A stretch of DNA of 64,000 nucleotides, from positions 62,001 through 126,000 of the forward strand of contig NZ_VNHM01000005.1 of NCBI RefSeq assembly GCF_008124625.1. The letters are read 5' to 3'. Under the pieces are notes generated by a model. That model had not been told where the DNA came from, did not search any database, and saw only the letters and a program-made list of their open reading frames with translations. Below, piece by piece: positions 1 to 64,000 of the stretch. The DNA is from Desulfallas thermosapovorans DSM 6562. GTDB taxonomy: Bacteria > Bacillota > Desulfotomaculia > Desulfotomaculales > Desulfallaceae. Numbering within the stretch: the first letter of the stretch is position 1; the number at the start of each line of letters is the position of its first letter. Both the position numbers and the translations under genes were made by a program.

Positions 1-953
1 CCGGCGGAAATGGGCAGGTATTGGACAGGTACCACCGGGTGATCGGTCATAATGGCAAAGTTTACGCCATGCCGGGCCAGTGCCGATGCGGTTTTCAACG
101 TGTGGCCCATAAGCTCTACTTTAGAGCGATTGGTCAGTACCGGGCCGACCACTGCCGGCACTCCTGATGCGGCTAACCTGTCTGCCACCAAATGACCTTC
201 GGTACAGTGCTCTATTACCATGCGCAGGTTAAATTCGCGGCCAATGCGCAGGGCTGTCATAATATCATCCGCCCGGTGCGCGTGCACCCGTAAAGGTATT
301 TCCCGGCGCAATACCCGAGCTACGGACTCCATTTTCAGGTCTCGCTCCGGAGGGTCGCCCTTTCCCAGCAGTGCCCGGTTCTGTTTTTCCAAATACTGCT
401 GGCCGCGTACCAGCGATTCCCTTAACAATGCGGCGGAAGCCATTCTGGTAACCGGCGTTTTTTTGTTGGGCCCGTAGACACGCTTGGGATTTTCCCCCAA
501 TGCAGCCTTTAAACCCGCAGGACAACAAATCACCATATCGTCCACTATACTGCCGCAGGTCTTCATGGCCACCATTTCCCCACCCAGTATATTGGCACTG
601 CCAGGGCCTGTGACCACAGTGGTTATTCCGGCTTGCAGCGCGTCTTGAAAGGCTATATCCATGGGATTGATGGCGTCTATAGCCCTTAAATGTGGTGTAA
701 TGGGATCGGTTATTTCATTTAAGTCGTCCCCTTCTTCAAATACTTCCTCTAATATACCCAGGTGTGTATGAGCATCAATAAAACCTGGCATGACCACCAT
801 GCCCGTAGCATCGTATATATCTATATCAATATCGCTGGGGATAGTAACATTTTCCCCCACAGCGGCTATTTTGCCATTTTCAATGAGCACAGTGCCTTGT
901 GGCAGGAACTCTCCATGCATGGTCCAAATTTTACCGTTGATAATAGCCTGCAT
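1..953 (-). CDS. Metal-dependent amidohydrolase (3' end outside window)
   Basis: Amidohydrolase-superfamily enzyme (PF01979, imidazolonepropionase-like group), expected to hydrolyse a C-N bond with one or two active-site metals. About 317 codons are visible; the C-terminus runs off the left edge. The protein starts MQAIINGKIW, followed by the usual N-terminal beta-sandwich and the metal-binding motif DAHTH near residue 61. Further candidate ligands are RVHAHRADD, IEHCTEGH and the late TDHP aspartate. The substrate cannot be told from sequence; related genes are often annotated only as amidohydrolase. It is followed upstream by a divergently unrelated C26 peptidase on the same strand, with a gap of under 100 bp, so co-transcription is possible. 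Confidence 0.85.
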   Translation of the reverse strand, partial: MQAIINGKIWTMHGEFLPQGTVLIENGKIAAVGENVTIPSDIDIDIYDATGMVVMPGFIDAHTHLGILEEVFEEGDDLNEITDPITPHLRAIDAINPMDIAFQDALQAGITTVVTGPGSANILGGEMVAMKTCGSIVDDMVICCPAGLKAALGENPKRVYGPNKKTPVTRMASAALLRESLVRGQQYLEKQNRALLGKGDPPERDLKMESVARVLRREIPLRVHAHRADDIMTALRIGREFNLRMVIEHCTEGHLVADRLAASGVPAVVGPVLTNRSKVELMGHTLKTASALARHGVNFAIMTDHPVVPVQYLPISA

Positions 954-1047
954 TGCTTCATCTCCAATTACTTCCTCTAATCATTGCTAATACTTTTCGT
1001 TATAGTTGTACTTTCTATAATTACTATTTGTTTTCCTTTATCATCAT

Positions 1048-1770
1048 CTATTTTTTATTTGACAAAAAACGAGTGGATGCCTCAATAAAAGCCATAAATA
1101 TGTTTGAAAGCAAAGGATATTTATCATACATATTCTCGGGATGGAACTGCACTCCTAGAGCAAAAAATTTTTCATTTGCATGTTCAATAGCCTCTACAAC
1201 TCTATCCTCAGCCAGTGCCGATATGACCAAATCTTTCCCTATAACATCCACCATTTGGTGGTGAAAAGAGTTCACTCTTACAACGTCCCTATTCAGGATG
1301 TTGTGTAACTGTGAACCTTTGACCGGTTTAATATTATGGGTGGGATACCAGCGTGGTGCCTGTTGCATGTGCTGTAATGGATTATTTATTAATAAACTCA
1401 AGTCCTGGCAAACGCTACCTCCAGCAGCTACATTAAGTACCTGCATACCCCTGCAGATACCTAAAACCGGCATACCCAGTTCTAGAGCTTTGCGGGTCAT
1501 TGGTATTTCAAAGCTGTCCCGCAAAGGATCAATAAAACCATTTACCGGTAGCGGCTCCTGGCCAAAATAGCAGGGATCAATGTCCCCCCCGCCTGACAGT
1601 AGCAAACCATCCAATCTGGTTAAAAGGGCACCTACCTGATCACTATCGCGGTGAGGTATAAGTACAGGTATTCCGCCTGCTGCTTGAACCGCATGCACAT
1701 AATCCTCACCAATGGTAAACATCCTGACATCTCCGTTATAACTACATGTAATTCCAATTTGCGGGTACAT
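1048..1770 (-). CDS. Gamma-glutamyl-gamma-aminobutyrate hydrolase family protein (peptidase C26)
   Basis: Class I glutamine-amidotransferase-fold hydrolase of the PuuD/C26 family, 240 aa, normal for the family. The nucleophile elbow is GICRGMQVLN (Cys about residue 101) and the His-Glu pair is in GVQFHPENM near residue 209. SGGGDIDP near residue 60 is typical of the family. The ATG has a good ribosome site (AAAGGGGG about 10 bases upstream). PuuD releases GABA from gamma-glutamyl-GABA, but many family members act on other gamma-glutamyl amides, so the substrate is not assigned. Its place before an amidohydrolase and near glutamate genes fits nitrogen scavenging (inference). Confidence 0.85.
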   Translation of the reverse strand: MYPQIGITCSYNGDVRMFTIGEDYVHAVQAAGGIPVLIPHRDSDQVGALLTRLDGLLLSGGGDIDPCYFGQEPLPVNGFIDPLRDSFEIPMTRKALELGMPVLGICRGMQVLNVAAGGSVCQDLSLLINNPLQHMQQAPRWYPTHNIKPVKGSQLHNILNRDVVRVNSFHHQMVDVIGKDLVISALAEDRVVEAIEHANEKFFALGVQFHPENMYDKYPLLSNIFMAFIEASTRFLSNKK

Positions 1771-1892
1771 GAAGTAGAACCCCCTTTCGCTTATAAAAAT
1801 ATATGGTCAATATAATTCATTATGACGTAATATAAAGTACTTCGATATAGGTAATATGACAGTCGGACAGGGCGAGATATTCCAGGTGGTGG

Positions 1893-1928
1893 GAAACAAA
1901 TAAAGCCGCCACCTTCTATGGCAGCGAC
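1893..1928 (-). terminator. Probable Rho-independent terminator after endoA
   Basis: Read on the minus strand, a nine-pair stem (several G-U pairs) with a six-base loop (1905-1928) is followed by TTTATTTG. It lies about 55 bp past the EndoA stop codon. Confidence 0.6.
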
Positions 1929-1981
1929 TCTATTTTTATGGGTATGTATACTTTATATGCCAAAACAAAAATATGTATGTA

Positions 1982-2332
1982 TTAGATGTCCACGAGGCCC
2001 AGACTGATTTCCACTGCTTGTTTAACTTTTACCATCATTTCGTTTTGCAACGAAGTCACCTTTTCCAACAGCCGGCTTTTATCTATGGTGCGAATCTGTT
2101 CCAAAAGTATTACTGAATTTTTACCTAACCCGTCCCTCTCCGCCGGTAGCTCTACATGAGTGGGAAGTTTGGCTTTGGATATTTGGGAGGTAATTGCGGC
2201 AACAATGGTTGTTGGGCTGTACTGATTGCCAATATCGTTTTGCAGTATTAATACCGGTCGCGTTCCCCCCTGTTCCGACCCCACCACCGGGCTGAGGTCG
2301 GCATAATAAATCTCACCACGGCGTATTTGCAT
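1982..2332 (-). CDS. ndoA: MazF/PemK-family endoribonuclease toxin EndoA
   Basis: Sequence-specific mRNA endoribonuclease (MazF/PemK fold, PF02452), 116 aa, the usual length of Firmicutes EndoA. The start [20 protein letters not shown] and the later [10 protein letters not shown] and [13 protein letters not shown] match the family's RNA-binding and catalytic regions: the early arginine and the Thr/Ser in the AAITSQ strand. The start codon overlaps the stop of the antitoxin by one base (TAATG), which implies translational coupling. In Bacillus the pair lies by alr and the sigB region; here it follows ilvH instead. Inhibition by the upstream RHH protein is expected from the family. Confidence 0.93.
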
Positions 2333-2610
2333 TATCTTTTGCCTCCCGCCACAGAATCTTCAAATTCCGGGGCCACCTCTGATTCCAGTCTGTACTGTTC
2401 AATGGCCAAAGCCAGGTTTATGGTGGCCATTTCTACATATCCTTTTTTCATTTGTTCCCTCAACATGCGACGTCTTCGCTCGGCTAGGTAAAGCTTCATG
2501 GCCTCCCGGACAAATTCGCTCCGGTTTTGCTTTTCAGCGGCTGCAATACAATCTATTTCGGTTAACAAATAATCCGGCAGGCTGATCATGATACGCTTTA
2601 CTTGTGCCAC
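2332..2610 (-). CDS. ndoAI: Ribbon-helix-helix antitoxin EndoAI
   Basis: CopG/Arc-type antitoxin partner of EndoA, 92 aa from the GTG chosen here. The DNA-binding beta strand [12 protein letters not shown] and helices [20 protein letters not shown] form the ribbon-helix-helix near residues 5-45; the C-terminal tail would wrap the toxin. The longer frame runs up to 2679 but begins with a hydrophobic, non-family stretch. The GTG has GGGGG about 8 bases upstream and gives a protein starting just before KRIMISL, as in homologues. A sigma-A-like promoter lies upstream at 2659-2689. It probably represses its own operon, as RHH antitoxins do. Confidence 0.9.
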
Positions 2611-2658
2611 CTGCAACAACCCCCAGTATACACAGTTTATATAAAACAAATATAGATT

Positions 2659-2689
2659 ATTATATACACAGATAGCCACCTTATGTCAA
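2659..2689 (-). promoter_or_regulatory. Putative sigma-A promoter of the endoAI-endoA pair
   Basis: On the minus strand TTGACA (2684-2689) is followed by TATATA at 17 bases (2661-2666) or TATAAT at 19 bases (2659-2664), about 50 bp before the GTG start. Confidence 0.55.
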
Positions 2690-2697
2690 CACATTCC

Positions 2698-3195
2698 TTA
2701 TTTTTCATCCTTTGCTGCGTAAGGTTGTCTTGAAAGAGCAATTTTTCCGGTACGTACCATTTCAACAATACCCTGGTGTTCCAGCACATGGGTAAATGCG
2801 CTTATCTTTTGTTCATCACCAATAATTTGGATTACCATGGTTTCTTTGCCCACGTCCACTATATTGGCGCGGAAAATTTCTACTATATCCACTATATCCC
2901 GGCGTCTTTCAGGATTAGCCTGGACCTTTATCAAAGCTAGTTCCCTTTCTATGGATTCGCGGTCCTCCAATTTGGTGATTTTGATAACGTCCACCAGTTT
3001 GGAAAGTTGATGAATAACTTGCTTCAACTCCCGCTCATCCCCGTTAACTACAATGGTTATTCTAGTAACATCGGGTTCTTCGGTATAGCCGGCAGCGATA
3101 CTTTCAATATTAAATACACGCCTGCTTAATAACCCTGCAATACGAGCTAAAACACCTGGTTTATTAACAACGAGCACTGCCAGAGTATGTGTCAT
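2698..3195 (-). CDS. ilvH: Acetolactate synthase small (regulatory) subunit
   Basis: Regulatory subunit of acetohydroxyacid synthase in branched-chain amino acid synthesis; binds valine through an N-terminal ACT domain. The family start HTLAVLVVNKPGVLARIAGL is at residues 3-22, the second half (KISAFTHVLEHQGIVEMVRTGK) is the C-terminal ACT-like domain, and length (165 aa) is normal. The ATG at 3195 is preferred over the longer frame because GGAGGGG sits 8 bases upstream and homologues begin here. Odd point: no catalytic ilvB is adjacent; the upstream gene is glnA, so this is an orphan small subunit or a second copy. Confidence 0.93.
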   Translation of the reverse strand: MTHTLAVLVVNKPGVLARIAGLLSRRVFNIESIAAGYTEEPDVTRITIVVNGDERELKQVIHQLSKLVDVIKITKLEDRESIERELALIKVQANPERRRDIVDIVEIFRANIVDVGKETMVIQIIGDEQKISAFTHVLEHQGIVEMVRTGKIALSRQPYAAKDEK

Positions 3196-3351
3196 AAAAA
3201 AACCCCTCCATCTCTTAGTCAATTGGATTGTCATAAAATCCAAGTTTTAAGATTTTATCTGTACGGCACAGAAATGAAAAACTTTGGTTTATGTTGCAAT
3301 AGTTATAGATATTTTAACACATATAGAAAGCCCGCCCAAATATTAATTTGC

Positions 3352-3412
3352 CAAAAGAAAAAGATTCACAAAACAGGTTGATTCAAGAACCACCTGCTCT
3401 ATGAATCTTTGA
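3352..3412 (-). terminator. Rho-independent terminator after glnA-1
   Basis: On the minus strand AAAGATTCA pairs with TGAATCTTT, enclosing a second AGCAGGT/ACCTGTT stem, followed by TTTTCTTTTGG. It lies 15 bp past the glnA stop, separating glnA from ilvH. Confidence 0.7.
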
Positions 3413-3426
3413 TATACCGCTTTGAC

Positions 3427-4758
3427 TTAAAACTTGGTAAGATATTGTGCCAGTTCCCAGGGATGCACCTGTAACCGGTAGTTGTCCCATTCAATGTGCT
3501 TTGCTTCCATGAATCGCTTCATTACATGCGGTCCAAGGGCATCTGCTATCACCGTGTCGATGGACAGCTCATGAAGAGCGTCCTTTAGACTTTCCGGTAG
3601 TACTGCAATACCAAGCTCATTACGTTCAAGCGGAGTGAGCTCGTATATATTACGATCACAGGGAGTAGGCGGAGTGATCTTATTTTTTATACCATCAAGC
3701 CCGGCCTTCAGGCACACCGCCAGAGCCAGGTACGGGTTGCAGGACGGGTCGGGACTACGTAGCTCTATGCGTGTGGACTGATCCCGCTTGGCAGGGACCC
3801 TGATCAACGGACTGCGGTTGCGATAGGACCAAGCTATATATACCGGTGCCTCATAGCCCGATACCAACCTTTTGTAAGAATTTATCGTAGGGTTGGTAAT
3901 GGCCGTTATGGCGGGAGCATGTTTTATTAATCCCCCTATGTAATAAAGGCATTCCTGACTGAGTTGGTTTGGTTGGTTGGGATCATAAAAGGCATTGGTG
4001 CCGTCTTTTACCAGTGACTGGTTTAAATGCATACCTGACCCGGCAATGCCAAAGACCGGTTTGGGCATGAAAGTGGCATGCAGTCCGTGCCGCTGGGCTA
4101 TTGTACGCACCACAAACTTAAAAGTAACTATTTTATCAGCGATGTCCAGTGCATCGGAATACTTAAAATCAATTTCATGCTGGCCCGGTGCCACTTCGTG
4201 GTGAGAGGCCTCAATCTCAAAACCCATCTCCTGTAGAGTAAGTACCATATCCCGGCGGGCGTTTTCACCCAAATCCACCGGGGTCATATCGAAATAACCC
4301 GCACGGTCATGGGTAACGGTGGTGGGCTTTCCTTCCTCATCCACATGGAACAGGAAAAATTCCGCCTCAGGACCAACATTCATTGAATAGCCCATTTCCT
4401 CGGCCTCGGCGATGGCCCGGCGCAAAACATAACGAGGATCGCCGATAAAGGGTGTACCGTCGGCATTGTAAATATCACATATCAGCCTGGCTACCGCACC
4501 GTCCCTTGGTCTCCACGGAAAAACCACGAATGTTGACGGATCGGGATGCAGGTACATATCGGACTCTTCTATGCGCACAAATCCTTCAATTGAAGAACCG
4601 TCAAACATAAGCTCATTATTTAAGGCTTTTTCCAATTGCTCTACAGTTATGGAAACATTTTTCAGGACACCAAAAATATCAGTAAACTGCAATCGTACAA
4701 ATTTAACACCGTATTCGCTGGCCATTGTGCGCACATCGTCACTGGTAAGTACAGGCAC
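3427..4758 (-). CDS. glnA: Glutamine synthetase type I (alpha), copy 1
   Basis: ATP-dependent glutamate + ammonia to glutamine; cytosolic dodecamer. 443 aa, the size of the Firmicutes GSI-alpha class that lacks the adenylylation-linked insertion. Visible signatures: [12 protein letters not shown] near residue 50, the metal/ATP region GPEAEFFLF near 128, [13 protein letters not shown] near 187, [17 protein letters not shown] near 240 and [19 protein letters not shown] near 330. Preceded by a leader with ANTAR-type hairpins and a terminator (4819-4903), and by the gene of an ANTAR response regulator, so control by antitermination is likely. A second, similar glnA lies at 26576-27901 with the same kind of leader. 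Confidence 0.97.
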
Positions 4759-4818
4759 TGTTTGTCACACCTCTCCTTATTAGGTAGGAGGAACAATGGC
4801 TATCCTCAGCCAATTTTA

Positions 4819-4868
4819 TAAAAAAAAGCCCACACCGGCAGAATTTGAAAACAGACTGCCATGTGGGC
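4819..4868 (-). terminator. Leader terminator of glnA-1, antitermination controlled
   Basis: On the minus strand GCCCACATGGCAG (4868-4856) pairs with CTGCCGGTGTGGGC (4841-4828) and is followed by eight T residues. The first four bases of its 5' arm (GCCC) are also the 3' arm of the preceding ANTAR-type hairpin, so the two structures are mutually exclusive. It lies about 60 bp before the glnA start. Confidence 0.88.
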
Positions 4869-4903
4869 CTCGTTGCCCCATATTTATGATACGCCATTGT
4901 ATC
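4865..4903 (-). promoter_or_regulatory. ANTAR-type two-hairpin antiterminator of glnA-1
   Basis: Hairpin 1 is GATAC-AATGGC-GTATC (4903-4888) and hairpin 2 is GGGC-AACGAG-GCCC (4878-4865), read on the minus strand. Both have six-base loops with A at position 1 and G at position 4, the known recognition pattern of ANTAR RNA-binding domains. Hairpin 2 overlaps the terminator at 4819-4868. The cognate regulator is probably the product of 4994-5581. Confidence 0.82.
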
Positions 4904-4993
4904 CTTTATTATTTTATTTTTCCTAATAAATAATGTAGCTAAATTTCTACCCTATAGTAGTATAGCATAAGTATGACAAAAAGCCAGCATTTT

Positions 4994-5581
4994 TTATTGT
5001 TTATTTAATGAATAGGCCATAATTACCGCTTCAGCCACCAGCCTTATGCTCACCCGCTTGTTCATACTCTGGCGTTGCATACGTTTAAAGGCTTCGGCTT
5101 CAGTCAAACCCTGGGTTTCCATTAAAATACCTTTTGCTCTCTCTAAGATTTTCCTGGTTTCCAATGTTTCCTGCAAATCCTTGATTTTTTTTTCCAATGC
5201 GGTAATTTCCTGATAATTAGACAGAGCCAACTCCACCGCCGGTAACAGTGATGATTCCTCCAACGGCTTGATTAGCAGTGCAAAAACTCTAGCTTCCTTG
5301 GCCTTTTCCAGTACCCCTTGTTGTCCCGAGGTACTGGTGGCAATCACCGGGGCCAATTTGTCCTCATGGACTATTTTAGCCACCTGTAGACCGTCTATGC
5401 CGCCCGGTAGAGCGGCATCTATAATCAGCAGGTCCGGCTCTCTTGTACGCACCAGTTTTATTGCACTCAGACCGTCACCGGCCTCTCCAACTACCCAGTG
5501 GCCGTACTTGGTGAGCATTGCCTTGACGTTTTTACGCCAAACGCTATCGGCATCTATTAATATAACCCTGTTTTCACCCAT
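4994..5581 (-). CDS. ANTAR-domain response regulator (nitrogen antiterminator)
   Basis: Two-component response regulator whose output domain binds RNA rather than DNA. 195 aa from the ATG at 5581 (GGGGG about 9 bases upstream). Receiver domain residues 1-115 with acidic pair Asp10/Asp12, phospho-acceptor Asp55 in LLIIDAALPGG and Lys105 in LIKPLE. A coiled-coil linker follows (residues 118-142), then the ANTAR three-helix domain (about 135-190) with LERAKGILMETQGLTEAEA and a late AEAVI helix. It resembles clostridial NitR-type regulators. No histidine kinase is adjacent. It lies just upstream of a glnA leader carrying matching hairpins, and three more transcripts in the window have such leaders, so it is the likely trans-acting antiterminator. 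Confidence 0.92.
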   Translation of the reverse strand: MGENRVILIDADSVWRKNVKAMLTKYGHWVVGEAGDGLSAIKLVRTREPDLLIIDAALPGGIDGLQVAKIVHEDKLAPVIATSTSGQQGVLEKAKEARVFALLIKPLEESSLLPAVELALSNYQEITALEKKIKDLQETLETRKILERAKGILMETQGLTEAEAFKRMQRQSMNKRVSIRLVAEAVIMAYSLNKQ

Positions 5582-5830
5582 AAGAGGCCGCCCCCTGTAT
5601 AGCAAAATAAAAATGCCCGTGCAGGTAATATTATATACTGCACAGGGCAATCATTGCCAGTTCGTGGACACGTCGTTGTATCCGTTTGACTGTTCTTTTC
5701 AATATAAATTATATCAATGCGTTTGGGTAAATCAATGTTTTTTTGTTTCATGATGTAAAAACTTTAGTAAAAGCCAAGTTTCGCAATAATTAAAATCTAT
5801 CTCTAAGAATTTATTATCACGTTTATACGA

Positions 5831-7225
<1,395 letters not shown>

Positions 7226-7496
7226 TTATGGGTGGTATTTACATCCAAAGCCGGAATGTTCAATTTCGAGGCAACAAATTTATGAATCTAATATACCCAC
7301 GGCTTAATTGTAATAACTCATTACTGAATAATCCCTTAAGATTGAGTATTACGCCGCCCTTGTCGCCGTCGTAAATTAACACGCGGTTATCATGAATGCT
7401 ATTCCACCATTCAACCAGTTAAAATCTAAAAATAGATTATAATGGCAATTTATTATTTTATTTCGGAATGGCATTTCAAAAAAACATTTTTTTATC

Positions 7497-7513
7497 GTGA
7501 AATATATTATCAC
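7497..7513. promoter_or_regulatory. Putative IclR operator upstream of iclR-1
   Basis: Near-palindrome GTGAAATATATTATCAC, almost identical to GTGAAATATAATTTCAC at 9040-9056 before the neighbouring gene; suggests a shared operator and autoregulation. Confidence 0.45.
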
Positions 7514-7608
7514 AATGCAAAAGAAAAGAAAAGTTTTTTAGCTTAACTTGAAGGATGGTATACATAATACTTAACCGCAACCTTGAATATTTCAAAAGCT
7601 TTAGTTCC

Positions 7609-7636
7609 TTGACAACCCCTTCGTGTTTTGTATACA
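7609..7636 (+). promoter_or_regulatory. Sigma-A promoter of iclR-1
   Basis: TTGACA (7609-7614), 16-base spacer, TATACA (7631-7636), about 64 bp before the iclR-1 start. Confidence 0.65.
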
Positions 7637-7699
7637 ATCTTTAAAGGTTAGAAGGTATTATTTTATCAAGTATTATTTGGGTAAGGAGATACGATTTAA

Positions 7700-8500
7700 A
7701 TGGCTAAACAAAATACTAACGGAGATGATACCAAAACAGTTCAAGCAGTGGAAAGAGCTTTATTTATATTGGAAACTCTGGCCGAGGCGGGTGTTCCAAT
7801 TACTATTACCGAAATAGCTCAAAGGACAAACCTTACCCTGGGAACCAGCCACCGGCTTTTATACACCATGATGCAGAGAGGCTTTGTGGAACAAGATACC
7901 GAAAACAGCAAATACCGGTTGGGGATAAAGGCATTTCAAATAGGCAGCGCGGCAACCTATTTCAAAGATTTGCGCTCTGTGGCCCGCCCGGTCATGGAAG
8001 ATTTGCAGCAAAGGTATAATGAAACTGTTAACTTGGCCACTCTGGATGGATCCGAAGTGGTATATGTAGACCAGGTAGAATCTACCAATATAGTGGTCGT
8101 CAGGATGTTTGCCCGCACAGGCAATCGCGGTCCTGCCCATTGCACGGGATCAGGAAAAGTCTTACTATCAAGTTTACCCCAGGACAAGCTAAAAGATATG
8201 GTATACAACATGGCATTAAGGAAATTCACCAATGAAACCATAACTGATCCTGAACTGCTTTTAAAAGAGCTTAACCGGGTTAAACAGGATGGATATGCCC
8301 TGGACCTTGGGGAACGAGACGAGGGAGTACGGTGCGTGGCGGCACCAATTTACAATTTTAAAGGCCAGGTTGTAGCGGCTCTGAGCATTTCAGGGCCTAA
8401 TATTCGTATAACTACGGCGTTTATCAAGAATGAGTTGGTTGATGCTGTAAAGAACGCCGCCAAAACAATATCCATTCAGTTGGGCTATGACGGGAATTAA
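7700..8500 (+). CDS. IclR-family transcriptional regulator 1
   Basis: DNA-binding one-component regulator, 266 aa. N-terminal winged helix-turn-helix (residues about 13-75: TVQAVERALFILETLAEAG ... TLGTSHRLLYTMMQRGFVEQ) and C-terminal ligand domain (from about 90; GSGKVLLSSLP, LGERDEGVRCVAAPI, AALSISGP). The start has AAGGAGAT about 9 bases upstream. It is a close paralogue of the regulator at 10734-11519; the two flank the glutamate-synthase-like gene at 9111. A bidirectional-looking terminator follows (8574-8617). The effector is unknown; a role in amino-acid or glutamate-related control is suggested only by position. Confidence 0.92.
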   Translation: MAKQNTNGDDTKTVQAVERALFILETLAEAGVPITITEIAQRTNLTLGTSHRLLYTMMQRGFVEQDTENSKYRLGIKAFQIGSAATYFKDLRSVARPVMEDLQQRYNETVNLATLDGSEVVYVDQVESTNIVVVRMFARTGNRGPAHCTGSGKVLLSSLPQDKLKDMVYNMALRKFTNETITDPELLLKELNRVKQDGYALDLGERDEGVRCVAAPIYNFKGQVVAALSISGPNIRITTAFIKNELVDAVKNAAKTISIQLGYDGN

Positions 8501-8573
8501 CGGCGTCTGAATAAAAAGTAATGATACTGTAATTGGTTAATGGATAGTAAAGATTATTTTGCTTAATTTAGTA

Positions 8574-8617
8574 AAAAGAGAGCATGGTGCCTATTTATAG
8601 GCTTTAGCTCTCTTTTT
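8574..8617 (+). terminator. Rho-independent terminator after iclR-1
   Basis: AAAGAGAGC pairs with GCTCTCTTT around an inner GCCTAT/ATAGGC stem, followed by a run of seven T. Confidence 0.85.
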
Positions 8618-8831
8618 TTAGTTTACTTTCTTTCTACAATAAAAGCAAAAGCCTATATTAATTCTTATCCATTTTTATTTTTTTGCTAATTTATCTTTTC
8701 CCCATTATTAATACATGTCAATACATGTCCATTGCACACATTATTTAATCGGGCATTATTAAATTTTACCTGGAACATAATCAAGCATTACCATCCCTTA
8801 CCGCTCCACTACGCCCTTTCACTTAAATAGT

Positions 8832-9066
8832 TTTCCACCATGTGAAATTCAATATCATTAATTTTTGTTTTTATTACCGCTACATGTTAAATGCTTTCCA
8901 CAATATGAAATAACACAGCTTTACATGCTGTATGCAATATTCAAGTATTATTGCGGTTTTTGAGCTTTAAGTTTTTCATATGGTGAAAGTTGTTTCTATT
9001 GACTAATTAACCGTCAGGGTCTAAAATGTCTTAAGAAACGTGAAATATAATTTCACAACGTGGAAA
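8832..9066. promoter_or_regulatory. Cluster of TTTC-N(7-8)-GAAA palindromes (putative IclR operators)
   Basis: Four spaced dyads lie in the 600-bp region before the glutamate-synthase-like gene: TTTCCACCATGTGAAA (8832-8847), TTTCCACAATATGAAA (8895-8910), TTTCATATGGTGAAA (8974-8988) and TTTCACAACGTGGAAA (9051-9066). The last overlaps GTGAAATATAATTTCAC (9040-9056). The rest of 8618-9110 is AT-rich with no coding signal. Regular recurrence between two IclR genes suggests binding by one or both. Confidence 0.5.
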
Positions 9067-9110
9067 TGTACAGCGATGTACACCAATAGACATAGGAGGT
9101 CTGATTATTA

Positions 9111-10691
9111 ATGGGTTATAGTAACGGGATCAATGCCAGTGCAGCGACACTCACCAAAAACAGAACACCGGGTAATGTTTGTTCCTCCAGTGGCTTGTGC
9201 GCAACCTGCCTAGACGGCTGCCCCGGCCTTTGCGAAGTAGGCAAATCAGCATACCGGGGACGTGAACTCATTTATCCGCAGCCATTTGGCTGTACAACCA
9301 GCGCTTCCCAAAAGGATTACCCGGTTGATTTATCCCACTTGAACATTATGGGCACAGCTGTTGGTGCATATGGCATCGAAGCAGATAGCGATAAAGCTAC
9401 CTTTCCGGCAGTCAATCTGGAAACGGAAATCGGCTCTACAAATACTATTAAACTTAAACTGCCCATTGTAATACCCGGCCTTGGTTCCACTCAGGTGGCC
9501 AAAGACAACTGGGAAGGCTTGGCCATTGGCGCAGCCATATCAGGTATTGTCCTGACCATTGGTGAAAATGTCTGTGGTATGGACCCCGATGGGGAAATAA
9601 AAAATGGCCGCGTGGTTAAATCCCCTGACATGGAACGCCGGGTAAAGCTGTTTAGAGAATGGTATAACGGATACGGTGCCATTGTGGTGCAGTTTAACGT
9701 TGAAGATACACGCCTTGGGGTAGCCGAGTATGTGATAAACGACCTGGGCGTAGAAGCTGTGGAAATCAAGTGGGGCCAGGGTGCCAAAGATATTGGCGGT
9801 GAAGTTAAGCTTCCCTCTCTGGAAAGAGCCCGGCAACTCAAATCCCGCGGCTATATTGTATATCCGGATCCGGAAAACCCTGATGTACAACAAGGCTATG
9901 CACAGGGGACAGTAAAAGAATTTGAACGTCATTCTAGAATTGGCATGGTTGATGAGGAATCATTTATGACCCGGGTATCTGAATTGCGCGGCCTGGGGGC
10001 CAAACACGTTATGCTGAAAACCGGTGCTTATCGCCCGGCGGACCTGGCCCGGGCCGTTAAATTCGCTTCGCTGGCTAAAATAGATCTTTTGACCGTTGAT
10101 GGTGCCGGTGGCGGTACAGGTATGAGCCCGTGGAGGATGATGAACGAGTGGGGTGTGCCCACTGTCTACCTGGAGTCACTACTTTATCAATACATGGAAC
10201 GTATCAAAGCCAAAGGCATGTATGTGCCCAAGGTAGCTGTGGCCGGCGGCTTTTCTCTGGAAGATCATATGTATAAAGGCCTGGCCTTGGCTGCGCCATA
10301 TGTTAAAGCCATCGGCATGGCACGCGCCCCGCTGGCCGCTGCTATGGTTGGCAAAACCATTGGCAGTTACATTAAAGAAGGCAAGGTACCCGCTGATATA
10401 ACCAAGCGTTACGGCAATACCGTTGAGCAAATATTTACCGCCAGTACAACCTTGAAACAGCAATATGGCGAAGATGTAGCAAGGATTCCCACCAGCGCTA
10501 TGGGCGTTTACAATTACTTCGATCGTCTGGCCGTGGGCTTGCAGCAGCTAATGTGCGGTGCCCGCAAGTTCAGCATTGATTATATCACCAGAGATGACTT
10601 GGCCAGCATTACCCGAGAAGCGGCGCAGGTTACCGGCATACCCTATATCATGGATTTAGATGCCGAAGAAGTTGAAAAAATACTGGGCTAA
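9111..10691 (+). CDS. FMN-binding glutamate-synthase-like protein with Cys-rich N-terminus
   Basis: 526-aa stand-alone protein of the glutamate synthase FMN-domain family (PF01645, TIM barrel). The barrel core is recognisable by EIKWGQGAKDIGGE, VDGAGGGTGMSPWRMMNEWG and VAVAGGFS. The first 45 residues carry an unusual cysteine set, C24-x5-C30-x2-C33-x3-C37-x3-C41, which could hold an iron-sulfur cluster. No glutaminase or GXGXG domain is attached, so ammonia-dependent glutamate synthesis or a different oxidoreductase reaction are both possible. AGGAGGT lies 10-15 bases before the ATG. It sits between two IclR genes and behind an array of palindromes. The true reaction is not known. Confidence 0.82.
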   Translation: MGYSNGINASAATLTKNRTPGNVCSSSGLCATCLDGCPGLCEVGKSAYRGRELIYPQPFGCTTSASQKDYPVDLSHLNIMGTAVGAYGIEADSDKATFPAVNLETEIGSTNTIKLKLPIVIPGLGSTQVAKDNWEGLAIGAAISGIVLTIGENVCGMDPDGEIKNGRVVKSPDMERRVKLFREWYNGYGAIVVQFNVEDTRLGVAEYVINDLGVEAVEIKWGQGAKDIGGEVKLPSLERARQLKSRGYIVYPDPENPDVQQGYAQGTVKEFERHSRIGMVDEESFMTRVSELRGLGAKHVMLKTGAYRPADLARAVKFASLAKIDLLTVDGAGGGTGMSPWRMMNEWGVPTVYLESLLYQYMERIKAKGMYVPKVAVAGGFSLEDHMYKGLALAAPYVKAIGMARAPLAAAMVGKTIGSYIKEGKVPADITKRYGNTVEQIFTASTTLKQQYGEDVARIPTSAMGVYNYFDRLAVGLQQLMCGARKFSIDYITRDDLASITREAAQVTGIPYIMDLDAEEVEKILG

Positions 10692-10733
10692 TTCATAGAT
10701 GTAAACAAGGGGAGTTTAAGGAGAGGTTGTCCC

Positions 10734-11519
10734 ATGTCAACGGGCAATGAACGAAAAACAAAAACGGTACAGTCGGTGGATCGTTCCCTGGCCATTTTAG
10801 AAGCTTTGGCCAGGCACAGGGAACCAATAGCACTAACCGTGCTCAGCGTTAAATTAGGACTGAACATCAGTACGGTACACCGTCTGCTCAATACACTAAT
10901 TGTTGCCGGGTTTGTGGAGCAAGAGCCCAATCAGGGTCGTTACCGTCTGGGCCTCAAAACATTTGAAATAGGTAATGCTGCTCTGTATAATCTGGACATT
11001 CGCTCTATTGCCAAACCCTATCTTAAAGAACTGGTGGATAGGTGCAATGAAACGGCCAATCTTTCTGTACTCAACCGTGGTGAGGTAGTTTATATAGATC
11101 AAGTAGAATCACCCAATATAGTAAAAATGTTTGCAAAGCCCGGGACCAGAGGGCCGGCTTACTGCACGGCCAGCGGCAAGGTGCTGCTGGCCTCCCTTCC
11201 CCCGGGCGAACTGAACCAAATTGTCAAGAAAAACAAGTTTTATAAATATACCGATCGTACCATTACTGATTCCGAACTGTTTAAAAAAGAATTAGCTAAA
11301 GTTAAACAACAGAATTATGCTATTGATTTTGGTGAACTGGAAGAAGGAGTACAGTGCGTGGCAGCGCCCGTTCGTAATCATGAGGGTAAAACCATTGCTG
11401 CCATTAGCGTATCCGGGCCAGCTACCCGCATTAGCCAGAGTTTTCCCCGGGCTGAACTGATAAAACTTATTATCGAAGCCGCCAACCGTATATCTCTCCA
11501 GTTAGGTTTTTATCGTTAA
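10734..11519 (+). CDS. IclR-family transcriptional regulator 2
   Basis: 261-aa winged-helix regulator, paralogous to the one at 7700-8500 along its whole length (TVQSVDRSLAILEALARH; GEVVYIDQVESPNIVKMF; ASGKVLLASLPPGE). HTH at about residues 12-75 and IclR ligand-binding domain at about 85-255. AAGGAGAGG precedes the ATG; only 42 bp separate it from the glutamate-synthase-like gene, so they are probably co-transcribed. Two paralogous regulators on both sides of one enzyme gene suggest a duplicated control module sensing the enzyme's substrate or product (inference). Confidence 0.92.
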   Translation: MSTGNERKTKTVQSVDRSLAILEALARHREPIALTVLSVKLGLNISTVHRLLNTLIVAGFVEQEPNQGRYRLGLKTFEIGNAALYNLDIRSIAKPYLKELVDRCNETANLSVLNRGEVVYIDQVESPNIVKMFAKPGTRGPAYCTASGKVLLASLPPGELNQIVKKNKFYKYTDRTITDSELFKKELAKVKQQNYAIDFGELEEGVQCVAAPVRNHEGKTIAAISVSGPATRISQSFPRAELIKLIIEAANRISLQLGFYR

Positions 11520-11581
11520 TATTATCTCCACTTTCGTATTTTAGGTTGGATTGGCACCTTGTGATTAGGGAGGTGCGCGCT

Positions 11582-14173
11582 ATGGGTATCAACAATAAGG
11601 TAAGCACGGGCTTGAAGGGTTTTGATCAGGCCATTGACATGCTGCGACTGGGTGATAATGTGGTATGGCAGGTGGATGAAGTCTCCGATTACCGGAAAAT
11701 CGTTGAACCCTATGCAGTACAGGCCAGGCTGGACCAAAGAAAACTGGTTTACGTTCGTTTTGGCAGGCACGCTCCGCTGTTGAAAGAAAGTCCGGAGATT
11801 AAAGTATATCACCTGGATGCACAAAAGGGATTTGAAGGTTTTGCCACGGCGGTGCACAGCCTGGTGGAACAAGAAGGACAAGAAACCTTTTATGTATTTG
11901 ACTGCCTCAGTGATTTACTGGAATACTGGTACTCAGATTTAATGATCAGCAACTTTTTCAAGGTGTCCTGTCCCCTTTTGCATGAATTTGATACCCTAGC
12001 TTACTTTGCCATTAAACGCAATGTACACACCTACAGCACCATAGCTTGTATCCGTGAAACGACACAGTTGTTGCTGGATTTATACCATGTGAAGAACAAA
12101 TTTTATGTTCATCCCCTTAAAGTCTGGAAGCGTTATTCGCCCACCATGTTTTTCCCGCATTTAATTCAGGACCAGGAAGCCGTCTGTATCACAGCCAGTT
12201 CTGAAGCCGCCGAGTTGTTCTCCAGTATTAACCGCGTTGGGGAAAGATTGGATTACTGGGATGTTGTTTTTAACAAGGCAAGATTTGCGCTGACTCTCGG
12301 GTTGGAAGAACAGGAAAAGGCCAAAAGGTTATTAATGAAACTGCTCATCGGCAGCGAGTCCAGAATGTTCGATCTGTGCGACCGGTATTTTACCTTGAGG
12401 GATATTTTAAACATAGCAACCAGAGTAGTGGGATCGGGCTTTATCGGAGGTAAAAGCGTGGGTATGCTGCTGGCGCGAAAAATTTTGGAGCAGGAAGGCC
12501 ATAACCGTTTTACCCCTTTTTTGGAGCCTCATGACTCTTACTATATAGGGTCGGATGTTTACTATACCTATCTGGTGCAAAACGGTTGCTGGAAGCTACG
12601 CACCAAGCAAAAGACCAAAGAAGGTTTTTTTAAATACGCGCCTGAATTGAAACAAAAAATTTTAAATGGTAAGTTCTCGGAGCCCATACGGGAAGAATTT
12701 ATGCGCATGCTTGAATACTTCGGGCAATCACCTGTTATTGTACGTTCCAGTTCCCTTTTGGAAGATAATTACGGTAACACCTTTGCGGGGAAATATGAAA
12801 GCGTGTTTTGCGTAAACCAGGGTACGCCCGAAGAACGCTTCGCCGCCTTTGAACAGGCGATCCGCACCGTTTATGCCAGCACTATGAACGAGGATGCGCT
12901 GGCCTACCGAATGAACCGGGGGCTTTTTGATAAGGATGAACAAATGGCCATCCTGGTGCAACGGGTGTCCGGGGATTATCATAAGGAAAGGTTTTTCCCT
13001 CACTTGGCGGGGGTGGGTAACTCATCCAACCTTTATGTCTGGGATAAAAGCATAGATATGAACGCAGGAATGCTGCGCCTGGTCTTCGGGCTTGGTACCA
13101 GGGCGGTGGAAAGAACCACCGGCGATTATGCCAAAATTGTTTGCTTGGATAACCCTCTACGCACGCCCCCGGTAAGCTGTGAGGATAGAAAAAAATATTC
13201 CCAGCGCTATGTTGATGTGCTTTCTTTGAAAAAAAACACATTAACCAGCCAAAGCTGGGATGAGATTGTCAACGATGATCTCAAAGCAGACAAAAACCTG
13301 TTTGCTTCTTGGGATTACCCGACAGCCAACCGGCTGCGCGAACTTGGTTATACCGGCAACCACCTGGCGTATATTCTTGATTTTTATAAACTGCTTAAAG
13401 ATACTGAATTCCCGGACCTAATGCGAGATATGCTGGCACTGTTGTCCCGGGTTTATGATTACCCTGTGGACATTGAGTTCACAGTCAATTTTACTGCCGA
13501 TAACCGCTTTAAGATCAATCTTCTGCAATGCCGCCCGTTGCGAACCAGGGGTCTGGGTACTGCGGTGCAGATGCCCGAACTGGTGGACGAACGAGACTGT
13601 TTCTTCTCAACGCGGGGTAATTTTATGGGCGGAAACGTGCGTTTACCTGTTGATTATGTTGTTTATGTAAATGCGCAGGCTTATGCGGAACGTAATGAGC
13701 AGAGTAAATGGGCGGTGGCCAGGCAGGTTGGCCTGCTAAATACGGCACTGAAAGGGAAAAGCGTCATGCTGGTGGGTCCGGGCAGGTGGGGGACCAGCAC
13801 ACCGTCGCTGGGCGTACCAGTGCATTTTTCAGAGCTGTGCAACATGTCGGTTATATGCGAGATAGCCTTCTGCGACGCGGGATTTACACCTGAGCTGTCC
13901 TACGGCACCCACTTTTTTCAGAACCTGGTGGAAGCGGGCATTTTTTATATAGCCATTTTTGACGGGCAGGAAGATGTTGTGTTTAACCCGGAATGCATTT
14001 TAAAAAAAGAAAATATGCTGGCAGCCATTTTACCTCAATGCAAACAGTCAGCCAACGTAATCCATGTTGCCCAAACAGATGGCCTGGTATTATTTTCCGA
14101 TATTGTAACCCAGAAAGTTATATGCAAATCAAATGGTTCAAAAAGAAGCATTACTGCCACCGGGGTGAATTGA
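11582..14173 (+). CDS. PEP/pyruvate-binding (PPDK_N) domain protein with KaiC-like N-terminus
   Basis: 863-aa protein of unknown role. Residues 1-210 resemble a RecA/KaiC-fold domain (TGLKGFDQAIDMLRLGDNVV) but show no Walker A GKT/S motif. From about residue 290 there is a PPDK_N/ATP-grasp domain: GGKSVGMLLARKIL, SPVIVRSSSLLEDNYGNTFAGKYES, VFGLGTRAVERTTGDYAK. The swivelling phospho-His domain and the PEP TIM barrel of true PEP synthase or PPDK are missing, so it cannot be a complete PPDK. The ATG at 11582 (GGGAGGTG 8 bases upstream) is preferred to an upstream ATG at 11546. Similar fused proteins are widespread in Clostridia without known function. Confidence 0.85.
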   Translation: MGINNKVSTGLKGFDQAIDMLRLGDNVVWQVDEVSDYRKIVEPYAVQARLDQRKLVYVRFGRHAPLLKESPEIKVYHLDAQKGFEGFATAVHSLVEQEGQETFYVFDCLSDLLEYWYSDLMISNFFKVSCPLLHEFDTLAYFAIKRNVHTYSTIACIRETTQLLLDLYHVKNKFYVHPLKVWKRYSPTMFFPHLIQDQEAVCITASSEAAELFSSINRVGERLDYWDVVFNKARFALTLGLEEQEKAKRLLMKLLIGSESRMFDLCDRYFTLRDILNIATRVVGSGFIGGKSVGMLLARKILEQEGHNRFTPFLEPHDSYYIGSDVYYTYLVQNGCWKLRTKQKTKEGFFKYAPELKQKILNGKFSEPIREEFMRMLEYFGQSPVIVRSSSLLEDNYGNTFAGKYESVFCVNQGTPEERFAAFEQAIRTVYASTMNEDALAYRMNRGLFDKDEQMAILVQRVSGDYHKERFFPHLAGVGNSSNLYVWDKSIDMNAGMLRLVFGLGTRAVERTTGDYAKIVCLDNPLRTPPVSCEDRKKYSQRYVDVLSLKKNTLTSQSWDEIVNDDLKADKNLFASWDYPTANRLRELGYTGNHLAYILDFYKLLKDTEFPDLMRDMLALLSRVYDYPVDIEFTVNFTADNRFKINLLQCRPLRTRGLGTAVQMPELVDERDCFFSTRGNFMGGNVRLPVDYVVYVNAQAYAERNEQSKWAVARQVGLLNTALKGKSVMLVGPGRWGTSTPSLGVPVHFSELCNMSVICEIAFCDAGFTPELSYGTHFFQNLVEAGIFYIAIFDGQEDVVFNPECILKKENMLAAILPQCKQSANVIHVAQTDGLVLFSDIVTQKVICKSNGSKRSITATGVN

Positions 14174-14189
14174 ACAATAAAAACCGGGC

Positions 14190-14245
14190 TCAATCCACCC
14201 ATCAAGAAAAAGCACTCTCGCTTTTACAACGGGAGTGCTTTCGAA
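14190..14245. terminator. Bidirectional terminator between convergent genes
   Basis: A stem AAAGCACTC.CG / CG.GAGTGCTTT at about 14206-14240 lies between the two convergent stop codons. On the minus strand it is followed by TTTTTCTT. Confidence 0.75.
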
Positions 14246-14297
14246 CGTTGTATAAAAACCGTTATGCAGCCGCAGGGGTTTGAAAAATTAGTGCCGG

Positions 14298-16379
14298 CTA
14301 ATGCAAAAGGCTTTCCAGATCCGCCGTATCCGTTACCGGTTTACGGCAGGCCCGGTCCCGGCAAACATAAGCAGTAGCCTGCCCGTCAATGGCTTTTTGC
14401 TCCCTGGTGAATGGTGCCAGTTCTCCAATCAGGCCATCCTCCTGACCTTTACCATCCCCCTCGGGCCGGTAGATGAGCACAGCGCCCGGCAAATATTGCC
14501 GCTGGGCCAGACGTAACATTTCCGTCACCTGCGGGTCTTCCCTGCGCCCTGTAATGACAATTTCGCTGGTAGGCCCGGCAGCAAATAAAAGGGCGGTCAT
14601 AAAATGCGCGTATCCCCTGGGATACTCGCTGGCTGCTCCGGCAAAAACATCTATCTGGCGCCGGGCCAGTTCATCCAGTTCCGCGTCACCGGTTATAGCG
14701 GCCAATTGCAGCAGGTTCAAAGCCATTACGGAATTGCCCGACGGCATGGCCCCGTCATATATCTCCTTGGGCCGGGCAATCAGCTGCTCGGAATCGGCAC
14801 CATAGAAAAAGAATCCCCCTTGCTGCTCATCCCAGAACAATTCTCGCACCTGGTGAGTTAGTTCAATAGCCCGGGTCAGGTATGTGGCCTGAAAAGTTGC
14901 CCGGTATAGTTCTATTAGACCCCAAATCAAAAAGGCGTAATCGTCCAGGTACCCGTTAAAGCTGGATTCACCGTCCCGGTAGCGAGCCAGCAACCGGCCA
15001 TCCTGCCTTTGCAGTTTTTGCTGAATAAACTGTAACGCATTTTCTGCGGCCTTCCGGTAACGCCCGTCCCCCAGCACGGCGGCTCCCCGGGCCAGTGCGG
15101 TGATCATCAATCCGTTCCAGGCCGTCAGTATTTTATCATCTTTAAAAGGATGTATCCTTTGATCCCGGTAGTCGTAAAGTTTTTGCCTGCATTCCTCCAG
15201 CAATTGCAGTAACGCTTGGGTTTCCATGCCCATTGCCCGGGCTTGCTCTTCCGGCAAAGCCTTTATTAAATTGGGTATGCTCTGTCCTTCGAAGTTACCA
15301 TTTTCGGTAATGTCATAAACCTTGCAAAAAAAATCTCCATTTTCACTGCCTAGAACCTGACGCACTTCAGCAGGTCTCCAAACATAAAATTTTCCCTCCA
15401 CCCCTTCGGAGTCGGCATCCTCGGCAGAGTAGAATCCTCCTTCGGGGTGGGTCATATCTCTGAGCACGTAGGTAAATATTTGACGTGCCGCTTCGGCATA
15501 AAATTCGTTTTGGGTGGCCTGGTAAGCTTCCAGAAATGCCAGGGCCAGCAGCGCATTATCGTATAACATTTTCTCGAAGTGGGGCACCAGCCACTTTTCG
15601 TCGGTGGAGTAGCGGGCATAGCCAAAACCGATATGATCGTTAATGCCACCCCGGTAAATGGAATGCAATGTTTTTTCTGCCATGTGAAGAGCGGTTTCTT
15701 CCCCGGTCTGTTTCCAGTAGCGCATTAAAAAAAGCAGGTTATGGGGTGTGGGAAACTTGGGGGCGGCGCCAAAACCGCCATATCGCTTGTCAAAGGATTG
15801 CCGGAACTGGTTGTAAGCCCGGGCGGTTATGTCAGCCGCCGATTCACCCGCCAGGCGGTGACCTGGTGTGAACTGTACCTGTTCCGTAATCATGTGGCTG
15901 GTTTGGACAAGCTTCTCTCTGTCACTGGCCCACTTATCAGCCACCTGCTTCAATATATCCAGCAGTCCGGCCCGGCCCCAGCGGGAGTGTTTAGGAAAAT
16001 AAGTACCGGCGAAAAAAGGTTTTTTATCGGGAGTCATAATCACCGTCAGCGGCCAGCCTCCCTGGCCGGTCAAGGCCTGGCATACAGTCATGTATATCTG
16101 GTCGATATCAGGGCGTTCCTCCCTATCTACTTTTATGGATACAAAATGGCGGTTTAATTCATCCGCTACCTCTCGATCCTCAAAGGATTCTCTTTCCATT
16201 ACGTGACACCAGTGACAGGTAGAATAGCCAATAGAGAGAAATACGGGTTTATCTTCCTCTCTGGCCTTATTGAATGCTTCATCACCCCAGGGGAACCAAT
16301 CGACTGGATTATAAGCGTGCTGCAATAAATATGGTGATTTCTCATGGATTAACCGGTTGGGTTCTCCTTTTTTAGTCAC
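14298..16379 (-). CDS. Thioredoxin-domain protein, YyaL/SPATA20 family (DUF255)
   Basis: 693-aa member of COG1331. N-terminal DUF255 thioredoxin fold (about 1-165) with NPVDWFPW and the CHWC redox motif at residues 55-58, then a six-hairpin glycosidase-like (epimerase) domain. Length is normal for the family. Function in bacteria is not established; it is probably cytosolic as no signal peptide is visible. It ends against the convergent PPDK_N gene with a shared terminator. The start ATG has AAGGAGA about 9 bases upstream. Confidence 0.92.
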
Positions 16380-16729
16380 AGGGTGTATCTCCTTGTTTTT
16401 TATTCTTTAATCAAAATCATATTCTATTTTCCCCATACAGACCTGTAGTATTCTGTTGCGGGGAATAACCGTCATACCCGTTAATGTCTTCCCATATATT
16501 TAGTTACATATTTTTTAATACATAGATTGGCCGGCAGACATAAGTCCCAGCTCAGGCGGTGAAGATAGCATGAACAAGTAACTGTAACAGCACTAAAAAC
16601 CAGTGAATTTTGGCCTTTTTCTAACTTTAAAAGGTATAGCGGAAGTTTTGTTTAATTTAATTAATCTGTTAAAATATAATAATAATTAGATAGTAAATAT
16701 GCAATATAAAGGAGAGTGAATCAATCACC
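16380..16729. other. Intergenic region, no gene seen
   Basis: 350 bp of AT-rich DNA between divergent genes. No ORF with family resemblance, no riboswitch pattern. Probably the promoters of both neighbours. Confidence 0.6.
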
Positions 16730-18070
16730 ATGGATGACGGCACGTCATTCAGTATTTTGATTGCGTTAAAAATTTTACTGGCTCTTTTTCTGGTGTTTTT
16801 AAACGCAGTTTTTGTCGCGGCGGAATTTGCCTTTGTTAAAGTAAGACCTACCCGCCTGGCCCAATTGGTTGCCGAGGGTAACGGCAGGGCCAAAATTGCC
16901 CAGGTCTGTGTAAATAACATTGACTCCTATCTTTCCGTATCCCAACTGGGCATTACCATATCCAGTCTGGGTCTGGGCTGGCTGGGCGAGCCGGTGGTAG
17001 CTAAACTGTTGGAACCTTTGCTTGTAGTATTCGGCATAACCTCCTCCGCTGCCCTGCATTCCATTTCATTCATCATCGCCTTTACCCTGGTAACATTTTT
17101 ACATGTAGTATTTGGCGAATTGGTACCGAAATCCCTGGCCATACAACGGGCCGAGGCGGTAACTCTTTGGCTGGCTATACCTATGCGCCTTTCCTACTAT
17201 CTTTTTTACCCCGGCATCGTGCTTTTTAACGGTACAGCCAACGGAATACTACGAAAGATAGGTGTACAGCCGGCCAGCGAGCATGAGAAAAGCCACAACG
17301 AGGAAGAATTGCAAATGTTGGTTTCCGAAAGTTATCGTGGCGGCCACTTGGATACAGATGAGTGGCGCCTGCTGCAAAATGTTTTTGAATTTGAAAAGAA
17401 AGTGGTAAAGGATATCATGGTTCCCAGGCCTGAGGTTGTATTTTTGGACTACAGGAAAAGCTTGGCGGAAAACAAGCATAAAGCCCTACACTCAGGCCAC
17501 ACCCGCTTCCCCCTTTGTGATGGAAATACGGATAATGTGGTGGGCCTGGTTCACATTAAAGAGCTTTTTCAACTAAATGATGATTCCAGCCTTGACGATA
17601 TAAAACGTAACATTATGATTATTCCCGAAGGCCTGCATTTAGATAAATTACTGCGTGACTTTCAACAAAGCCACCAGCACATGGCCCTGGTGGTGGACGA
17701 ATACGGCTGTACTGCCGGTATTGTAACCATGGAAAACGTGCTGGAGGAATTGGTGGGTGAAATACAGGACGAATTCGACCATGAACAGCCGGAAGTAGCT
17801 CCGGAAAAGGACGGTGCTTTTCTGGTGGATGGTCGCTTGCCGCTGGAGGAAGCAGCGGAAATGTTTTGCCTGCCCCTGGATGATGAAAATGAGTATGACA
17901 CCCTGGGTGGATACGTTTTCGGCAAACTGGGCAAACGACCCCGGGTGGGAGACAAAGTGGAACTACCCGGACACCGGCTTGAGGTGGCCGAAATTACAGG
18001 CCTGAGAATTCGCCGTATCCGCCTTAATATATTAAATAAAGAATTATGCGAAAGCAGACCGGTGGCTTAA
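16730..18070 (+). CDS. CNNM/CorC (HlyC) family membrane protein with CBS pair
   Basis: 446 aa. Domain order: DUF21/CNNM transmembrane domain (about 1-195, several hydrophobic helices, with VAAEFAFVKVRPTRL early), tandem CBS domains (about 210-335, DIMVPRPEVVFLDY and HMALVVDEYGCTAGIVTMEN), and a C-terminal CorC/HlyC domain (about 350-430, DTLGGYVFGKLGKRPRVGD). Family members are linked to Mg or Co efflux/homeostasis. The start is ATG after AAGGAGAG, spacing about 12. A strong terminator follows, so it is probably monocistronic. Confidence 0.93.
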   Translation: MDDGTSFSILIALKILLALFLVFLNAVFVAAEFAFVKVRPTRLAQLVAEGNGRAKIAQVCVNNIDSYLSVSQLGITISSLGLGWLGEPVVAKLLEPLLVVFGITSSAALHSISFIIAFTLVTFLHVVFGELVPKSLAIQRAEAVTLWLAIPMRLSYYLFYPGIVLFNGTANGILRKIGVQPASEHEKSHNEEELQMLVSESYRGGHLDTDEWRLLQNVFEFEKKVVKDIMVPRPEVVFLDYRKSLAENKHKALHSGHTRFPLCDGNTDNVVGLVHIKELFQLNDDSSLDDIKRNIMIIPEGLHLDKLLRDFQQSHQHMALVVDEYGCTAGIVTMENVLEELVGEIQDEFDHEQPEVAPEKDGAFLVDGRLPLEEAAEMFCLPLDDENEYDTLGGYVFGKLGKRPRVGDKVELPGHRLEVAEITGLRIRRIRLNILNKELCESRPVA

Positions 18071-18079
18071 CAATGACAT

Positions 18080-18114
18080 GCCCCCTCGGTTGGTCAATCC
18101 GAGGGGCTTTTTAT
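18080..18114 (+). terminator. Rho-independent terminator after the CNNM gene
   Basis: GCCCCCTCGG / CCGAGGGGC hairpin followed by TTTTTATT. Confidence 0.9.
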
Positions 18115-18195
18115 TCAATCACTAACATTTCCCACTACGCGATTTTTTATCTTTACTACCACTCTGATAACCTTTTGCATATGATGTAATGGGCC

Positions 18196-18238
18196 GGGTA
18201 GATGCAACAGGGCATCTACCCTTTATGGCAACGTCGCC
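18196..18238 (+). promoter_or_regulatory. ANTAR-type two-hairpin antiterminator of asnB
   Basis: Hairpin 1 is GGGTAGATGC-AACAGG-GCATCTACCC (18196-18221; ten pairs, six-base loop, A at position 1 but A not G at position 4). Hairpin 2 is GGC-AACGTC-GCC (18227-18238; A1 and G4). The 3' arm of hairpin 2 is part of the terminator that follows. Confidence 0.7.
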
Positions 18239-18272
18239 TGCCTTTTATGGAGGGCGGCGTTTTTGTTTTTTT
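18235..18272 (+). terminator. Leader terminator of asnB, antitermination controlled
   Basis: CGCC-T-GCC pairs with GGC-GGCG (one bulge), followed by TTTTTGTTTTTTT. It shares GCC (18236-18238) with ANTAR-type hairpin 2 and lies about 80 bp before the asnB start. Confidence 0.85.
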
Positions 18273-18349
18273 CCGGGCCATGCTGTGTCCTGTATTTGAT
18301 TTATTTACGCGTTATGGATGATTATAACACCATGGGAGGGATAGTTTTA

Positions 18350-20194
18350 ATGTGCGGAATTACCGGTTGGATAGATTTGGGTGCAGATATTACCCGGCAG
18401 CGTCCCACACTTGAGGCGATGAATGAATTCCAACTGCACCGGGGCCCCGATGCGGGCGGCATATGGCTCTCAACCCATGCCGCCCTGGGACATCGCAGGT
18501 TGATAGTGGTCGACCCGGCGGGTGGCGGACAGCCCATGCTTCGCCAGCGTGGTGATCATATATATGTAATGGTCTATAACGGAGAATTATACAACTCCCC
18601 GGAATTAAGGAGGGAATTGACGGCCCACGGATACACCTTCAGCGGTCATTCGGATACAGAAGTACTGTTATTATCTTATATTGAGTGGGGCGAGGATTGT
18701 TTGCAGCGTCTGAATGGTATCTATGCGCTGGCCATATGGAGCGAGCGGGACCAGAAGCTGTTTATGGCCCGGGACCGTCTGGGCGTAAAACCGCTGTTTT
18801 ATAGCCGGCGTGGCTGTGCATTGTATTTTGGCTCCGAGTTAAAGTCACTGCTGGCCCACCCGGCGGTGCAGGCTAGCGTGGATATTGACGGCCTGGCAGA
18901 AATACTGGTCATGGCGCCGGGGCGTACACCAGGTCACGGGGTATTTCGCAATGTGAGTGAGCTAAAACCGGGGCATTACCTGGTGTTTGACCGCAGCGGC
19001 TTGCGTATCCACCGCTACTGGCAATTGGAAAGCAAGCCCCACGAAGATGATTTGGATACCACCACAGCCAGGGTGCGTGAGCTTTTTTGCGACGCAGTAA
19101 CACGCCAGTTGGTGGCTGACGTGCCCATCTGCACTTTATTGTCGGGCGGGCTGGATTCCAGCGCCATCACAGCGGTAGTTGCAGAGGCCGGGAGGCATGC
19201 CGGTGATGGGCCATTGCATACTTGGTCAGTGGATTTTACTGGCAACGATAGGTATTTTATGCCTGATCTATTCCAACCCAACACCGATGCTCCCTGGATA
19301 CAACGCGTCTCGGAAAGCCTGGGCACCATGCACCACAGGGTCATCATTGACACACCCGAACTGGTGGACGCACTGGCGGTTGCCATGCAAGCCCGGGATT
19401 TACCGGGTATGGCTGACATAGATGCCTCGCTGTACCTTTTTTCCCGGGCGATTAAGCAATCAGCCACCGTAGCCCTTTCCGGGGAATGCGCGGATGAAAT
19501 ATTTGGTGGATATCCCTGGTTTCATAAGGTACGGGCCGCAGCCCAAGGCACATTTCCCTGGCTGCGGGGGCTTGGTGAGCGTATACGCATGCTGGCTCCC
19601 GGCGTAATCGATCTGCTAAAGCCGGTGGAATACGTAACCCGGCGTTATCAGGAAACACTGGCCGAGGTGCCCCGCCTGCCGGGCGAAGATCCCTGGGAGG
19701 CGCAACTGCGGGAACTAATGTACCTGACCATGAACTGGTTTATGGCTACTTTGCTGGAGCGCAAGGACCGCATGAGCATGGCGGTGGGTCTTGAAATGCG
19801 TGTTCCCTTTTGTGATCATCGCCTGGTGGAGTATGCCTGGAACATACCGTGGTCGATGAAAAATTACGGGGGTATGGAAAAGGGTATACTCCGCCGCGCG
19901 TTGACCGGTTTACTACCCGAGGAGGTGCTTAAGCGGCGCAAAAGCCCTTACCCCAAGTCTCACCACCCGGTTTATCTGAAAACAGTGCGGAAAATGGTTG
20001 GGGAAATTTTAGAAGATTCATCATCACCGCTGCGGCCGCTTATTAATGTAGATAACGTACGCCGCATGATCCAATCAACCGGAACATATTTTGACCAGCC
20101 CTTTTATGGCCAGTTGATGAAGGATGCCCAATATTTGGCTTATTTAATTCAGGTGGACGCCTGGTTTAGGGAATACGATGTATCAATATGTTAA
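18350..20194 (+). CDS. asnB: Asparagine synthase (glutamine-hydrolysing)
   Basis: Makes asparagine from aspartate, ATP and glutamine. 614 aa. Class II glutaminase domain at residues 1-210: nucleophile Cys2 in MCGITGWI, then LHRGPDAGG, GHRRLIVVD and VYNGELYN. Asn synthetase domain from about 230 with the P-loop-like CTLLSGGLDSSAI and GECADEIFGGY. The ATG at 18350 is fixed by the need for Cys at position 2 and by GGGAGGG just upstream; an ORF extension to 18263 lies in the leader. The leader has ANTAR-type hairpins and a terminator. Family members also modify other carboxylates, but the nitrogen context favours asparagine synthesis. Confidence 0.93.
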   Translation: MCGITGWIDLGADITRQRPTLEAMNEFQLHRGPDAGGIWLSTHAALGHRRLIVVDPAGGGQPMLRQRGDHIYVMVYNGELYNSPELRRELTAHGYTFSGHSDTEVLLLSYIEWGEDCLQRLNGIYALAIWSERDQKLFMARDRLGVKPLFYSRRGCALYFGSELKSLLAHPAVQASVDIDGLAEILVMAPGRTPGHGVFRNVSELKPGHYLVFDRSGLRIHRYWQLESKPHEDDLDTTTARVRELFCDAVTRQLVADVPICTLLSGGLDSSAITAVVAEAGRHAGDGPLHTWSVDFTGNDRYFMPDLFQPNTDAPWIQRVSESLGTMHHRVIIDTPELVDALAVAMQARDLPGMADIDASLYLFSRAIKQSATVALSGECADEIFGGYPWFHKVRAAAQGTFPWLRGLGERIRMLAPGVIDLLKPVEYVTRRYQETLAEVPRLPGEDPWEAQLRELMYLTMNWFMATLLERKDRMSMAVGLEMRVPFCDHRLVEYAWNIPWSMKNYGGMEKGILRRALTGLLPEEVLKRRKSPYPKSHHPVYLKTVRKMVGEILEDSSSPLRPLINVDNVRRMIQSTGTYFDQPFYGQLMKDAQYLAYLIQVDAWFREYDVSIC

Positions 20195-20293
20195 CATATC
20201 CGGGATTCGTGGATTACTGGTATATTGACATATGTGAATACGTATTACTGCCAGACGCCGGCAACAGGTAAACTATTTTACCGGATACGCAGG

Positions 20294-20357
20294 GAAACAC
20301 AGCGATGACCCCGGTTTTCAGATTATAATTGGAAAACCGGGGTCATCGCTGTGTTTC
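20294..20357. terminator. Perfect 26-bp inverted repeat, bidirectional terminator
   Basis: Arms 20294-20319 and 20332-20357 are perfectly complementary with a 12-base loop. It lies between the convergent ends of asnB and the glutamate synthase operon. T-tracts are short, so termination or 3'-end protection are both possible. Confidence 0.75.
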
Positions 20358-20397
20358 ATGTTTCCAAGAAAGCAGAAGTCCCGTCCCCTTGCTTCCC

Positions 20398-21258
20398 TCA
20401 GTAAGCATATATTTGACCGTAAGGTCTTAAGGATACCGGGATTAATTTATGGAATGGACCGTTAAGGATTTGATCCGGGTTACCGCCGAAGTGACGGCAG
20501 TATTCCCGCACATAACGCGCAACAATTGCTTCATCCCGGTCCTGTAGCGGGCGCACTCCCACTTCTTTGCCCAGCTGGTGCTCCTTTACACAGCCCCGGA
20601 GGTAAATTACTCCGCCGTGCATACCGGTGCCGATGTAGTTGGCCCGGTGTGGTTCATTTTCCCGCAAGTTTAAGCCCAGCAGCAGCACCATACCCCCGGC
20701 CATATATTCGCCCAGAAAATCCTGGGCCGTGCCCCCCACAACCAGCACGGGAGTTTTATCCCGGTATTCCTTCATGTGAATGGCAGTGCGGTAACCCACG
20801 TTATCCCTGATAAAAATTTGGCCGCCCCGCATGGACATGGCCGTTACATCCCCCGCCCGGCCATGTACAATAATTTGCCCCTCATCCATGGTATTGCCTA
20901 CTCCGTCTTGGGCATTGCCGTGTACAATGATGCGGTGACCGTTTAAAAAAGCACCCAAATCATTGCCTGGAAATTTATTAACTTCTATGTCCAGTTTATC
21001 GTCCCCGGGGATATACAGCCGGGTTCCGATGTACCTTTGCCCAAAAACATTGTTAATAACCAGCTCTGTACTGCCCTTTTGCACAGTTTCCCTGAGCAAA
21101 TCATTTAATTCCTTGTGCTTCAGCCCCCGGGCATCTATGGTGGCCCTGTGGCCATCAATACTCACTCTGGTTTCGTATAGAAAATCCACCGGTTGTAAAT
21201 TATCCAAAAAATTATCGCGATAACCGAACTTAACATTCAATCCATTCAATCCGTTCAT
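20398..21258 (-). CDS. Glutamate synthase GXGXG (beta-helix) subunit
   Basis: 286-aa stand-alone equivalent of the C-terminal GXGXG domain of glutamate synthase large subunit, as in split archaeal-type enzymes. The right-handed beta-helix repeats are visible as GNAQDGVGNTMDEGQIIVHG, GRAGDVTAMSMRGGQIFI, and GGTAQDFLGEYMAGGMVLLLG. It holds the other subunits in place and does not catalyse by itself. Last gene of the five-gene operon 25823-20398; a hairpin (21319-21354) lies between it and the synthase subunit. GGGGGAGTG precedes the ATG. Confidence 0.92.
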   Translation of the reverse strand: MNGLNGLNVKFGYRDNFLDNLQPVDFLYETRVSIDGHRATIDARGLKHKELNDLLRETVQKGSTELVINNVFGQRYIGTRLYIPGDDKLDIEVNKFPGNDLGAFLNGHRIIVHGNAQDGVGNTMDEGQIIVHGRAGDVTAMSMRGGQIFIRDNVGYRTAIHMKEYRDKTPVLVVGGTAQDFLGEYMAGGMVLLLGLNLRENEPHRANYIGTGMHGGVIYLRGCVKEHQLGKEVGVRPLQDRDEAIVARYVREYCRHFGGNPDQILNGPFHKLIPVSLRPYGQIYAY

Positions 21259-21318
21259 TTAATCACTCCCCCGATATTTCCCGATATGTACTGATAACCG
21301 TGTGCTGTCTTGATAGGT

Positions 21319-21354
21319 CCGGTTGTTGAAATATTAAAATCTTTCAACAACCGG
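21319..21354 (-). other. Intercistronic hairpin in the glutamate synthase operon
   Basis: CCGGTTGTTGAAA and its perfect complement flank a ten-base loop, in the 125-bp gap between the synthase and GXGXG genes. No T-tract follows on the coding strand, so an mRNA processing or stability element is more likely than a terminator. Confidence 0.55.
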
Positions 21355-21383
21355 TACCATCTTTTAAGGGTGGTTTTTTCAGA

Positions 21384-22898
21384 CTACTCCCCGGCTCCCT
21401 TTACCCCCAGCACGTTAAGTTCCCATTCCTCAAGGCCTACACCGCGCAGGTGTTCCCGGTTGGCACGCAAGCTTTCTATGGCATTGACGCCCAGACCACC
21501 CAGCATTTCCTGGATTTCGTGACTCCAGCCCTTTAACAGGTTAACCAGCCTCCGGCTGGTGATTTCCGGATTCAGCCGCTTGGTCAAATAGGGATCCTGG
21601 GTACAAATACCCCAGTTGCACTTGCCTGTATAACATTTATGGCAAAGGGTACAGCCCATGGCCACCAGAGCAGCGGTACCGATGTACACACCATCGGCCC
21701 CCAGGGCAATGGCTTTGATGGCATCGGCGGAGCAACGGATACCCCCGGCGGCCATGATGGAGCATTTGTTTCGGATACCCTCATCCCGTAACCTTTTATC
21801 CACTGCAGCCAGGGCCAACTCCAAAGGTATACCCACATTGTCACGGGTGGCCAGGGGTGCGGCACCGGTGCCACCCCTGATACCATCAATGGCCACGATG
21901 TCCGCCCCGGCCCGGACAATGCCCGAAGCAATGGCCGCAACGTTGTGTACTGCGGCAATTTTTACCGAAACCGGCTTGGTGTAATTGGTAGCCTCTTTCA
22001 ATGCGTATATCAACATGGACAAATCTTCAATGGAATATATGTCATGCTGGGGTGCCGGGGATAGTGCATCCGTACCCCGGGGGATCATTCTGGTTTGGGC
22101 GATATAATCCGAAACCTTTTCCCCGGGCAGGTGCCCGCCGATTCCAGGCTTGGCTCCCTGGCCTATTTTTATTTCAATAACCCGGGCGCTGTTTAAATAA
22201 TCGGCATCCACCCCGAACCGGCCGCTGGCACACTGCACAATGGCGTGTCCGGCGTATTCTTCGCGCATTTCCACAGGTAATCCGCCCTCACCGGTATTGA
22301 ATAACACACCGGCCTCTTTGGCCGCCATAGCCAGGGATTTAAAGGCGGGGTAACTGATCGCCCCCAGAGACATGGCGGAAAATACCAGCGGTATTTTTAC
22401 CGGTACGTTGGGATAAACCGGTGAAACTAGTCTTGCCTTGCCTGCACTAAATTCAATTTTTAAGGTATCCGGCTTGCGACCTAAAAAGGTCTGTAATTCC
22501 ATGGGTTCCCTCAGCGGGTCAATGGAAGGATTGGTCACCTGGGAAGCATTAAGTACCAGGTGGTCCCAATAAATCCGGTATGGTTTGTCATTGCCGCTGC
22601 CGGTCAAAACCACACCGCCCGTGGCAGCCTGTTTTTTCAAGTTTTGCATTTTATCTCTGGTCCAGCTGCTGTTGGGACGGTAATCAGCCAATCGGGGTCG
22701 TACATGTAAAGCCTCGGTGGGACAAAGGGTTACACAGCGTTGGCAGCCCACGCAGTCCTTTTCAGAAGTAAAAAATCTTTCCAATTCCGGATCGTACAGG
22801 TGTACCCCGTTGGCACATTGTCGCTGGCATACCCGGCAGCGAATACACCTGTCTTCCCGCCGTTCAACTATAAATTCCGATAATAGGTTAGGATACAT
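21384..22898 (-). CDS. Glutamate synthase FMN/synthase subunit with ferredoxin domain
   Basis: 504-aa catalytic subunit that aminates 2-oxoglutarate to glutamate on FMN. Residues 1-65 are a two-cluster ferredoxin domain (C18/21/24/28 and C49/52/55/59). The synthase TIM barrel follows (PF01645): EIKIGQGAKPGIGGHLPG, DGIRGGTGAAPLA, AAGGIR. A second cysteine set CTLCHKCYTGKCNWGIC near residues 425-441 matches the [3Fe-4S] region of glutamate synthases. Located between the glutaminase and GXGXG genes of the split operon. Electrons probably come from the upstream ferredoxin and FAD subunits. Confidence 0.95.
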   Translation of the reverse strand: MYPNLLSEFIVERREDRCIRCRVCQRQCANGVHLYDPELERFFTSEKDCVGCQRCVTLCPTEALHVRPRLADYRPNSSWTRDKMQNLKKQAATGGVVLTGSGNDKPYRIYWDHLVLNASQVTNPSIDPLREPMELQTFLGRKPDTLKIEFSAGKARLVSPVYPNVPVKIPLVFSAMSLGAISYPAFKSLAMAAKEAGVLFNTGEGGLPVEMREEYAGHAIVQCASGRFGVDADYLNSARVIEIKIGQGAKPGIGGHLPGEKVSDYIAQTRMIPRGTDALSPAPQHDIYSIEDLSMLIYALKEATNYTKPVSVKIAAVHNVAAIASGIVRAGADIVAIDGIRGGTGAAPLATRDNVGIPLELALAAVDKRLRDEGIRNKCSIMAAGGIRCSADAIKAIALGADGVYIGTAALVAMGCTLCHKCYTGKCNWGICTQDPYLTKRLNPEITSRRLVNLLKGWSHEIQEMLGGLGVNAIESLRANREHLRGVGLEEWELNVLGVKGAGE

Positions 22899-22911
22899 AT
22901 ATACACCACCC

Positions 22912-24057
22912 TTAAATGGATTTATTTAAACTTTGCAAGTGATCCCGGGTGTGCAATCTGACTACCACCGGTTCACCGCCGGGGGGTGTCCAGGCCAGTT
23001 CCAGGTCCGGGCATACCGCCCGGATGGCCGCTTCTTCAGAAGATAAGAATACCAGATCACCCTTGGCGCCCGCCGTTATAGGCCGCAGCCTGATACGGTC
23101 GGTAAGACCGATCATTTCATTGTGATGGGCGACAATAACCGTGAAAGGACCGTTCATTAACAGAGGCGCATAAGTCATGCGCAGCGCCGTATATAATTCT
23201 CTATCACTGTCATCCATACGGTAAATGGCTTCCCACATGGGCGGGGCAAAAATTTTCGCCACCACTTCAATGGGCAGCCCCTGGCGCCGCATCAATAAAT
23301 CCACTGCATAGGCCAGCACTTCGGTATCCGTGTGAAGAGTACAGTAATAATTATGCATTTCCAGAAACCGGCGGTTGGCGCCGTATGAAGAGATCTCTCC
23401 GTTATGCACCACCGTCCAGTCCAATATTGAGAGCGGGTGTGCCCCGCCCCACCAACCCGGGGTATTGGTGGGAAACCTGCTGTGTACCGTCCATATATAT
23501 CCCTCGTATAGATCATCCAGCATGAAGTAATCCGCTATTTCTTCGGGAAATCCAACGCCCTTAAAAACACCGACATCTTTACCCGATGAAAATACGTAAG
23601 CATTATCTATGTGGCTGTTCAGGTACATCACTTTGTTGATCACATACTCATCATCAGGGATATTTTCCTCGGCACCGCTTTTTTGCGGGGCTACGAAATA
23701 TCGCCAGGCCAGAGGAGGAGCAAACAGGCGGATATTCGGGTTGGTGGGTATCTCTTCATCAAACACCACGTAAAAATTCTGCTTTAAAAAAGCTTCCACG
23801 TTCTTTTGGGCCGTTGGACTTTTGTCCTGGTAGATAATGTGCAGTGCATAATACTCTTTATATTTGGGATACAGACCATAAATGGCAAACCCGCCACCCA
23901 GACCGCTGCCCCGTACTTTCATGTTCTTAATGGCGTCAATGGCCATCTGGCCGCCGAATCTGACACCGCCTGTATGCATGACCCCAAACAGCCCGCAGGC
24001 GTCCATTTCTTTGTCCGGCACAAACCTTTCGCTTTGATAGTATTGTTTTACCAGCAT
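22912..24057 (-). CDS. Glutamate synthase class II glutaminase subunit
   Basis: 381-aa class II glutamine amidotransferase that releases ammonia from glutamine for the synthase subunit. The nucleophile is Cys21 in MDACGLFGVM, so a 20-residue propeptide must be removed, as known for glutamate synthases. Other family motifs: SRFPTN and HPLSILDWTVVHNGEISSYG near residues 195-225, and LHTDTEVLAYAVDL. It starts almost at the end of the FAD gene (one base apart) and 13 bp before the synthase gene, so the operon is tightly packed. Confidence 0.93.
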   Translation of the reverse strand: MLVKQYYQSERFVPDKEMDACGLFGVMHTGGVRFGGQMAIDAIKNMKVRGSGLGGGFAIYGLYPKYKEYYALHIIYQDKSPTAQKNVEAFLKQNFYVVFDEEIPTNPNIRLFAPPLAWRYFVAPQKSGAEENIPDDEYVINKVMYLNSHIDNAYVFSSGKDVGVFKGVGFPEEIADYFMLDDLYEGYIWTVHSRFPTNTPGWWGGAHPLSILDWTVVHNGEISSYGANRRFLEMHNYYCTLHTDTEVLAYAVDLLMRRQGLPIEVVAKIFAPPMWEAIYRMDDSDRELYTALRMTYAPLLMNGPFTVIVAHHNEMIGLTDRIRLRPITAGAKGDLVFLSSEEAAIRAVCPDLELAWTPPGGEPVVVRLHTRDHLQSLNKSI

Positions 24058-25365
24058 TTATACCACCCCTAAAATCACGTCATCTTGCAGCAGTTTCCAG
24101 CGCAGTGTTTCCGGTAAATCAGCGTATCCAAAATCTGTTTTAAATAAATCCTTTATAAAGGCCCGCACATCGGTTTTGCGCCGCATCAAATTTAAAAATA
24201 TACCCGCCCTGGCTATTTGGCCAACCAGTATAAAACCTTTGATATGACCTTTTTCAGAGAGGATAAATTTCCGGTATGTTTGAGTGTCCTTGTTATATTC
24301 CTGGATTACATCCAGCCCGTCTGGGGTTTCTGCCCCGGTAACATTGATACCGGCATTGATGATGTTAATATCAAAAAAGTGCATGGCATTCATAGCGGTG
24401 CCCTGGACAAATGCCCTTTCCATACCCGCCATATTGAACCCGGCAATACGGCCACCCAGATAAGCATTGGGCCACAGCGGCAAGTTCTGACCGGCACCTG
24501 TCACAAAGTTATAGGTAGAGGCGCAGTCACCGCAGGCATAGATGCCCGGTACAGCGGTTTGCATGTTTTTATCCACTACAATACCCCGGTTGACCTCTAT
24601 ACCCGTGCCCTGGGCCAGTTCCACCCTGGGTGCCACTCCCACCCCCACGATGAGTAAATCGCAGGGTATGCTACGCCCGTCTTTTAAGGTAACGCTCTCC
24701 ACCCGTTGGGTGCCGTGCACCTGATCGATGGTGTTGTTTAAATACAATGTCACCCCGGCCTTTTGCAGTGCGCCTTCCACCAAATGGGACGTGGTTTCAT
24801 CAACCACCGGTGCCAGTAACCGGTCGGCCAGTTCCAGCACATGCACATCAAGGCCCCTTTTATGCAGTACCTCGGCAGCCATCAAACCGATAACACCGCC
24901 CCCCAGTACCACGGCGCTTCGGACAGCGGGCAGTTCCCTTTCAATACCCAACACATCCTTCATGCTGTGAAAACTAAACACATTTTGTTGTTTATCAAGT
25001 CCGGAAATGGGCGGGTATACCGGTTTCCCACCCGTAGCCAGCAGCAATTTACCATAGCCCAGCCGACTACCATTGTCCAGTTCCACCATCCGAACTGCAC
25101 TATGGATTTTTACCGCCCGGCGTTCCTTGATAACACTGACCCGGGCACGATCATAAAAATCACGGGGTCGGTAATACATTTTATTTCTGGTTATCTGACC
25201 GCCCAGGTAATAGGGGATCAAAGCCCTCGAGTATACGTGGTGCTCTTCTTCGGCCACCAGGGCCACCGTACCGTTTTTGTCCATACTTCGTAAACCCTCT
25301 ATACAACCCACAGCTCCCGCAGAGTTGCCTATAATCAAGTAATCATAATCGCCCATATTACCCAT
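24058..25365 (-). CDS. FAD-dependent pyridine-nucleotide oxidoreductase subunit
   Basis: FAD/NAD(P)-binding oxidoreductase, 435 aa. First Rossmann motif GNSAGAVGCIEGL near the start, second dinucleotide motif VVLGGGVIGLMAAEVLHKRG near residue 150, and the FAD-binding GIYACGDCAS near 285. It resembles NADH-dependent rubredoxin/nitrite reductase-type flavoproteins. In this operon it probably passes electrons from NAD(P)H (or to ferredoxin) to the split glutamate synthase. Start chosen at ATG 25365 with GGGGGG 8 bases upstream; ATG 25380 is possible. The redox partner is inferred from context. Confidence 0.88.
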   Translation of the reverse strand: MGNMGDYDYLIIGNSAGAVGCIEGLRSMDKNGTVALVAEEEHHVYSRALIPYYLGGQITRNKMYYRPRDFYDRARVSVIKERRAVKIHSAVRMVELDNGSRLGYGKLLLATGGKPVYPPISGLDKQQNVFSFHSMKDVLGIERELPAVRSAVVLGGGVIGLMAAEVLHKRGLDVHVLELADRLLAPVVDETTSHLVEGALQKAGVTLYLNNTIDQVHGTQRVESVTLKDGRSIPCDLLIVGVGVAPRVELAQGTGIEVNRGIVVDKNMQTAVPGIYACGDCASTYNFVTGAGQNLPLWPNAYLGGRIAGFNMAGMERAFVQGTAMNAMHFFDINIINAGINVTGAETPDGLDVIQEYNKDTQTYRKFILSEKGHIKGFILVGQIARAGIFLNLMRRKTDVRAFIKDLFKTDFGYADLPETLRWKLLQDDVILGVV

Positions 25366-25385
25366 CGATGATCCCCCCATATTAA

Positions 25386-25823
25386 TTAGCAGTCCTCGTA
25401 TACCAGTGCCCCGTTGGGACAGTGGCTTACACAATAAAGGGTATCCAGCCCGGCGCAAAGGTCGCATTTAATAACTTCCCTTTTTCGTGGATTTATAAAT
25501 ATGCTTCCGTAGGGACAGGTCAGCACGCAGCTATAGCAACCCACACACTGGTTTGGGTTATGCAACACCCGCCCGGTCTCCGGGTCCTTGGATAAAGCCC
25601 CGCTAATACAGGCGGTGACACAGTCCGGTTCGGCACAGTGCCTGCACTGCAGGGCAAAGGTAAGGGGCAGCTTTTCCTCCACCACCAGCCTGGGCAGCGG
25701 TTTTTCCTCTTCATATAGAAAAGCCTTGATAATGTGTTTGGATTTGGAGTGGGCCACCGCACACCATACTTCGCACAGGTGACAACCCATACAAACCTCG
25801 GGTTTGGCCTTGATTCTCCCCAT
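25386..25823 (-). CDS. Multi-cluster 4Fe-4S ferredoxin subunit
   Basis: 145-aa ferredoxin of the DMSO-reductase/HycB type. Four cysteine groups are visible: CMGCHLCEVWC, CRHCAEPDCVTAC, CVGCYSCVLTC and CDLC...CVSHC, enough for up to four [4Fe-4S] clusters. It is the first gene of the glutamate synthase operon and probably links the FAD subunit to the synthase or to cellular ferredoxin. ATG 25823 is preferred because GGAAGGG lies 9 bases upstream; in-frame ATGs at 25832 and 25841 are alternatives. Tandem ANTAR-type leaders precede it. Confidence 0.9.
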   Translation of the reverse strand: MGRIKAKPEVCMGCHLCEVWCAVAHSKSKHIIKAFLYEEEKPLPRLVVEEKLPLTFALQCRHCAEPDCVTACISGALSKDPETGRVLHNPNQCVGCYSCVLTCPYGSIFINPRKREVIKCDLCAGLDTLYCVSHCPNGALVYEDC

Positions 25824-25888
25824 ATTGTTCATCCCTTCCATGTAAAATGCATTTACGGTTAAAATTTAAATGTAGCGCAATTTGCGCA

Positions 25889-25977
25889 AAATAAAAAGGC
25901 CCACAAAGTATGGCCTTATATGAAGGTAGGACCTTATTACAAAAGGTATAACCTTATCAAGCAATACTTTGTGGGCC
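25889..25977 (-). terminator. Proximal leader terminator of the glutamate synthase operon
   Basis: On the minus strand a 14-bp perfect stem (25977-25964 with 25911-25898) closes a 52-base loop and is followed by TTTTTATTTT. Its first four bases are the 3' arm of the ANTAR-type hairpin at 25973-25986. Confidence 0.85.
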
Positions 25978-26016
25978 GCATCGCCCTTTTAAACTATACG
26001 GTCTCGCCATTGAGCC
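25973..26016 (-). promoter_or_regulatory. ANTAR-type antiterminator, proximal copy, glutamate synthase operon
   Basis: Minus strand: hairpin 1 GGCTC-AATGGC-GAGACC (26016-26000, one mismatch) and hairpin 2 GGGC-GATGCG-GCCC (25986-25973). Loop 1 is identical to that before glnA-1; loop 2 has G instead of A at position 1 but keeps G4. Confidence 0.75.
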
Positions 26017-26082
26017 GCCGGCAAATTGATGCTTATTGCTTATCAAATTGTGGAATGGTATTTTATGTATTTTATTAGGAAA

Positions 26083-26135
26083 CAAAAAACGTCCAAATAA
26101 CTTGCTTCAAGCAAATTATTGGGACGCCATTGTCC
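26083..26135 (-). promoter_or_regulatory. ANTAR-type hairpin and terminator, distal copy, glutamate synthase operon
   Basis: Minus strand: hairpin GGAC-AATGGC-GTCC (26135-26122) shares GTCC with the 5' arm of a terminator (26125-26091, ten pairs with one mismatch plus an inner TTGCT/AGCAA stem) followed by GTTTTTTG. A canonical first hairpin was not found upstream. Confidence 0.7.
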
Positions 26136-26367
26136 AAAAACTATTTTGTTTGCTTAGTCAATTATACTAATTCACAGAAAAAATGCAAGCATGTCAAGCT
26201 AAAATATTGAGAAAATATTGTATACATTAATTAAGAAATTATGCATGAAATCAGGGTTTGTGCGGTAGATGTTTTTTGTAATTAAGTGCTATAAAAAATA
26301 TTCAACGAAGGTTATTGCAAACCAAGTACAATTCTATTATAATTACCTTATCTAATTAAATATTACT

Positions 26368-26407
26368 TAATACAACGGTGTATTATTAATAACTTGGCAA
26401 TGAAGCC
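26368..26407 (+). promoter_or_regulatory. ANTAR-type antiterminator A of glnA-2
   Basis: Hairpin 1 TAATAC-AACGGT-GTATTA (26368-26385) and hairpin 2 GGC-AATGAA-GCC (26396-26407). Both loops are six bases with A1 and G4. Hairpin 2 overlaps the terminator at 26405. Confidence 0.82.
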
Positions 26408-26451
26408 CATGAACAGTTCTATATTAACTGTTCATGGGCTCTTGTTATTTT
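26405..26451 (+). terminator. Leader terminator A of glnA-2
   Basis: GCCCATGAACAGTT (26405-26418) and its perfect complement (26426-26439), followed by TCTTGTTATTTT. Confidence 0.88.
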
Positions 26452-26452
26452 A

Positions 26453-26493
26453 CCCGCGTAGCGAAGGGCGAAAAAAACCGGCAAAGAAGCCGG
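26453..26493 (+). promoter_or_regulatory. ANTAR-type antiterminator B of glnA-2
   Basis: Hairpin 2 CCGGC-AAAGAA-GCCGG (26478-26493) has A1 and G4. The first hairpin is not canonical: 26453-26468 can form CCC/GGG around a short CGC/GCG stem. Confidence 0.65.
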
Positions 26494-26533
26494 CGCAAGG
26501 CTTGTAAAAACAAACCTTGTGCCGGCTTTTTAT
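26489..26533 (+). terminator. Leader terminator B of glnA-2
   Basis: GCCGGCGCAAGG (26489-26500) with CCTTGTGCCGGC (26515-26526), one G-U pair, followed by TTTTTATATT. It shares GCCGG with the preceding hairpin and ends about 40 bp before the start codon. Confidence 0.88.
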
Positions 26534-26575
26534 ATTAAAGCTAATCACTTAATCATTAGAAAGGTGGTTTCGACT

Positions 26576-27901
26576 ATGGATAAGAGAGAGGTAATTGCTG
26601 AAGCAAGGGAAAAGGGAGTAAAGTTTATCCGTTTGCAGTTCACTGATTTGTTGGGGGTAATGAAAAACGTAGCCATCACCATTGACCAACTGGAAAAAGC
26701 GTTGGACGGGGAATTAATGTTTGACGGATCTTCGATATACGGTTTTAGCAGGATTGAAGAGTCTGACATGTACCTTCGTCCCGACCCCGACACCTTTGTG
26801 GTTTTTCCATGGCGTCCCAGGGACGGCGGGGTGGCCAGATTAATGTGTGATATTTACAATCCTGACGGTAGCCCCTTTGAAGGCTGTCCCAGGGTAATCT
26901 TAAAACGCCAATTGGCCAAAGCGGCTCAAATGGGCTATTCCATGCAAGTGGGTCCGGAGTTGGAATTTTTCCTGTTCTGTGTGGACGATAATAATATACC
27001 CACTTTGAAAACTCACGACAACGCCGGTTACTTTGATCTTTCACCGGTTGATCTTGGAGAGCAAGCTCGCAGAGACATAGTGTTGACTCTGGAGGAAATG
27101 GGGTTTGAAATCGAGGCCTCTCACCACGAAGTGGCCCCCGGCCAGCATGAAATCGACTTTAAGTACTCGAACGCCCTCGATATAGCGGATAAAATCGTTA
27201 CCTTTAAATTCGTGGTGCGCACCATTGCCCAACGACACGGCTTGCACGCCACCTTTATGCCCAAACCCATATATGGCATCAACGGCAGTGGCATGCATAC
27301 CAACCAATCATTGTTCAAAGGTGACAAAAACGCATTTTATGACGAAAATGACATTCCGATGCAATTAAGCCGGGAAGCATACTACTATATAGGCGGTTTA
27401 TTGAAACACGCCCGGGCTATGGCCGCTGTCACAAATCCAACGGTAAACTCCTACAAGCGCCTGGTACCCGGTTATGAGGCACCGGTATACCTTGCTTGGA
27501 GCGGACGTAACCGCAGTCCCCTGATCCGTATCCCCGCCAAGCGTGGACAGAGCACCAGGGTTGAACTGCGTAACCCGGATCCATCCTGCAACCCCTACCT
27601 GTCCCTGGCCGTTTGCCTGGCAGCCGGTTTGGACGGTATAGCCAATCAAATAGACCCGCCGCCGGCATGTGACCGAAACATATACAAGATGACAAAAGAT
27701 GAGCTGGATGAGCTGGGCATCAAATCACTACCCGGCAGCTTGCCTGAAGCATATGACGAACTGAGCAGGGATGAAGTGATCAAGGGTGCTCTGGGCGAAC
27801 ATATTTATGAAAAACTGGCCGAAGCCAAAGCAAAGGAATGGGAGAGCTTCTCTTTACAGGTGCACCAGTGGGAAATTGATCGCTACCTGGCGTTATTTTA
27901 A
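26576..27901 (+). CDS. glnA: Glutamine synthetase type I (alpha), copy 2
   Basis: 441-aa GSI-alpha, clearly paralogous to the copy at 3427-4758. Signatures: [12 protein letters not shown] near residue 50, [40 protein letters not shown] and [19 protein letters not shown]. The ATG at 26576 follows AAAGGTGG; the upstream frame lies in the leader terminator and is not used. Two ANTAR-type leader elements in series precede it, so transcription must pass two regulated terminators. Two glnA genes under the same type of control suggest different expression thresholds or partly different roles (inference). Confidence 0.97.
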
Positions 27902-27922
27902 CAGTTTATATCATTGCCCGAA

Positions 27923-27959
27923 AAAAGTGCCGCCACCTTACACAGGTGGCGGCACTTTT
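27923..27959 (+). terminator. Rho-independent terminator after glnA-2
   Basis: A 16-bp perfect stem with a five-base loop, starting AAAAGTGCC and ending GGCACTTTT; works in both directions. Confidence 0.92.
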
Positions 27960-28034
27960 CCAATAGGTAAAGCCTTTCCCGGTTTGGTCGCTGTTTAATT
28001 TAAAGATGCAGCCCCGCTAACAATTAACCAGCAA

Positions 28035-29141
28035 TCACCTGGTGACCAGCTCTAAAATACGTGCCAGGGTTTTTTCTCGCCGGGCGTTTATGGCTTCGAA
28101 ATCCATGTAAGGTGCATAATATTTCTCCATATCGTCGTGCCCGGCTTTAGCCTGGCGAATAAATGATATGGCCTGCTCCATGCATTCCCGGTACATTTTA
28201 CGGGCTTTGGTCTTTTCCATCAGGTATTTTTCATTGAGAATGGGATTTACACATTCCATGGTATCGATTACCACATCCCCGGCCCGGGGGCGAAAATCGT
28301 GTGGTTCCACCGAATTAACGATGGCTACATCCAAGCCCGGTATTACCAAATGATCGATTAAATCAGGTTCCAGGGCGCAGTGATAAGCTTCCACATCAAA
28401 TCCCCTCATCATGGCTGCGTCCATCAACCTGGCCACCAGTATATTTTTACCCGTTCCATCGTCTCCTTCAATTATATACCGCTTGCCGATATGATCCACA
28501 ATGGTGGCCAGGTGACTCACCGGACCGTCGGGTGTAATGGCGGTGGCAAATAATCGCCTGGCTTTGGGGTTATCAGTTTGCCTTTCCTGACCCTCAAAGA
28601 TTTCATGCACCAGTTCCAGCACCATGCGATCAAAACTGCCCACGTTAATGGCACCCGTTGCGGTATAATATAACCTTACCTCATTGAGAAAAATTTTAGC
28701 GGCAGCCAAATAAGCATATGCCCGCTTAAAAAGTCGACCAACCTCCTTGTTACAGGCTAAGATCTCCTGCTTATTGGCCCGGATAGCTTGCTCATTCCAG
28801 TGGTCGCCCAAATGAATTATTTCGTCCACAGCACCAGGATGTTTGGGATCCACTATATGGGGAGCAGTGCCGTCCAGCATGGCCACACCTATGGCCGGAA
28901 TTACAATACCATCCAGTGAACCGTTATCCGAGGAACAACAATGGAACTCCACATCGTATCCCCGTTCTAGCATTTCTTCAGCAATTTTGCGCATAAAAGT
29001 AGATTTACCAACACCAGGCCCGCCTTTAATAACAAAAATCCTGGTAGCTTCCTGTTGATCAATAATATAATCATAAAAGGAATAAAAGCCCTGGCTGGTG
29101 TTCCCACCGGGAAAAACTTTTTTCATTCTTCCCCTGGACAA
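28035..29141 (-). CDS. Duplicated P-loop ATPase (PRK06851-like), function unknown
   Basis: 368-aa protein with two nucleotide-binding halves. The first P-loop is GGPGVGKSTFMRKIAEE near residue 40; the second, IEGDDGTGKNILVARLMD near 215, is a variant. The pattern (VEFHCCSSDNGSLDG repeated as VEAYHCALEPDLIDH) shows internal duplication. It matches a conserved Firmicutes ATPase family without known function. The start could lie a few codons downstream. No operon partner is evident; the nitrilase-family genes downstream lie 250 bp away. Confidence 0.82.
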   Translation of the reverse strand: MSRGRMKKVFPGGNTSQGFYSFYDYIIDQQEATRIFVIKGGPGVGKSTFMRKIAEEMLERGYDVEFHCCSSDNGSLDGIVIPAIGVAMLDGTAPHIVDPKHPGAVDEIIHLGDHWNEQAIRANKQEILACNKEVGRLFKRAYAYLAAAKIFLNEVRLYYTATGAINVGSFDRMVLELVHEIFEGQERQTDNPKARRLFATAITPDGPVSHLATIVDHIGKRYIIEGDDGTGKNILVARLMDAAMMRGFDVEAYHCALEPDLIDHLVIPGLDVAIVNSVEPHDFRPRAGDVVIDTMECVNPILNEKYLMEKTKARKMYRECMEQAISFIRQAKAGHDDMEKYYAPYMDFEAINARREKTLARILELVTR

Positions 29142-29397
29142 ATGAGGTTCCCCCTTTAACGCATATACCTGCCGCCATCCCCATAATAACCAAAAGCAGC
29201 AGGCACCCTTGTTTGTGGCTGATAATTACTGATTCTTACCAGAATCTTTCCGGCGCAATGGCCGAAAAATTTTTTTTGCTTGCCACAGGGTTAGTTTATT
29301 ATATGCGTCCACCAGTCAAAATGATTTGTCAAAGGGGGAACCGGACTTGTCACATATTGGGCACGGCGCCTAAGGACGTTACTTATCACTAAAAGAT

Positions 29398-29667
29398 TCA
29401 ATGGCACTGGCATCTCATTTCCGGTGGTATGTCGATGCCCTGTGCCTCCAGGTATTCTTCGGCCTTGTGGCTTAGATAATGCACCAGTGACTGGTTTTCG
29501 TCGTCGGTTAAACTTACCGCATTGGATATGAACGACCCGCTTTGCAGGTTGAGCATGCCAAAATAATCGTTTCCCTTAAGCCGGAAATGGAATTTAACTT
29601 CGTACAACTCATCCTCAACCAGGCCTATAGCTGTAATTTTAATTGCATCAATAATGTTGTTACCCAT
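29398..29667 (-). CDS. Small hypothetical protein
   Basis: 89 aa, starting MGNNIIDAIKITAIG and ending in CQCH. No family recognised. The ATG at 29667 has GGGGGCG 7 bases upstream; the longer frame overlaps the nitrilase gene. It lies 25 bp downstream of the nitrilase-family gene, so it is probably the last gene of that transcript. Composition is soluble with no membrane segment. Confidence 0.6.
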   Translation of the reverse strand: MGNNIIDAIKITAIGLVEDELYEVKFHFRLKGNDYFGMLNLQSGSFISNAVSLTDDENQSLVHYLSHKAEEYLEAQGIDIPPEMRCQCH

Positions 29668-29692
29668 GGTATCGCCCCCGGTAATCAAAAAT

Positions 29693-30526
29693 TTAACCCC
29701 TCTTGAGCAGATCGCCATATAATTCCGGCCGCCGGCTGTCCAGGAAAAAACTATGGCGCATAGAACTGGACTCCTTACGGCGGATGGTATTGATGATAAC
29801 GGGATCAAGGTCGGCTACCAGCATTTCTTCACGATCATTAAATGCTTCAGCAATAACGTTACCTTTGGGATCAATCACTAAAGCTCCACCGCAAAAACTG
29901 TGTCCGGCACCGTCATTTCCCACCAGGTTGCAGGCCGCCAAATACACTGCGTTGTCGTAAGCCCGGGCTGTCATGTATTTCAACCAGATTTCTCTACGAT
30001 TTCCCACTATGGTTGGTGATGCATGAGGTGCAAAAACTATCTCTGCCCCTTTAAGCGACAATATAGCGGTGACTTCAGGGAAATGTAAATCCCAGCATAT
30101 TTGCACTCCGAAGTTCAATTTATCATGACCGAACACAGGCAATTCAGCACCCGGTGTGAAGTTTGGTTTTTCGCTGTTGCCCAAATGAGTTTTTCTATAT
30201 TTAAGCAACTTTCCATTGGGATAGGCCACCAGTTGAGTTATGTATGGCCTACCGGTGGGCGAGGCTTCCGCCAATCCCGCCAGAACCACCAGGTTGTACC
30301 GGCGTGCCATGGTCATGATACGCTCTGATGAGGGACCGGGTAGTGACTCTGCGGTAGGACCGGAGCAGTTTCGGCTGTACCCCTGCACGCTTAACTCGGG
30401 AAAGCAAATAATATCAACTTTTTGACCGGCCGCTTCTTTCACGAAGGATTCCATTTTGTTTAAATTTAAGGTCGTTGCGGCCAATTGCGCGTTCATTTGC
30501 ACCAGGGCAACCCGTGTTTGTTCCAT
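29693..30526 (-). CDS. Carbon-nitrogen hydrolase (nitrilase superfamily)
   Basis: 277-aa nitrilase-fold amidase. The Glu-Lys-Cys triad is visible: Glu in CFPELSVQGY near residue 43, Lys in KYRKTHLG near 115, and Cys in GVQICWDLHFPE near 145. Length fits omega-amidase/aliphatic amidase-like members. Substrate not assignable; location next to glutamine synthesis genes suggests amide recycling (inference). The start ATG overlaps no neighbour. Confidence 0.9.
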   Translation of the reverse strand: MEQTRVALVQMNAQLAATTLNLNKMESFVKEAAGQKVDIICFPELSVQGYSRNCSGPTAESLPGPSSERIMTMARRYNLVVLAGLAEASPTGRPYITQLVAYPNGKLLKYRKTHLGNSEKPNFTPGAELPVFGHDKLNFGVQICWDLHFPEVTAILSLKGAEIVFAPHASPTIVGNRREIWLKYMTARAYDNAVYLAACNLVGNDGAGHSFCGGALVIDPKGNVIAEAFNDREEMLVADLDPVIINTIRRKESSSMRHSFFLDSRRPELYGDLLKRG

Positions 30527-30599
30527 TTTTTCACCCTAATTACATAATGTTAAACTCATATAATCTTATAATAGATTGCTATTTAATACGGGTCCTTAA

Positions 30600-31472
30600 C
30601 TATACTACCTTTATTGTAACACCGGCAGCGGCCCCTGATCCATTTCTAATCAATTCCATTAAAGTGTCTTTGTTACTGGGTACGGGAACAGTTGGGGCAA
30701 TCAGTTCGTTATCAATTAACTCCCAGTATACTTCCAACATCCAGGGAAGTTTCAGGCCGCAGCCAGCCAGCAACTCCCGGTCTGCAAAAACCTCCCGGGG
30801 GGTTCCTTCCCCGGCAACCCGACCTCGTTGGAGAACGTAAACGTAATCGGCCCAACTGTAGGCCAGGTCAACATCATGGGTGGACATTACCAGGGTTTTA
30901 CCCTGCTTGTTTAACTGCTGCAGCAAGCTCATAATTTTGCCCGCCATCCGGGGATCCAGACAGGCGGTGGGCTCGTCGAAAACAATTACCCGGGGCTCCA
31001 TAGCCAGCACTCCGGCGATGGATACCCGCTTCTTTTGCCCGTAACTTAAAAAATGGGTGGGCTTATTTTGCAAGTAATCAATTTCTGTTTCTTCCATGGC
31101 TTTATGGGCCCGGTCCAGTGCCGTATTTTTATCCAAACCCAGATTTAGCGGCCCGAAGGCAACATCCTGCAGCACACTGGCCGAAAAAAGCTGGTTGTCC
31201 GGGTCCTGAAATACAATACCTACATTTTTCCGTAGTTCAATCAAAGATCTGTGCCGGTAATCCACCGGCTGTCCATTGAATAATACAGCTCCCTGCCGGG
31301 GACGCAAAATACCATTAAAGTGTAAAAACAAAGTGGATTTACCCGCTCCGTTTGTCCCCAGTACCGCCACTTTTTGTCCTTCTTTGATGCACATGGTCAT
31401 ACCATTCAGCGCTCTGGTACCGTCCGGGTAGTCATATATCAAATTCCGGGCCTCAATAATATATGGTCTCAT
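30600..31472 (-). CDS. cbiO: Cobalt ECF transporter ATPase
   Basis: 290-aa ABC ATPase that powers the CbiMNQO cobalt importer. Walker A GTNGAGKST near residue 38, signature LSYGQKKRVSIAG near 140, Walker B RVIVFDEPTACLDP near 163, switch His in MSTHDVDLAYSWAD. Its ATG overlaps the cbiQ stop by four bases. Last gene of the cobalamin-riboswitch operon. Confidence 0.95.
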   Translation of the reverse strand: MRPYIIEARNLIYDYPDGTRALNGMTMCIKEGQKVAVLGTNGAGKSTLFLHFNGILRPRQGAVLFNGQPVDYRHRSLIELRKNVGIVFQDPDNQLFSASVLQDVAFGPLNLGLDKNTALDRAHKAMEETEIDYLQNKPTHFLSYGQKKRVSIAGVLAMEPRVIVFDEPTACLDPRMAGKIMSLLQQLNKQGKTLVMSTHDVDLAYSWADYVYVLQRGRVAGEGTPREVFADRELLAGCGLKLPWMLEVYWELIDNELIAPTVPVPSNKDTLMELIRNGSGAAAGVTIKVV

Positions 31473-32248
31473 AATATTCCTCCCGCATACAGCGCCCAGG
31501 CCGCCAGTATACCGTCAACCGTTACTATCACCAGCACGTGACGTGCCGACCAGTTCCGTTTTTCTTCCACAAAATGCAGCTGCCCGTCATAACAACGTGC
31601 CACCATGGCGTCATACATGCTTTGGGATTGCTTGTAGGACTTGATAAACATAGACATTATCAATTGGCTTAGAGCGGTAAACCCGGTGCGCATATTTCTA
31701 TAACCCAGCCGGGAAGACTGGGCAGTGTATATTTGCCCGGACATTCCCAACAATATGAATATCAACCTGTATATTAAAGCAATTAACTCCACCACCAGTG
31801 CGGGCATCCGCAATTTTTTCAGTAAACCCACAGTCTCCGTCATGGGTGTAGTGAGGGATAAAAAATACAGACAGGAAACCGCACCCAGTGAGCGAAAAAA
31901 CAATTCCGCCGCAGTAAGAAGACCTGCCCTGGTTATACCCACGGTAAAACTTCCCGGGTGGACGGCCCATAGAAACTGCTGTGGTTCACGGGTTACCGAA
32001 ACCGCCACTGCCAACACGCCAATAATCAGAAAGGAGCTGGGCACCATCAGCAGCTTGGCATAAAATCGCCATGGTACCCCGGCCCCAAACACCACCACCC
32101 CGGCCATCAACAGCGTGATAACCAGGGATGTGGCCAGTGATGGCAAAGCCAGGCAAATCCCGATGGTAATTACAAAAAAGAGGGTTTTTTCACCGGGGTG
32201 CATCCGAACCAGTCTGTTGTTGTATGCAAAATGATCAATTAATAACAT
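31469..32248 (-). CDS. cbiQ: Cobalt ECF transporter transmembrane subunit
   Basis: 259-aa membrane coupling protein with about five hydrophobic helices (first near residues 20-60) and the family's cytoplasmic coupling segment SSRLGYRNMRTGF near residues 180-195. It joins the ATPase CbiO to CbiM/CbiN. It lies 9 bp after cbiN and overlaps cbiO. Confidence 0.93.
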   Translation of the reverse strand: MLLIDHFAYNNRLVRMHPGEKTLFFVITIGICLALPSLATSLVITLLMAGVVVFGAGVPWRFYAKLLMVPSSFLIIGVLAVAVSVTREPQQFLWAVHPGSFTVGITRAGLLTAAELFFRSLGAVSCLYFLSLTTPMTETVGLLKKLRMPALVVELIALIYRLIFILLGMSGQIYTAQSSRLGYRNMRTGFTALSQLIMSMFIKSYKQSQSMYDAMVARCYDGQLHFVEEKRNWSARHVLVIVTVDGILAAWALYAGGIL

Positions 32249-32257
32249 ACCGGATAT

Positions 32258-32551
32258 TTAATCCCTTTCGGATTTTTTACTGCCCTTCATATACCCCAGG
32301 TAATAACATATAAAGCCCGCCCCCAGCGCCCCTTGCAAAGCAAATAACAGGCTTTCAATTTCCCCGCTGGGTGGCTCCCAAATAGAGGAAAACCAGGGTT
32401 CATAGTGGGGATTGATTTGCATAATAGCTTCTTCCGCCTGCCCGTCAGCTCCTTCGAATGCCGCTCCGTTGGCCATGATAAGCGGTAGTACTATGAAGAC
32501 TGCCAACAAAACAAGCAGTAGTAGATTATTGCGCAGCATATTATTTTTCAC
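32258..32551 (-). CDS. cbiN: Cobalt transport protein, small membrane subunit
   Basis: 97-aa protein with an N-terminal helix, the periplasmic-side loop FEGADGQAEEAIMQINPHYEPWF and a C-terminal helix GALGAGFICYYLGYMKG, the exact CbiN layout. GTG start with GGGGGAGGTG 8 bases upstream. It overlaps nothing but is only 2 bp from cbiM. Confidence 0.93.
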   Translation of the reverse strand: MKNNMLRNNLLLLVLLAVFIVLPLIMANGAAFEGADGQAEEAIMQINPHYEPWFSSIWEPPSGEIESLLFALQGALGAGFICYYLGYMKGSKKSERD

Positions 32552-32553
32552 GA

Positions 32554-33354
32554 TTACCGCACCTCCCCCTGTAGGTGATCAGGAATTACGGCCAGCTCAA
32601 TAAGCTCGTTCTGATTGTAATTATACAGTAAATTAAAGACCAGTACAGTAAGTAATCCTTCACTGATGGCCAGGGGAATTTGGGTAACGGCAAAAATCGC
32701 GGAAAATTTAGTAAAGGAGGCCGCAACTCCCCCGACAGCATCCGGTATGGCCAGGGCTAATTGAATTGATGTGGTAATGTACGTGAGCAAATCACCCAGG
32801 GCTGCACCTGCAAAGACAGCCAGCCACACGGGTGTGCCCAGTCGCCGGCACAATCTGAAAACTCCATAAGCCACAAAGGGACCCACCACGGCCATGGAGA
32901 AGGCGTTGGCACCCAAGGTGGTAATGCCGCCATGGGCCAAAAGCAGCGCCTGGAACAACAGTACAATACTCCCCAGTACCGCCATGGCAGCCGGGCCGAA
33001 CAATATAGCACCCAATCCCACACCCGTGGGATGGGAGCAACTACCCGTCACCGATGGTAATTTTAGGGCTGACAAGGCAAAGGCAAAGGCCCCGGCAAAG
33101 GCAATGAGCATTTTCATTTTAGGGTTTAAACCAACTGTTTTGTTAATTGAAATCAGTCCCATGATAAAAAATGGCAAGGTTAATAAATACCATGCCGCGC
33201 ACCATGTCGAAGGCAGGTAGCCCTCCATAATGTGCATGGCGTAAGCATTTTCCGGTATCACCAGCACCAGCAGCATGAAATAAACAAATGCCAAGCAAAT
33301 AAATTTGGGTCTTATTGCCTCAAATACCGTTGTTATTGATAATAAACCTTTCAA
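32554..33354 (-). CDS. cbiM: Cobalt ECF transporter substrate-binding subunit
   Basis: 266-aa membrane protein that captures Co2+. A signal-like hydrophobic segment precedes [12 protein letters not shown], whose histidine after cleavage is the expected metal ligand. Later motifs [18 protein letters not shown] and [23 protein letters not shown] are diagnostic of CbiM. TTG start at 33354 with AGAAGG 8 bases upstream is preferred to a GTG at 33363. Confidence 0.94.
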
Positions 33355-33427
33355 TAAATGCACCTTCTTTCATTGTAATAAAACAAAACTACAACGCATT
33401 AAACGTGTAATAAAGCTGTGTAAATTT

Positions 33428-34195
33428 TTACCGGGGTTGTAATGGTAGCTGTTGGTTAATGACCTGTACAGCTTCATCCCACCGGTACTCCCTCTGCGTA
33501 GTGGCACTTGGCCTTTTGACAATCACAACGGGAATTTTCAAAGCAAGGGCAGCATCAATTTTTGTGTCGGTACCCCCGGCCCGGCCGCTGTCTTTGGTGA
33601 CCACCACTGCAGCCCGGTACATTTTAAACAGTGCTTTGTTGATTTGTTTGGAAAAGGGCCCCTGCATGGCCACAATGTCCCTGGTATGAATGCCCATGTC
33701 CTGGCATTTTTTAACCACCTTGTGCTCGGGCAATACTCTTACCACTAATCGAATGCCTTGTGTTTTTTGCAGTGCTACGAAGTGTTCCAGATCGTGGCTG
33801 CCCGTGGTCAAAAAAATTGTTTTTCCTAAACCGGCAGCTTTTTGGGCAGCCTCGGGCATGGAGGATACCGGGTGCAGCAGTTCATGGCATATATCTGTCT
33901 CCTCCCGGCCTATGCGCAGGTACATTATATTGTTTGCCCGGCACTGCCGGGCCAGCTCATCTTCCCCTTTTCCATCGAATGGGTGCCTGGCGTCAACTAC
34001 GGCCTGCACCCCCAGTTCTTCCAGCCAGGTACCTGTACCGGTGTTCAAATTTTTATCTACCAAGATAGCCCCGTATTCTACAGCCAGTTCCCTGCCATAA
34101 TCCGTAGCGGCCAGGGCCCCCACCCGGTACCCTTGCCCTACAAGTGTTTGGGTTATTAATTTTCCATCGCCTGTACCCTGTAAAACTAGAATCAA
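33428..34195 (-). CDS. cbiJ: Precorrin-6A / cobalt-precorrin-6A reductase
   Basis: 255-aa NAD(P)H-dependent reductase of corrin ring synthesis (CobK/CbiJ, PF02571). Family segments: LILVLQGTGDGKLI at the start, VDARHPFDGKGEDELARQC near residue 75, FLTTGSHDLEHF near 130, VAMQGPFSKQINKALF near 175, VTKDSGRAGGTDTKIDAA near 200. TTG start at 34195, with TGGGAGTGG 6 bases upstream, is preferred to a TTG at 34216. First gene of the riboswitch operon, 73 bp before cbiM. Downstream genes are uptake, so one operon joins cobalt import to corrin synthesis. Confidence 0.92.
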   Translation of the reverse strand: MILVLQGTGDGKLITQTLVGQGYRVGALAATDYGRELAVEYGAILVDKNLNTGTGTWLEELGVQAVVDARHPFDGKGEDELARQCRANNIMYLRIGREETDICHELLHPVSSMPEAAQKAAGLGKTIFLTTGSHDLEHFVALQKTQGIRLVVRVLPEHKVVKKCQDMGIHTRDIVAMQGPFSKQINKALFKMYRAAVVVTKDSGRAGGTDTKIDAALALKIPVVIVKRPSATTQREYRWDEAVQVINQQLPLQPR

Positions 34196-34210
34196 ATAAA
34201 ACCACTCCCA

Positions 34211-34242
34211 GTACAAAACCCCCTGGTATTAGCAGGGGGTTT
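34211..34242 (-). terminator. Terminator hairpin just before cbiJ
   Basis: Minus strand AAACCCCCTG/CAGGGGGTTT with an 7-8 base loop, followed by TTTTGTAC, ending 15 bp before the cbiJ start and directly before its ribosome site. A candidate second expression platform. Confidence 0.65.
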
Positions 34243-34440
34243 AAAAATCACGGCGACCGCAGGCAAACCACAGTTCAACCACCCCCTAATAAAACTATCA
34301 GCGGTGCGTTTGAACAGGCCCGGTTTGCTGATTTGGTTATGCGGCCCCAAGTAACTTTGGGTTACCATGCCTACACAGCGGAAGATGTAACCGAATTTAA
34401 GCTGTGCGCTTCTCGAGCCACAGCACCTGTTTACATGTAT

Positions 34441-34481
34441 AACAATAACTAAAGCCTTAGCTCCCACGTCAGCTAAGGCTT
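34441..34481 (-). terminator. Terminator downstream of the cobalamin riboswitch
   Basis: Minus strand AAGCCTTAGCT and AGCTAAGGCTT form an 11-bp perfect stem with an eight-base loop, followed by TTAGTTATTGTT. Confidence 0.7.
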
Positions 34482-34565
34482 ATCTTCACACTACCGTAAA
34501 AATACCGATTATTACGGCTGCAAAGTATAACCACACCAATCCTCTCCGTGGGAGGTCATTTATGT

Positions 34566-34755
34566 GTGCAACCCGGGTAGGTCTCCTGACTTATGGTTCA
34601 TTGCACGCCTTTTATCCTTCCCGGTTAAACCGGTGGTAATCAAAAGGTGGCTCGCCATTTACAGTGGCCGGACCGTCCAGGACTTTCACCTGGTTCCCTG
34701 TTATCCCCTGGTAAACTATGTTTAAGCATGCCAGGGGCACCCGAGCGGTAAACTT
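34566..34755 (-). promoter_or_regulatory. Cobalamin (AdoCbl) riboswitch
   Basis: Minus-strand pattern typical of the B12 aptamer, in order: GGGAA, GGTGAAAGTCC, GGACGGTCC, the B12-box core GCCACTGTAAATGGCGAG, GAAGGAT, and ACCATAAGTCAGGAGACCT. It precedes cbiJMNQO and two terminator hairpins, so B12 should switch the operon off. Confidence 0.92.
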
Positions 34756-34865
34756 TGTTATTAGATTATATATATTTGCAATAATAACACATTTATGCCA
34801 TATTGTCCATACTGTAGCGGCATTGATACACCCTGACAACTGTTTCACATGCTTTTAACCGATGA

Positions 34866-35279
34866 CTATTGCAGCAATATGGACAACAACCCCAACGGAT
34901 TGTTTAATAGCAACACATCCGTGGCATCGAAGCTCAGCGTCACATCCCTTGTAATATTTAATGGGACAACCTCCAAAGTAACAGTAGCCCGGGCAGTGGT
35001 ACCCTGAACAGTTATATCCCGCACATTGTGCAGTTTGATATTACCCCTCAATTGGTCAACCAGCTTTTCAGCAACGGGAGTTGCAGCGCCCACATACCTT
35101 TGGACGATTTCCATATTGCCACTGTTAATACCATTGATCAGTTCGGTAACGGCATTCTTGATATCTTGTTCAGTAAGCACAACAGGGTTTTCTACATAAT
35201 CTTTGCCGGGTGAGCAGCCTACCATAAGTATGGCAGCTGCAATTATAAAAATTAATACCCGCTTTATATCGTTTCTCAT
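34866..35279 (-). CDS. Hypothetical lipoprotein
   Basis: 137 aa. Signal peptide MRNDIKRVLIFIIAAAIL followed by a lipobox MVGC (Cys22), so a membrane-anchored lipoprotein. The mature part is about 115 residues, mostly alternating strands and helices (TARATVTLEVVPL), like NTF2-fold or DUF4878-type lipoproteins; no function can be named. The ATG at 35279 is preferred to the longer frame because the lipoprotein signal starts here. The TatD-like gene is about 110 bp upstream on the same strand. Confidence 0.75.
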   Translation of the reverse strand: MRNDIKRVLIFIIAAAILMVGCSPGKDYVENPVVLTEQDIKNAVTELINGINSGNMEIVQRYVGAATPVAEKLVDQLRGNIKLHNVRDITVQGTTARATVTLEVVPLNITRDVTLSFDATDVLLLNNPLGLLSILLQ

Positions 35280-35388
35280 GCCCTGCCCGGTAATAGAACC
35301 CCGTACAATTAAAAATTTGTTAAAACAACCGGTCTCTTCCACCGGGTCTCCCTCCTTTAACAAAAATTGATATAACCGTTTTGGGGCG

Positions 35389-36153
35389 CTATATTCCGTA
35401 CAATTGAGCGGCATTTCCTCCTGCCAGTGCACTAATCAAATTTTCATCAACCTGACGGGAACGCATGTACTCCACCGCGTTTACAAACCCCGCCGGGTCA
35501 TTGGGCATGATATTACTATAATCGCTGTTCATCATTCCTCGAGCGAACAGGTCAAGATGTTCCACCAGTACCGGAGCGGTCAGATTTTGTTCCCGCATGG
35601 TCAACCCCGGCAAGGCACCAAAATCATTAATTTGTCCGATGATATCAAGATGGGCGTGGTCAATAACCATTAGCGCAGGGTTAATACCTACTCGCCCGGC
35701 TATATTTAACATCTCATCCACCACAGCAGGCCGGTTTTCCTTGGGAGTATGTATAATAACCGGAACATTACAGTTTTTGGCCACCTCCAGCTGAGCCCGC
35801 AGTACATCCTTTTCCAAAGTCGAAATTTGGTTTATCCCTACTTCTCCGATGGCTACCACGGTATCACGATTGATAAACTCCGGCAAACTGTCAATCACCC
35901 TGGGCCAATCTTCCGGAATGCCGGCCGGGTGTACACCCACCGCCGAAAAAAGTTCTATGCCAAAGGAAGCGGCCAACTGTCTGTAAAACCCGTCAATCAT
36001 TCTGAAATGGTCAAAATAGCTTTCAGCATGCCGGGCTGCCAAAACAATAGCGCAACTCACCATTTTGCCAATTCCTTTTTCCGCCATGATCCCAAAACCT
36101 GCATGGGGTATCATACCGGCATGGGTATGGCTTTCAATATAACATTTTGACAT
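35389..36153 (-). CDS. TatD-related metal-dependent hydrolase
   Basis: 254-aa TIM-barrel hydrolase of the TatD/amidohydrolase clan. Metal-site residues: ESHTHAG at residues 6-12, GVHPAG near 75, AIGEVGINQ near 100, VIIHTPKENR near 128, VIDHAHLD near 162 and MNSDYSN near 205. The first motif is HTH rather than the usual DTHCH, so a divergent subfamily. The ATG at 36153 has GAGAGG 8 bases upstream; the longer frame to 36327 is not supported. Nucleic-acid or small-molecule substrate unknown. Confidence 0.85.
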   Translation of the reverse strand: MSKCYIESHTHAGMIPHAGFGIMAEKGIGKMVSCAIVLAARHAESYFDHFRMIDGFYRQLAASFGIELFSAVGVHPAGIPEDWPRVIDSLPEFINRDTVVAIGEVGINQISTLEKDVLRAQLEVAKNCNVPVIIHTPKENRPAVVDEMLNIAGRVGINPALMVIDHAHLDIIGQINDFGALPGLTMREQNLTAPVLVEHLDLFARGMMNSDYSNIMPNDPAGFVNAVEYMRSRQVDENLISALAGGNAAQLYGI

Positions 36154-36523
36154 TTTAAAAACCTCTCTTTCATAACACTTAAATGTCAGGATACCAGGGA
36201 TACATCGAGCTGGTAGACAAGTTCCCGAAAGGCTCTGGCTCCAATTTCTCGGGTGCAATATACAATCATAGTATATTTCCTGCACATTCATATTATTTCC
36301 TGCCGGCAACCGCGCGAATTGGAACAATACAAATTCAAAGCCCTAAAAAAAACAGGAACCTCTCGGTTCCGACGATAAAATCACCAGTAATTTTATTATA
36401 ATGCATTATAATTCCCCTATTCTCCTACTGGTATTATGGTATGACCATAACAAAGCATCAAAATTACCTTGAATGCAAAATCTTTACCTGCTTGCTACTG
36501 ATTTATGCATGACAATGTAACAC
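36154..36523. other. Intergenic region with GntR terminator and short ORF
   Basis: It holds the terminator of the GntR gene (36344-36370) and a 27-codon minus-strand frame (36186-36269) beginning MIVYCTREIGARAF; no homologue recognised. Confidence 0.45.
36344..36370 (-). terminator. Rho-independent terminator after the GntR gene
   Basis: Minus strand GGAACC-GAGA-GGTTCC followed by TGTTTTTTTT. Confidence 0.85.
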
Positions 36524-37228
36524 TCAAATGTTGTTAAACAGGTACTCTTCGGCCTTGGACAAGTGCTCAAACATTGCCCTACGGGCTCCTTCGGGATCCT
36601 TGTTTTTAATGGCATCGTATATAGCTTGATGTTCTTTAATGATTCTCGGCGGGTTATCGGGATTTTGATACAGTACGTGCAATGTTGCGGATAAAACACG
36701 GCTCATAACATCACCGACGGTATTCATCAGTTTCAGCAGAAATGAATTATGAGAAGCCTCGGCAATGGTAAAATGAAACTGCAAGTCTGCCTCACCGCCC
36801 AAATTACCCTGTTCCACATCGTTCTTTAACCTTTGCAAAGACATATTAATGGTCTCTAATTGTTCAGGACTGCGACGCTGCGCAGCTAAACCTGCGGCTT
36901 CCACTTCCAGAATTCTACGCAGTTCCATGAATTCCCGAACGTTCTCACGGTCTGCGGGTAGCACCGGTGAGAAAGAATTCAGCAATATCTCAACATGTTG
37001 TTCACTGATATAAGTTCCTTCACCCGGTTTGATTTTAATTATGCCCATAGCTTCCATCACCCGGAAAGCTTCCCGAACAGCGGAGCGGCCCACCTGAAAT
37101 TTTTCGGCCAAGTCCCTTTCGGACATCAGCCTGTCGCCGGGTTGCAGAGCGCCACTGTTAATCATGGCCTTAACCTGATCGATAATTTCCTCGTATATTT
37201 TTTTAGTTTTGATTGGTTTGAATTCCAT
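36524..37228 (-). CDS. FadR-subfamily GntR transcriptional regulator
   Basis: 234 aa. N-terminal winged helix (about 8-75: YEEIIDQVKAMINSGALQPGDRLMSERDLAEKFQVGRSAVREAF) and C-terminal all-helical FCD domain (about 95-225) with metal/effector histidines in FHFTIAEASHN and EHQAIYDAI. FadR/LldR-type members control carboxylate or fatty-acid genes; no target is adjacent. ATG with GGAGGG 6 bases upstream; single-gene transcript with its own terminator. Confidence 0.93.
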   Translation of the reverse strand: MEFKPIKTKKIYEEIIDQVKAMINSGALQPGDRLMSERDLAEKFQVGRSAVREAFRVMEAMGIIKIKPGEGTYISEQHVEILLNSFSPVLPADRENVREFMELRRILEVEAAGLAAQRRSPEQLETINMSLQRLKNDVEQGNLGGEADLQFHFTIAEASHNSFLLKLMNTVGDVMSRVLSATLHVLYQNPDNPPRIIKEHQAIYDAIKNKDPEGARRAMFEHLSKAEEYLFNNI

Positions 37229-37509
37229 TTGTGTCCCTCCGTACTTACAGCAAACATACTTTAATAATTATAGCATATTTAACTCGTACGGTGGACTTAG
37301 GCCTATTTTTGTACTGATTATAGTTTTTCTTTAACCCTAATCTTAACAATTGCTGTGCTGCTGGTCATATCATTAAATTAAAGCCTTAATTTTTTCCTAT
37401 TTCAATAGCAGCGTTCCCAATCACCTGCATTGTATAAATATCACCCCAAAAAAGACTTTCTGAACCGGTGGAAACCCGGCCGTAAAAGTCCGTGCAGTGA
37501 CCCATAAAG

Positions 37510-37632
37510 ATGTGGAAAGATGAAGTATACGGGAAGCAGCTATACATCGATCTTGCAAAGAATGCCTCACATAGAAATGTATTTGATTTCCGTGGAAGAA
37601 TAGGCTTGAGTTTTTCGCACGTTTACTTCTAA
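37510..37632 (+). CDS. Possible 40-aa ORF in a terminated intergenic transcript
   Basis: Frame beginning MWKDEVYGKQLYIDLAKN and ending SHVYF, with no ribosome site. It is followed five bases later by a strong plus-strand terminator and preceded by a GC-rich stem region (37451-37490). Composition is protein-like but no family is recognised. It may be part of a non-coding RNA or a gene remnant. Confidence 0.25.
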   Translation: MWKDEVYGKQLYIDLAKNASHRNVFDFRGRIGLSFSHVYF

Positions 37633-37636
37633 TTTT

Positions 37637-37690
37637 GACAGGTTTCGGAATGGTGCCAAACCATTCCGAAACCTGTCTTTGTCTTATTCT
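37637..37690 (+). terminator. Strong Rho-independent terminator in gene-free DNA
   Basis: A 17-bp perfect stem beginning GACAGGTTTCGG, seven-base loop, then TTTGTCTTATTCTTTT. No annotated plus-strand gene precedes it, so an unannotated transcript probably ends here. Confidence 0.8.
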
Positions 37691-37732
37691 TTTCCCGGTT
37701 TCTTTCTTCTGAAACTTTCTCCCATACTATAA

Positions 37733-38368
37733 CTATGGCACTATCCGGCTAAAACCATGCAGGCGTGACCCCCAGTATCCACCGTAAACGGAAGCGGTTT
37801 GCACACCCTGGCTGGAAGTGGCGCTGATAAATTTACCGTCTCCCAGGTAGATACCGATATGATTAATGACACCGCTGCTGAAAGCCACTAAGTCACCTGG
37901 CCTTGCTTCCTGTTTAGATACCCTGGTCCCTCTGTGGAATTGTTCCGCCGCAGTACGGGGTAGATCAATACCCATGTGTTTGAAAACATACTTGACATAA
38001 CCGGAACAATCAAAACCGGCAGGTGTTTGTCCACCATAAACATAAGGCACCCCGGTGAATGATTTTGCATAGCCCAGCAACATGTCGGTACGGCTTGTTC
38101 CCCGGGATACAGTCACCGCTGGAGTTTGGCTTGCAGAGGCATCGGCTGATATGAACAATCGTTGTCCGGGAAATATTAAAGTTGTATATACCGCATTTAA
38201 TTGTTGAATTTGCTGTACTGAAACACCATACTGCCTCGATATTTTCCACAATGTATCACCGGGTTGCACGGTATAATAAGTATCGGCATAAGCCGGTGTA
38301 GCCAGTCCCAACAAGATAGTACCAAAGGCTAAAGCTAAAAGATGTTTCCAAAGTTTTGTCATGTCCAT
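37733..38368 (-). CDS. Secreted LysM-NlpC/P60 peptidoglycan hydrolase
   Basis: 211 aa. Signal peptide (residues 1-28, ending ATPAYA), one LysM domain (about 31-75: YYTVQPGDTLWKISRQYGVS), linker, then NlpC/P60 domain (about 92-210) with catalytic Cys in GFDCSGYV, His in INHIGIYLG and a third polar residue downstream. Cleaves gamma-D-Glu-diaminopimelate bonds in cell-wall peptides in known relatives. Preceded by a c-di-AMP riboswitch, a known regulator of such hydrolases and osmotic genes. Extracellular. Confidence 0.94.
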   Translation of the reverse strand: MDMTKLWKHLLALAFGTILLGLATPAYADTYYTVQPGDTLWKISRQYGVSVQQIQQLNAVYTTLIFPGQRLFISADASASQTPAVTVSRGTSRTDMLLGYAKSFTGVPYVYGGQTPAGFDCSGYVKYVFKHMGIDLPRTAAEQFHRGTRVSKQEARPGDLVAFSSGVINHIGIYLGDGKFISATSSQGVQTASVYGGYWGSRLHGFSRIVP

Positions 38369-38379
38369 GCTCGCTTTCT

Positions 38380-38488
38380 ACACCTACGGGGTTAGCTGGC
38401 GGGTTAGGACCGAAAGGTAGCCCCTTGCTTGTTAGCAATTCACCCCGAGAAATGGTTCCCCCGCTTCCGCAATGCAGGAATTCGGCGT
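38380..38488 (-). promoter_or_regulatory. c-di-AMP riboswitch (ydaO/yuaA type)
   Basis: Minus strand has the ordered conserved blocks CGCCGAATTCC, GCGGAAGCGGGGGAACC, GGGGTGAATT, GGGGCTACC, TCGGTCCTAACCCG and CAGCTAACCCCGTAGGTG. It ends about 12 bp before the LysM-NlpC start, suggesting control of translation initiation or a nearby terminator. Confidence 0.92.
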
Positions 38489-38639
38489 TTAATTTTATGA
38501 TGGTTCATTATTTAATTATTTAGCTGACCACCCCCCATTAATATGGCTATAATGTCAAAATTTACATCCTTGCTATTCTTATGTACGCAGGATAGGTCAA
38601 ATTTTGGAGGGTATTGTCGATAATAATATGCAAAAAAAC

Positions 38640-38670
38640 TGCCGGTCAAACCCTTTAGGAGTGCCGGCAA
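38640..38670 (-). terminator. Terminator-like hairpin
   Basis: Minus strand TGCCGG / CCGGCA with an 18-base loop followed by GTTTTTTTGC. It faces away from the DUF3231 gene; no gene upstream on that strand is evident. Confidence 0.45.
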
Positions 38671-38819
38671 AAATATTGTTTTACGTTTATATCAATTGCA
38701 TAAAATAGACGGCATGTGAAAAATTATTCCAAAACCCTTATAAACAACAGTCTAAAGTATATTGAATAATGATTAGCGGCCGGGTGGAAACTAAAAGAAA
38801 AGTTATGAGAGGGGAAAAC

Positions 38820-39803
38820 GTGTTGATTTCTACATTATTGAGTAAAATTAACAAAAACAGTCACTACGAAATCGGATTGTCCGAAGTACACTACCTTTGG
38901 CATATTATTAAAGCAAAGTATGATTTCCTTCATTTCAGCGATATATGGGCCAACCAGGTTCATGATAAAGACTTGCTTGCCATTATAAAGATTTACGGTG
39001 CAGAAATTCGCAGTGATATCAAGACTTGGGAAAAATACCTGCACGTTTTTGGTGTGCGCGGACCAGACGGCTATACTCCAGTCGCACATACAATATCCAA
39101 CCCTCAGTTGGTTCGAGACCAGCTCGTTGCCACATTGCTATTTAGTTTTTCCCAGGAACATATTAACATGCTTATCAAGTCCTTTCGTAACTCGACCACA
39201 AATGATGGTATAAAAAATCTTTTCAAAGATGGTGCTAAAAAGGCGGTTAAACGGTTTAGCCTCATTGCCAAGTACATTAAAACCAAAGGCTGGATCGCCA
39301 AACAGCCTATGTACCAAAACCAACCTACGGACAGTAATGAAGAGCTATGCGCGGGAGAAGCCCTACATTTGTGGGACCATTTGAGTTACCGAAACGATAA
39401 TATTGAAATGACGCAGACATTCATATCCTTTGTCAAAGACAGTGACTTTAGGCTGTTACTTGAAAGAGGTTTACAGTCTCTTGTAAAACAGGCAAGAAGT
39501 CTTGAAAAGGAACTTATCCAGCTCAAGATCCCCCTACCGGACAGACCCCCCAATGTGAAACCACCGGTAGCTGCAAAAGACCTGATTGATGATGATAACA
39601 TTTTTAGGTGGGTTTACCAGGGAATCCAGGGTGCACTATCAATACATACCCTATCTCTCGTTGAGTGTATTCACAATGATAGGATCAGGGATTTGTTTAG
39701 TGAATTGCTCTTCAGTGAATTAGATATGCTGTCATCAATAACCAAATATGGCAAATTGAAAGGTTGGCTGAACCCGAGTCTCCGTTACGGAATGTTGAGA
39801 TAA
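38820..39803 (+). CDS. DUF3231 family protein
   Basis: 327 aa made of two copies of a helical, ferritin-like DUF3231 unit (about 5-160 and 185-320; matching segments GLSEVHYLWHIIKAKYDFLHF and AGEALHLWDHLSYRND). The family is common in spore formers and is often considered spore-associated, without known activity. Start at GTG 38820 or TTG 38823 behind AGAGGGG; the upstream in-frame ATGs have no ribosome site. Codon use and AT content are higher than in neighbouring metabolic genes. Confidence 0.82.
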   Translation: MLISTLLSKINKNSHYEIGLSEVHYLWHIIKAKYDFLHFSDIWANQVHDKDLLAIIKIYGAEIRSDIKTWEKYLHVFGVRGPDGYTPVAHTISNPQLVRDQLVATLLFSFSQEHINMLIKSFRNSTTNDGIKNLFKDGAKKAVKRFSLIAKYIKTKGWIAKQPMYQNQPTDSNEELCAGEALHLWDHLSYRNDNIEMTQTFISFVKDSDFRLLLERGLQSLVKQARSLEKELIQLKIPLPDRPPNVKPPVAAKDLIDDDNIFRWVYQGIQGALSIHTLSLVECIHNDRIRDLFSELLFSELDMLSSITKYGKLKGWLNPSLRYGMLR

Positions 39804-39922
39804 CTACATTAACCGTCTTGGCCGGTTAAAATATTTATTTCAAACCGGTTAAGAGACAAACATGAATGACTTCGGTTATTTTGGGCAAATTATCTGCAAA
39901 GTCATGTTGGGGGTTAGTTTAC

Positions 39923-40135
39923 TTGGTGAAATATTTTAAAGAATATAACTTTTATGACCCTTTATTGACAGAAGCGCTAATTAATTTACAAGTCGCTAAA
40001 AACCAATTTGACAATGCCAGCACTCCAGATATGGTTGATATAGCTATCTATGAATTATCAGCCGCGGAATTGCATCTAAAAGCTGTACTAAAAAAAGTAC
40101 GTAATGACAGCGTAAATAAATTTGACATTGAATGA
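39923..40135 (+). CDS. DUF2508-like small protein
   Basis: 70-aa soluble helical protein. The segment FDNASTPDMVDIAIYELSAAELHL resembles the DUF2508 signature of Firmicutes (found near recombination and sigma-factor genes). TTG at 39923 with GGGGG 9 bases upstream is preferred; the longer frame to 39866 has no ribosome site. It lies before tRNA-Pro and sigK. No function known. Confidence 0.65.
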   Translation: MVKYFKEYNFYDPLLTEALINLQVAKNQFDNASTPDMVDIAIYELSAAELHLKAVLKKVRNDSVNKFDIE

Positions 40136-40212
40136 AATTTTTAAAAGGCGTTGTTTAAATATTAAAATTATTGCCACTATTATAATCGAATTTTTCAACC
40201 GCGGCCTAAAAT

Positions 40213-40258
40213 TTTAAACCCGTGAGCCCTTGATATTAAAGGCTTCACGGGTTTTTAA
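40213..40258. terminator. Terminator between the DUF2508-like gene and tRNA-Pro
   Basis: AACCCGTGAGCC pairs with GGCTTCACGGGTT (one bulge), followed by TTTTTAAAA; on the other strand it is followed by T-rich DNA and would end the tRNA transcript. Confidence 0.8.
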
Positions 40259-40265
40259 AAAACAC

Positions 40266-40343
40266 TGGTCGGAGCGACACGACTTGAACGTGCGGCCTCT
40301 ACCACCCCAAGGTAGCGCTCTAGCCAAACTGAGCTACGCCCCG
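40266..40343 (-). tRNA. tRNA-Pro (GGG anticodon)
   Basis: Minus-strand cloverleaf: acceptor CGGGGCG/CGCTCCG (one G-U pair), D stem GCTC/GAGC, anticodon stem CTACC/GGTAG with loop TTGGGGT (anticodon GGG), TTCAAGTC T-loop, and an encoded CCA end. Reads CCC and CCU. Confidence 0.96.
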
Positions 40344-40512
40344 CCGACATCTTTTGTTCGGTTGCAATAGCTATTATATATTCAGACCTAATAAAAGTCA
40401 AGGATATTTTATCTGCCTAATCATGGTTATTCAACAAATTTTAAAATGTACAGGCACACTTATAGTGTGTCTATCATAAAATATATAACCTATTGCATAA
40501 AAGGGGGAATGT

Positions 40513-41214
40513 GTGTTGCCCGGATTCTGGACCCTAGCGGTTGCGTCATTAATCCAAGGGGTAATGCTGCTTATCTCGTATGTGGCCCAAAATAGTTTTC
40601 CCAAGCCGCTGACGGAGGAAGAGGAACAGCTTTACCTGGAGAAGTTGGCGCAGGGGGATGAACAGGCTAAAGAAGTGTTAATTGAGCGTAACCTCAGATT
40701 GGTGGCTCACATAATGAAAAAGTTTGAGAACAGCGGTGACGATTTTGATGACTTGATTTCCATCGGCACCATCGGCTTAATTAAAGCAGTAAACACCTTT
40801 AACGGTGAAAAATCCTCACGTTTGGCCACCTACGCTTCCAGGTGCATTGAAAATGAGATATTAATGTATATGCGTTCTAAAAAGAAAAAACGATCGGAAA
40901 TGTCCTTGTATGAACCAATCGGTACTGATAAAGAAGGAAACGAGATCCACTTTATGGATATCCTTAGCACTGATGCTGAAGCAGTGGCCGAAATGGTTTC
41001 TCGCACACTGGACAAAGAACGGTTATGGAAAAAGCTTAAAAAACTTCCCCCCCAGGAGAGAAATGTGCTGGTATTGCGTTTCGGCTTACGTGGTAAAGGT
41101 CGAAAAACACAAAAGGAAATCGCTAAGAAACTGGGTATATCCCGTTCCTACGTTAGTAGAATAGAAAAGAGGGCCATTGATCGCTTATCGGAACAGTTCC
41201 TGGCCGAGGCTTAA
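40513..41214 (+). CDS. sigK: Sporulation sigma factor pro-sigma-K
   Basis: 233-aa late mother-cell sigma factor. The N-terminus is a hydrophobic pro-sequence (WTLAVASLIQGVMLLISYV) removed by SpoIVFB in relatives. Region 2 is at about 60-130 (NLRLVAHIMKKFENSGDDFDDLISIGTIGLIKAVNTF) and region 4 at about 175-230 with the HTH KEIAKKLGISRSYVSRIEKRA. The gene is uninterrupted, so no skin-type element is present. GTG start (or TTG one codon on) behind GGGGG. Confidence 0.95.
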   Translation: MLPGFWTLAVASLIQGVMLLISYVAQNSFPKPLTEEEEQLYLEKLAQGDEQAKEVLIERNLRLVAHIMKKFENSGDDFDDLISIGTIGLIKAVNTFNGEKSSRLATYASRCIENEILMYMRSKKKKRSEMSLYEPIGTDKEGNEIHFMDILSTDAEAVAEMVSRTLDKERLWKKLKKLPPQERNVLVLRFGLRGKGRKTQKEIAKKLGISRSYVSRIEKRAIDRLSEQFLAEA

Positions 41215-41381
41215 GTAATAATTGGCTGTCTAAATAATTTAACAAAGGTTACTGTCTGACTATTTTTACTCATCATACATGTCGACAAAACAAGGAAAAG
41301 TCGCTGCAATAAGTGGCGGCTTTAATTTATTAAAACACAAGATAATTTGCAAATAGCTAAAAGAGTCTTATAGTTGAAAGA

Positions 41382-41975
41382 TCACTTCATTTTAATAAAA
41401 GGAATAAGCATGGGAACCCGTTTCTTATAGTCTATATATGCAATACCTAATTCGGCTATTAGCTTTTTTTCTTCCAGGAGACATCCAGTAATTATATAAA
41501 TGCTTAATACAATATTTGTTATTATATCTGCCATAGTGGCATTTAAGCTCCAAATAAAAATTAATACGCCAAAATACATTGGGTGTCTTACAAACCTATA
41601 TGGTCCGGTTTCAATGAGGGTAGATGGTTCCTTATAATTGGCTCCTTTAGACATAACCTGCCTTATGCCTAAAAACTCGAGAAAATCAAATTGCCTAAAT
41701 GACCAAACAAAGATTATTAAAGAAAGGGCTAGTAAAGCATATTGAAGTATATTCCATGGTGGGCTAAAACGGATAACATACGTACTATCTAACATTTTAG
41801 AATAAAATAAGATAGGGAAAAAAGAAGCCAAAGCCAGCACATTAAAAATAAGACGATAGTAACGATACCTATTTCCTAATTTATTTTTTGTCCAATCAGT
41901 AAACCTATGGGATATCATGATGCTGTGTATGGTTGCCCAGGCGACCCATAGCACAGCTAAAGGCAAGTATTTCAA
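41382..41975 (-). CDS. Isoprenylcysteine methyltransferase-like membrane protein
   Basis: 197-aa integral membrane protein with about five helices, of the ICMT/PEMT/NnrU-like group. The C-terminal family motif is clear: TGPYRFVRHPMYFGVL near residue 125 and LLEEKKLIAELG...YKKRVP near 170-190. Expected to transfer a methyl group from SAM to a membrane substrate, not known here. The DNA is noticeably more AT-rich than its neighbours, consistent with acquisition. Confidence 0.8.
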   Translation of the reverse strand: MKYLPLAVLWVAWATIHSIMISHRFTDWTKNKLGNRYRYYRLIFNVLALASFFPILFYSKMLDSTYVIRFSPPWNILQYALLALSLIIFVWSFRQFDFLEFLGIRQVMSKGANYKEPSTLIETGPYRFVRHPMYFGVLIFIWSLNATMADIITNIVLSIYIITGCLLEEKKLIAELGIAYIDYKKRVPMLIPFIKMK

Positions 41976-42009
41976 AGCACTTACCCCCTTTAGGCATTGT
42001 CTTTACGGA

Positions 42010-42154
42010 GCCGTTTTCCGGTGTTTACTTAACCAAGTATGAATAGTATTAGCCGACATTTCATGCTTGCGGGCTACCATGGCAACGTTACCTGTTTTCC
42101 GGCACTATTTTATAATTATTCCTTGAATTCATCGCTGTATTGCTTTCTTTTCAT
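42010..42154 (-). pseudogene. Remnant of IS3-family transposase OrfA
   Basis: Minus strand begins MKRKQYSDEFKE, then after a frameshift and stop continues in another frame as TGNVAMVARKHEMSANTIHTW ending at KHRKT. This is the helix-turn-helix N-terminus of an IS3-type OrfA. At least one indel and in-frame stops; no OrfB or terminal repeats were seen nearby. Confidence 0.82.
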
Positions 42155-42554
42155 GAAAACCTACCCCCTATCACTATGTTAACATGATTTACCATGAGGT
42201 GGTATTTTGCGTGGTGATGTGATTTTCTATGTCATTCTTCCATCCACTCTTCCAATAGCTTAGCACCTTTTACCCATGGAGAAAATATTTAGCTATCATT
42301 TTACCATCTTTTTTAATATTTCATTGTGCAAAATTGTATTTGACGCAACGCGATGACTTTATCAAGTCTTGATATCCCCTGCTAGCTGTGGCAATACTGA
42401 TTTTCCTTCGGGAAACAGAAAGAACGGTGGTGCAGTAGCCAGACGATCAGTAACCATGTCGAAGTACCTATGGTTGTTTATCCTAATGTCCCTTATCTTA
42501 ATACGCACCAGGGTTCATCAATGCGATTATGGTCCTTTTTAAGCCTTGCTAAAA
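42155..42554. other. Gene-free region between the IS remnant and the pheA promoter
   Basis: About 400 bp with no convincing ORF or structured RNA; likely decayed accessory DNA. Confidence 0.5.
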
Positions 42555-42582
42555 TTGCACTGCGGTGATATATTATTATACA
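42555..42582 (+). promoter_or_regulatory. Putative promoter of the T-box leader
   Basis: TTGCAC (42555-42560), 16 bases, TATACA (42577-42582), about 25 bp before T-box stem I. Confidence 0.55.
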
Positions 42583-42602
42583 ACATCAAGATTGTATAAA
42601 TT

Positions 42603-42882
42603 CTATGAGGGAGAAAAGTAGGCTGGAAACAGGCCCCCAGGGAGGGAACGTCATCGACTGGAAGCGTTCCCGGGTTATGACCAACTGAAGTTCTCTCCGG
42701 AGAAGCCAGCTGAAACCAATTAGGTAAGTAGGCCAGGACGTATTCCTCCCACGTTACAGGGCAGGGGGTATCGGATTTTATTCCTGTACCTGGCCAAGTG
42801 GATCTATTTTTTAGTTTCAGATCAACTAGGGTGGTAACGCGGTGGTAATGCCTCTCGTCCCTTGGGATGAGAGGCATTTTTG
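42603..42882 (+). promoter_or_regulatory. T-box leader 1 (probable Phe specifier)
   Basis: Full T-box: stem I begins GGGAGAAAAGTA (42609-42620) and closes at TCTCC (42694-42698). The T-box sequence AGGGTGGTAACGCGG is at 42828-42842. A terminator GCCTCTC/GAGAGGC with ATTTTTG is at 42850-42882. The specifier loop reads GAAG-TTC before TCTCC, giving TTC (Phe) at 42691-42693. Confidence 0.85.
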
Positions 42883-42894
42883 ATACTTTAGCAA

Positions 42895-43117
42895 ATTATG
42901 CTTGCCATATTTATGGCAAACGCTAAGGACTAAAGTACTGAAAAGCGCGCAGGGGAAACCGAATGTGCGCACTTTTCTTGTAAATACCGTGACAGTATAA
43001 ATTCCCGTACCCTTGATAAGGGGGCCTGCTGTTGGTGGGTCAACCAGGGTGGTACCGCGGAAGCAGCCCGTCGCTTTCGTCCCTGCAGGGATGTGCGACG
43101 GGCTTTTTATATTTTAT
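42895..43117 (+). promoter_or_regulatory. T-box-type element 2 with terminator
   Basis: A second T-box sequence AGGGTGGTACCGCGG (43046-43060) precedes a terminator GCCCGTCG/CGACGGGC (43066-43103) and TTTTTATATTTT. The upstream 150 bases do not show the usual stem I with AGTA/GAA; instead TACTTTAG/CTAAAGTA and TTGCCAT/ATGGCAA stems are seen. Confidence 0.7.
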
Positions 43118-43170
43118 ACTTTTCAGGGTTAACCCGCTGCAATAGGGAAAAAACCACAGGAGGAATTATC

Positions 43171-44163
43171 ATGCGAACTTTGGGTTATTTGGGACCGCCG
43201 GGCACCTTTTCACATACAGCTGCATTAAACTACTCCGATATACACGGTTATACCCCCGTATGTTGCGTAAACCTGAGGTCGATTGTTCAAAAGGTCGCAT
43301 CGGGGGCTTTGGCCTGCGGAATTGTGCCGGTGGAAAATTCCCTGGGCGGTTCGGTGGGAGAAACACTGGATCTGTTAACCGTTGCCGAGGGAATATACGT
43401 AACCGCTGAATTAAAACTGCCGGTAAAGCAACACTTGCTGGCCCGTCCAGGGGTAGCCTTGGCGGATATAGAAAAAGTATATTCGCATCCCCAGGCCCTG
43501 GCCCAGTGTCGCAGTTTTCTGGAACAACGACTGCCCGGAAGGCCCGTAGTGGAAGCAACCAGCACTGCAGCAGCAGCTCTAAAGGTTACCGAAGCTAATG
43601 ATGTGGCGCTGGCAGCGGTGGGCTCTAGCAGCGCAGCCTTCACCTACGGCCTGCAAATATTGCATGCTGATATACAGGATAAAGCAGATAACGCAACCAG
43701 GTTTTTCGTACTGGGGAGAGAGGAACCAATATTCACCGGACCGGCTAAAACATCTCTGATACTGGCTCTGCGGGATTGTCCCGGTGCACTGTACCGTATT
43801 TTAAGGCCGCTGGCGCAATTGGATATAAACCTGACGCGTATAGAATCAAGACCATCAGGTGGTAAACTGGGTGATTATATATTTTTTATCGATTTTATTG
43901 GGCGTACCGATTGCCCGAAAGTACGTTATGCCATTAAGGAGTTGCAAAAAAATACTTTATGGCTAAAACTGCTGGGTTGTTACCCTGACGTTACCGGAGG
44001 GATACGGCACAGGTCCGGGGGAAAAGCGCGGTTGACTGGTTTACCTGGCCTGCGTGCAGAAATTGATTCGGTGGACACTGCTATATTGCAGCTGTTGGCT
44101 AAACGAAAAAAACTGGTTGAACAGGTGGCCGCATTTAAAAATAATATAAATTGCAGGAAATAA
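43171..44163 (+). CDS. pheA: Prephenate dehydratase with truncated C-terminal chorismate mutase segment
   Basis: 330-aa enzyme turning prephenate to phenylpyruvate. Periplasmic-binding-like catalytic lobes at about 1-180 (YLGPPGTFSHTAAL; VPVENSLGGSVGETLDLL; the TRFFVLG end, with the TRF catalytic motif) and an ACT domain at about 195-270 (ESRPSGGKLGDYIFFIDF). The last 45 residues (LRAEIDSVDTAILQLLAKRKKLVEQVA) match helix 1 of an AroQ chorismate mutase, but the domain ends there. ATG follows ACAGGAGG. Controlled by the two T-box elements upstream. Confidence 0.93.
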   Translation: MRTLGYLGPPGTFSHTAALNYSDIHGYTPVCCVNLRSIVQKVASGALACGIVPVENSLGGSVGETLDLLTVAEGIYVTAELKLPVKQHLLARPGVALADIEKVYSHPQALAQCRSFLEQRLPGRPVVEATSTAAAALKVTEANDVALAAVGSSSAAFTYGLQILHADIQDKADNATRFFVLGREEPIFTGPAKTSLILALRDCPGALYRILRPLAQLDINLTRIESRPSGGKLGDYIFFIDFIGRTDCPKVRYAIKELQKNTLWLKLLGCYPDVTGGIRHRSGGKARLTGLPGLRAEIDSVDTAILQLLAKRKKLVEQVAAFKNNINCRK

Positions 44164-44307
44164 CAATTATCGTCGCAGATTAAAAAATAATGTTTGTAGA
44201 TTCGATTACTATATTTTCACATTTAAGCGGAGGAATTATATGTTTACTTCAACAAATTAACGTTTATACAAAAGTTAATGTGTCAAACACTTAAGTGCTG
44301 GATAATA

Positions 44308-44342
44308 TATAAGCCCCCTGGTCTAAAACCAGGAGGCTTACT
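44308..44342. terminator. Hairpin between pheA and the 5S gene
   Basis: AAGCCCCCTGGT and ACCAGGAGGCTT form a stem with a five-base loop. T-tracts are weak on both sides; it may end pheA or the 5S transcript. Confidence 0.5.
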
Positions 44343-44350
44343 AAAATAAA

Positions 44351-44545
44351 TTCCGGCAACTACCTACTCTCCTACCCCTCTACCCCTACGGGGCACACGG
44401 CGGGGCACACAGCAGGGCATAAGCCCAAGTACCATCGGCCTTAGAGAGCTTAACTTTCCGTGTTCGCATGCCTGTGCCCCGTAGGGGTATGCCCCGGAGG
44501 GGTAGGATGGGAACGGGTGTATCCTCTCCAGTATGGTCACCGGAA
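44351..44545 (-). rRNA. rrf: 5S rRNA with two large insertions
   Basis: Minus strand has the 5S blocks in order: TTCCGGTGACCATACTGG, ACACCCGTTCCCATCC, CGAACACGGAAAGTTAAGC, GGCCGATGGTACTTGGG, GGAGAGTAGGTAG and TTGCCGGAA. Total about 195 nt instead of ~117. Extra DNA lies at about 44468-44505 (between CCCATCC and CGAACAC, in the helix III/loop C region) and at about 44372-44414 (before GGAGAGTAGG, helix IV/V region). The two inserts are complementary to each other (ACCCCTACGGGGCACA and TGTGCCCCGTAGGGGT). Confidence 0.85.
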
Positions 44546-44582
44546 AACTTTATAAACTTTTAAGGAGTATAAGTTAATTTTT

Positions 44583-44600
44583 CAGGTGCCAGGCACCTTC
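44583..44600. repeat. Palindrome AGGTGCC-A-GGCACCT
   Basis: Perfect seven-base dyad between the 5S gene and the 16S fragment. Similar palindromes are dispersed in some Clostridia genomes; only one copy was seen here. Confidence 0.4.
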
Positions 44601-44670
44601 TTGTTAACTTATTGTTCCCTCAAAAATGCACAGCTTAGCAAGGGTTTATCAAGTAAAGCTTCACCTGCCG

Positions 44671-44927
<257 letters not shown>

Positions 44928-45151
44928 TTGTCCGTTCGTGTCAATGGCAATTTGTGGTTGGTTTATTGGTTCGGTTTAAACAATGTCATTTCCACCATTG
45001 CCCTGACTTGGTTTTTTACGCTGCCACCGTAGCGGCGACATTTGTTATGTTATCATTTTAAATAAAACACTGCAACAGGAGAATTTAGTCATAATTAATA
45101 ATTAATGTATGTTTGTTGTTTCAAATGAAATTTACACCTTCCGTGATATGT
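44928..45151. other. Unassigned intergenic DNA
   Basis: Beyond the 16S break no rRNA, ORF or structured element is recognisable. Confidence 0.5.
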
Positions 45152-46582
45152 TCAATCCTTGCCCTTAATTACCCCCAGTGGTCGAAGTCTTGCTATTTTA
45201 CGGACCATTCCGATGGCGACCAGGGTTTCCACCACCTGGTCAATATCTTTGTAGGCCACGGGTGCCTCATCAAGCAGTTCTTTGTAATTTCTGCTGTTAT
45301 ACAGTACACCCATCATACTGGACTCAAATTGATCCCTGGATATTTCCTTTATGGCAGATTTTCTTGACATCTTCCTGCCGGCGCCGTGATTGGCGGAGTA
45401 AAAAGATTCGGTAGCTTTTTCGGTGCCCGTCAACACATAGGAGGCAGTGCCCATGCTGCCGGGTACCAGCACCGGATGCCCCGTTTCTATGTATGAAGGG
45501 GGGTTCTGCGGGTGTCCCGGGGGAAGTGCCCTGGTGGCTCCTTTACGGTGCACCAGAATTTTTTTGCCATTGTGTTTTTCCCATTTGGCAATATTATGGG
45601 CCACATCATAAACAAGTTTTAGCCCAAGAGTTTCCGGCGGACAGCCAAAAACATCTCCAAAAGCCCTGCGAACATCATGGGTTATCATCTGCCGGTTGGC
45701 AAAGGCATAATTAACTGCGCAAGCCATTGCGGCATAGTAATCCCTTCCTTCTTTGGAATCGACCGGCGCACAGGCCAAGCCCCGGTTGGGCAAGTCAATG
45801 CCATGCCTTTTGGCGGCCCCTAACAGGCTTCTACTGTAATCAGTGCAGATCTGGTGACCGAAGCCCCGGCTTCCAGTATGAATCATTACCGCCAGCATGC
45901 CCGGTAATAATCCGAAGAGATCACCCTCCACACGGGAATAAACCTCCTCAACTATCTGTACTTCAATAAAATGATTGCCCCCACCCAAGGTGCCCAACTG
46001 TTCCTTGCCCCGTTCACAAGCCTTACGGCTCACTGCCTCGAGACTGGCCCCGGAAAGGAATCCCTTTTCCTCGGTATTCTTAAGGTCGTCACTCCAGCCG
46101 CAACCTCTTTCAATAAGAGAACCGGCACCTTGATAGATAACGGATTCAAAAATTTTTCCATCCATATCACGGTGTTTACTTTTTTTACCTATCCCTGTGG
46201 GCACATATTCTTCTATTTTTTGAAGCAATTTGCGTAGCACAGGTATCGGAACTTCTTTTGCTTGAATATTTGTGTTTAAAAGCCTTACCCCGCAGTTAAT
46301 GTCCATGCCTACGGCCCCGGCGGAAATTACTCCGCCCTCCGCAGTGGCCATTACCCCGCCGATGGGCAGTCCAAATCCTTCGTGAATGTCAGGCATACCA
46401 CACACATGCCCTACCACCCCCGGCAGGCTGGCGGCAGCACAAAGCTGCTCCAGGGATTTATCCCTTTTCACCAGGGGCAAAAGATGTTCATTTATAAAAA
46501 CCAACCCGTCTACCTGCATTTCGCCGGTGCGTCTGAGCCGGTACCTGTTTAAACTTTCCTTGAACAAATCCAATTTTAACAC
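45152..46582 (-). CDS. rtcB: RtcB-family RNA ligase
   Basis: 476-aa GTP- and Mn-dependent RNA ligase joining 3'-phosphate (or 2',3'-cyclic phosphate) and 5'-OH ends. Key motifs: MPDIHEGFGLPIGGV near residue 63, GMDINCGVRLL near 93 (metal Cys), LGGGNHFIEVQ near 200, HTGSRGFGHQ near 236 (metal His), and YSANHGAGRKMSR near 395 carrying the histidine that is guanylylated. GTG start, or more likely TTG at 46573 with GGGG 6-8 bases upstream. Archease was not seen. It lies between the rRNA debris and a structured repeat. Confidence 0.94.
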   Translation of the reverse strand: MLKLDLFKESLNRYRLRRTGEMQVDGLVFINEHLLPLVKRDKSLEQLCAAASLPGVVGHVCGMPDIHEGFGLPIGGVMATAEGGVISAGAVGMDINCGVRLLNTNIQAKEVPIPVLRKLLQKIEEYVPTGIGKKSKHRDMDGKIFESVIYQGAGSLIERGCGWSDDLKNTEEKGFLSGASLEAVSRKACERGKEQLGTLGGGNHFIEVQIVEEVYSRVEGDLFGLLPGMLAVMIHTGSRGFGHQICTDYSRSLLGAAKRHGIDLPNRGLACAPVDSKEGRDYYAAMACAVNYAFANRQMITHDVRRAFGDVFGCPPETLGLKLVYDVAHNIAKWEKHNGKKILVHRKGATRALPPGHPQNPPSYIETGHPVLVPGSMGTASYVLTGTEKATESFYSANHGAGRKMSRKSAIKEISRDQFESSMMGVLYNSRNYKELLDEAPVAYKDIDQVVETLVAIGMVRKIARLRPLGVIKGKD

Positions 46583-46606
46583 CCCGTAATAATACTTAGT
46601 AAAAGT

Positions 46607-46799
46607 TTTAACCTGACTAACTTGGCGCCCTAGAGGACTGGTATTTCTAACATTACAAAAGACGTAATGTAAGAAATACTGGCGTAAGTCTCCCGCCTCT
46701 ATAGGCGGTAATCAAACGCCAATTAAGTCATGCATTTGCAGTTCTAAAATTCAGATGGAGTAGAAGAATCTCCATCTGAATAAAGAATTTGCTTCAATA
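46607..46799 (+). repeat. Structured ~193-bp direct repeat, copy 1
   Basis: About 92% identical by eye to 49519-49710, same orientation. Begins TTTAACCTGACTAACTTGGC and ends GCTTCAATA. It contains a 16-bp hairpin (GTATTTCTAACATTAC arm), a degenerate second hairpin, and a perfect ATTCAGATGGAG hairpin. GACTAACTTGGCG near the start can pair with CGCCAATTAAGTC, enclosing the first two. No coding capacity. Confidence 0.85.
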
Positions 46800-46959
46800 T
46801 TCGTGAAGGATTAAACCGGTCAGATTTGCTCTGGCATAGCACTTCACCTATTAATATAAATATAATTCAGGACCGTGGTCAAATAATTTATTGGGGTTAT
46901 TGACAACCAATCACCTTAATTGATAAACTAATGAAGCATAACAAATTTAATAAATAGTG

Positions 46960-47072
46960 CTCTTATCCGGAGTGGTGGAGGGACTGGCCCTGTGAAGCCC
47001 GGCAACCAGCTTTTGCATTTACCGAAAGTATGGTGCTAATTCCTGCAGAAGTTATCTTCTGACAGATAAGAG
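46960..47072 (+). promoter_or_regulatory. SAM-I riboswitch (S-box)
   Basis: CTCTTATCCGGAGTGGTGGAG, GGGACTGGCCC, TGTGAAGCCCGGCAACC and the closing GATAAGAG match the S-box aptamer. It is followed by a terminator and the homocysteine operon; SAM should switch it off. Confidence 0.93.
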
Positions 47073-47086
47073 GTGAGATATTATGC

Positions 47087-47121
47087 AAACCTCTTCTGTG
47101 TCTGGAAGAGGTTTACATTTT
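47087..47121 (+). terminator. SAM riboswitch terminator
   Basis: AAACCTCTTC / GAAGAGGTTT with an eight-base loop followed by ACATTTTG. Confidence 0.85.
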
Positions 47122-47160
47122 GTCGGAGCAGAGCACAAAAATTGGAGGTGGGTTAATTAA

Positions 47161-48357
47161 ATGGCAGTGGAGAAAACTTACCAAGAAATTAACGAACGAA
47201 TTAAAAAAGGCCAGGCCGTAGTGGTAACCGCTGAGGAGTTAATCACTATGGTTAAGGAAAAGGGAGTAACCCGTGTCACATCAGAAGTGGACGTGGTAAC
47301 GACGGGAACATTCGGCCCCATGTGCTCTTCCGGCGCGTTTCTGAACTTTGGTCACTCCAAGCCGCGTATTAAAATGCATAAAGTTTGGCTGAACGATGTA
47401 GCTGCTTATACAGGCATCGCTGCCGTTGATGCCTTTATCGGTGCCACCGAGGTGCCCGAGGACGATCCTTTAAACACTGTTCACCCGGGTGAGTTCCGGT
47501 ACGGTGGCGGTCATGTGATTCAGGACCTGGTGGCCCGCAAAAAGATACGGCTTAAAGCCACCGGCTACGGTACAGATTGCTACCCCCGCAGAGAGATTGA
47601 AACTGAAATCACCATTGATGATATTAATGAAGCTATACTTTTTAACCCGCGTAATGCTTATCAAAATTATAATTGCGCAGTCAACCTGAGTTCCCGTACC
47701 ATCTATACTTACCTGGGCATGCTCAAGGCCAACCTGGGTAACGCCCATTACTCCACCTCGGGGCAGCTTAGCCCCCTGTTGAAGGATCCCATGTTTAAAA
47801 CCATTGGGGTAGGCACGCGCATTTTCCTGGGCGGCGGCATTGGTTACGTGGTGTGGAACGGCACCCAGCACTTCCCGGGAGTTAGCCAGGACAATCAAGG
47901 CCAAAACTTTGGACATTCCGGTGGCACTCTTTCTGTACTGGGCGACTTAAAACAAATGAGCCCGCGCTGGCTGGTGGGTACCAGTATGCTGGGTTATGGT
48001 GCCACACTAACGGTGGGAATTGGTATACCCATACCCCTGCTTAATGAAGAAATCTGCCGCTATGCCGCGGCCGGGGACGATGAGTTATACGCTCCTATTA
48101 TAGATTACAGCGACGCATTCCCCAACCTGATACCGGCTAACCTGGGTTATGTTAGCTATGCAGAGTTGAAAAGCGGTAAAATAACTGTCAACGGCAAAGA
48201 AGTACCCACGGCACCGGTATCCAGCTATCCAAGGGCTCGGGAAATAGCCGGCACTTTAAAGCAGTGGATACAAAAGGGCGACTTTTTGCTGGGTGAACCG
48301 GTGCAACTCTTACCCAATGCGGACGCAGGAATCAAGGCCAATACCTTGAAGGGTTAA
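47161..48357 (+). CDS. Homocysteine biosynthesis protein (DUF39, COG1900)
   Basis: 398 aa. Family of methanogen MA1821, shown genetically to make homocysteine from aspartate semialdehyde and sulfide without the usual acyl-homoserine route. Typical segments: VVTTGTFGPMCSSGAFLNFGH near residue 45, YGTDCYPRREIETEI, LGGGIGYVVWNGTQH. GGAGGTGGG lies 9 bases before the ATG. First gene behind the SAM riboswitch, which fits a methionine-cycle role. Soluble. Confidence 0.93.
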   Translation: MAVEKTYQEINERIKKGQAVVVTAEELITMVKEKGVTRVTSEVDVVTTGTFGPMCSSGAFLNFGHSKPRIKMHKVWLNDVAAYTGIAAVDAFIGATEVPEDDPLNTVHPGEFRYGGGHVIQDLVARKKIRLKATGYGTDCYPRREIETEITIDDINEAILFNPRNAYQNYNCAVNLSSRTIYTYLGMLKANLGNAHYSTSGQLSPLLKDPMFKTIGVGTRIFLGGGIGYVVWNGTQHFPGVSQDNQGQNFGHSGGTLSVLGDLKQMSPRWLVGTSMLGYGATLTVGIGIPIPLLNEEICRYAAAGDDELYAPIIDYSDAFPNLIPANLGYVSYAELKSGKITVNGKEVPTAPVSSYPRAREIAGTLKQWIQKGDFLLGEPVQLLPNADAGIKANTLKG

Positions 48358-48381
48358 TTTTAACCAAAGGAGCGTGTTAAA

Positions 48382-48783
48382 ATGTCCTCAAAAAAAGTAG
48401 TACTGCGTTTCGGCGCCGATTTAGCGGATCAGCCGATTATATATAAGCTGGTAAAAGATTATGATCTGGTAATAAATATACTTAAGGCAAATGTCAACCC
48501 GCAAAAGGAAGGCACTTTGGTCATGGATATCTCGGGCAAAAACATCGAGCAGGGTATTGAATACTTGCGCCAATTGGGGGTACGGGTACAATCTCTGACG
48601 GAAGAAATTATCCAAAACGGAGAAAAATGTGTAAGCTGCGGTGCCTGCACCGATATCTGCCCATCGGGGGCCTTGTACATGGATAGGCCCGATATGTTGG
48701 TGCGGTTCAACAGTGACCGTTGTGTAGTCTGTCACTTGTGTGTAAAGGCATGTCCCATGAAGGCAATGGAGGTTCGTTTTTGA
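48382..48783 (+). CDS. NIL-domain ferredoxin of homocysteine synthesis (MA1822-like)
   Basis: 133 aa. Residues 1-75 are an NIL domain (VVLRFGADLADQPIIYKLVKDY); residues about 78-133 hold two [4Fe-4S] motifs, CVSCGACTDICPSGAL and CVVCHLCVKACPMKAM. The fused NIL-ferredoxin is the known partner of COG1900 proteins and probably supplies reducing power. Its TGA overlaps the TTG start of the next gene. Confidence 0.93.
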   Translation: MSSKKVVLRFGADLADQPIIYKLVKDYDLVINILKANVNPQKEGTLVMDISGKNIEQGIEYLRQLGVRVQSLTEEIIQNGEKCVSCGACTDICPSGALYMDRPDMLVRFNSDRCVVCHLCVKACPMKAMEVRF

Positions 48784-49523
48784 AGGAATACGTGGAACGT
48801 TCATACAGGCTGCTGCACCGGCAGCATGACCTGGTATTTTTTCAAATCGCCGTCAAGGAAACCGACCTTGATATAGGCATACCTCGTGATAAGCTGACTG
48901 CCGGTCTGGTGGAAGGTGTAAAACAAGAAGTAATTCATATACGCTCACAGCTGGAACAATATATTGCCAAGGACCAGACTTTTCTACGGACACTGAAACC
49001 GTATCTACCCGGCCCGGGCGCACCTGAAATCGCCCGGGTCATGGCCCGATCCGCCTCCACCGCAGGTACCGGTCCCATGTCCGCGGTGGCCGGGGCTATT
49101 GCGCAGCATGTGGGTGTTTACCTGGCCAAACGGTGCCGGGAAGTGATCGTGGAAAACGGTGGTGATATTTATATCCGCTCCGGCCAAACGCGTAAAATTG
49201 GCGTTTTTGCCGGCCCATCTCCCTTTACCAACCGGCTGGCCCTGGAAATTGAGCCTCATCGCACCCCCATTGGCATTTGCACTTCCTCAGGTACCGTGGG
49301 CCATTCCCTCAGCCTGGGTAAAGCCGACGCTGTGGTGATACTGTCACCGTCGGCGGCACTGGCCGATGCCGTGGCCACAGCTGCGGGTAACCTGGTGCAA
49401 GATGAAAATGACCTGCAGGCGGCGGTGGAGTTCGCCATGGGCATAAATTCGGTCACCGGAGCACTGGCCATAAAAAACGACAAACTGGCTGCCGCCGGTG
49501 CAGTTAAATTGGCGCCAGTTTAA
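48780..49523 (+). CDS. UPF0280/COG2122 protein (ApbE-like), homocysteine cluster
   Basis: 247 aa; homologues (COG2122, for example MA1715) are tied to the same sulfide-dependent homocysteine pathway. Family segments: GPGAPEIARVMARSASTAGTGPMSAVAGAIA, VENGGDIYIRSG and TSSGTVGHSLSLGKADAVVI. Start is TTG at 48780 (GGAGG 7 bases upstream), translationally coupled to the preceding stop. The stop codon lies within the first bases of repeat copy 2. Confidence 0.9.
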   Translation: MKEYVERSYRLLHRQHDLVFFQIAVKETDLDIGIPRDKLTAGLVEGVKQEVIHIRSQLEQYIAKDQTFLRTLKPYLPGPGAPEIARVMARSASTAGTGPMSAVAGAIAQHVGVYLAKRCREVIVENGGDIYIRSGQTRKIGVFAGPSPFTNRLALEIEPHRTPIGICTSSGTVGHSLSLGKADAVVILSPSAALADAVATAAGNLVQDENDLQAAVEFAMGINSVTGALAIKNDKLAAAGAVKLAPV

Positions 49524-49710
49524 CCTGACTAACTTGGCGCCCTAAAGGACTGGTATTTCTAACATTACAAAAGACGTAATGTTAGAAATACTGGCATTGA
49601 CTCCCGCCTTTATAGGCGGGAGTCAAACGCCAACTAAGTCATGCATTTGCAGTTCTAAAATTCAGATGGAGTAAAAGAATCTTCATCTGAATTAAGAACT
49701 TGCTTCAATA
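49519..49710 (+). repeat. Structured ~193-bp direct repeat, copy 2
   Basis: Second copy of 46607-46799, with better-preserved hairpins: GTATTTCTAACATTAC perfect stem, GACTCCCGCC/GGCGGGAGTC perfect stem, and the ATTCAGATGG stem with one G-U pair. Differences between copies are partly in loops. It begins at the UPF0280 stop codon. Confidence 0.85.
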
Positions 49711-49720
49711 GCTGCATTAA

Positions 49721-49846
49721 ATTTCCGAGCTACAAGCAATAAGTAAAAGTCTACTGGAAAAACCCGTGCGTTACCCGCTTGTAGTCTCTACGCAGGCAGG
49801 CTTTCGGGATGTACAACAAGATTTAAATAAGATTTCCCAACAGTAA
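49721..49846 (+). pseudogene. Possible 3' gene fragment after repeat copy 2
   Basis: 41 open codons with no start or ribosome site, encoding a C-terminus-like peptide (EKPVRYPLVVSTQAG ... ISQQ, stop). It directly follows the repeat, as if the repeat or a deletion cut off the upstream part. Family not recognised. Confidence 0.25.
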
Positions 49847-49849
49847 ACT

Positions 49850-49893
49850 AAATAATAACGCCCGGAAACCATCCCTGTGGTATCCCGGGCGTT
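49850..49893 (-). terminator. Terminator after the acyl-CoA synthetase gene
   Basis: AACGCCCGG / CCGGGCGTT stem closing a ~19-base loop, followed on the minus strand by ATTATTTAG. Confidence 0.7.
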
Positions 49894-49900
49894 GTTCTCC

Positions 49901-51496
49901 TTAGTTGACTTTTTTATCACGGCCTGCCCATTCTTTGGCCCGAAGTTTGTATTTCATGATTTTACCGGTGGAAGTCTTGGGTAGTTCACCAAATTCCACC
50001 GCCTTGGGCGCCTTGAACTTGGCTATCCTTTCCCGGCAAAATTGAATTATATCCTCTGCTGTTAAACTAACCCCCTCTTTCAAGGTGACAAATGCCTTGG
50101 GTACTTCACCCCATTTTTCATCGGGCACGGCCACCACAGCTACTTCCAGCACACCGGGGTGCTGGTAAATAACATTTTCCACCTCCACAGTGGAAATATT
50201 TTCGCCGCCGCTGATGATAATATCTTTCATGCGGTCTTTAATCTCTACATAACCATTAGGATGTGTAACCGCCAAATCACCGCTGTGGAACCAACCGCCC
50301 CGGAAGGCCTGTTTTGTATCCTCGGGTTGCTTATAATAACCGGCCATAACATTATTACCCCGCATGACAATTTCGCCGATTGTTTCACCGTCATGGGGTA
50401 CCGGCTCCATAGTGGATGGATTAACAACATCCATATAAACAGCGGTTATATAGGGAACCCCCTGCCTGGCTTTGATTTTTGCTTGCTCATCGATATCCAG
50501 ATCGTTCCATTGAGGCTGCCATTCGCAAACACTGTGCGGCCCGTAAACCTCAGTAAGGCCATAGGTTTGCATTACAGTGCAGCCAACGGATTCCATATTT
50601 TTAATCACCGTAGGAGAGGGCGGCGCACCGGCGGTCATAATATTAAGGTGCCTTTTCATCTGCACGTCCCCAATTCCTTTGTAATTGGACATGGGAATAA
50701 GCACGGCCGGGGCGGCGCATAAATGGGATACGCCGTGTTCTTGAATATTTCTATAAATATCTTCTGGCACCGCTTTTCTAAGACACACATGGGTGCCACC
50801 GATGGCGGTGATAGCCCAGGTGAAGCACCAGCCGTTACAGTGGAACATAGGCAGTGTCCATAAATAAGTGGTGGATGAATTGCACTGGAACTCCAACAGT
50901 TCGCCCAGTGCGTTTAAGTAAGTACCCCGGTGGGTATACAGAACCCCCTTGGGTTTGCCGGTGGTGCCGCTGGTATAATTCAAAGTTATCGGCTGCTGTT
51001 CATCATCAACCCCATAATAAAACTCTTCGGGTTCCACAGCGATGAATTCCTCGTAATCCGGCCCGTCAAATGCTTTAGGCTCTACGTCACAAATGTTAAT
51101 GATTTTAATATCTCCTATTTCACCCAGTATCGGCTTGATAATACCGGCAAATTCGGTATCAACAAAGAGCATTTTACTCTCCGAGTGCTGTAGAATATAG
51201 GCCACCTCCTGGGAAGCCAGCCTGATGTTTATGCTCACCAGCACCCCGCCCACCAGGGGAACCGCATAGTGGGCTTCCAAAAGTGGCGGCAGATTAGGAC
51301 AAAGAAAAGCCACCTTGTCACCTTTTTCAATGCCCTGTTGTTTTAAAGCAGTGGCAAACCTGTCTACCCTGTTTTTAAACTCAGCATATGTGAACGACTG
51401 GTCATTATAAATAACCGCTTTTTTATCCGGAAATACGAAGGCACTCCTTTCCAGAAAGCTCAACGGTGATAGGGGTTCATAATTGGTTCCTCTCAT
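49901..51496 (-). CDS. AMP-forming acyl-CoA synthetase
   Basis: 531-aa ANL-superfamily ligase: fatty or aryl acid + ATP + CoA to acyl-CoA. P-loop-like ATP site LNYTSGTTGKPKGVLYTH near residue 178, YGLTEVYGP near 310, SGDLAVTHPNGYVEIKDRMKDIIISGGENIS near 405, and the C-terminal lysine in PKTSTGKIMKYKLRA. The closest pattern is medium-/long-chain or short branched-acid CoA ligases. ATG at 51496 with AAGGAGGA 8 bases upstream; the earlier in-frame start is unsupported. An isolated gene with a palindrome about 210 bp upstream. Confidence 0.92.
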   Translation of the reverse strand: MRGTNYEPLSPLSFLERSAFVFPDKKAVIYNDQSFTYAEFKNRVDRFATALKQQGIEKGDKVAFLCPNLPPLLEAHYAVPLVGGVLVSINIRLASQEVAYILQHSESKMLFVDTEFAGIIKPILGEIGDIKIINICDVEPKAFDGPDYEEFIAVEPEEFYYGVDDEQQPITLNYTSGTTGKPKGVLYTHRGTYLNALGELLEFQCNSSTTYLWTLPMFHCNGWCFTWAITAIGGTHVCLRKAVPEDIYRNIQEHGVSHLCAAPAVLIPMSNYKGIGDVQMKRHLNIMTAGAPPSPTVIKNMESVGCTVMQTYGLTEVYGPHSVCEWQPQWNDLDIDEQAKIKARQGVPYITAVYMDVVNPSTMEPVPHDGETIGEIVMRGNNVMAGYYKQPEDTKQAFRGGWFHSGDLAVTHPNGYVEIKDRMKDIIISGGENISTVEVENVIYQHPGVLEVAVVAVPDEKWGEVPKAFVTLKEGVSLTAEDIIQFCRERIAKFKAPKAVEFGELPKTSTGKIMKYKLRAKEWAGRDKKVN

Positions 51497-51816
51497 GAAT
51501 ATGTCCTCCTTATTTTTTAATAACCGCATATTTATAAAATACAGATATTTAGTAACTTTAAAATAATTGCAAAAATTGTGCCACTATTCCTAATATACAT
51601 AATTGTTTGTTTTATCATAATATTGAGCATATAAATACCCGTTTTACTTCAAACATAAAATAACACTTAAGAAATATTAATACCTGGTCAGCAATAATGT
51701 ACACTGGTGTTGACAATAGTGTAAACACCGGCAGCACTAATCAGCCAACCAGGCAGGCAACCCGCGAAATTAGTTTTGGTACTTAACCGGTTGTTTAGCG
51801 ACACATTAATGAAAAT
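51497..51816. other. Intergenic region with a 24-bp dyad
   Basis: AT-rich 320 bp. The only feature seen is the dyad at 51706-51729 (reported separately); no gene. Confidence 0.5.
51706..51729. promoter_or_regulatory. Dyad GGTGTTGACA-N4-TGTAAACACC
   Basis: Two ten-base arms complementary at nine of ten positions around four bases. Possible operator for the acyl-CoA synthetase gene downstream on the minus strand; the binding protein is unknown. Confidence 0.4.
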
Positions 51817-52404
51817 CTACAGCCACTTATCTAGCGCCTTTTCCGCCACCTCGGCCATGAGCATATAACCAGTTTGATTAAGATGACATTCATCATAAAA
51901 AAAATGACCATCGCCCCGGCCCGTCCCGGGTACACAAAGGGGAGCATAATAATCAATCAGCACAATGCCGGCCCCGCCAGCGTAATCCCGCATCCATTCT
52001 CTATAGCAAGCCAACCAGCTTTCCATAGCTTCCATACCAAAGGGAATAAATGTACCCCCTTGCGACGGGTTTTTACAAAGGGGTGTAGCTAGACCCAACA
52101 CAGGTACAATACCCTTTTGCCTGGCTAGCTCCACAATCCTTTGGATATTATGCTGAGCTGCGGCAATATCCAACCCCTGCCAGGCGTCATTGGCACCGCC
52201 CAGTATGTGCAAATGCGTTGCCTTTAAATGCAAAATATTTCGCTCAAATCGCCGTAGCATATCAAAGGTGGTATCCCCATTAATACCGTCATTGATCAGG
52301 TTTAACCCTGTACGCCGCTGCAGGTGACTTACCCAGGAAGATTCGGGACCCCATGGATAGCCGAAGGTAATGCTATCACCCAGACAGATAATTGTTGCAT
52401 TCAC
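51817..52404 (-). CDS. SGNH/GDSL-family hydrolase
   Basis: 195-aa esterase-fold protein with no signal peptide. SGNH blocks: CLGDSITFGY (Ser about 10), GINGDTTFDML (Gly), GGANDAW (Asn) and the C-terminal DECHLNQTGY (Asp/His). Similar to TesA/lysophospholipase L1-like enzymes; substrate unknown. Its ATG overlaps the DedA stop by four bases. Confidence 0.92.
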   Translation of the reverse strand: MNATIICLGDSITFGYPWGPESSWVSHLQRRTGLNLINDGINGDTTFDMLRRFERNILHLKATHLHILGGANDAWQGLDIAAAQHNIQRIVELARQKGIVPVLGLATPLCKNPSQGGTFIPFGMEAMESWLACYREWMRDYAGGAGIVLIDYYAPLCVPGTGRGDGHFFYDECHLNQTGYMLMAEVAEKALDKWL

Positions 52405-53009
52405 ACTTTTTCACCTCGCATAACATGGATGTGATTAATAAGTAATTTGCCCGCCACGTAGGCCAGCAACAAAACCAGTGCTGCCAAGGGTACCTGGTTC
52501 TTAAAATAGCCCGCTATGGTGGGCCACTTATAACCAAATAACATACCCACGGATAAATTGAAGGAAACCCAGATTACCGAAAAAATCAGGTTATATAATA
52601 AAAACCTGGTCAACCTGAGACCACTGGCGCCGGCCATATACGGAGTAAGGTTGCTGATCATGGGCACAAACCTGCCCACAATAATGAATACCGCCGCCGA
52701 CTGTTCCATCCAGCGGCGGGCTTTTTCCACCCTGCGGGAATTAATGCGTAGATATTTACCGTAGCGGTTCAGTACAGGCTCTCCCATATAGCGACCAATA
52801 CAATATGCCGCCGTGGCACCAATATTAAAGGCCAGTACCGCCACTAAAAACACACTGTAAAAATCTAGCCGGTTTTGATTAACCAAAAAACCGGAAAACA
52901 TAATCATCATCCCACCGGGAAAGGGCAAACCCAACGCTTCAATAATAATACCGCCCAGCAGTCCGCCCAGGCCCAGTGTATCAATATAATTTGTCATATA
53001 ATCCTGCAC
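52401..53009 (-). CDS. DedA/VTT-family membrane protein
   Basis: 202-aa integral membrane protein with about five helices. Family features: EALGLPFPGGMMIMFSG near residue 25, YCIGRYMGEP near 70, GRFVPMISNLTPYMAGAS near 112 with conserved Arg and Pro. DedA proteins move undecaprenyl phosphate or lipids across membranes in studied bacteria. GTG start at 53009 with GGGGAGG about 10 bases upstream, in preference to ATG 53030. Confidence 0.88.
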   Translation of the reverse strand: MQDYMTNYIDTLGLGGLLGGIIIEALGLPFPGGMMIMFSGFLVNQNRLDFYSVFLVAVLAFNIGATAAYCIGRYMGEPVLNRYGKYLRINSRRVEKARRWMEQSAAVFIIVGRFVPMISNLTPYMAGASGLRLTRFLLYNLIFSVIWVSFNLSVGMLFGYKWPTIAGYFKNQVPLAALVLLLAYVAGKLLINHIHVMRGEKV

Positions 53010-53175
53010 GTAAAAATCGCCTCCCCGCATTTATAGCATAACCTGCGAAAAGGCGGATTTTTCACTACAAATAATATTTAATCCATTGGAGTTGGCTTGA
53101 AAAATAGGCCTCGCCGCAAAAAACCAGCCAAAGTAGAGATTATATGTGGATCTCAGCGTAATTATTGAACAGCTT

Positions 53176-54927
53176 CTATAAGACTTTGGCTGTACCTTTA
53201 TAAACCAGACCCCGTTGGCCATCCACGGTTACCACTTCCCCGTCGGGAATTATTCTGGTGGCGTGCTCCACTCCCACAATCACCGGGATTCCGAACTCAA
53301 GGCCAACGATGGCGGCATGGGAAGTTAACCCGCCCGTTTCAGTGATCAAGGCTGCAGCCTTCTCAATGGCCGGAATAAAATCGCGATCGGTGTCATGGGT
53401 CACCAGCACGCCGCCATCCTCCATTCTTTCCACAGCTTCGCGAGCGGTTACAGACACACAGGCCTTACCTGTGACCGACCGCTTAATGATTCCCGTACCT
53501 TTGGCAATAATTTCACCCACGGTATGTACTTTAATGAGGTTTGTGGTACCGTGTACTCCCACGGGCACACCGGCGGTGATTACAATTAAATCACCCGCTT
53601 TGATCAGCCCGGCAGCCAGCGAAACTTCCACAGCCGCTGATATCATACTGTCCGTATCCTCCGTACGCCCCACCAAAAGCGGCTGCACCCCCCATACCAG
53701 AGCCATTTTGCGCAGCACCGTTCTTTTTGGGGTAACGGCAATAATGGGTGCCTGGGGTCTGTACTTACTAACCATTTGGGCGGTATAGCCCGATTCCGTG
53801 GAGGTGATAATGGCTGCGGCTCCCAGATCCAGAGCCGTGGAAACGGTGGCATGGCTGATGGCGTCGGTAACAGTTTTGGACAGCGCCCGGCGCCTGTTTT
53901 TCAGTAATACATCAAATTTGATGGCCGACTCGGCCCGGGCGGCAATGCGGGCCATTGTTTCCACCGCCTCCACCGGATATTTACCCGCGGCGGTTTCACC
54001 TGACAACATTACCGCATCGGTACCATCCAATATGGCGTTGGCCACATCACTGGCCTCGGCCCTGGTGGGTCTCGGGTTTTGTATCATTGATTCCAACATT
54101 TGCGTAGCTGTAATTACCGGCTTACCAGCCTGCTTACATTTATCGATAATGGTTTTTTGAATTAACGGCACCTCTTCCGGAGGAATTTCCACACCCAGGT
54201 CACCCCGGGCCACCATTATACCATCGGAAACTGCAATAATTTCATCGAGGTTGTTGACGGCCTCCCGGTTCTCAATCTTGGAAATTATATCCATATGACC
54301 GCCATTGTCTTCGATGATTTTGCGAATGGTAAGTATATCATTGGCCCGGCGCACAAAGGAGGCGGCCACAAAGTCAAAACTGTTTTCTATGCCAAAGATA
54401 ATATCCTGTTTATCCTGTTCCGTAATAGCGGGCATCTTCACGTAAACCCCGGGTACATTGACACCCTTTTGACTGGTTATTTCACCGCCATTTTCCACGG
54501 TGCAGTCTATTTTTGTCCCGGACACGTTTTTTACCCGCAGGGCTATCAAACCATCGGATATTAATATAAGGTCATTTGGTTTTACATCCCCGGGCAATCC
54601 CTGGTAGTTAACGGGCAGTATTTTTTCATTTCCCCTGATGTCCTCGGTGGTAAGGGTAACAGAACTGCCGGTAGTAAGGCGCACGAAGTCCTTTTCCAAA
54701 TAGCCCAGCCGAATTTCTGGTCCCTTGGTATCTAGCAAAACAGCTATATTTTTGCCCACGTTACCGGCGGCTTTACGGACGGCTTCCAACCGGCGCAAGT
54801 GATCATCGTGTGTGCCGTGGGAAAAATTCATCCTGGCCACATTCATTCCGGCCAGCATCATTTTCTCCAACACCGTTACGCTTTCACTGGCTGGCCCAAT
54901 GGTGCACACTATCTTGGTACGCCGCAT
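53176..54927 (-). CDS. pyk: Pyruvate kinase with C-terminal PEP-utiliser domain
   Basis: 583-aa glycolytic enzyme: PEP + ADP to pyruvate + ATP. Barrel and B domain at about 1-345 (TKIVCTIGPAS; MNFSHGTHDDHLRR; signature IISKIENREAVNNLDEII near 218), C domain to about 470, then an extra PEP-utiliser (phospho-His-like) domain with GGLTSHAAIVGLEFGIPVIVG near 535-557, as in Bacillus-type enzymes. ATG 54927 follows GGAGGGGG. Co-transcribed with pfkA (20 bp apart). Confidence 0.96.
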   Translation of the reverse strand: MRRTKIVCTIGPASESVTVLEKMMLAGMNVARMNFSHGTHDDHLRRLEAVRKAAGNVGKNIAVLLDTKGPEIRLGYLEKDFVRLTTGSSVTLTTEDIRGNEKILPVNYQGLPGDVKPNDLILISDGLIALRVKNVSGTKIDCTVENGGEITSQKGVNVPGVYVKMPAITEQDKQDIIFGIENSFDFVAASFVRRANDILTIRKIIEDNGGHMDIISKIENREAVNNLDEIIAVSDGIMVARGDLGVEIPPEEVPLIQKTIIDKCKQAGKPVITATQMLESMIQNPRPTRAEASDVANAILDGTDAVMLSGETAAGKYPVEAVETMARIAARAESAIKFDVLLKNRRRALSKTVTDAISHATVSTALDLGAAAIITSTESGYTAQMVSKYRPQAPIIAVTPKRTVLRKMALVWGVQPLLVGRTEDTDSMISAAVEVSLAAGLIKAGDLIVITAGVPVGVHGTTNLIKVHTVGEIIAKGTGIIKRSVTGKACVSVTAREAVERMEDGGVLVTHDTDRDFIPAIEKAAALITETGGLTSHAAIVGLEFGIPVIVGVEHATRIIPDGEVVTVDGQRGLVYKGTAKVL

Positions 54928-54947
54928 GATAATCCCCCTCCCCATTC

Positions 54948-55910
54948 CTATATGGATAGTATATTTGCCAGGTTAAATATATCCATTTCTATGGGCCTTT
55001 TGCCCTTAAAGGCGTTATCCAACGGCCCGGCCACAATATTACCTCCCACCATACCCACCATTTGTTTACGGCAACCATCCATAAGTATTTCCACCGCTTT
55101 AGCGCCCATCCGGCTGGCCAGAATGCGGTCAAATGCCGTAGGAGTACCGCCCCGCTGCAGGTGACCCAAAATGGTAACCTTGGTTTCCAGCCCGGTTTTT
55201 TCCCGGATTTGCCTGCCCACTTCAAGACCGCTGGCGGCACCTTCCGCTACAATAATGATACTGTGCAGCTTACCCCGTTTGTATCCTCGAACCAGTTTTT
55301 CACAGACTTCATCCATACTGTGCCGCAGTTCCGGTATCAGTATTGATTCCGCCCCGCCAGCCAGCCCGGCCATTAAAGCTATATACCCACTTTCCCGTCC
55401 CATAACTTCGAGGATGAAGGTTCTTTCATGAGAAGTGGCGGTATCACGAATTTTATTGATGGCCTCCACCACCGTATTAATGGCGGTATCAAAACCAATG
55501 GAGTATTCAGTACCCGTGATGTCATTGTCTATGGTGCCGGGCACACCCACTACGGGTAAATTGTACTCGCTATTAAATATATCCGCCCCTCTGAAGGAAC
55601 CGTCACCACCAATGACCACCAACCCCTGTATACCAAAGCGCTGTACGTTGGCAAAGGCTTTGGCCCTGCCCTCGGGAGTTTTAAACTCCTCTGAACGGGC
55701 TGTGCGCAATATGGTACCGCCCCGGTGAATGATATCCGCCACCGAGCTCAAATTCATCGGCCCCATGTCAGCCTCGATAAATCCACCGAACCCCCTTTGA
55801 ATACCAATAACCTCCAATCCGTGGAAAATGGCCTTTCTAACTACGGCCCTGATGGCGGCGTTCATGCCCGGGGAATCCCCCCCGCTGGTTAAAACGGCAA
55901 TACGCTGCAC
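54948..55910 (-). CDS. pfkA: ATP-dependent 6-phosphofructokinase
   Basis: 320 aa, the exact size of Firmicutes PfkA. Motifs: [19 protein letters not shown] near the start, [11 protein letters not shown] near 100, [10 protein letters not shown] (catalytic Asp) near 125, and [18 protein letters not shown] near 245. GTG start at 55910 with GAAGGAGGTT 8 bases upstream gives the family N-terminus; the TTG/ATG extension to 55928 is not conserved. Forms a glycolytic pair with pyk. Confidence 0.96.
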
Positions 55911-56045
55911 AGCTGCAACCTCCTTCAAATGACTTCCTCAAACACTGCAGGTGATGCTGATTTATTATATTAACAATATTACTTTTTACTATCACAACTT
56001 AAATATGCAGCTGCGTTTTCACCAATATTGCTCAACATAAGAGCA

Positions 56046-56076
56046 GTAAAAAATACCCAGAGCATTACCCTGGATA
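56046..56076 (-). terminator. Terminator after mtrB
   Basis: Minus strand TATCCAGGG / CTCTGGGTA (two G-U pairs) followed by TTTTTTAC. It separates dnaE-mtrB from pfkA-pyk. Confidence 0.75.
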
Positions 56077-56116
56077 TTTTGCCTGCCATTCACCGTGCCA
56101 ATATGAACATATTGAA

Positions 56117-56350
56117 TTATACCTGGTCGGTTCTCAGGTTGCCGTGTTTGGTCATTACCTCCGCCCGGCCGCGTATCTTGATAGCCGAAGTATGTTGAGT
56201 GAATTGGGCTACCATTACTTCACCCTTATCCAGTTTTTCGCTATGGTGAAACTTTGTATCACGCCCCCGGGTAAGACCAATGATGGTCACCCCGTTTTCC
56301 AATGCCTTGATCACAATATATTCTCCGGCCAATTCATTAAAATCGTTCAT
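56117..56350 (-). CDS. mtrB: trp RNA-binding attenuation protein TRAP
   Basis: 77-aa subunit of the ring-shaped, tryptophan-activated RNA-binding protein. Nearly the whole length follows Bacillus Mtr[37 protein letters not shown] and [16 protein letters not shown], including the KKR-type RNA-contact residues (Lys and Arg in DKGE and KIRGRA). Unusual setting: between dnaE and pfkA instead of next to folE (mtrA). No trp genes or GAG/UAG repeat leader were seen in the window. Confidence 0.95.
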
Positions 56351-56421
56351 ATTTTTTTCACCCCATAAAAAATTACCTTATTATAGCAGTCATCATAACA
56401 TAGCCCTATCCTTTTGACAAG

Positions 56422-59400
56422 TTAATTTACTTGCTCGACCGCAGCGGCTCCATCACGATGATCATGAGCATCTTTTATTTTTACCCGTTCCGAGCCTAAA
56501 AAACCTGTCAACTGCTGTACTACATCGGAATCCAGGTTAACCCAAAAGCGGCTGTCCGCCAGGGCCAGTTTGTTATCCCGGGGGAAATAAAGATAGACCG
56601 GACACTCACCGGGATGAGAGCATAAAACCATTTGCAATCTGGCGATTGTTTCCATGGTTACATCCTCCAACTTGATAAACAACTCGCCATATTTTCGCAA
56701 AGTCATGGTTTCCAATGTATCAACAATAACCTTGACCTCTTCTCCATTAATACTGGTTACGCCCTTGGCCAGCACTGGGCTGTCCACCTTGAGTAAGGAG
56801 GCATACTGCTGGTAGCAGCGGGGAAAGATTACCAGTTCCACCGTGCCGGATAAATCCTCCAGGTTGGCAAAGGCCATGCTATCTCCTTTTTTGGTGGTTA
56901 TCTTTTTCACCGTGCTCAGTATGCCCCCCACCACTACCTCGGTGCGATCCTCCAATTCGCTCAGGATAACTGTTTGGTGAGTGGTATGCCTTAAAATGGT
57001 TTCACGGTACTGTGACAGCGGGTGCCCGCTAACATAAAGGCCCAATGCCTCTTTTTCCATTACCAGCAAGTCACCGGGTTCGAACTCCGCAATACCGGGC
57101 ATATCCAAGGAAAGGGTTTTCTTTACATCGTCCCCCCAAAAGTCCAGCAGCGAACGCTGGCCGTTTTGGCGATCCTGCTGCGCCAATTGAGCCAAGCCCA
57201 ACCCGGCATCTATAGCGGCCATCATTTGCGAGCGGTGATGGCCCAGAGAATCCAGGGCACCGCTCTTAATTAGATTTTCCAACACCCGGCGGTTAATCAG
57301 TCGGGTATCCACACGCTGGCAAAAGTCAGCAAAGGACACATAGGGGCCGCCGCGCTCTTTGACATCAATAATACACTTGACGGCATTTAAGCCCACGTTT
57401 TTAATGGCAGCCATACCAAACCTTATACTAGCACCGGAAACTGTAAAATCCACACCGCTTGTGTTTACATCCGGCGGCAACACATCAATGCCCATACGGC
57501 GGCACTCCTCAATATAAAAAGAAACCTTATCAGTGTTATCTCTGACCGATGTCAAAAGTGCGGCCATAAACTCCACCGGGTAATTGGCCTTTAGATAAGC
57601 GGTCTGGTAAGAGACTAGCGCGTAAGCCGCCGAGTGACTTTTATTAAATCCATATCCGGCAAAGTATTCAATTAAATCAAATACCTGCCCGGCAATATTG
57701 GCATCTACATTATTCTTCTCTGCGCCCTCGATGAATTGGACCCTTAGTCCGGCCAGTATTTCGGGCTTTTTCTTGCCCATGGCCCGGCGCATTAAATCGG
57801 CCTCGCCCAGGGAGAATCCCGCCATGTCACTGGCAATGCGCATAACCTGTTCTTGATACAGAATTACACCATAAGTGTCCTTTAATATAGGCTCCAGCAA
57901 AGGGTGCAGGTATTCCACCTTTTTTTCACCGTGTTTGCTTTTAATAAAGTCATCCACCATACCGCTGCCCAGCGGCCCTGGCCGGTACAGGGCCACCAGG
58001 GCTATGATATCCTCAAAAACCTCGGGCTTTAAGTCTTTGAGGATGGCGCGCATGCCGCTGCTTTCCAGCTGGAATACACCTACCCCGTCACCACGGCTGA
58101 GCAGTTCAAATGTGGCCGCATCGTCCAGGGGTATTTCATTGATATTGATTTCCACACCATGATTCTCAGCAATCATGCGCACCGCGTCAGCGATCACTGT
58201 CAAGGTGCGGAGCCCCAAAAAGTCCATTTTCAACAAACCCAGTTCCTCCACCGGATCCTTGGCAAACTGGGTGGTCAGGGGCCCATCCGCTGCCTTGTAA
58301 AGGGGCAGGTAATGGGTCAGGGGTTGCCGGGTGATCACCACCCCGGCGGCGTGGGTAGAGGCATGCCTGGGCATACCCTCCAGCAGGGCAGCCATGTCCA
58401 GTAGCCGTTGCACCTGGGCATCCTCGCGATACACCTGTTTCAACTCGGGTGAATCCTGCAGGGCTTTTTCAATGGTGATTTTCAAATCATTGGGCACCAG
58501 CTTGGCAATGCGGTCCACATCGCTGTAGGCCATTCCCAACACCCGGCCCACATCACGAATGGCGGCCTTGGCAGCCATGGTACCAAAGGTGGCAATCTGG
58601 GCCACCCGGTCGGATCCGTATTTTCTGGTTACATACTCGATAACTTCCCCGCGCCTTTCAAAGCAAAAGTCTATATCTATATCGGGCATGGATACCCTTT
58701 CGGGATTCAGAAAACGCTCAAACAGCAAATCGTACTTCAGCGGGTCCAACTCCGTGATACCCAGCACATAGGCCACTAGACTGCCCGCTGCCGAACCACG
58801 CCCAGGACCCACCGGAATGCCTTGCTGCCTGGCATAATGAATAAAATCCCAAACTATTAAAAAATAGGCCGAATAACCCATTTGTTTGATGACGCCCAGT
58901 TCATAATCCAGCCTTTTTAGCACCTCATCATTTATACCGCCATAACGCCACTTGATACCTTCCAGGCAAAGTTCCCTTAAATATGAGTCCAGCGTATGCC
59001 CTTCGGGCACCTTGTACTCGGGCAGGTGCAGCTTTCCGAACTCCAATTCCACCTGGCAACGGTCAGCAATGCGCACCGTATTCTTCATTGCCCCGGCCAT
59101 TTCCCCGAACAGCATGGCCATCTCCCGCTCACTTTTCAAGTAAAGCTCCTGGGACTGGAATTTCATACGCCCGGGATCATCAACGGTTTTGCCGGTCTGA
59201 ATACATAACAGCACATCCTGCATCTCAGAGTGCTTGCGCAGTACATAGTGCACGTCGTTGGTAACTACCAGCGGTATGCCTGATTTTTGGTGCAACTGCA
59301 GCAAACCCCTATTGGCAGTCCTTTGCTCGGCAAAACCGTGGTCTTGCAGTTCCAGGTAGAAATTTTCCTTTCCGAATATATCCACATAATCAGCCGCGCT

Positions 59401-59865
59401 TTGGGCGGCCCGGTCAGGGTTATCCTTGATAATATGGGAGGTTACTTCACCGGCAATACAGCCGCTCAAAGCAATTAGCCCCTGGCTGTGGGCGGCCAGT
59501 AGTTCCTTGTCCACCCGGGGTTTGTAATAGAAACCTTCGGTAAAAGCCTGGGAAACCAGCTGGAACAGATTTCTCAGGCCAGTGTTATTTTCCGCCAGTA
59601 ACACCAAGTGATGCAGGTTATCATCCACCCGGGGTGTACGATCATGCCTGGTTCGCGGTGCCACATATACCTCGCAGCCAATGATAGGTTTAATATTATT
59701 CTTTTTACAGGTCTTGTAGAAATCTACCACACCGTACATAACTCCGTGGTCGGTGATGGCCAGTGCAGGCATATCCATTTGGACGGCAGCATTCACCGCA
59801 TCCTTGATCCTAGCCGCCCCGTCCAGCAGGCTATATTCGGTGTGTACATGCAGGTGGACAAACAA
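56422..59865 (-). CDS. dnaE: DNA polymerase III alpha subunit (DnaE type)
   Basis: 1147-aa replicative polymerase. PHP domain at about 1-280 (FVHLHVHTEYSLLDGAARI with metal histidines), polymerase palm with the catalytic pair in MPDIDIDFCFERR near residue 393, GRGSAAGSLVAY near 357, fingers, tandem HhH (GYGFNKSHSAAYALV region), and OB fold from about 960 (TEVVVGGILSTVKK). TTG start; the N-terminus fits the family. Firmicutes usually also have PolC. Downstream mtrB is co-oriented and 71 bp away. Confidence 0.96.
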   Translation of the reverse strand: MFVHLHVHTEYSLLDGAARIKDAVNAAVQMDMPALAITDHGVMYGVVDFYKTCKKNNIKPIIGCEVYVAPRTRHDRTPRVDDNLHHLVLLAENNTGLRNLFQLVSQAFTEGFYYKPRVDKELLAAHSQGLIALSGCIAGEVTSHIIKDNPDRAAQSAADYVDIFGKENFYLELQDHGFAEQRTANRGLLQLHQKSGIPLVVTNDVHYVLRKHSEMQDVLLCIQTGKTVDDPGRMKFQSQELYLKSEREMAMLFGEMAGAMKNTVRIADRCQVELEFGKLHLPEYKVPEGHTLDSYLRELCLEGIKWRYGGINDEVLKRLDYELGVIKQMGYSAYFLIVWDFIHYARQQGIPVGPGRGSAAGSLVAYVLGITELDPLKYDLLFERFLNPERVSMPDIDIDFCFERRGEVIEYVTRKYGSDRVAQIATFGTMAAKAAIRDVGRVLGMAYSDVDRIAKLVPNDLKITIEKALQDSPELKQVYREDAQVQRLLDMAALLEGMPRHASTHAAGVVITRQPLTHYLPLYKAADGPLTTQFAKDPVEELGLLKMDFLGLRTLTVIADAVRMIAENHGVEININEIPLDDAATFELLSRGDGVGVFQLESSGMRAILKDLKPEVFEDIIALVALYRPGPLGSGMVDDFIKSKHGEKKVEYLHPLLEPILKDTYGVILYQEQVMRIASDMAGFSLGEADLMRRAMGKKKPEILAGLRVQFIEGAEKNNVDANIAGQVFDLIEYFAGYGFNKSHSAAYALVSYQTAYLKANYPVEFMAALLTSVRDNTDKVSFYIEECRRMGIDVLPPDVNTSGVDFTVSGASIRFGMAAIKNVGLNAVKCIIDVKERGGPYVSFADFCQRVDTRLINRRVLENLIKSGALDSLGHHRSQMMAAIDAGLGLAQLAQQDRQNGQRSLLDFWGDDVKKTLSLDMPGIAEFEPGDLLVMEKEALGLYVSGHPLSQYRETILRHTTHQTVILSELEDRTEVVVGGILSTVKKITTKKGDSMAFANLEDLSGTVELVIFPRCYQQYASLLKVDSPVLAKGVTSINGEEVKVIVDTLETMTLRKYGELFIKLEDVTMETIARLQMVLCSHPGECPVYLYFPRDNKLALADSRFWVNLDSDVVQQLTGFLGSERVKIKDAHDHRDGAAAVEQVN

Positions 59866-59929
59866 TGCTCCAAACCCCCGTCCTGGTTAATAGTTCGTGG
59901 TTGGACAAACAAACAACCAGCTGGCAACT

Positions 59930-60556
59930 TTAAACCTGTGAGTTTAATTTAATATGGTGTATATGAATCTCATAATAAGGGAAATAAGGATCCTCAATGG
60001 TTACCGGTACCACCTGGTGCTGTTCATCAAATCCGGCAACTTCCATCAGTTCCTCCACAAATCTGAAACTGGCCGGCCTGCCCGGGTGGGCTATTAAAAC
60101 GTTTCCCCCGTCAGCTGTGACCCGTGGGATTAATTCTTTTAAATACACGTTTAATTTTGGATCATAAAATATATCCGATCCCATAACCCAGCGGAACTTG
60201 CCCGGTAACTTAAAATCACGCCAATCACCCAGGTGGGTGCAAAAATCCAGCAACCCGTTACGGGTGGCATTCAGTCGTACCAGTTCCAAAGCGGACGGGT
60301 TGAAATCCGAAAAGGTAACCTGTGCTCCTTTGATACCACAAATAATCCCCGGCAGTCCCAATCCCGTTCCCAACTCCAAGAGCCGATCACCGGCAAAGGT
60401 TGCGTTTTTCCATATCCATTGCGCAAGTCCACGGGCCGCCGGCCAGATCTCCGCCCAGCAGGGTACTTTATCTTCATCCGTAGGGTCGGTAATCAGGCTT
60501 TCCACATCTTTGACCCCCAGTAAACTCACCTGCCGGCCAGGCAGTTCAAATGTCAT
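59930..60556 (-). CDS. Class I SAM-dependent methyltransferase
   Basis: 208 aa. SAM-binding motif I LLELGTGLGLPGIICG near residue 60, motif II FSDFNP near 82 and the post-I WVMGSDIFYDP near 122. This resembles METTL/lysine (or nicotinamide) N-methyltransferase-like family members (PF10294). Substrate unknown. Small gene directly upstream of dnaE on the same strand. Confidence 0.85.
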   Translation of the reverse strand: MTFELPGRQVSLLGVKDVESLITDPTDEDKVPCWAEIWPAARGLAQWIWKNATFAGDRLLELGTGLGLPGIICGIKGAQVTFSDFNPSALELVRLNATRNGLLDFCTHLGDWRDFKLPGKFRWVMGSDIFYDPKLNVYLKELIPRVTADGGNVLIAHPGRPASFRFVEELMEVAGFDEQHQVVPVTIEDPYFPYYEIHIHHIKLNSQV

Positions 60557-60613
60557 TTCCCTTGTTTCAAAGGATAATATTTAAACCACCACCTTGTTAT
60601 TGTATCGCAGCAA

Positions 60614-60639
60614 TAAAAAAACCCCTTGTTCTTAAGGGG
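60614..60639 (-). terminator. Terminator after the sigma54 activator gene
   Basis: Minus strand CCCCTT-AAGAAC-AAGGGG followed by TTTTTTTATTG. Confidence 0.88.
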
Positions 60640-60672
60640 AATTTTATCTCAAAATTACCGGTTGCACAACGC

Positions 60673-62388
60673 TTAGTGGTCGATTTGATACTGTTTAATT
60701 TTTTTGTACAACCAGGCTCTGGAAATACCTAACAGCTTGGCGGCCTGTAGTTTGTTTCCGCCTGTTTTTTCCAGCGCCTCTAATAATGCCTCCCGCTCAA
60801 CATTCTCCAGTAGAGCCGGCAGCGCTTTTTCCGTCAGGGGTTGACGGAAAGTTTCCTTTTGTTTTAACAAATAATGCGGTAGATGCTCGGGTTCGATAAC
60901 TTGCCCGTCAACCAAATTAAAAGCCCGTTCAATTATATTCTCCATTTCCCGTACATTACCAGGCCAGTGATAACCCATAAAAATATTCAGCACTTCTTCA
61001 CTGCAACCGGTTACTTGAATATTAAAAGCTTGATTAAACTTTTCAATAAAATGTTTCACCAGATTACCAATATCTTCTTTTCTTTCCCGCAGCGGAGGTA
61101 TATTCAGATTTACCACATTAAGGCGGTAATACAAGTCCTGCCTGAACTTACCACTGTCAATCATCTCGGTAAGATCCCGGTTTGTAGCCGCAATTATCCG
61201 TACATTCACCTTTTTGGTATTGTGTCCCCCAAGGCGCTCAATTTCCTTTTCCTGCAACACCCTGAGTATCTTGGCCTGCATAGCCAACGGCATATCCCCT
61301 ATTTCATCCAGGAAAATCGTTCCCCCGTTGGCCAACTCAAATTTACCGATTTGACCACCCTTTTTAGCACCCGTGAATGCGCCATCCTGGTAACCGAACA
61401 ACTCCGATTCCAATAAATTCTCCGGCACTGCAGCACAGTTAACCTTGATAAACGGGCCATTACTACGGGGTGAATGACTGTGCACGGCATGGGCAAATAG
61501 CTCTTTACCTGTACCACTTTCCCCTGTTATCAGCACCGTGGAAGGCCCCCTGGCCACCCGGCGAACAATATCCTTCAGCTTTGTAATAGATTTACCGTTG
61601 CCGATGATCTGGCTTAGAGAATAATGAGCTCCCGGCATGTTGGTGTTTGTTTTCACTTGCTTATTCTTGGTTAGCATAGAAGCAAGTTTATCCAGATCTT
61701 GATAAACTACCTTGCTAACAGCCCCTTCCACCTTACCGTTTTCTATCACCGGGTAACGGCTAACTAAAGCCTTCTTATCGCCAATATATGTGATTTGGTT
61801 TTGCTCCGAGCGACCGTTAAATTGTATTAAGTAAGTTTTGGATTCGGGTACTATTTCAGTAATGTGTTTGCCCAGTATATCCATAGGACTTAAGGACAAT
61901 AATTCCGCCATCGCGTTATTGACAAAATTAATATATCCTTCGCTATTAATTGATATATAGCCCTCATTGGTATTCTTGAAAATTGATTCCAAAACTTTTT
62001 TCTGCCGGGTTACTTGTTTGAGTTCTTCAGCCATATGGTGTAGTTCGGTAATTTCTTGAATAACCCCAATAGCACCCACGATGCTACCGTTGCGTATAAT
62101 AGGAGTACGATTGGCAACATAAAGAGCATTGCCCAGCACAAATTTACGCCCGATATGTGCTTTACCGGTTTTTAAAACCTTTATGAGCCCGGTATAAGGA
62201 ATAATTTCAGATACCAATTTACCTGATACCTGGTCATATGTTAACCCGAATAATTTTTCACAACCGTGGTTAAATATGGTAATTCGCCCGCGATGGTCCA
62301 CTGCTATTACCGGGTTGGCGATACTACCAAAGATATAACTATCATCCTGCTCGGCTATATGTTTATTAAAACTGTTTTGCAAAGTCAC
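60673..62388 (-). CDS. PAS-containing sigma54-dependent transcriptional activator
   Basis: 571 aa. Two PAS domains (about 10-115, 130-235), then a AAA+ domain (about 255-485) with Walker [14 protein letters not shown], the sigma54 contact GAFTGA in [14 protein letters not shown], and Walker [14 protein letters not shown]-terminal Fis-type HTH (about 525-570, [20 protein letters not shown]). No receiver domain, so signal input is through PAS. GTG start at 62388 (GGGGGTGAT upstream); earlier starts are possible. Target promoters are not visible in the window; the target genes are probably metabolic genes needing RpoN. Confidence 0.93.
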
Positions 62389-62561
62389 ACTATCACCCCC
62401 TGTCACAAAAGATTGACAATTTAAAATATTCAACAAAGAGCGTTAAATTCCTGCCTATTCTGTTAAATAAAAAAAAATTCCACATTATTAAGTTGCTTGA
62501 AAAGTCCATGCTACAGCAGTTCATAATCTCTACGTCAGCTGGTTCTTGCGCTGCTCACGTA

Positions 62562-62619
62562 GTGCCGGGTGTTAAAAAATTGAAAGACTTTAATCTTTCA
62601 GCCTTCCAACACCCGGCAC
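62562..62619 (-). terminator. Nested inverted repeats with terminator
   Basis: Outer arms GTGCCGGGTGTT/AACACCCGGCAC (62562-62573 and 62608-62619) enclose TGAAAGA/TCTTTCA with a six-base loop. On the minus strand the inner hairpin is followed by ATTTTTTAAC and lies about 45-100 bp past the MoxR stop codon. Confidence 0.65.
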
Positions 62620-62662
62620 CGAAGGCTACTCATCAAACAAACTCTCGGGAAAGTTTTGGGTC

Positions 62663-63604
62663 TTATTTCTTGTGAATATGGTGTTCATGACAGGAGCATT
62701 TTCCCGAATAACCCACAGGCGTTCCCGTCTGAGCAATTTGCACCAAACTTTCAATGCCGGTCTCGCTTTTCAACAAGTCCTGATCATCCTTATTTTTCAA
62801 GAATACATTTAGTGTTTTATTTATACTGTTACCGTCCAACGACTGCACATCCAGAGCGGATAAGGCTTTGGCCCAATCAATGGTTTCCGCAATGGAGGGT
62901 TTTTTGCGTAAATTCATATTAGCTCTAATATAATTGGCAACATTGGCTATTTGCCCGGTTATCTTGACACCGGCCTCGGGCACTTTAACTTGCAATATGC
63001 GGGTTTCCTTTTCTATGGAGGGAAAATCAATATAGAGGTAGATACAGCGTCTTTTTAAACCGTCGGACAGTTCCCTTTCCCCGTTACTGGTAAGCACAAC
63101 AATAGGGATATGTTTTGCATAAACTGTGCCCAACTCGGGTATGGAAACCTGGAAATCGGATAACACTTCAAACAAAAAGGCCTCAAACTCAGCCTCCACT
63201 TTATCCACTTCATCAATTAGTAAAACTTTTTTTTCACTGGCCCTGATAGCCCGCAGCAGTGGGCGTTCCAGCAGGTATTCCTCACTAAATAAATTACGCT
63301 CCAACTGTTCCCCTGGTGCACCGTCCCGGGAGATTTGAATTTTTATCAGCTGGCGCTGGTAATTCCATTCATACAAAGCTTTGTTTTCATCAAGTCCCTC
63401 ATAGCACTGCAAACGTATTAAATCCGTATTAAATATGGCGGCCAGCACCTTGGCAATTTCAGTTTTGCCCACGCCGGGAGCGCCCTCTACCAGCAGGGGT
63501 TTATTAAGGGTTAGAGCCAGGTAAATGGTCACCACTATTTCTTCTTCACATATATAACCTTCACGTTCCAAAGCTGCGCGTAATTCAGGTATGGTTATAG
63601 ACAT
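62663..63604 (-). CDS. MoxR-type AAA+ ATPase
   Basis: 313 aa. Walker A VEGAPGVGKTEIAKVLA near residue 40, Walker B VLLIDEVDKVEAEFE near 130, sensor ILTSN-type VVLTSNGERE near 175, arginine finger KRRCIYLY, and the AAA_5/CoxD lid. The short C-terminal tail is rich in Cys and His (CSCHEHHIHKK) and may bind metal. MoxR/CoxD ATPases serve as chaperones for metalloenzyme assembly; no partner VWA gene is visible. Confidence 0.88.
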   Translation of the reverse strand: MSITIPELRAALEREGYICEEEIVVTIYLALTLNKPLLVEGAPGVGKTEIAKVLAAIFNTDLIRLQCYEGLDENKALYEWNYQRQLIKIQISRDGAPGEQLERNLFSEEYLLERPLLRAIRASEKKVLLIDEVDKVEAEFEAFLFEVLSDFQVSIPELGTVYAKHIPIVVLTSNGERELSDGLKRRCIYLYIDFPSIEKETRILQVKVPEAGVKITGQIANVANYIRANMNLRKKPSIAETIDWAKALSALDVQSLDGNSINKTLNVFLKNKDDQDLLKSETGIESLVQIAQTGTPVGYSGKCSCHEHHIHKK

Positions 63605-63685
63605 ACACTAAACCTCCAGTTCCTTTACCATTTTTATTATATAAATATCTTGGTCATGTATACAGATTTAATGGACTTTATATAG

Positions 63686-64000
63686 TTAATAGCCAGGAGC
63701 GTTGGCGGTCTGTTTGAGCCCGGGAAAACCGTTTTGGCGCAGAGCTTCAAATAAAACTATAGCCACCGAGTTCGACAGGTTTAAGGACCGGGCCTGGCTT
63801 ATCATGGGGATGCGAATGCATTTATCCCAGAAACGGCGTATAATGTCCTCCGGCAGCCCGCTAGTTTCTTTGCCGAATACCAGAAAGTCATCCGGACCAT
63901 AATGCACATTGGTATAAACTTGCCCGGCCCGGGTTGTGGCCAAATGAAACCGGCAACCGGGGTAAGCTTTTAGAAAATCTTCAAAACTATCATGATAATG
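63686..64000 (-). CDS. trmL: tRNA (cytidine/uridine-34 2'-O)-methyltransferase, 5' end outside window
   Basis: SPOUT-class RNA methyltransferase (TrmL/YibK). The last ~104 residues are visible (normal length about 155): FLVFGKETSGLPEDII carries the SAM-knot motif, and RSLNLSNSVAIVLFEALRQ is the C-terminal knot signature of the family. It methylates the wobble base of tRNA-Leu in relatives. The start lies right of position 64000. Confidence 0.9.
   Translation of the reverse strand, partial: HYHDSFEDFLKAYPGCRFHLATTRAGQVYTNVHYGPDDFLVFGKETSGLPEDIIRRFWDKCIRIPMISQARSLNLSNSVAIVLFEALRQNGFPGLKQTANAPGY

Follow-up and report, generated by a model that had tools for sequence, protein, structure and literature searches.

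The stretch of Desulfallas thermosapovorans DSM 6562 DNA analysed here (64,000 nt; contig NZ_VNHM01000005.1, positions 62,001 to 126,000; hereafter the window) contains an enlarged 5S rRNA gene, interrupted by two inserts that are complementary to one another. This raises the question of where the inserts originated, whether they pair into a shared structure and whether the gene serves the ribosome. The reading that we favour, with a probability of roughly 75%, is that of an old 5S gene in a mostly deleted rRNA operon, which would have been enlarged by repeated insertion of an 18-20 nt hairpin unit and which persists as a passenger copy.

The expanded 5S rRNA gene and its inserts

The gene spans 44351..44544 on the reverse strand (194 nt) and was identified by its match to Rfam 5S_rRNA (RF00001), the complete model (1-120) being matched by 44544-44351 (-) at 76.6 bits, with large inserts. 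Once both inserts are removed, an intact core of 116 nt remains; within the gene, a single base at the insert 2 junction distinguishes it from C1, a normal copy in this genome. With a length above about 129 nt and all of the conserved core present, the gene belongs among the expanded prokaryotic 5S rRNAs.

Insert 1 (44467..44504 (-), 38 nt), as delimited by the empty site CATCC^CGAAC of the normal copies, consists of two tandem hairpin units, TACCCCTCCGGGGCA and TACCCCTACGGGGCACAGGCATG, and lies between CATCC and CGAAC in loop C/helix III, at about E. coli position 42-43. Insert 2 (44373..44412 (-), 40 nt) was delimited against the 5S copies C14 and C2, in which the same site holds the single unit CTGTGTGCCCCGTAGGGGTA; it consists of two hairpin units, one within the loop of the other, is inverted relative to insert 1, and is flanked by GCCCTG and GGAGAG on the 3' side of helix IV/loop E, at about 96-98. 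Both positions are known insertion sites of expanded 5S, and they are identical in D. gibsoniae. The full-model match and the two insert sizes bear out the first-pass annotation, which had described a 5S enlarged by two insertions of about 40 nt; it had also correctly placed the second of these at helix IV/V and mentioned enlarged 5S genes of this kind from Clostridia, where they are indeed known.

The same annotation had reported a 16-base exact complement between the inserts. The complementarity stands, but its length is 17 nt, with the block TACCCCTACGGGGCACA of insert 1 (44473..44489 (-)) being the exact complement of TGTGCCCCGTAGGGGTA of insert 2 (44381..44397 (-)). This is beyond chance, since the longest self-complement in 200 base shuffles of the 5S gene had a mean of 8.2 nt and never exceeded 16.

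A single hairpin unit in opposite orientations

A single hairpin unit of 19-20 nt, TACCCCTNCGGGGCACA[C/A]G, makes up both inserts, its copies in one being oriented opposite to those in the other. In the two 155-nt 5S copies of this genome, insert 1 is TACCCCTCCGGGGCACACG (19 nt), whilst insert 2, taken from the opposite strand, reads TACCCCTACGGGGCACACAG (20 nt); these represent one near-palindromic unit in reversed orientations, each foldable as CCCC-NNN-GGGG, and the two inserts of these copies are near-perfectly complementary to each other. The complementarity between inserts 1 and 2 arises because both are inverted copies of one imperfect palindrome, and judged by its sequence it is a by-product of opposite-facing unit copies, not a designed arm. 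Exact matches to the unit in this genome are confined to its three expanded 5S genes. A role for the unit as a genome-wide repeat here was considered and rejected, as the inspected non-5S matches were plain sequence without unit boundaries.

Other 5S copies in the genome

Six 5S genes are present in this genome of 2.96 Mb (48 contigs): three are of normal size (115-116 nt; C17, C31 and C1), two are of 155 nt (C14 and C2), and one, that of the window, is of 194 nt. The 155-nt copies carry single-unit inserts at the same two sites as the window copy and are situated within regular operons, C14 directly 3' of a 23S end and C2 beginning right at such an end. In both, the 5S leader is nearly that of the normal copies and a terminator-like hairpin follows the gene, although two changes in C2 produce mismatches in helix IV. 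The first-pass annotation had allowed that the other 5S copies might be normal and only the window copy degenerate; this held by half, in that three copies are normal, whereas two contain simpler paired inserts in regular operons.

Expanded 5S genes in related organisms

The 5S gene of D. gibsoniae DSM 7213 (G005) at 1760679-1760831 has an insert 1 identical to that of the 155-nt copies and an insert 2 that differs from theirs in one base of the loop. In the same organism, the gene at 1812738 has inserts at site 1 (that of insert 1) and at a third site, close to where helices II and V meet, with site 2 empty, whilst the 262-nt gene at 1557019 has all three sites filled, with several layers of nesting. 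Sporotomaculum syntrophicum FB (G004) carries inserts at all three sites, D. geothermicus (G010) one unit at the third site, and genome G002 an insert at site 2 only. The unit was also found in another family, represented by G039 (4.55 Mb, one contig), which we take to be Desulfofarcimen acetoxidans; one of its 5S genes has site 1 and one further position occupied by the unit, and in a second gene only the latter position is filled. An expanded 5S gene of G039 sits between 16S and 23S, not after 23S.

Several 5S remnants were observed in addition. At 1799916 of D. gibsoniae, 23S is joined to the 3' part of a 5S alone, with a unit at site 2, and a degenerate 5S in another genus of the family (G007:C60) has two tandem units at site 2. 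In G002:C6, two 5S 3' remnants lie 4.6 kb apart with a 12-nt change inside the unit, a pair that may reflect recent unit turnover within one genome.

Filled and empty sites, and spread beyond 5S

Filled and empty 5S sites were found to differ by whole units, of 19 nt at site 1, 20 nt at site 2 and 18-19 nt at site 3. The same precision applies to nested units. A D. gibsoniae insert holding CCGTGTACCCCGAAGGGGTG (20 nt) has its empty counterpart in the D. geothermicus 5S insert CTTGTGCCCG^GAACGGGTG, and the first unit of the window copy, TACCCCTC^CGGGGCA, is the empty form of a site that is filled in D. gibsoniae 1812738 (19 nt). Most insertion sites read pyrimidine-C^C in the orientation of the unit, and no target duplication was seen at the filled and empty sites compared.

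Units were also found outside rRNA genes. In an unrelated dispersed repeat of D. geothermicus (~280 nt), a 19-nt unit is present in four copies and missing from three at the same point. Dispersed repeats of D. reducens (G077) likewise contain units, and this organism also has an expanded 5S at 361111-361315; in G056, G038 and G075, units occur in repeats or in a tandem array. The array of G075, in which hairpin units are joined by GA linkers outside rRNA, resembles a REP cluster. Across 113 genomes of the order, a generalised form of the unit (18-20 nt, GC-rich, TACCC[C]NNN[G]GGGCACA..G) gave about 156 matches versus about 27 for a reversed control, and therefore the unit family is order-wide, whilst the exact 5S form hardly occurs beyond this genus. 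A mobile element is recognised by copies that share their ends at unrelated sites and by matching empty sites, and these comparisons suggest that the unit is mobile.

The insert 1 junction, in a scan of the genome collection, was recovered from S. syntrophicum only, besides unrelated single matches. The exact unit was rejected as a phylum-wide motif, since 399 sampled genomes returned this genome and one match in a permease-like coding sequence. Among IMG/VR contigs there were two unit matches, one of them extending to 21 nt; the reverse strand of viral contig IMGVR_UViG_3300024429_000021, near 1442, contains TACCCCTACGGGGCACAGGCA, a 21-nt identity with the second unit of insert 1.

Do the inserts pair with each other?

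It had been proposed at first pass that the two inserts might either form an extra long arm or each fold alone. An arm that functions in the ribosome or in regulation would account for the perfect 17-nt complement here and the near-perfect one in the 155-nt copies, and is strongly favoured by free-energy prediction. The free-minimum fold, in which insert 1 is paired with insert 2, was calculated at -101.5 kcal/mol, relative to -51.0 kcal/mol for the Rfam core pairs combined with local hairpins (helix IV tip left out); folded singly the inserts gave -14.4 and -17.7 kcal/mol, so that pairing with each other scores better. However, for the normal 5S copies the program does not return the canonical fold either, and its energies are for that reason weak evidence. 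The zipped fold retains helix I only, and 9 of the 32 core pairs, with the other 23 broken. The two ends of each insert are attached to the core at a single point, so that complete pairing between the inserts and a folded core are mutually exclusive. Relatives with one insert alone exist as well (D. gibsoniae 1812738 and G002), and any two copies of a palindrome will be complementary in any case. Topology and the relatives with a single insert weigh more than the energies, and on these grounds, together with the loss of the core helices, the zipped arm was rejected; we consider it very improbable.

Folding of each insert alone, into a local hairpin compatible with the core, is the best-supported reading, and the inserts would be expected to fold in this way in the cell. 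If the RNA is made, local hairpins forming co-transcriptionally would be the form compatible with function, with zipping a hazard of misfolding.

A remnant operon around the window copy

Upstream of the gene is a 5S leader of a second type (44545..44642 (-)), found by sequence comparison and blastn to be common to D. gibsoniae 1557019 and 1812738 and to G002, and absent from the normal copies of the same genome. This leader contains a GGTGCCTGGCACC hairpin at 44584-44598, as does that of G002. Beyond it is a 256-nt 16S rRNA gene end with its 3' end missing (44671..44926 (-); RF00177), 95-96% identical to the 16S 3' ends of relatives; it stops before the anti-Shine-Dalgarno, and no 23S is present between it and the 5S gene. 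The adjoining rRNA promoter/leader remnant (44927..45075 (-)) was recognised by aligning it to the sequence preceding the D. gibsoniae 1557019 and S. syntrophicum C5 operons; 44925-45059 aligns with the region ~330 nt upstream of 16S in the D. gibsoniae operon ending at 1557019, and also with the S. syntrophicum equivalent. A promoter-like TTGCAG-17-TAACAT has been kept at 45075-45047. The equivalent region of relatives has a second, stronger promoter-like TTGACA-18-TACAAT, of which the window keeps TTGACA at 44944-44939, its TACAAT being gone at the deletion junction. Directly 3' of the 5S gene is a terminator-like hairpin (44311..44339 (-)), near-identical to that of C17.

The window copy does not lie in a complete operon with promoter, 16S and 23S. 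Given the loss of 16S and 23S, the promoter remnant, and the leader common to the operons of relatives, the locus looks like an old rRNA operon of the second type from which most of 16S and all of 23S have been lost. Going by these features, its 5S gene is probably a weakly expressed passenger, which would be transcribed at a low level and contribute little, if anything, to ribosomes. Immediately upstream of the remnant operon, and likewise on the reverse strand, is a gene for an RtcB-like RNA ligase (45152-46582 (-); identified by eye in the translated sequence), from which read-through transcription into the operon could come. The window also contains a T-box leader (42596-42865 (+)), and SAM (46960-47072 (+)), c-di-AMP (38365-38497 (-)) and cobalamin (34559-34759 (-)) riboswitches.

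Origin of the expansion and alternative explanations

The unit structure, the precise filled and empty sites, the nesting, the further copies here and in relatives and the remnant operon can be read directly from the sequences, and a simple course of events may be proposed from them. One unit would have entered at CATCC^CGAAC and a second, in inverted orientation, at the opposite site, CTCTCC^C; units arriving later would have been added in tandem or within the loops of earlier units, such that each insert would then fold alone as a hairpin, or as a hairpin in a hairpin. Some observations sit uneasily with this account. A dead gene would not be expected to retain an intact core, save where gene conversion had homogenised it in recent times; template switching over short stretches could look like precise insertion; and the zipped fold is much more stable on paper, making misfolding possible.

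Template switching is also a live rival to mobility in its own right. Under such a scheme the units multiply by replication errors alone, through switching between nearby quasi-palindromes and 5S gene conversion, and no mobile element is involved. Most boundaries do have short microhomology (YC at one edge and C or CG at the opposite one), clear tandem slippage is seen in D. gibsoniae 1557019, where AAGGGGTA is repeated, and inverted copies are typical of template switching. Against this, complete units with identical ends are also present in dispersed repeats of unrelated sequence and between genes of other genomes, and a member of another family (G039) has one at the very same 5S site; we regard an origin by replication errors alone as somewhat unlikely. 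For the wider proposal, that an ultrashort mobile hairpin (18-20 nt) of the Desulfotomaculum group, inserting precisely and mostly at pyrimidine-C^C without target duplication, nesting within itself and preferring 5S, may have produced expansion segments, we judge the chances to be even.

It is improbable, in our view, that the expanded 5S RNAs are functional and provide the cell with two kinds of ribosome. The intact core would be in keeping with this, as would the conservation of the 155-nt form in D. gibsoniae and its occurrence at two of the five regular operon ends, with a normal-type 5S leader and terminator-like hairpins. However, the window copy is without the -10 of the stronger promoter, C2 has its two helix IV mismatches, and insertion at 42-43 was judged to be blocked by uL5 in the main text of Stepanov and Fox (PMC7812874), where 96-98 was regarded as mildly constrained. 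An assembly or sequencing artefact might be suspected given that the draft assembly breaks at rRNA operons and that C14 and C2 are at contig starts; with the window copy in the middle of a 180-kb contig, and the same inserts found both in S. syntrophicum and in D. gibsoniae, whose genome is a single contig, this can practically be dismissed.

Comparison with known systems

A literature search for such repeats in Desulfotomaculum found none, and the unit was compared with systems described elsewhere. REP/BIME elements are ~20-nt hairpins that occur in direct and inverted clusters, are essentially intergenic, and are mobilised by RAYT (Y1/HUH) transposases. The 5S unit is similar in size, in its direct and inverted clusters and in having intergenic copies, but unlike REP it is found inside a structural RNA gene and nests in its own loops. 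A single-strand hairpin transposase would fit as a candidate mover. Intervening sequences of 16S and 23S rRNA, which are excised by RNase III, resemble the 5S inserts as rRNA-gene inserts able to fold back, though the local stems of the latter (~4-8 pairs per hairpin) are short for a typical RNase III substrate.

Expanded 5S genes were described from D. gibsoniae, D. acetoxidans and D. geothermicus by Stepanov and Fox in 2021 (PMC7812874), whose main text gives coordinates including D. gibsoniae 1812738-1812949 and 1557019 and D. geothermicus 126967-127097. The window gene is a new length variant of this known class. It is like the Peptococcaceae examples treated there (D. gibsoniae DSM 7213 and Desulfofarcimen acetoxidans) in its insertion regions, in the coexistence of normal and expanded copies and in the damaged operons that are common amongst them, and differs in its length and in its combination of tandem and nested units. 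That main text suspects expanded 5S to be pseudogenes or to have extraribosomal roles, and regards the inserts as self-paired modules of largely independent origins; one unit common to sites, genes and families is not stated in it. What is new relative to the main text is that the unit is shared, that it nests and is used in inverted form at several sites, and that it has relatives outside 5S. Bacterial 5S expansion segments were catalogued in 2021 without an account of their origin, whereas here their source is readable as one self-nesting unit at several sites and genes in two families, which offers a testable way for rRNA to acquire such segments.

Among systems described elsewhere, the mitochondrial palindromic GC clusters and hairpin elements (yeast GC42, PMC4478555; sponge RHE, PMC2800124; Volvox palindromes, PMC2670323) behave most similarly. 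Like the 5S unit, these are short non-coding hairpins that merge with one another, some of them inserting into rRNA genes, and in the yeast GC clusters, as in the unit, variation is concentrated in the loops. The 5S unit differs in its bacterial hosts, its length of 18-20 nt, the absence of target duplication at the sites compared and its concentration in 5S genes. It may represent a bacterial counterpart to the mobile mitochondrial GC clusters and, if it is mobile as proposed above, would rank with the smallest mobile DNA units recorded from bacteria.
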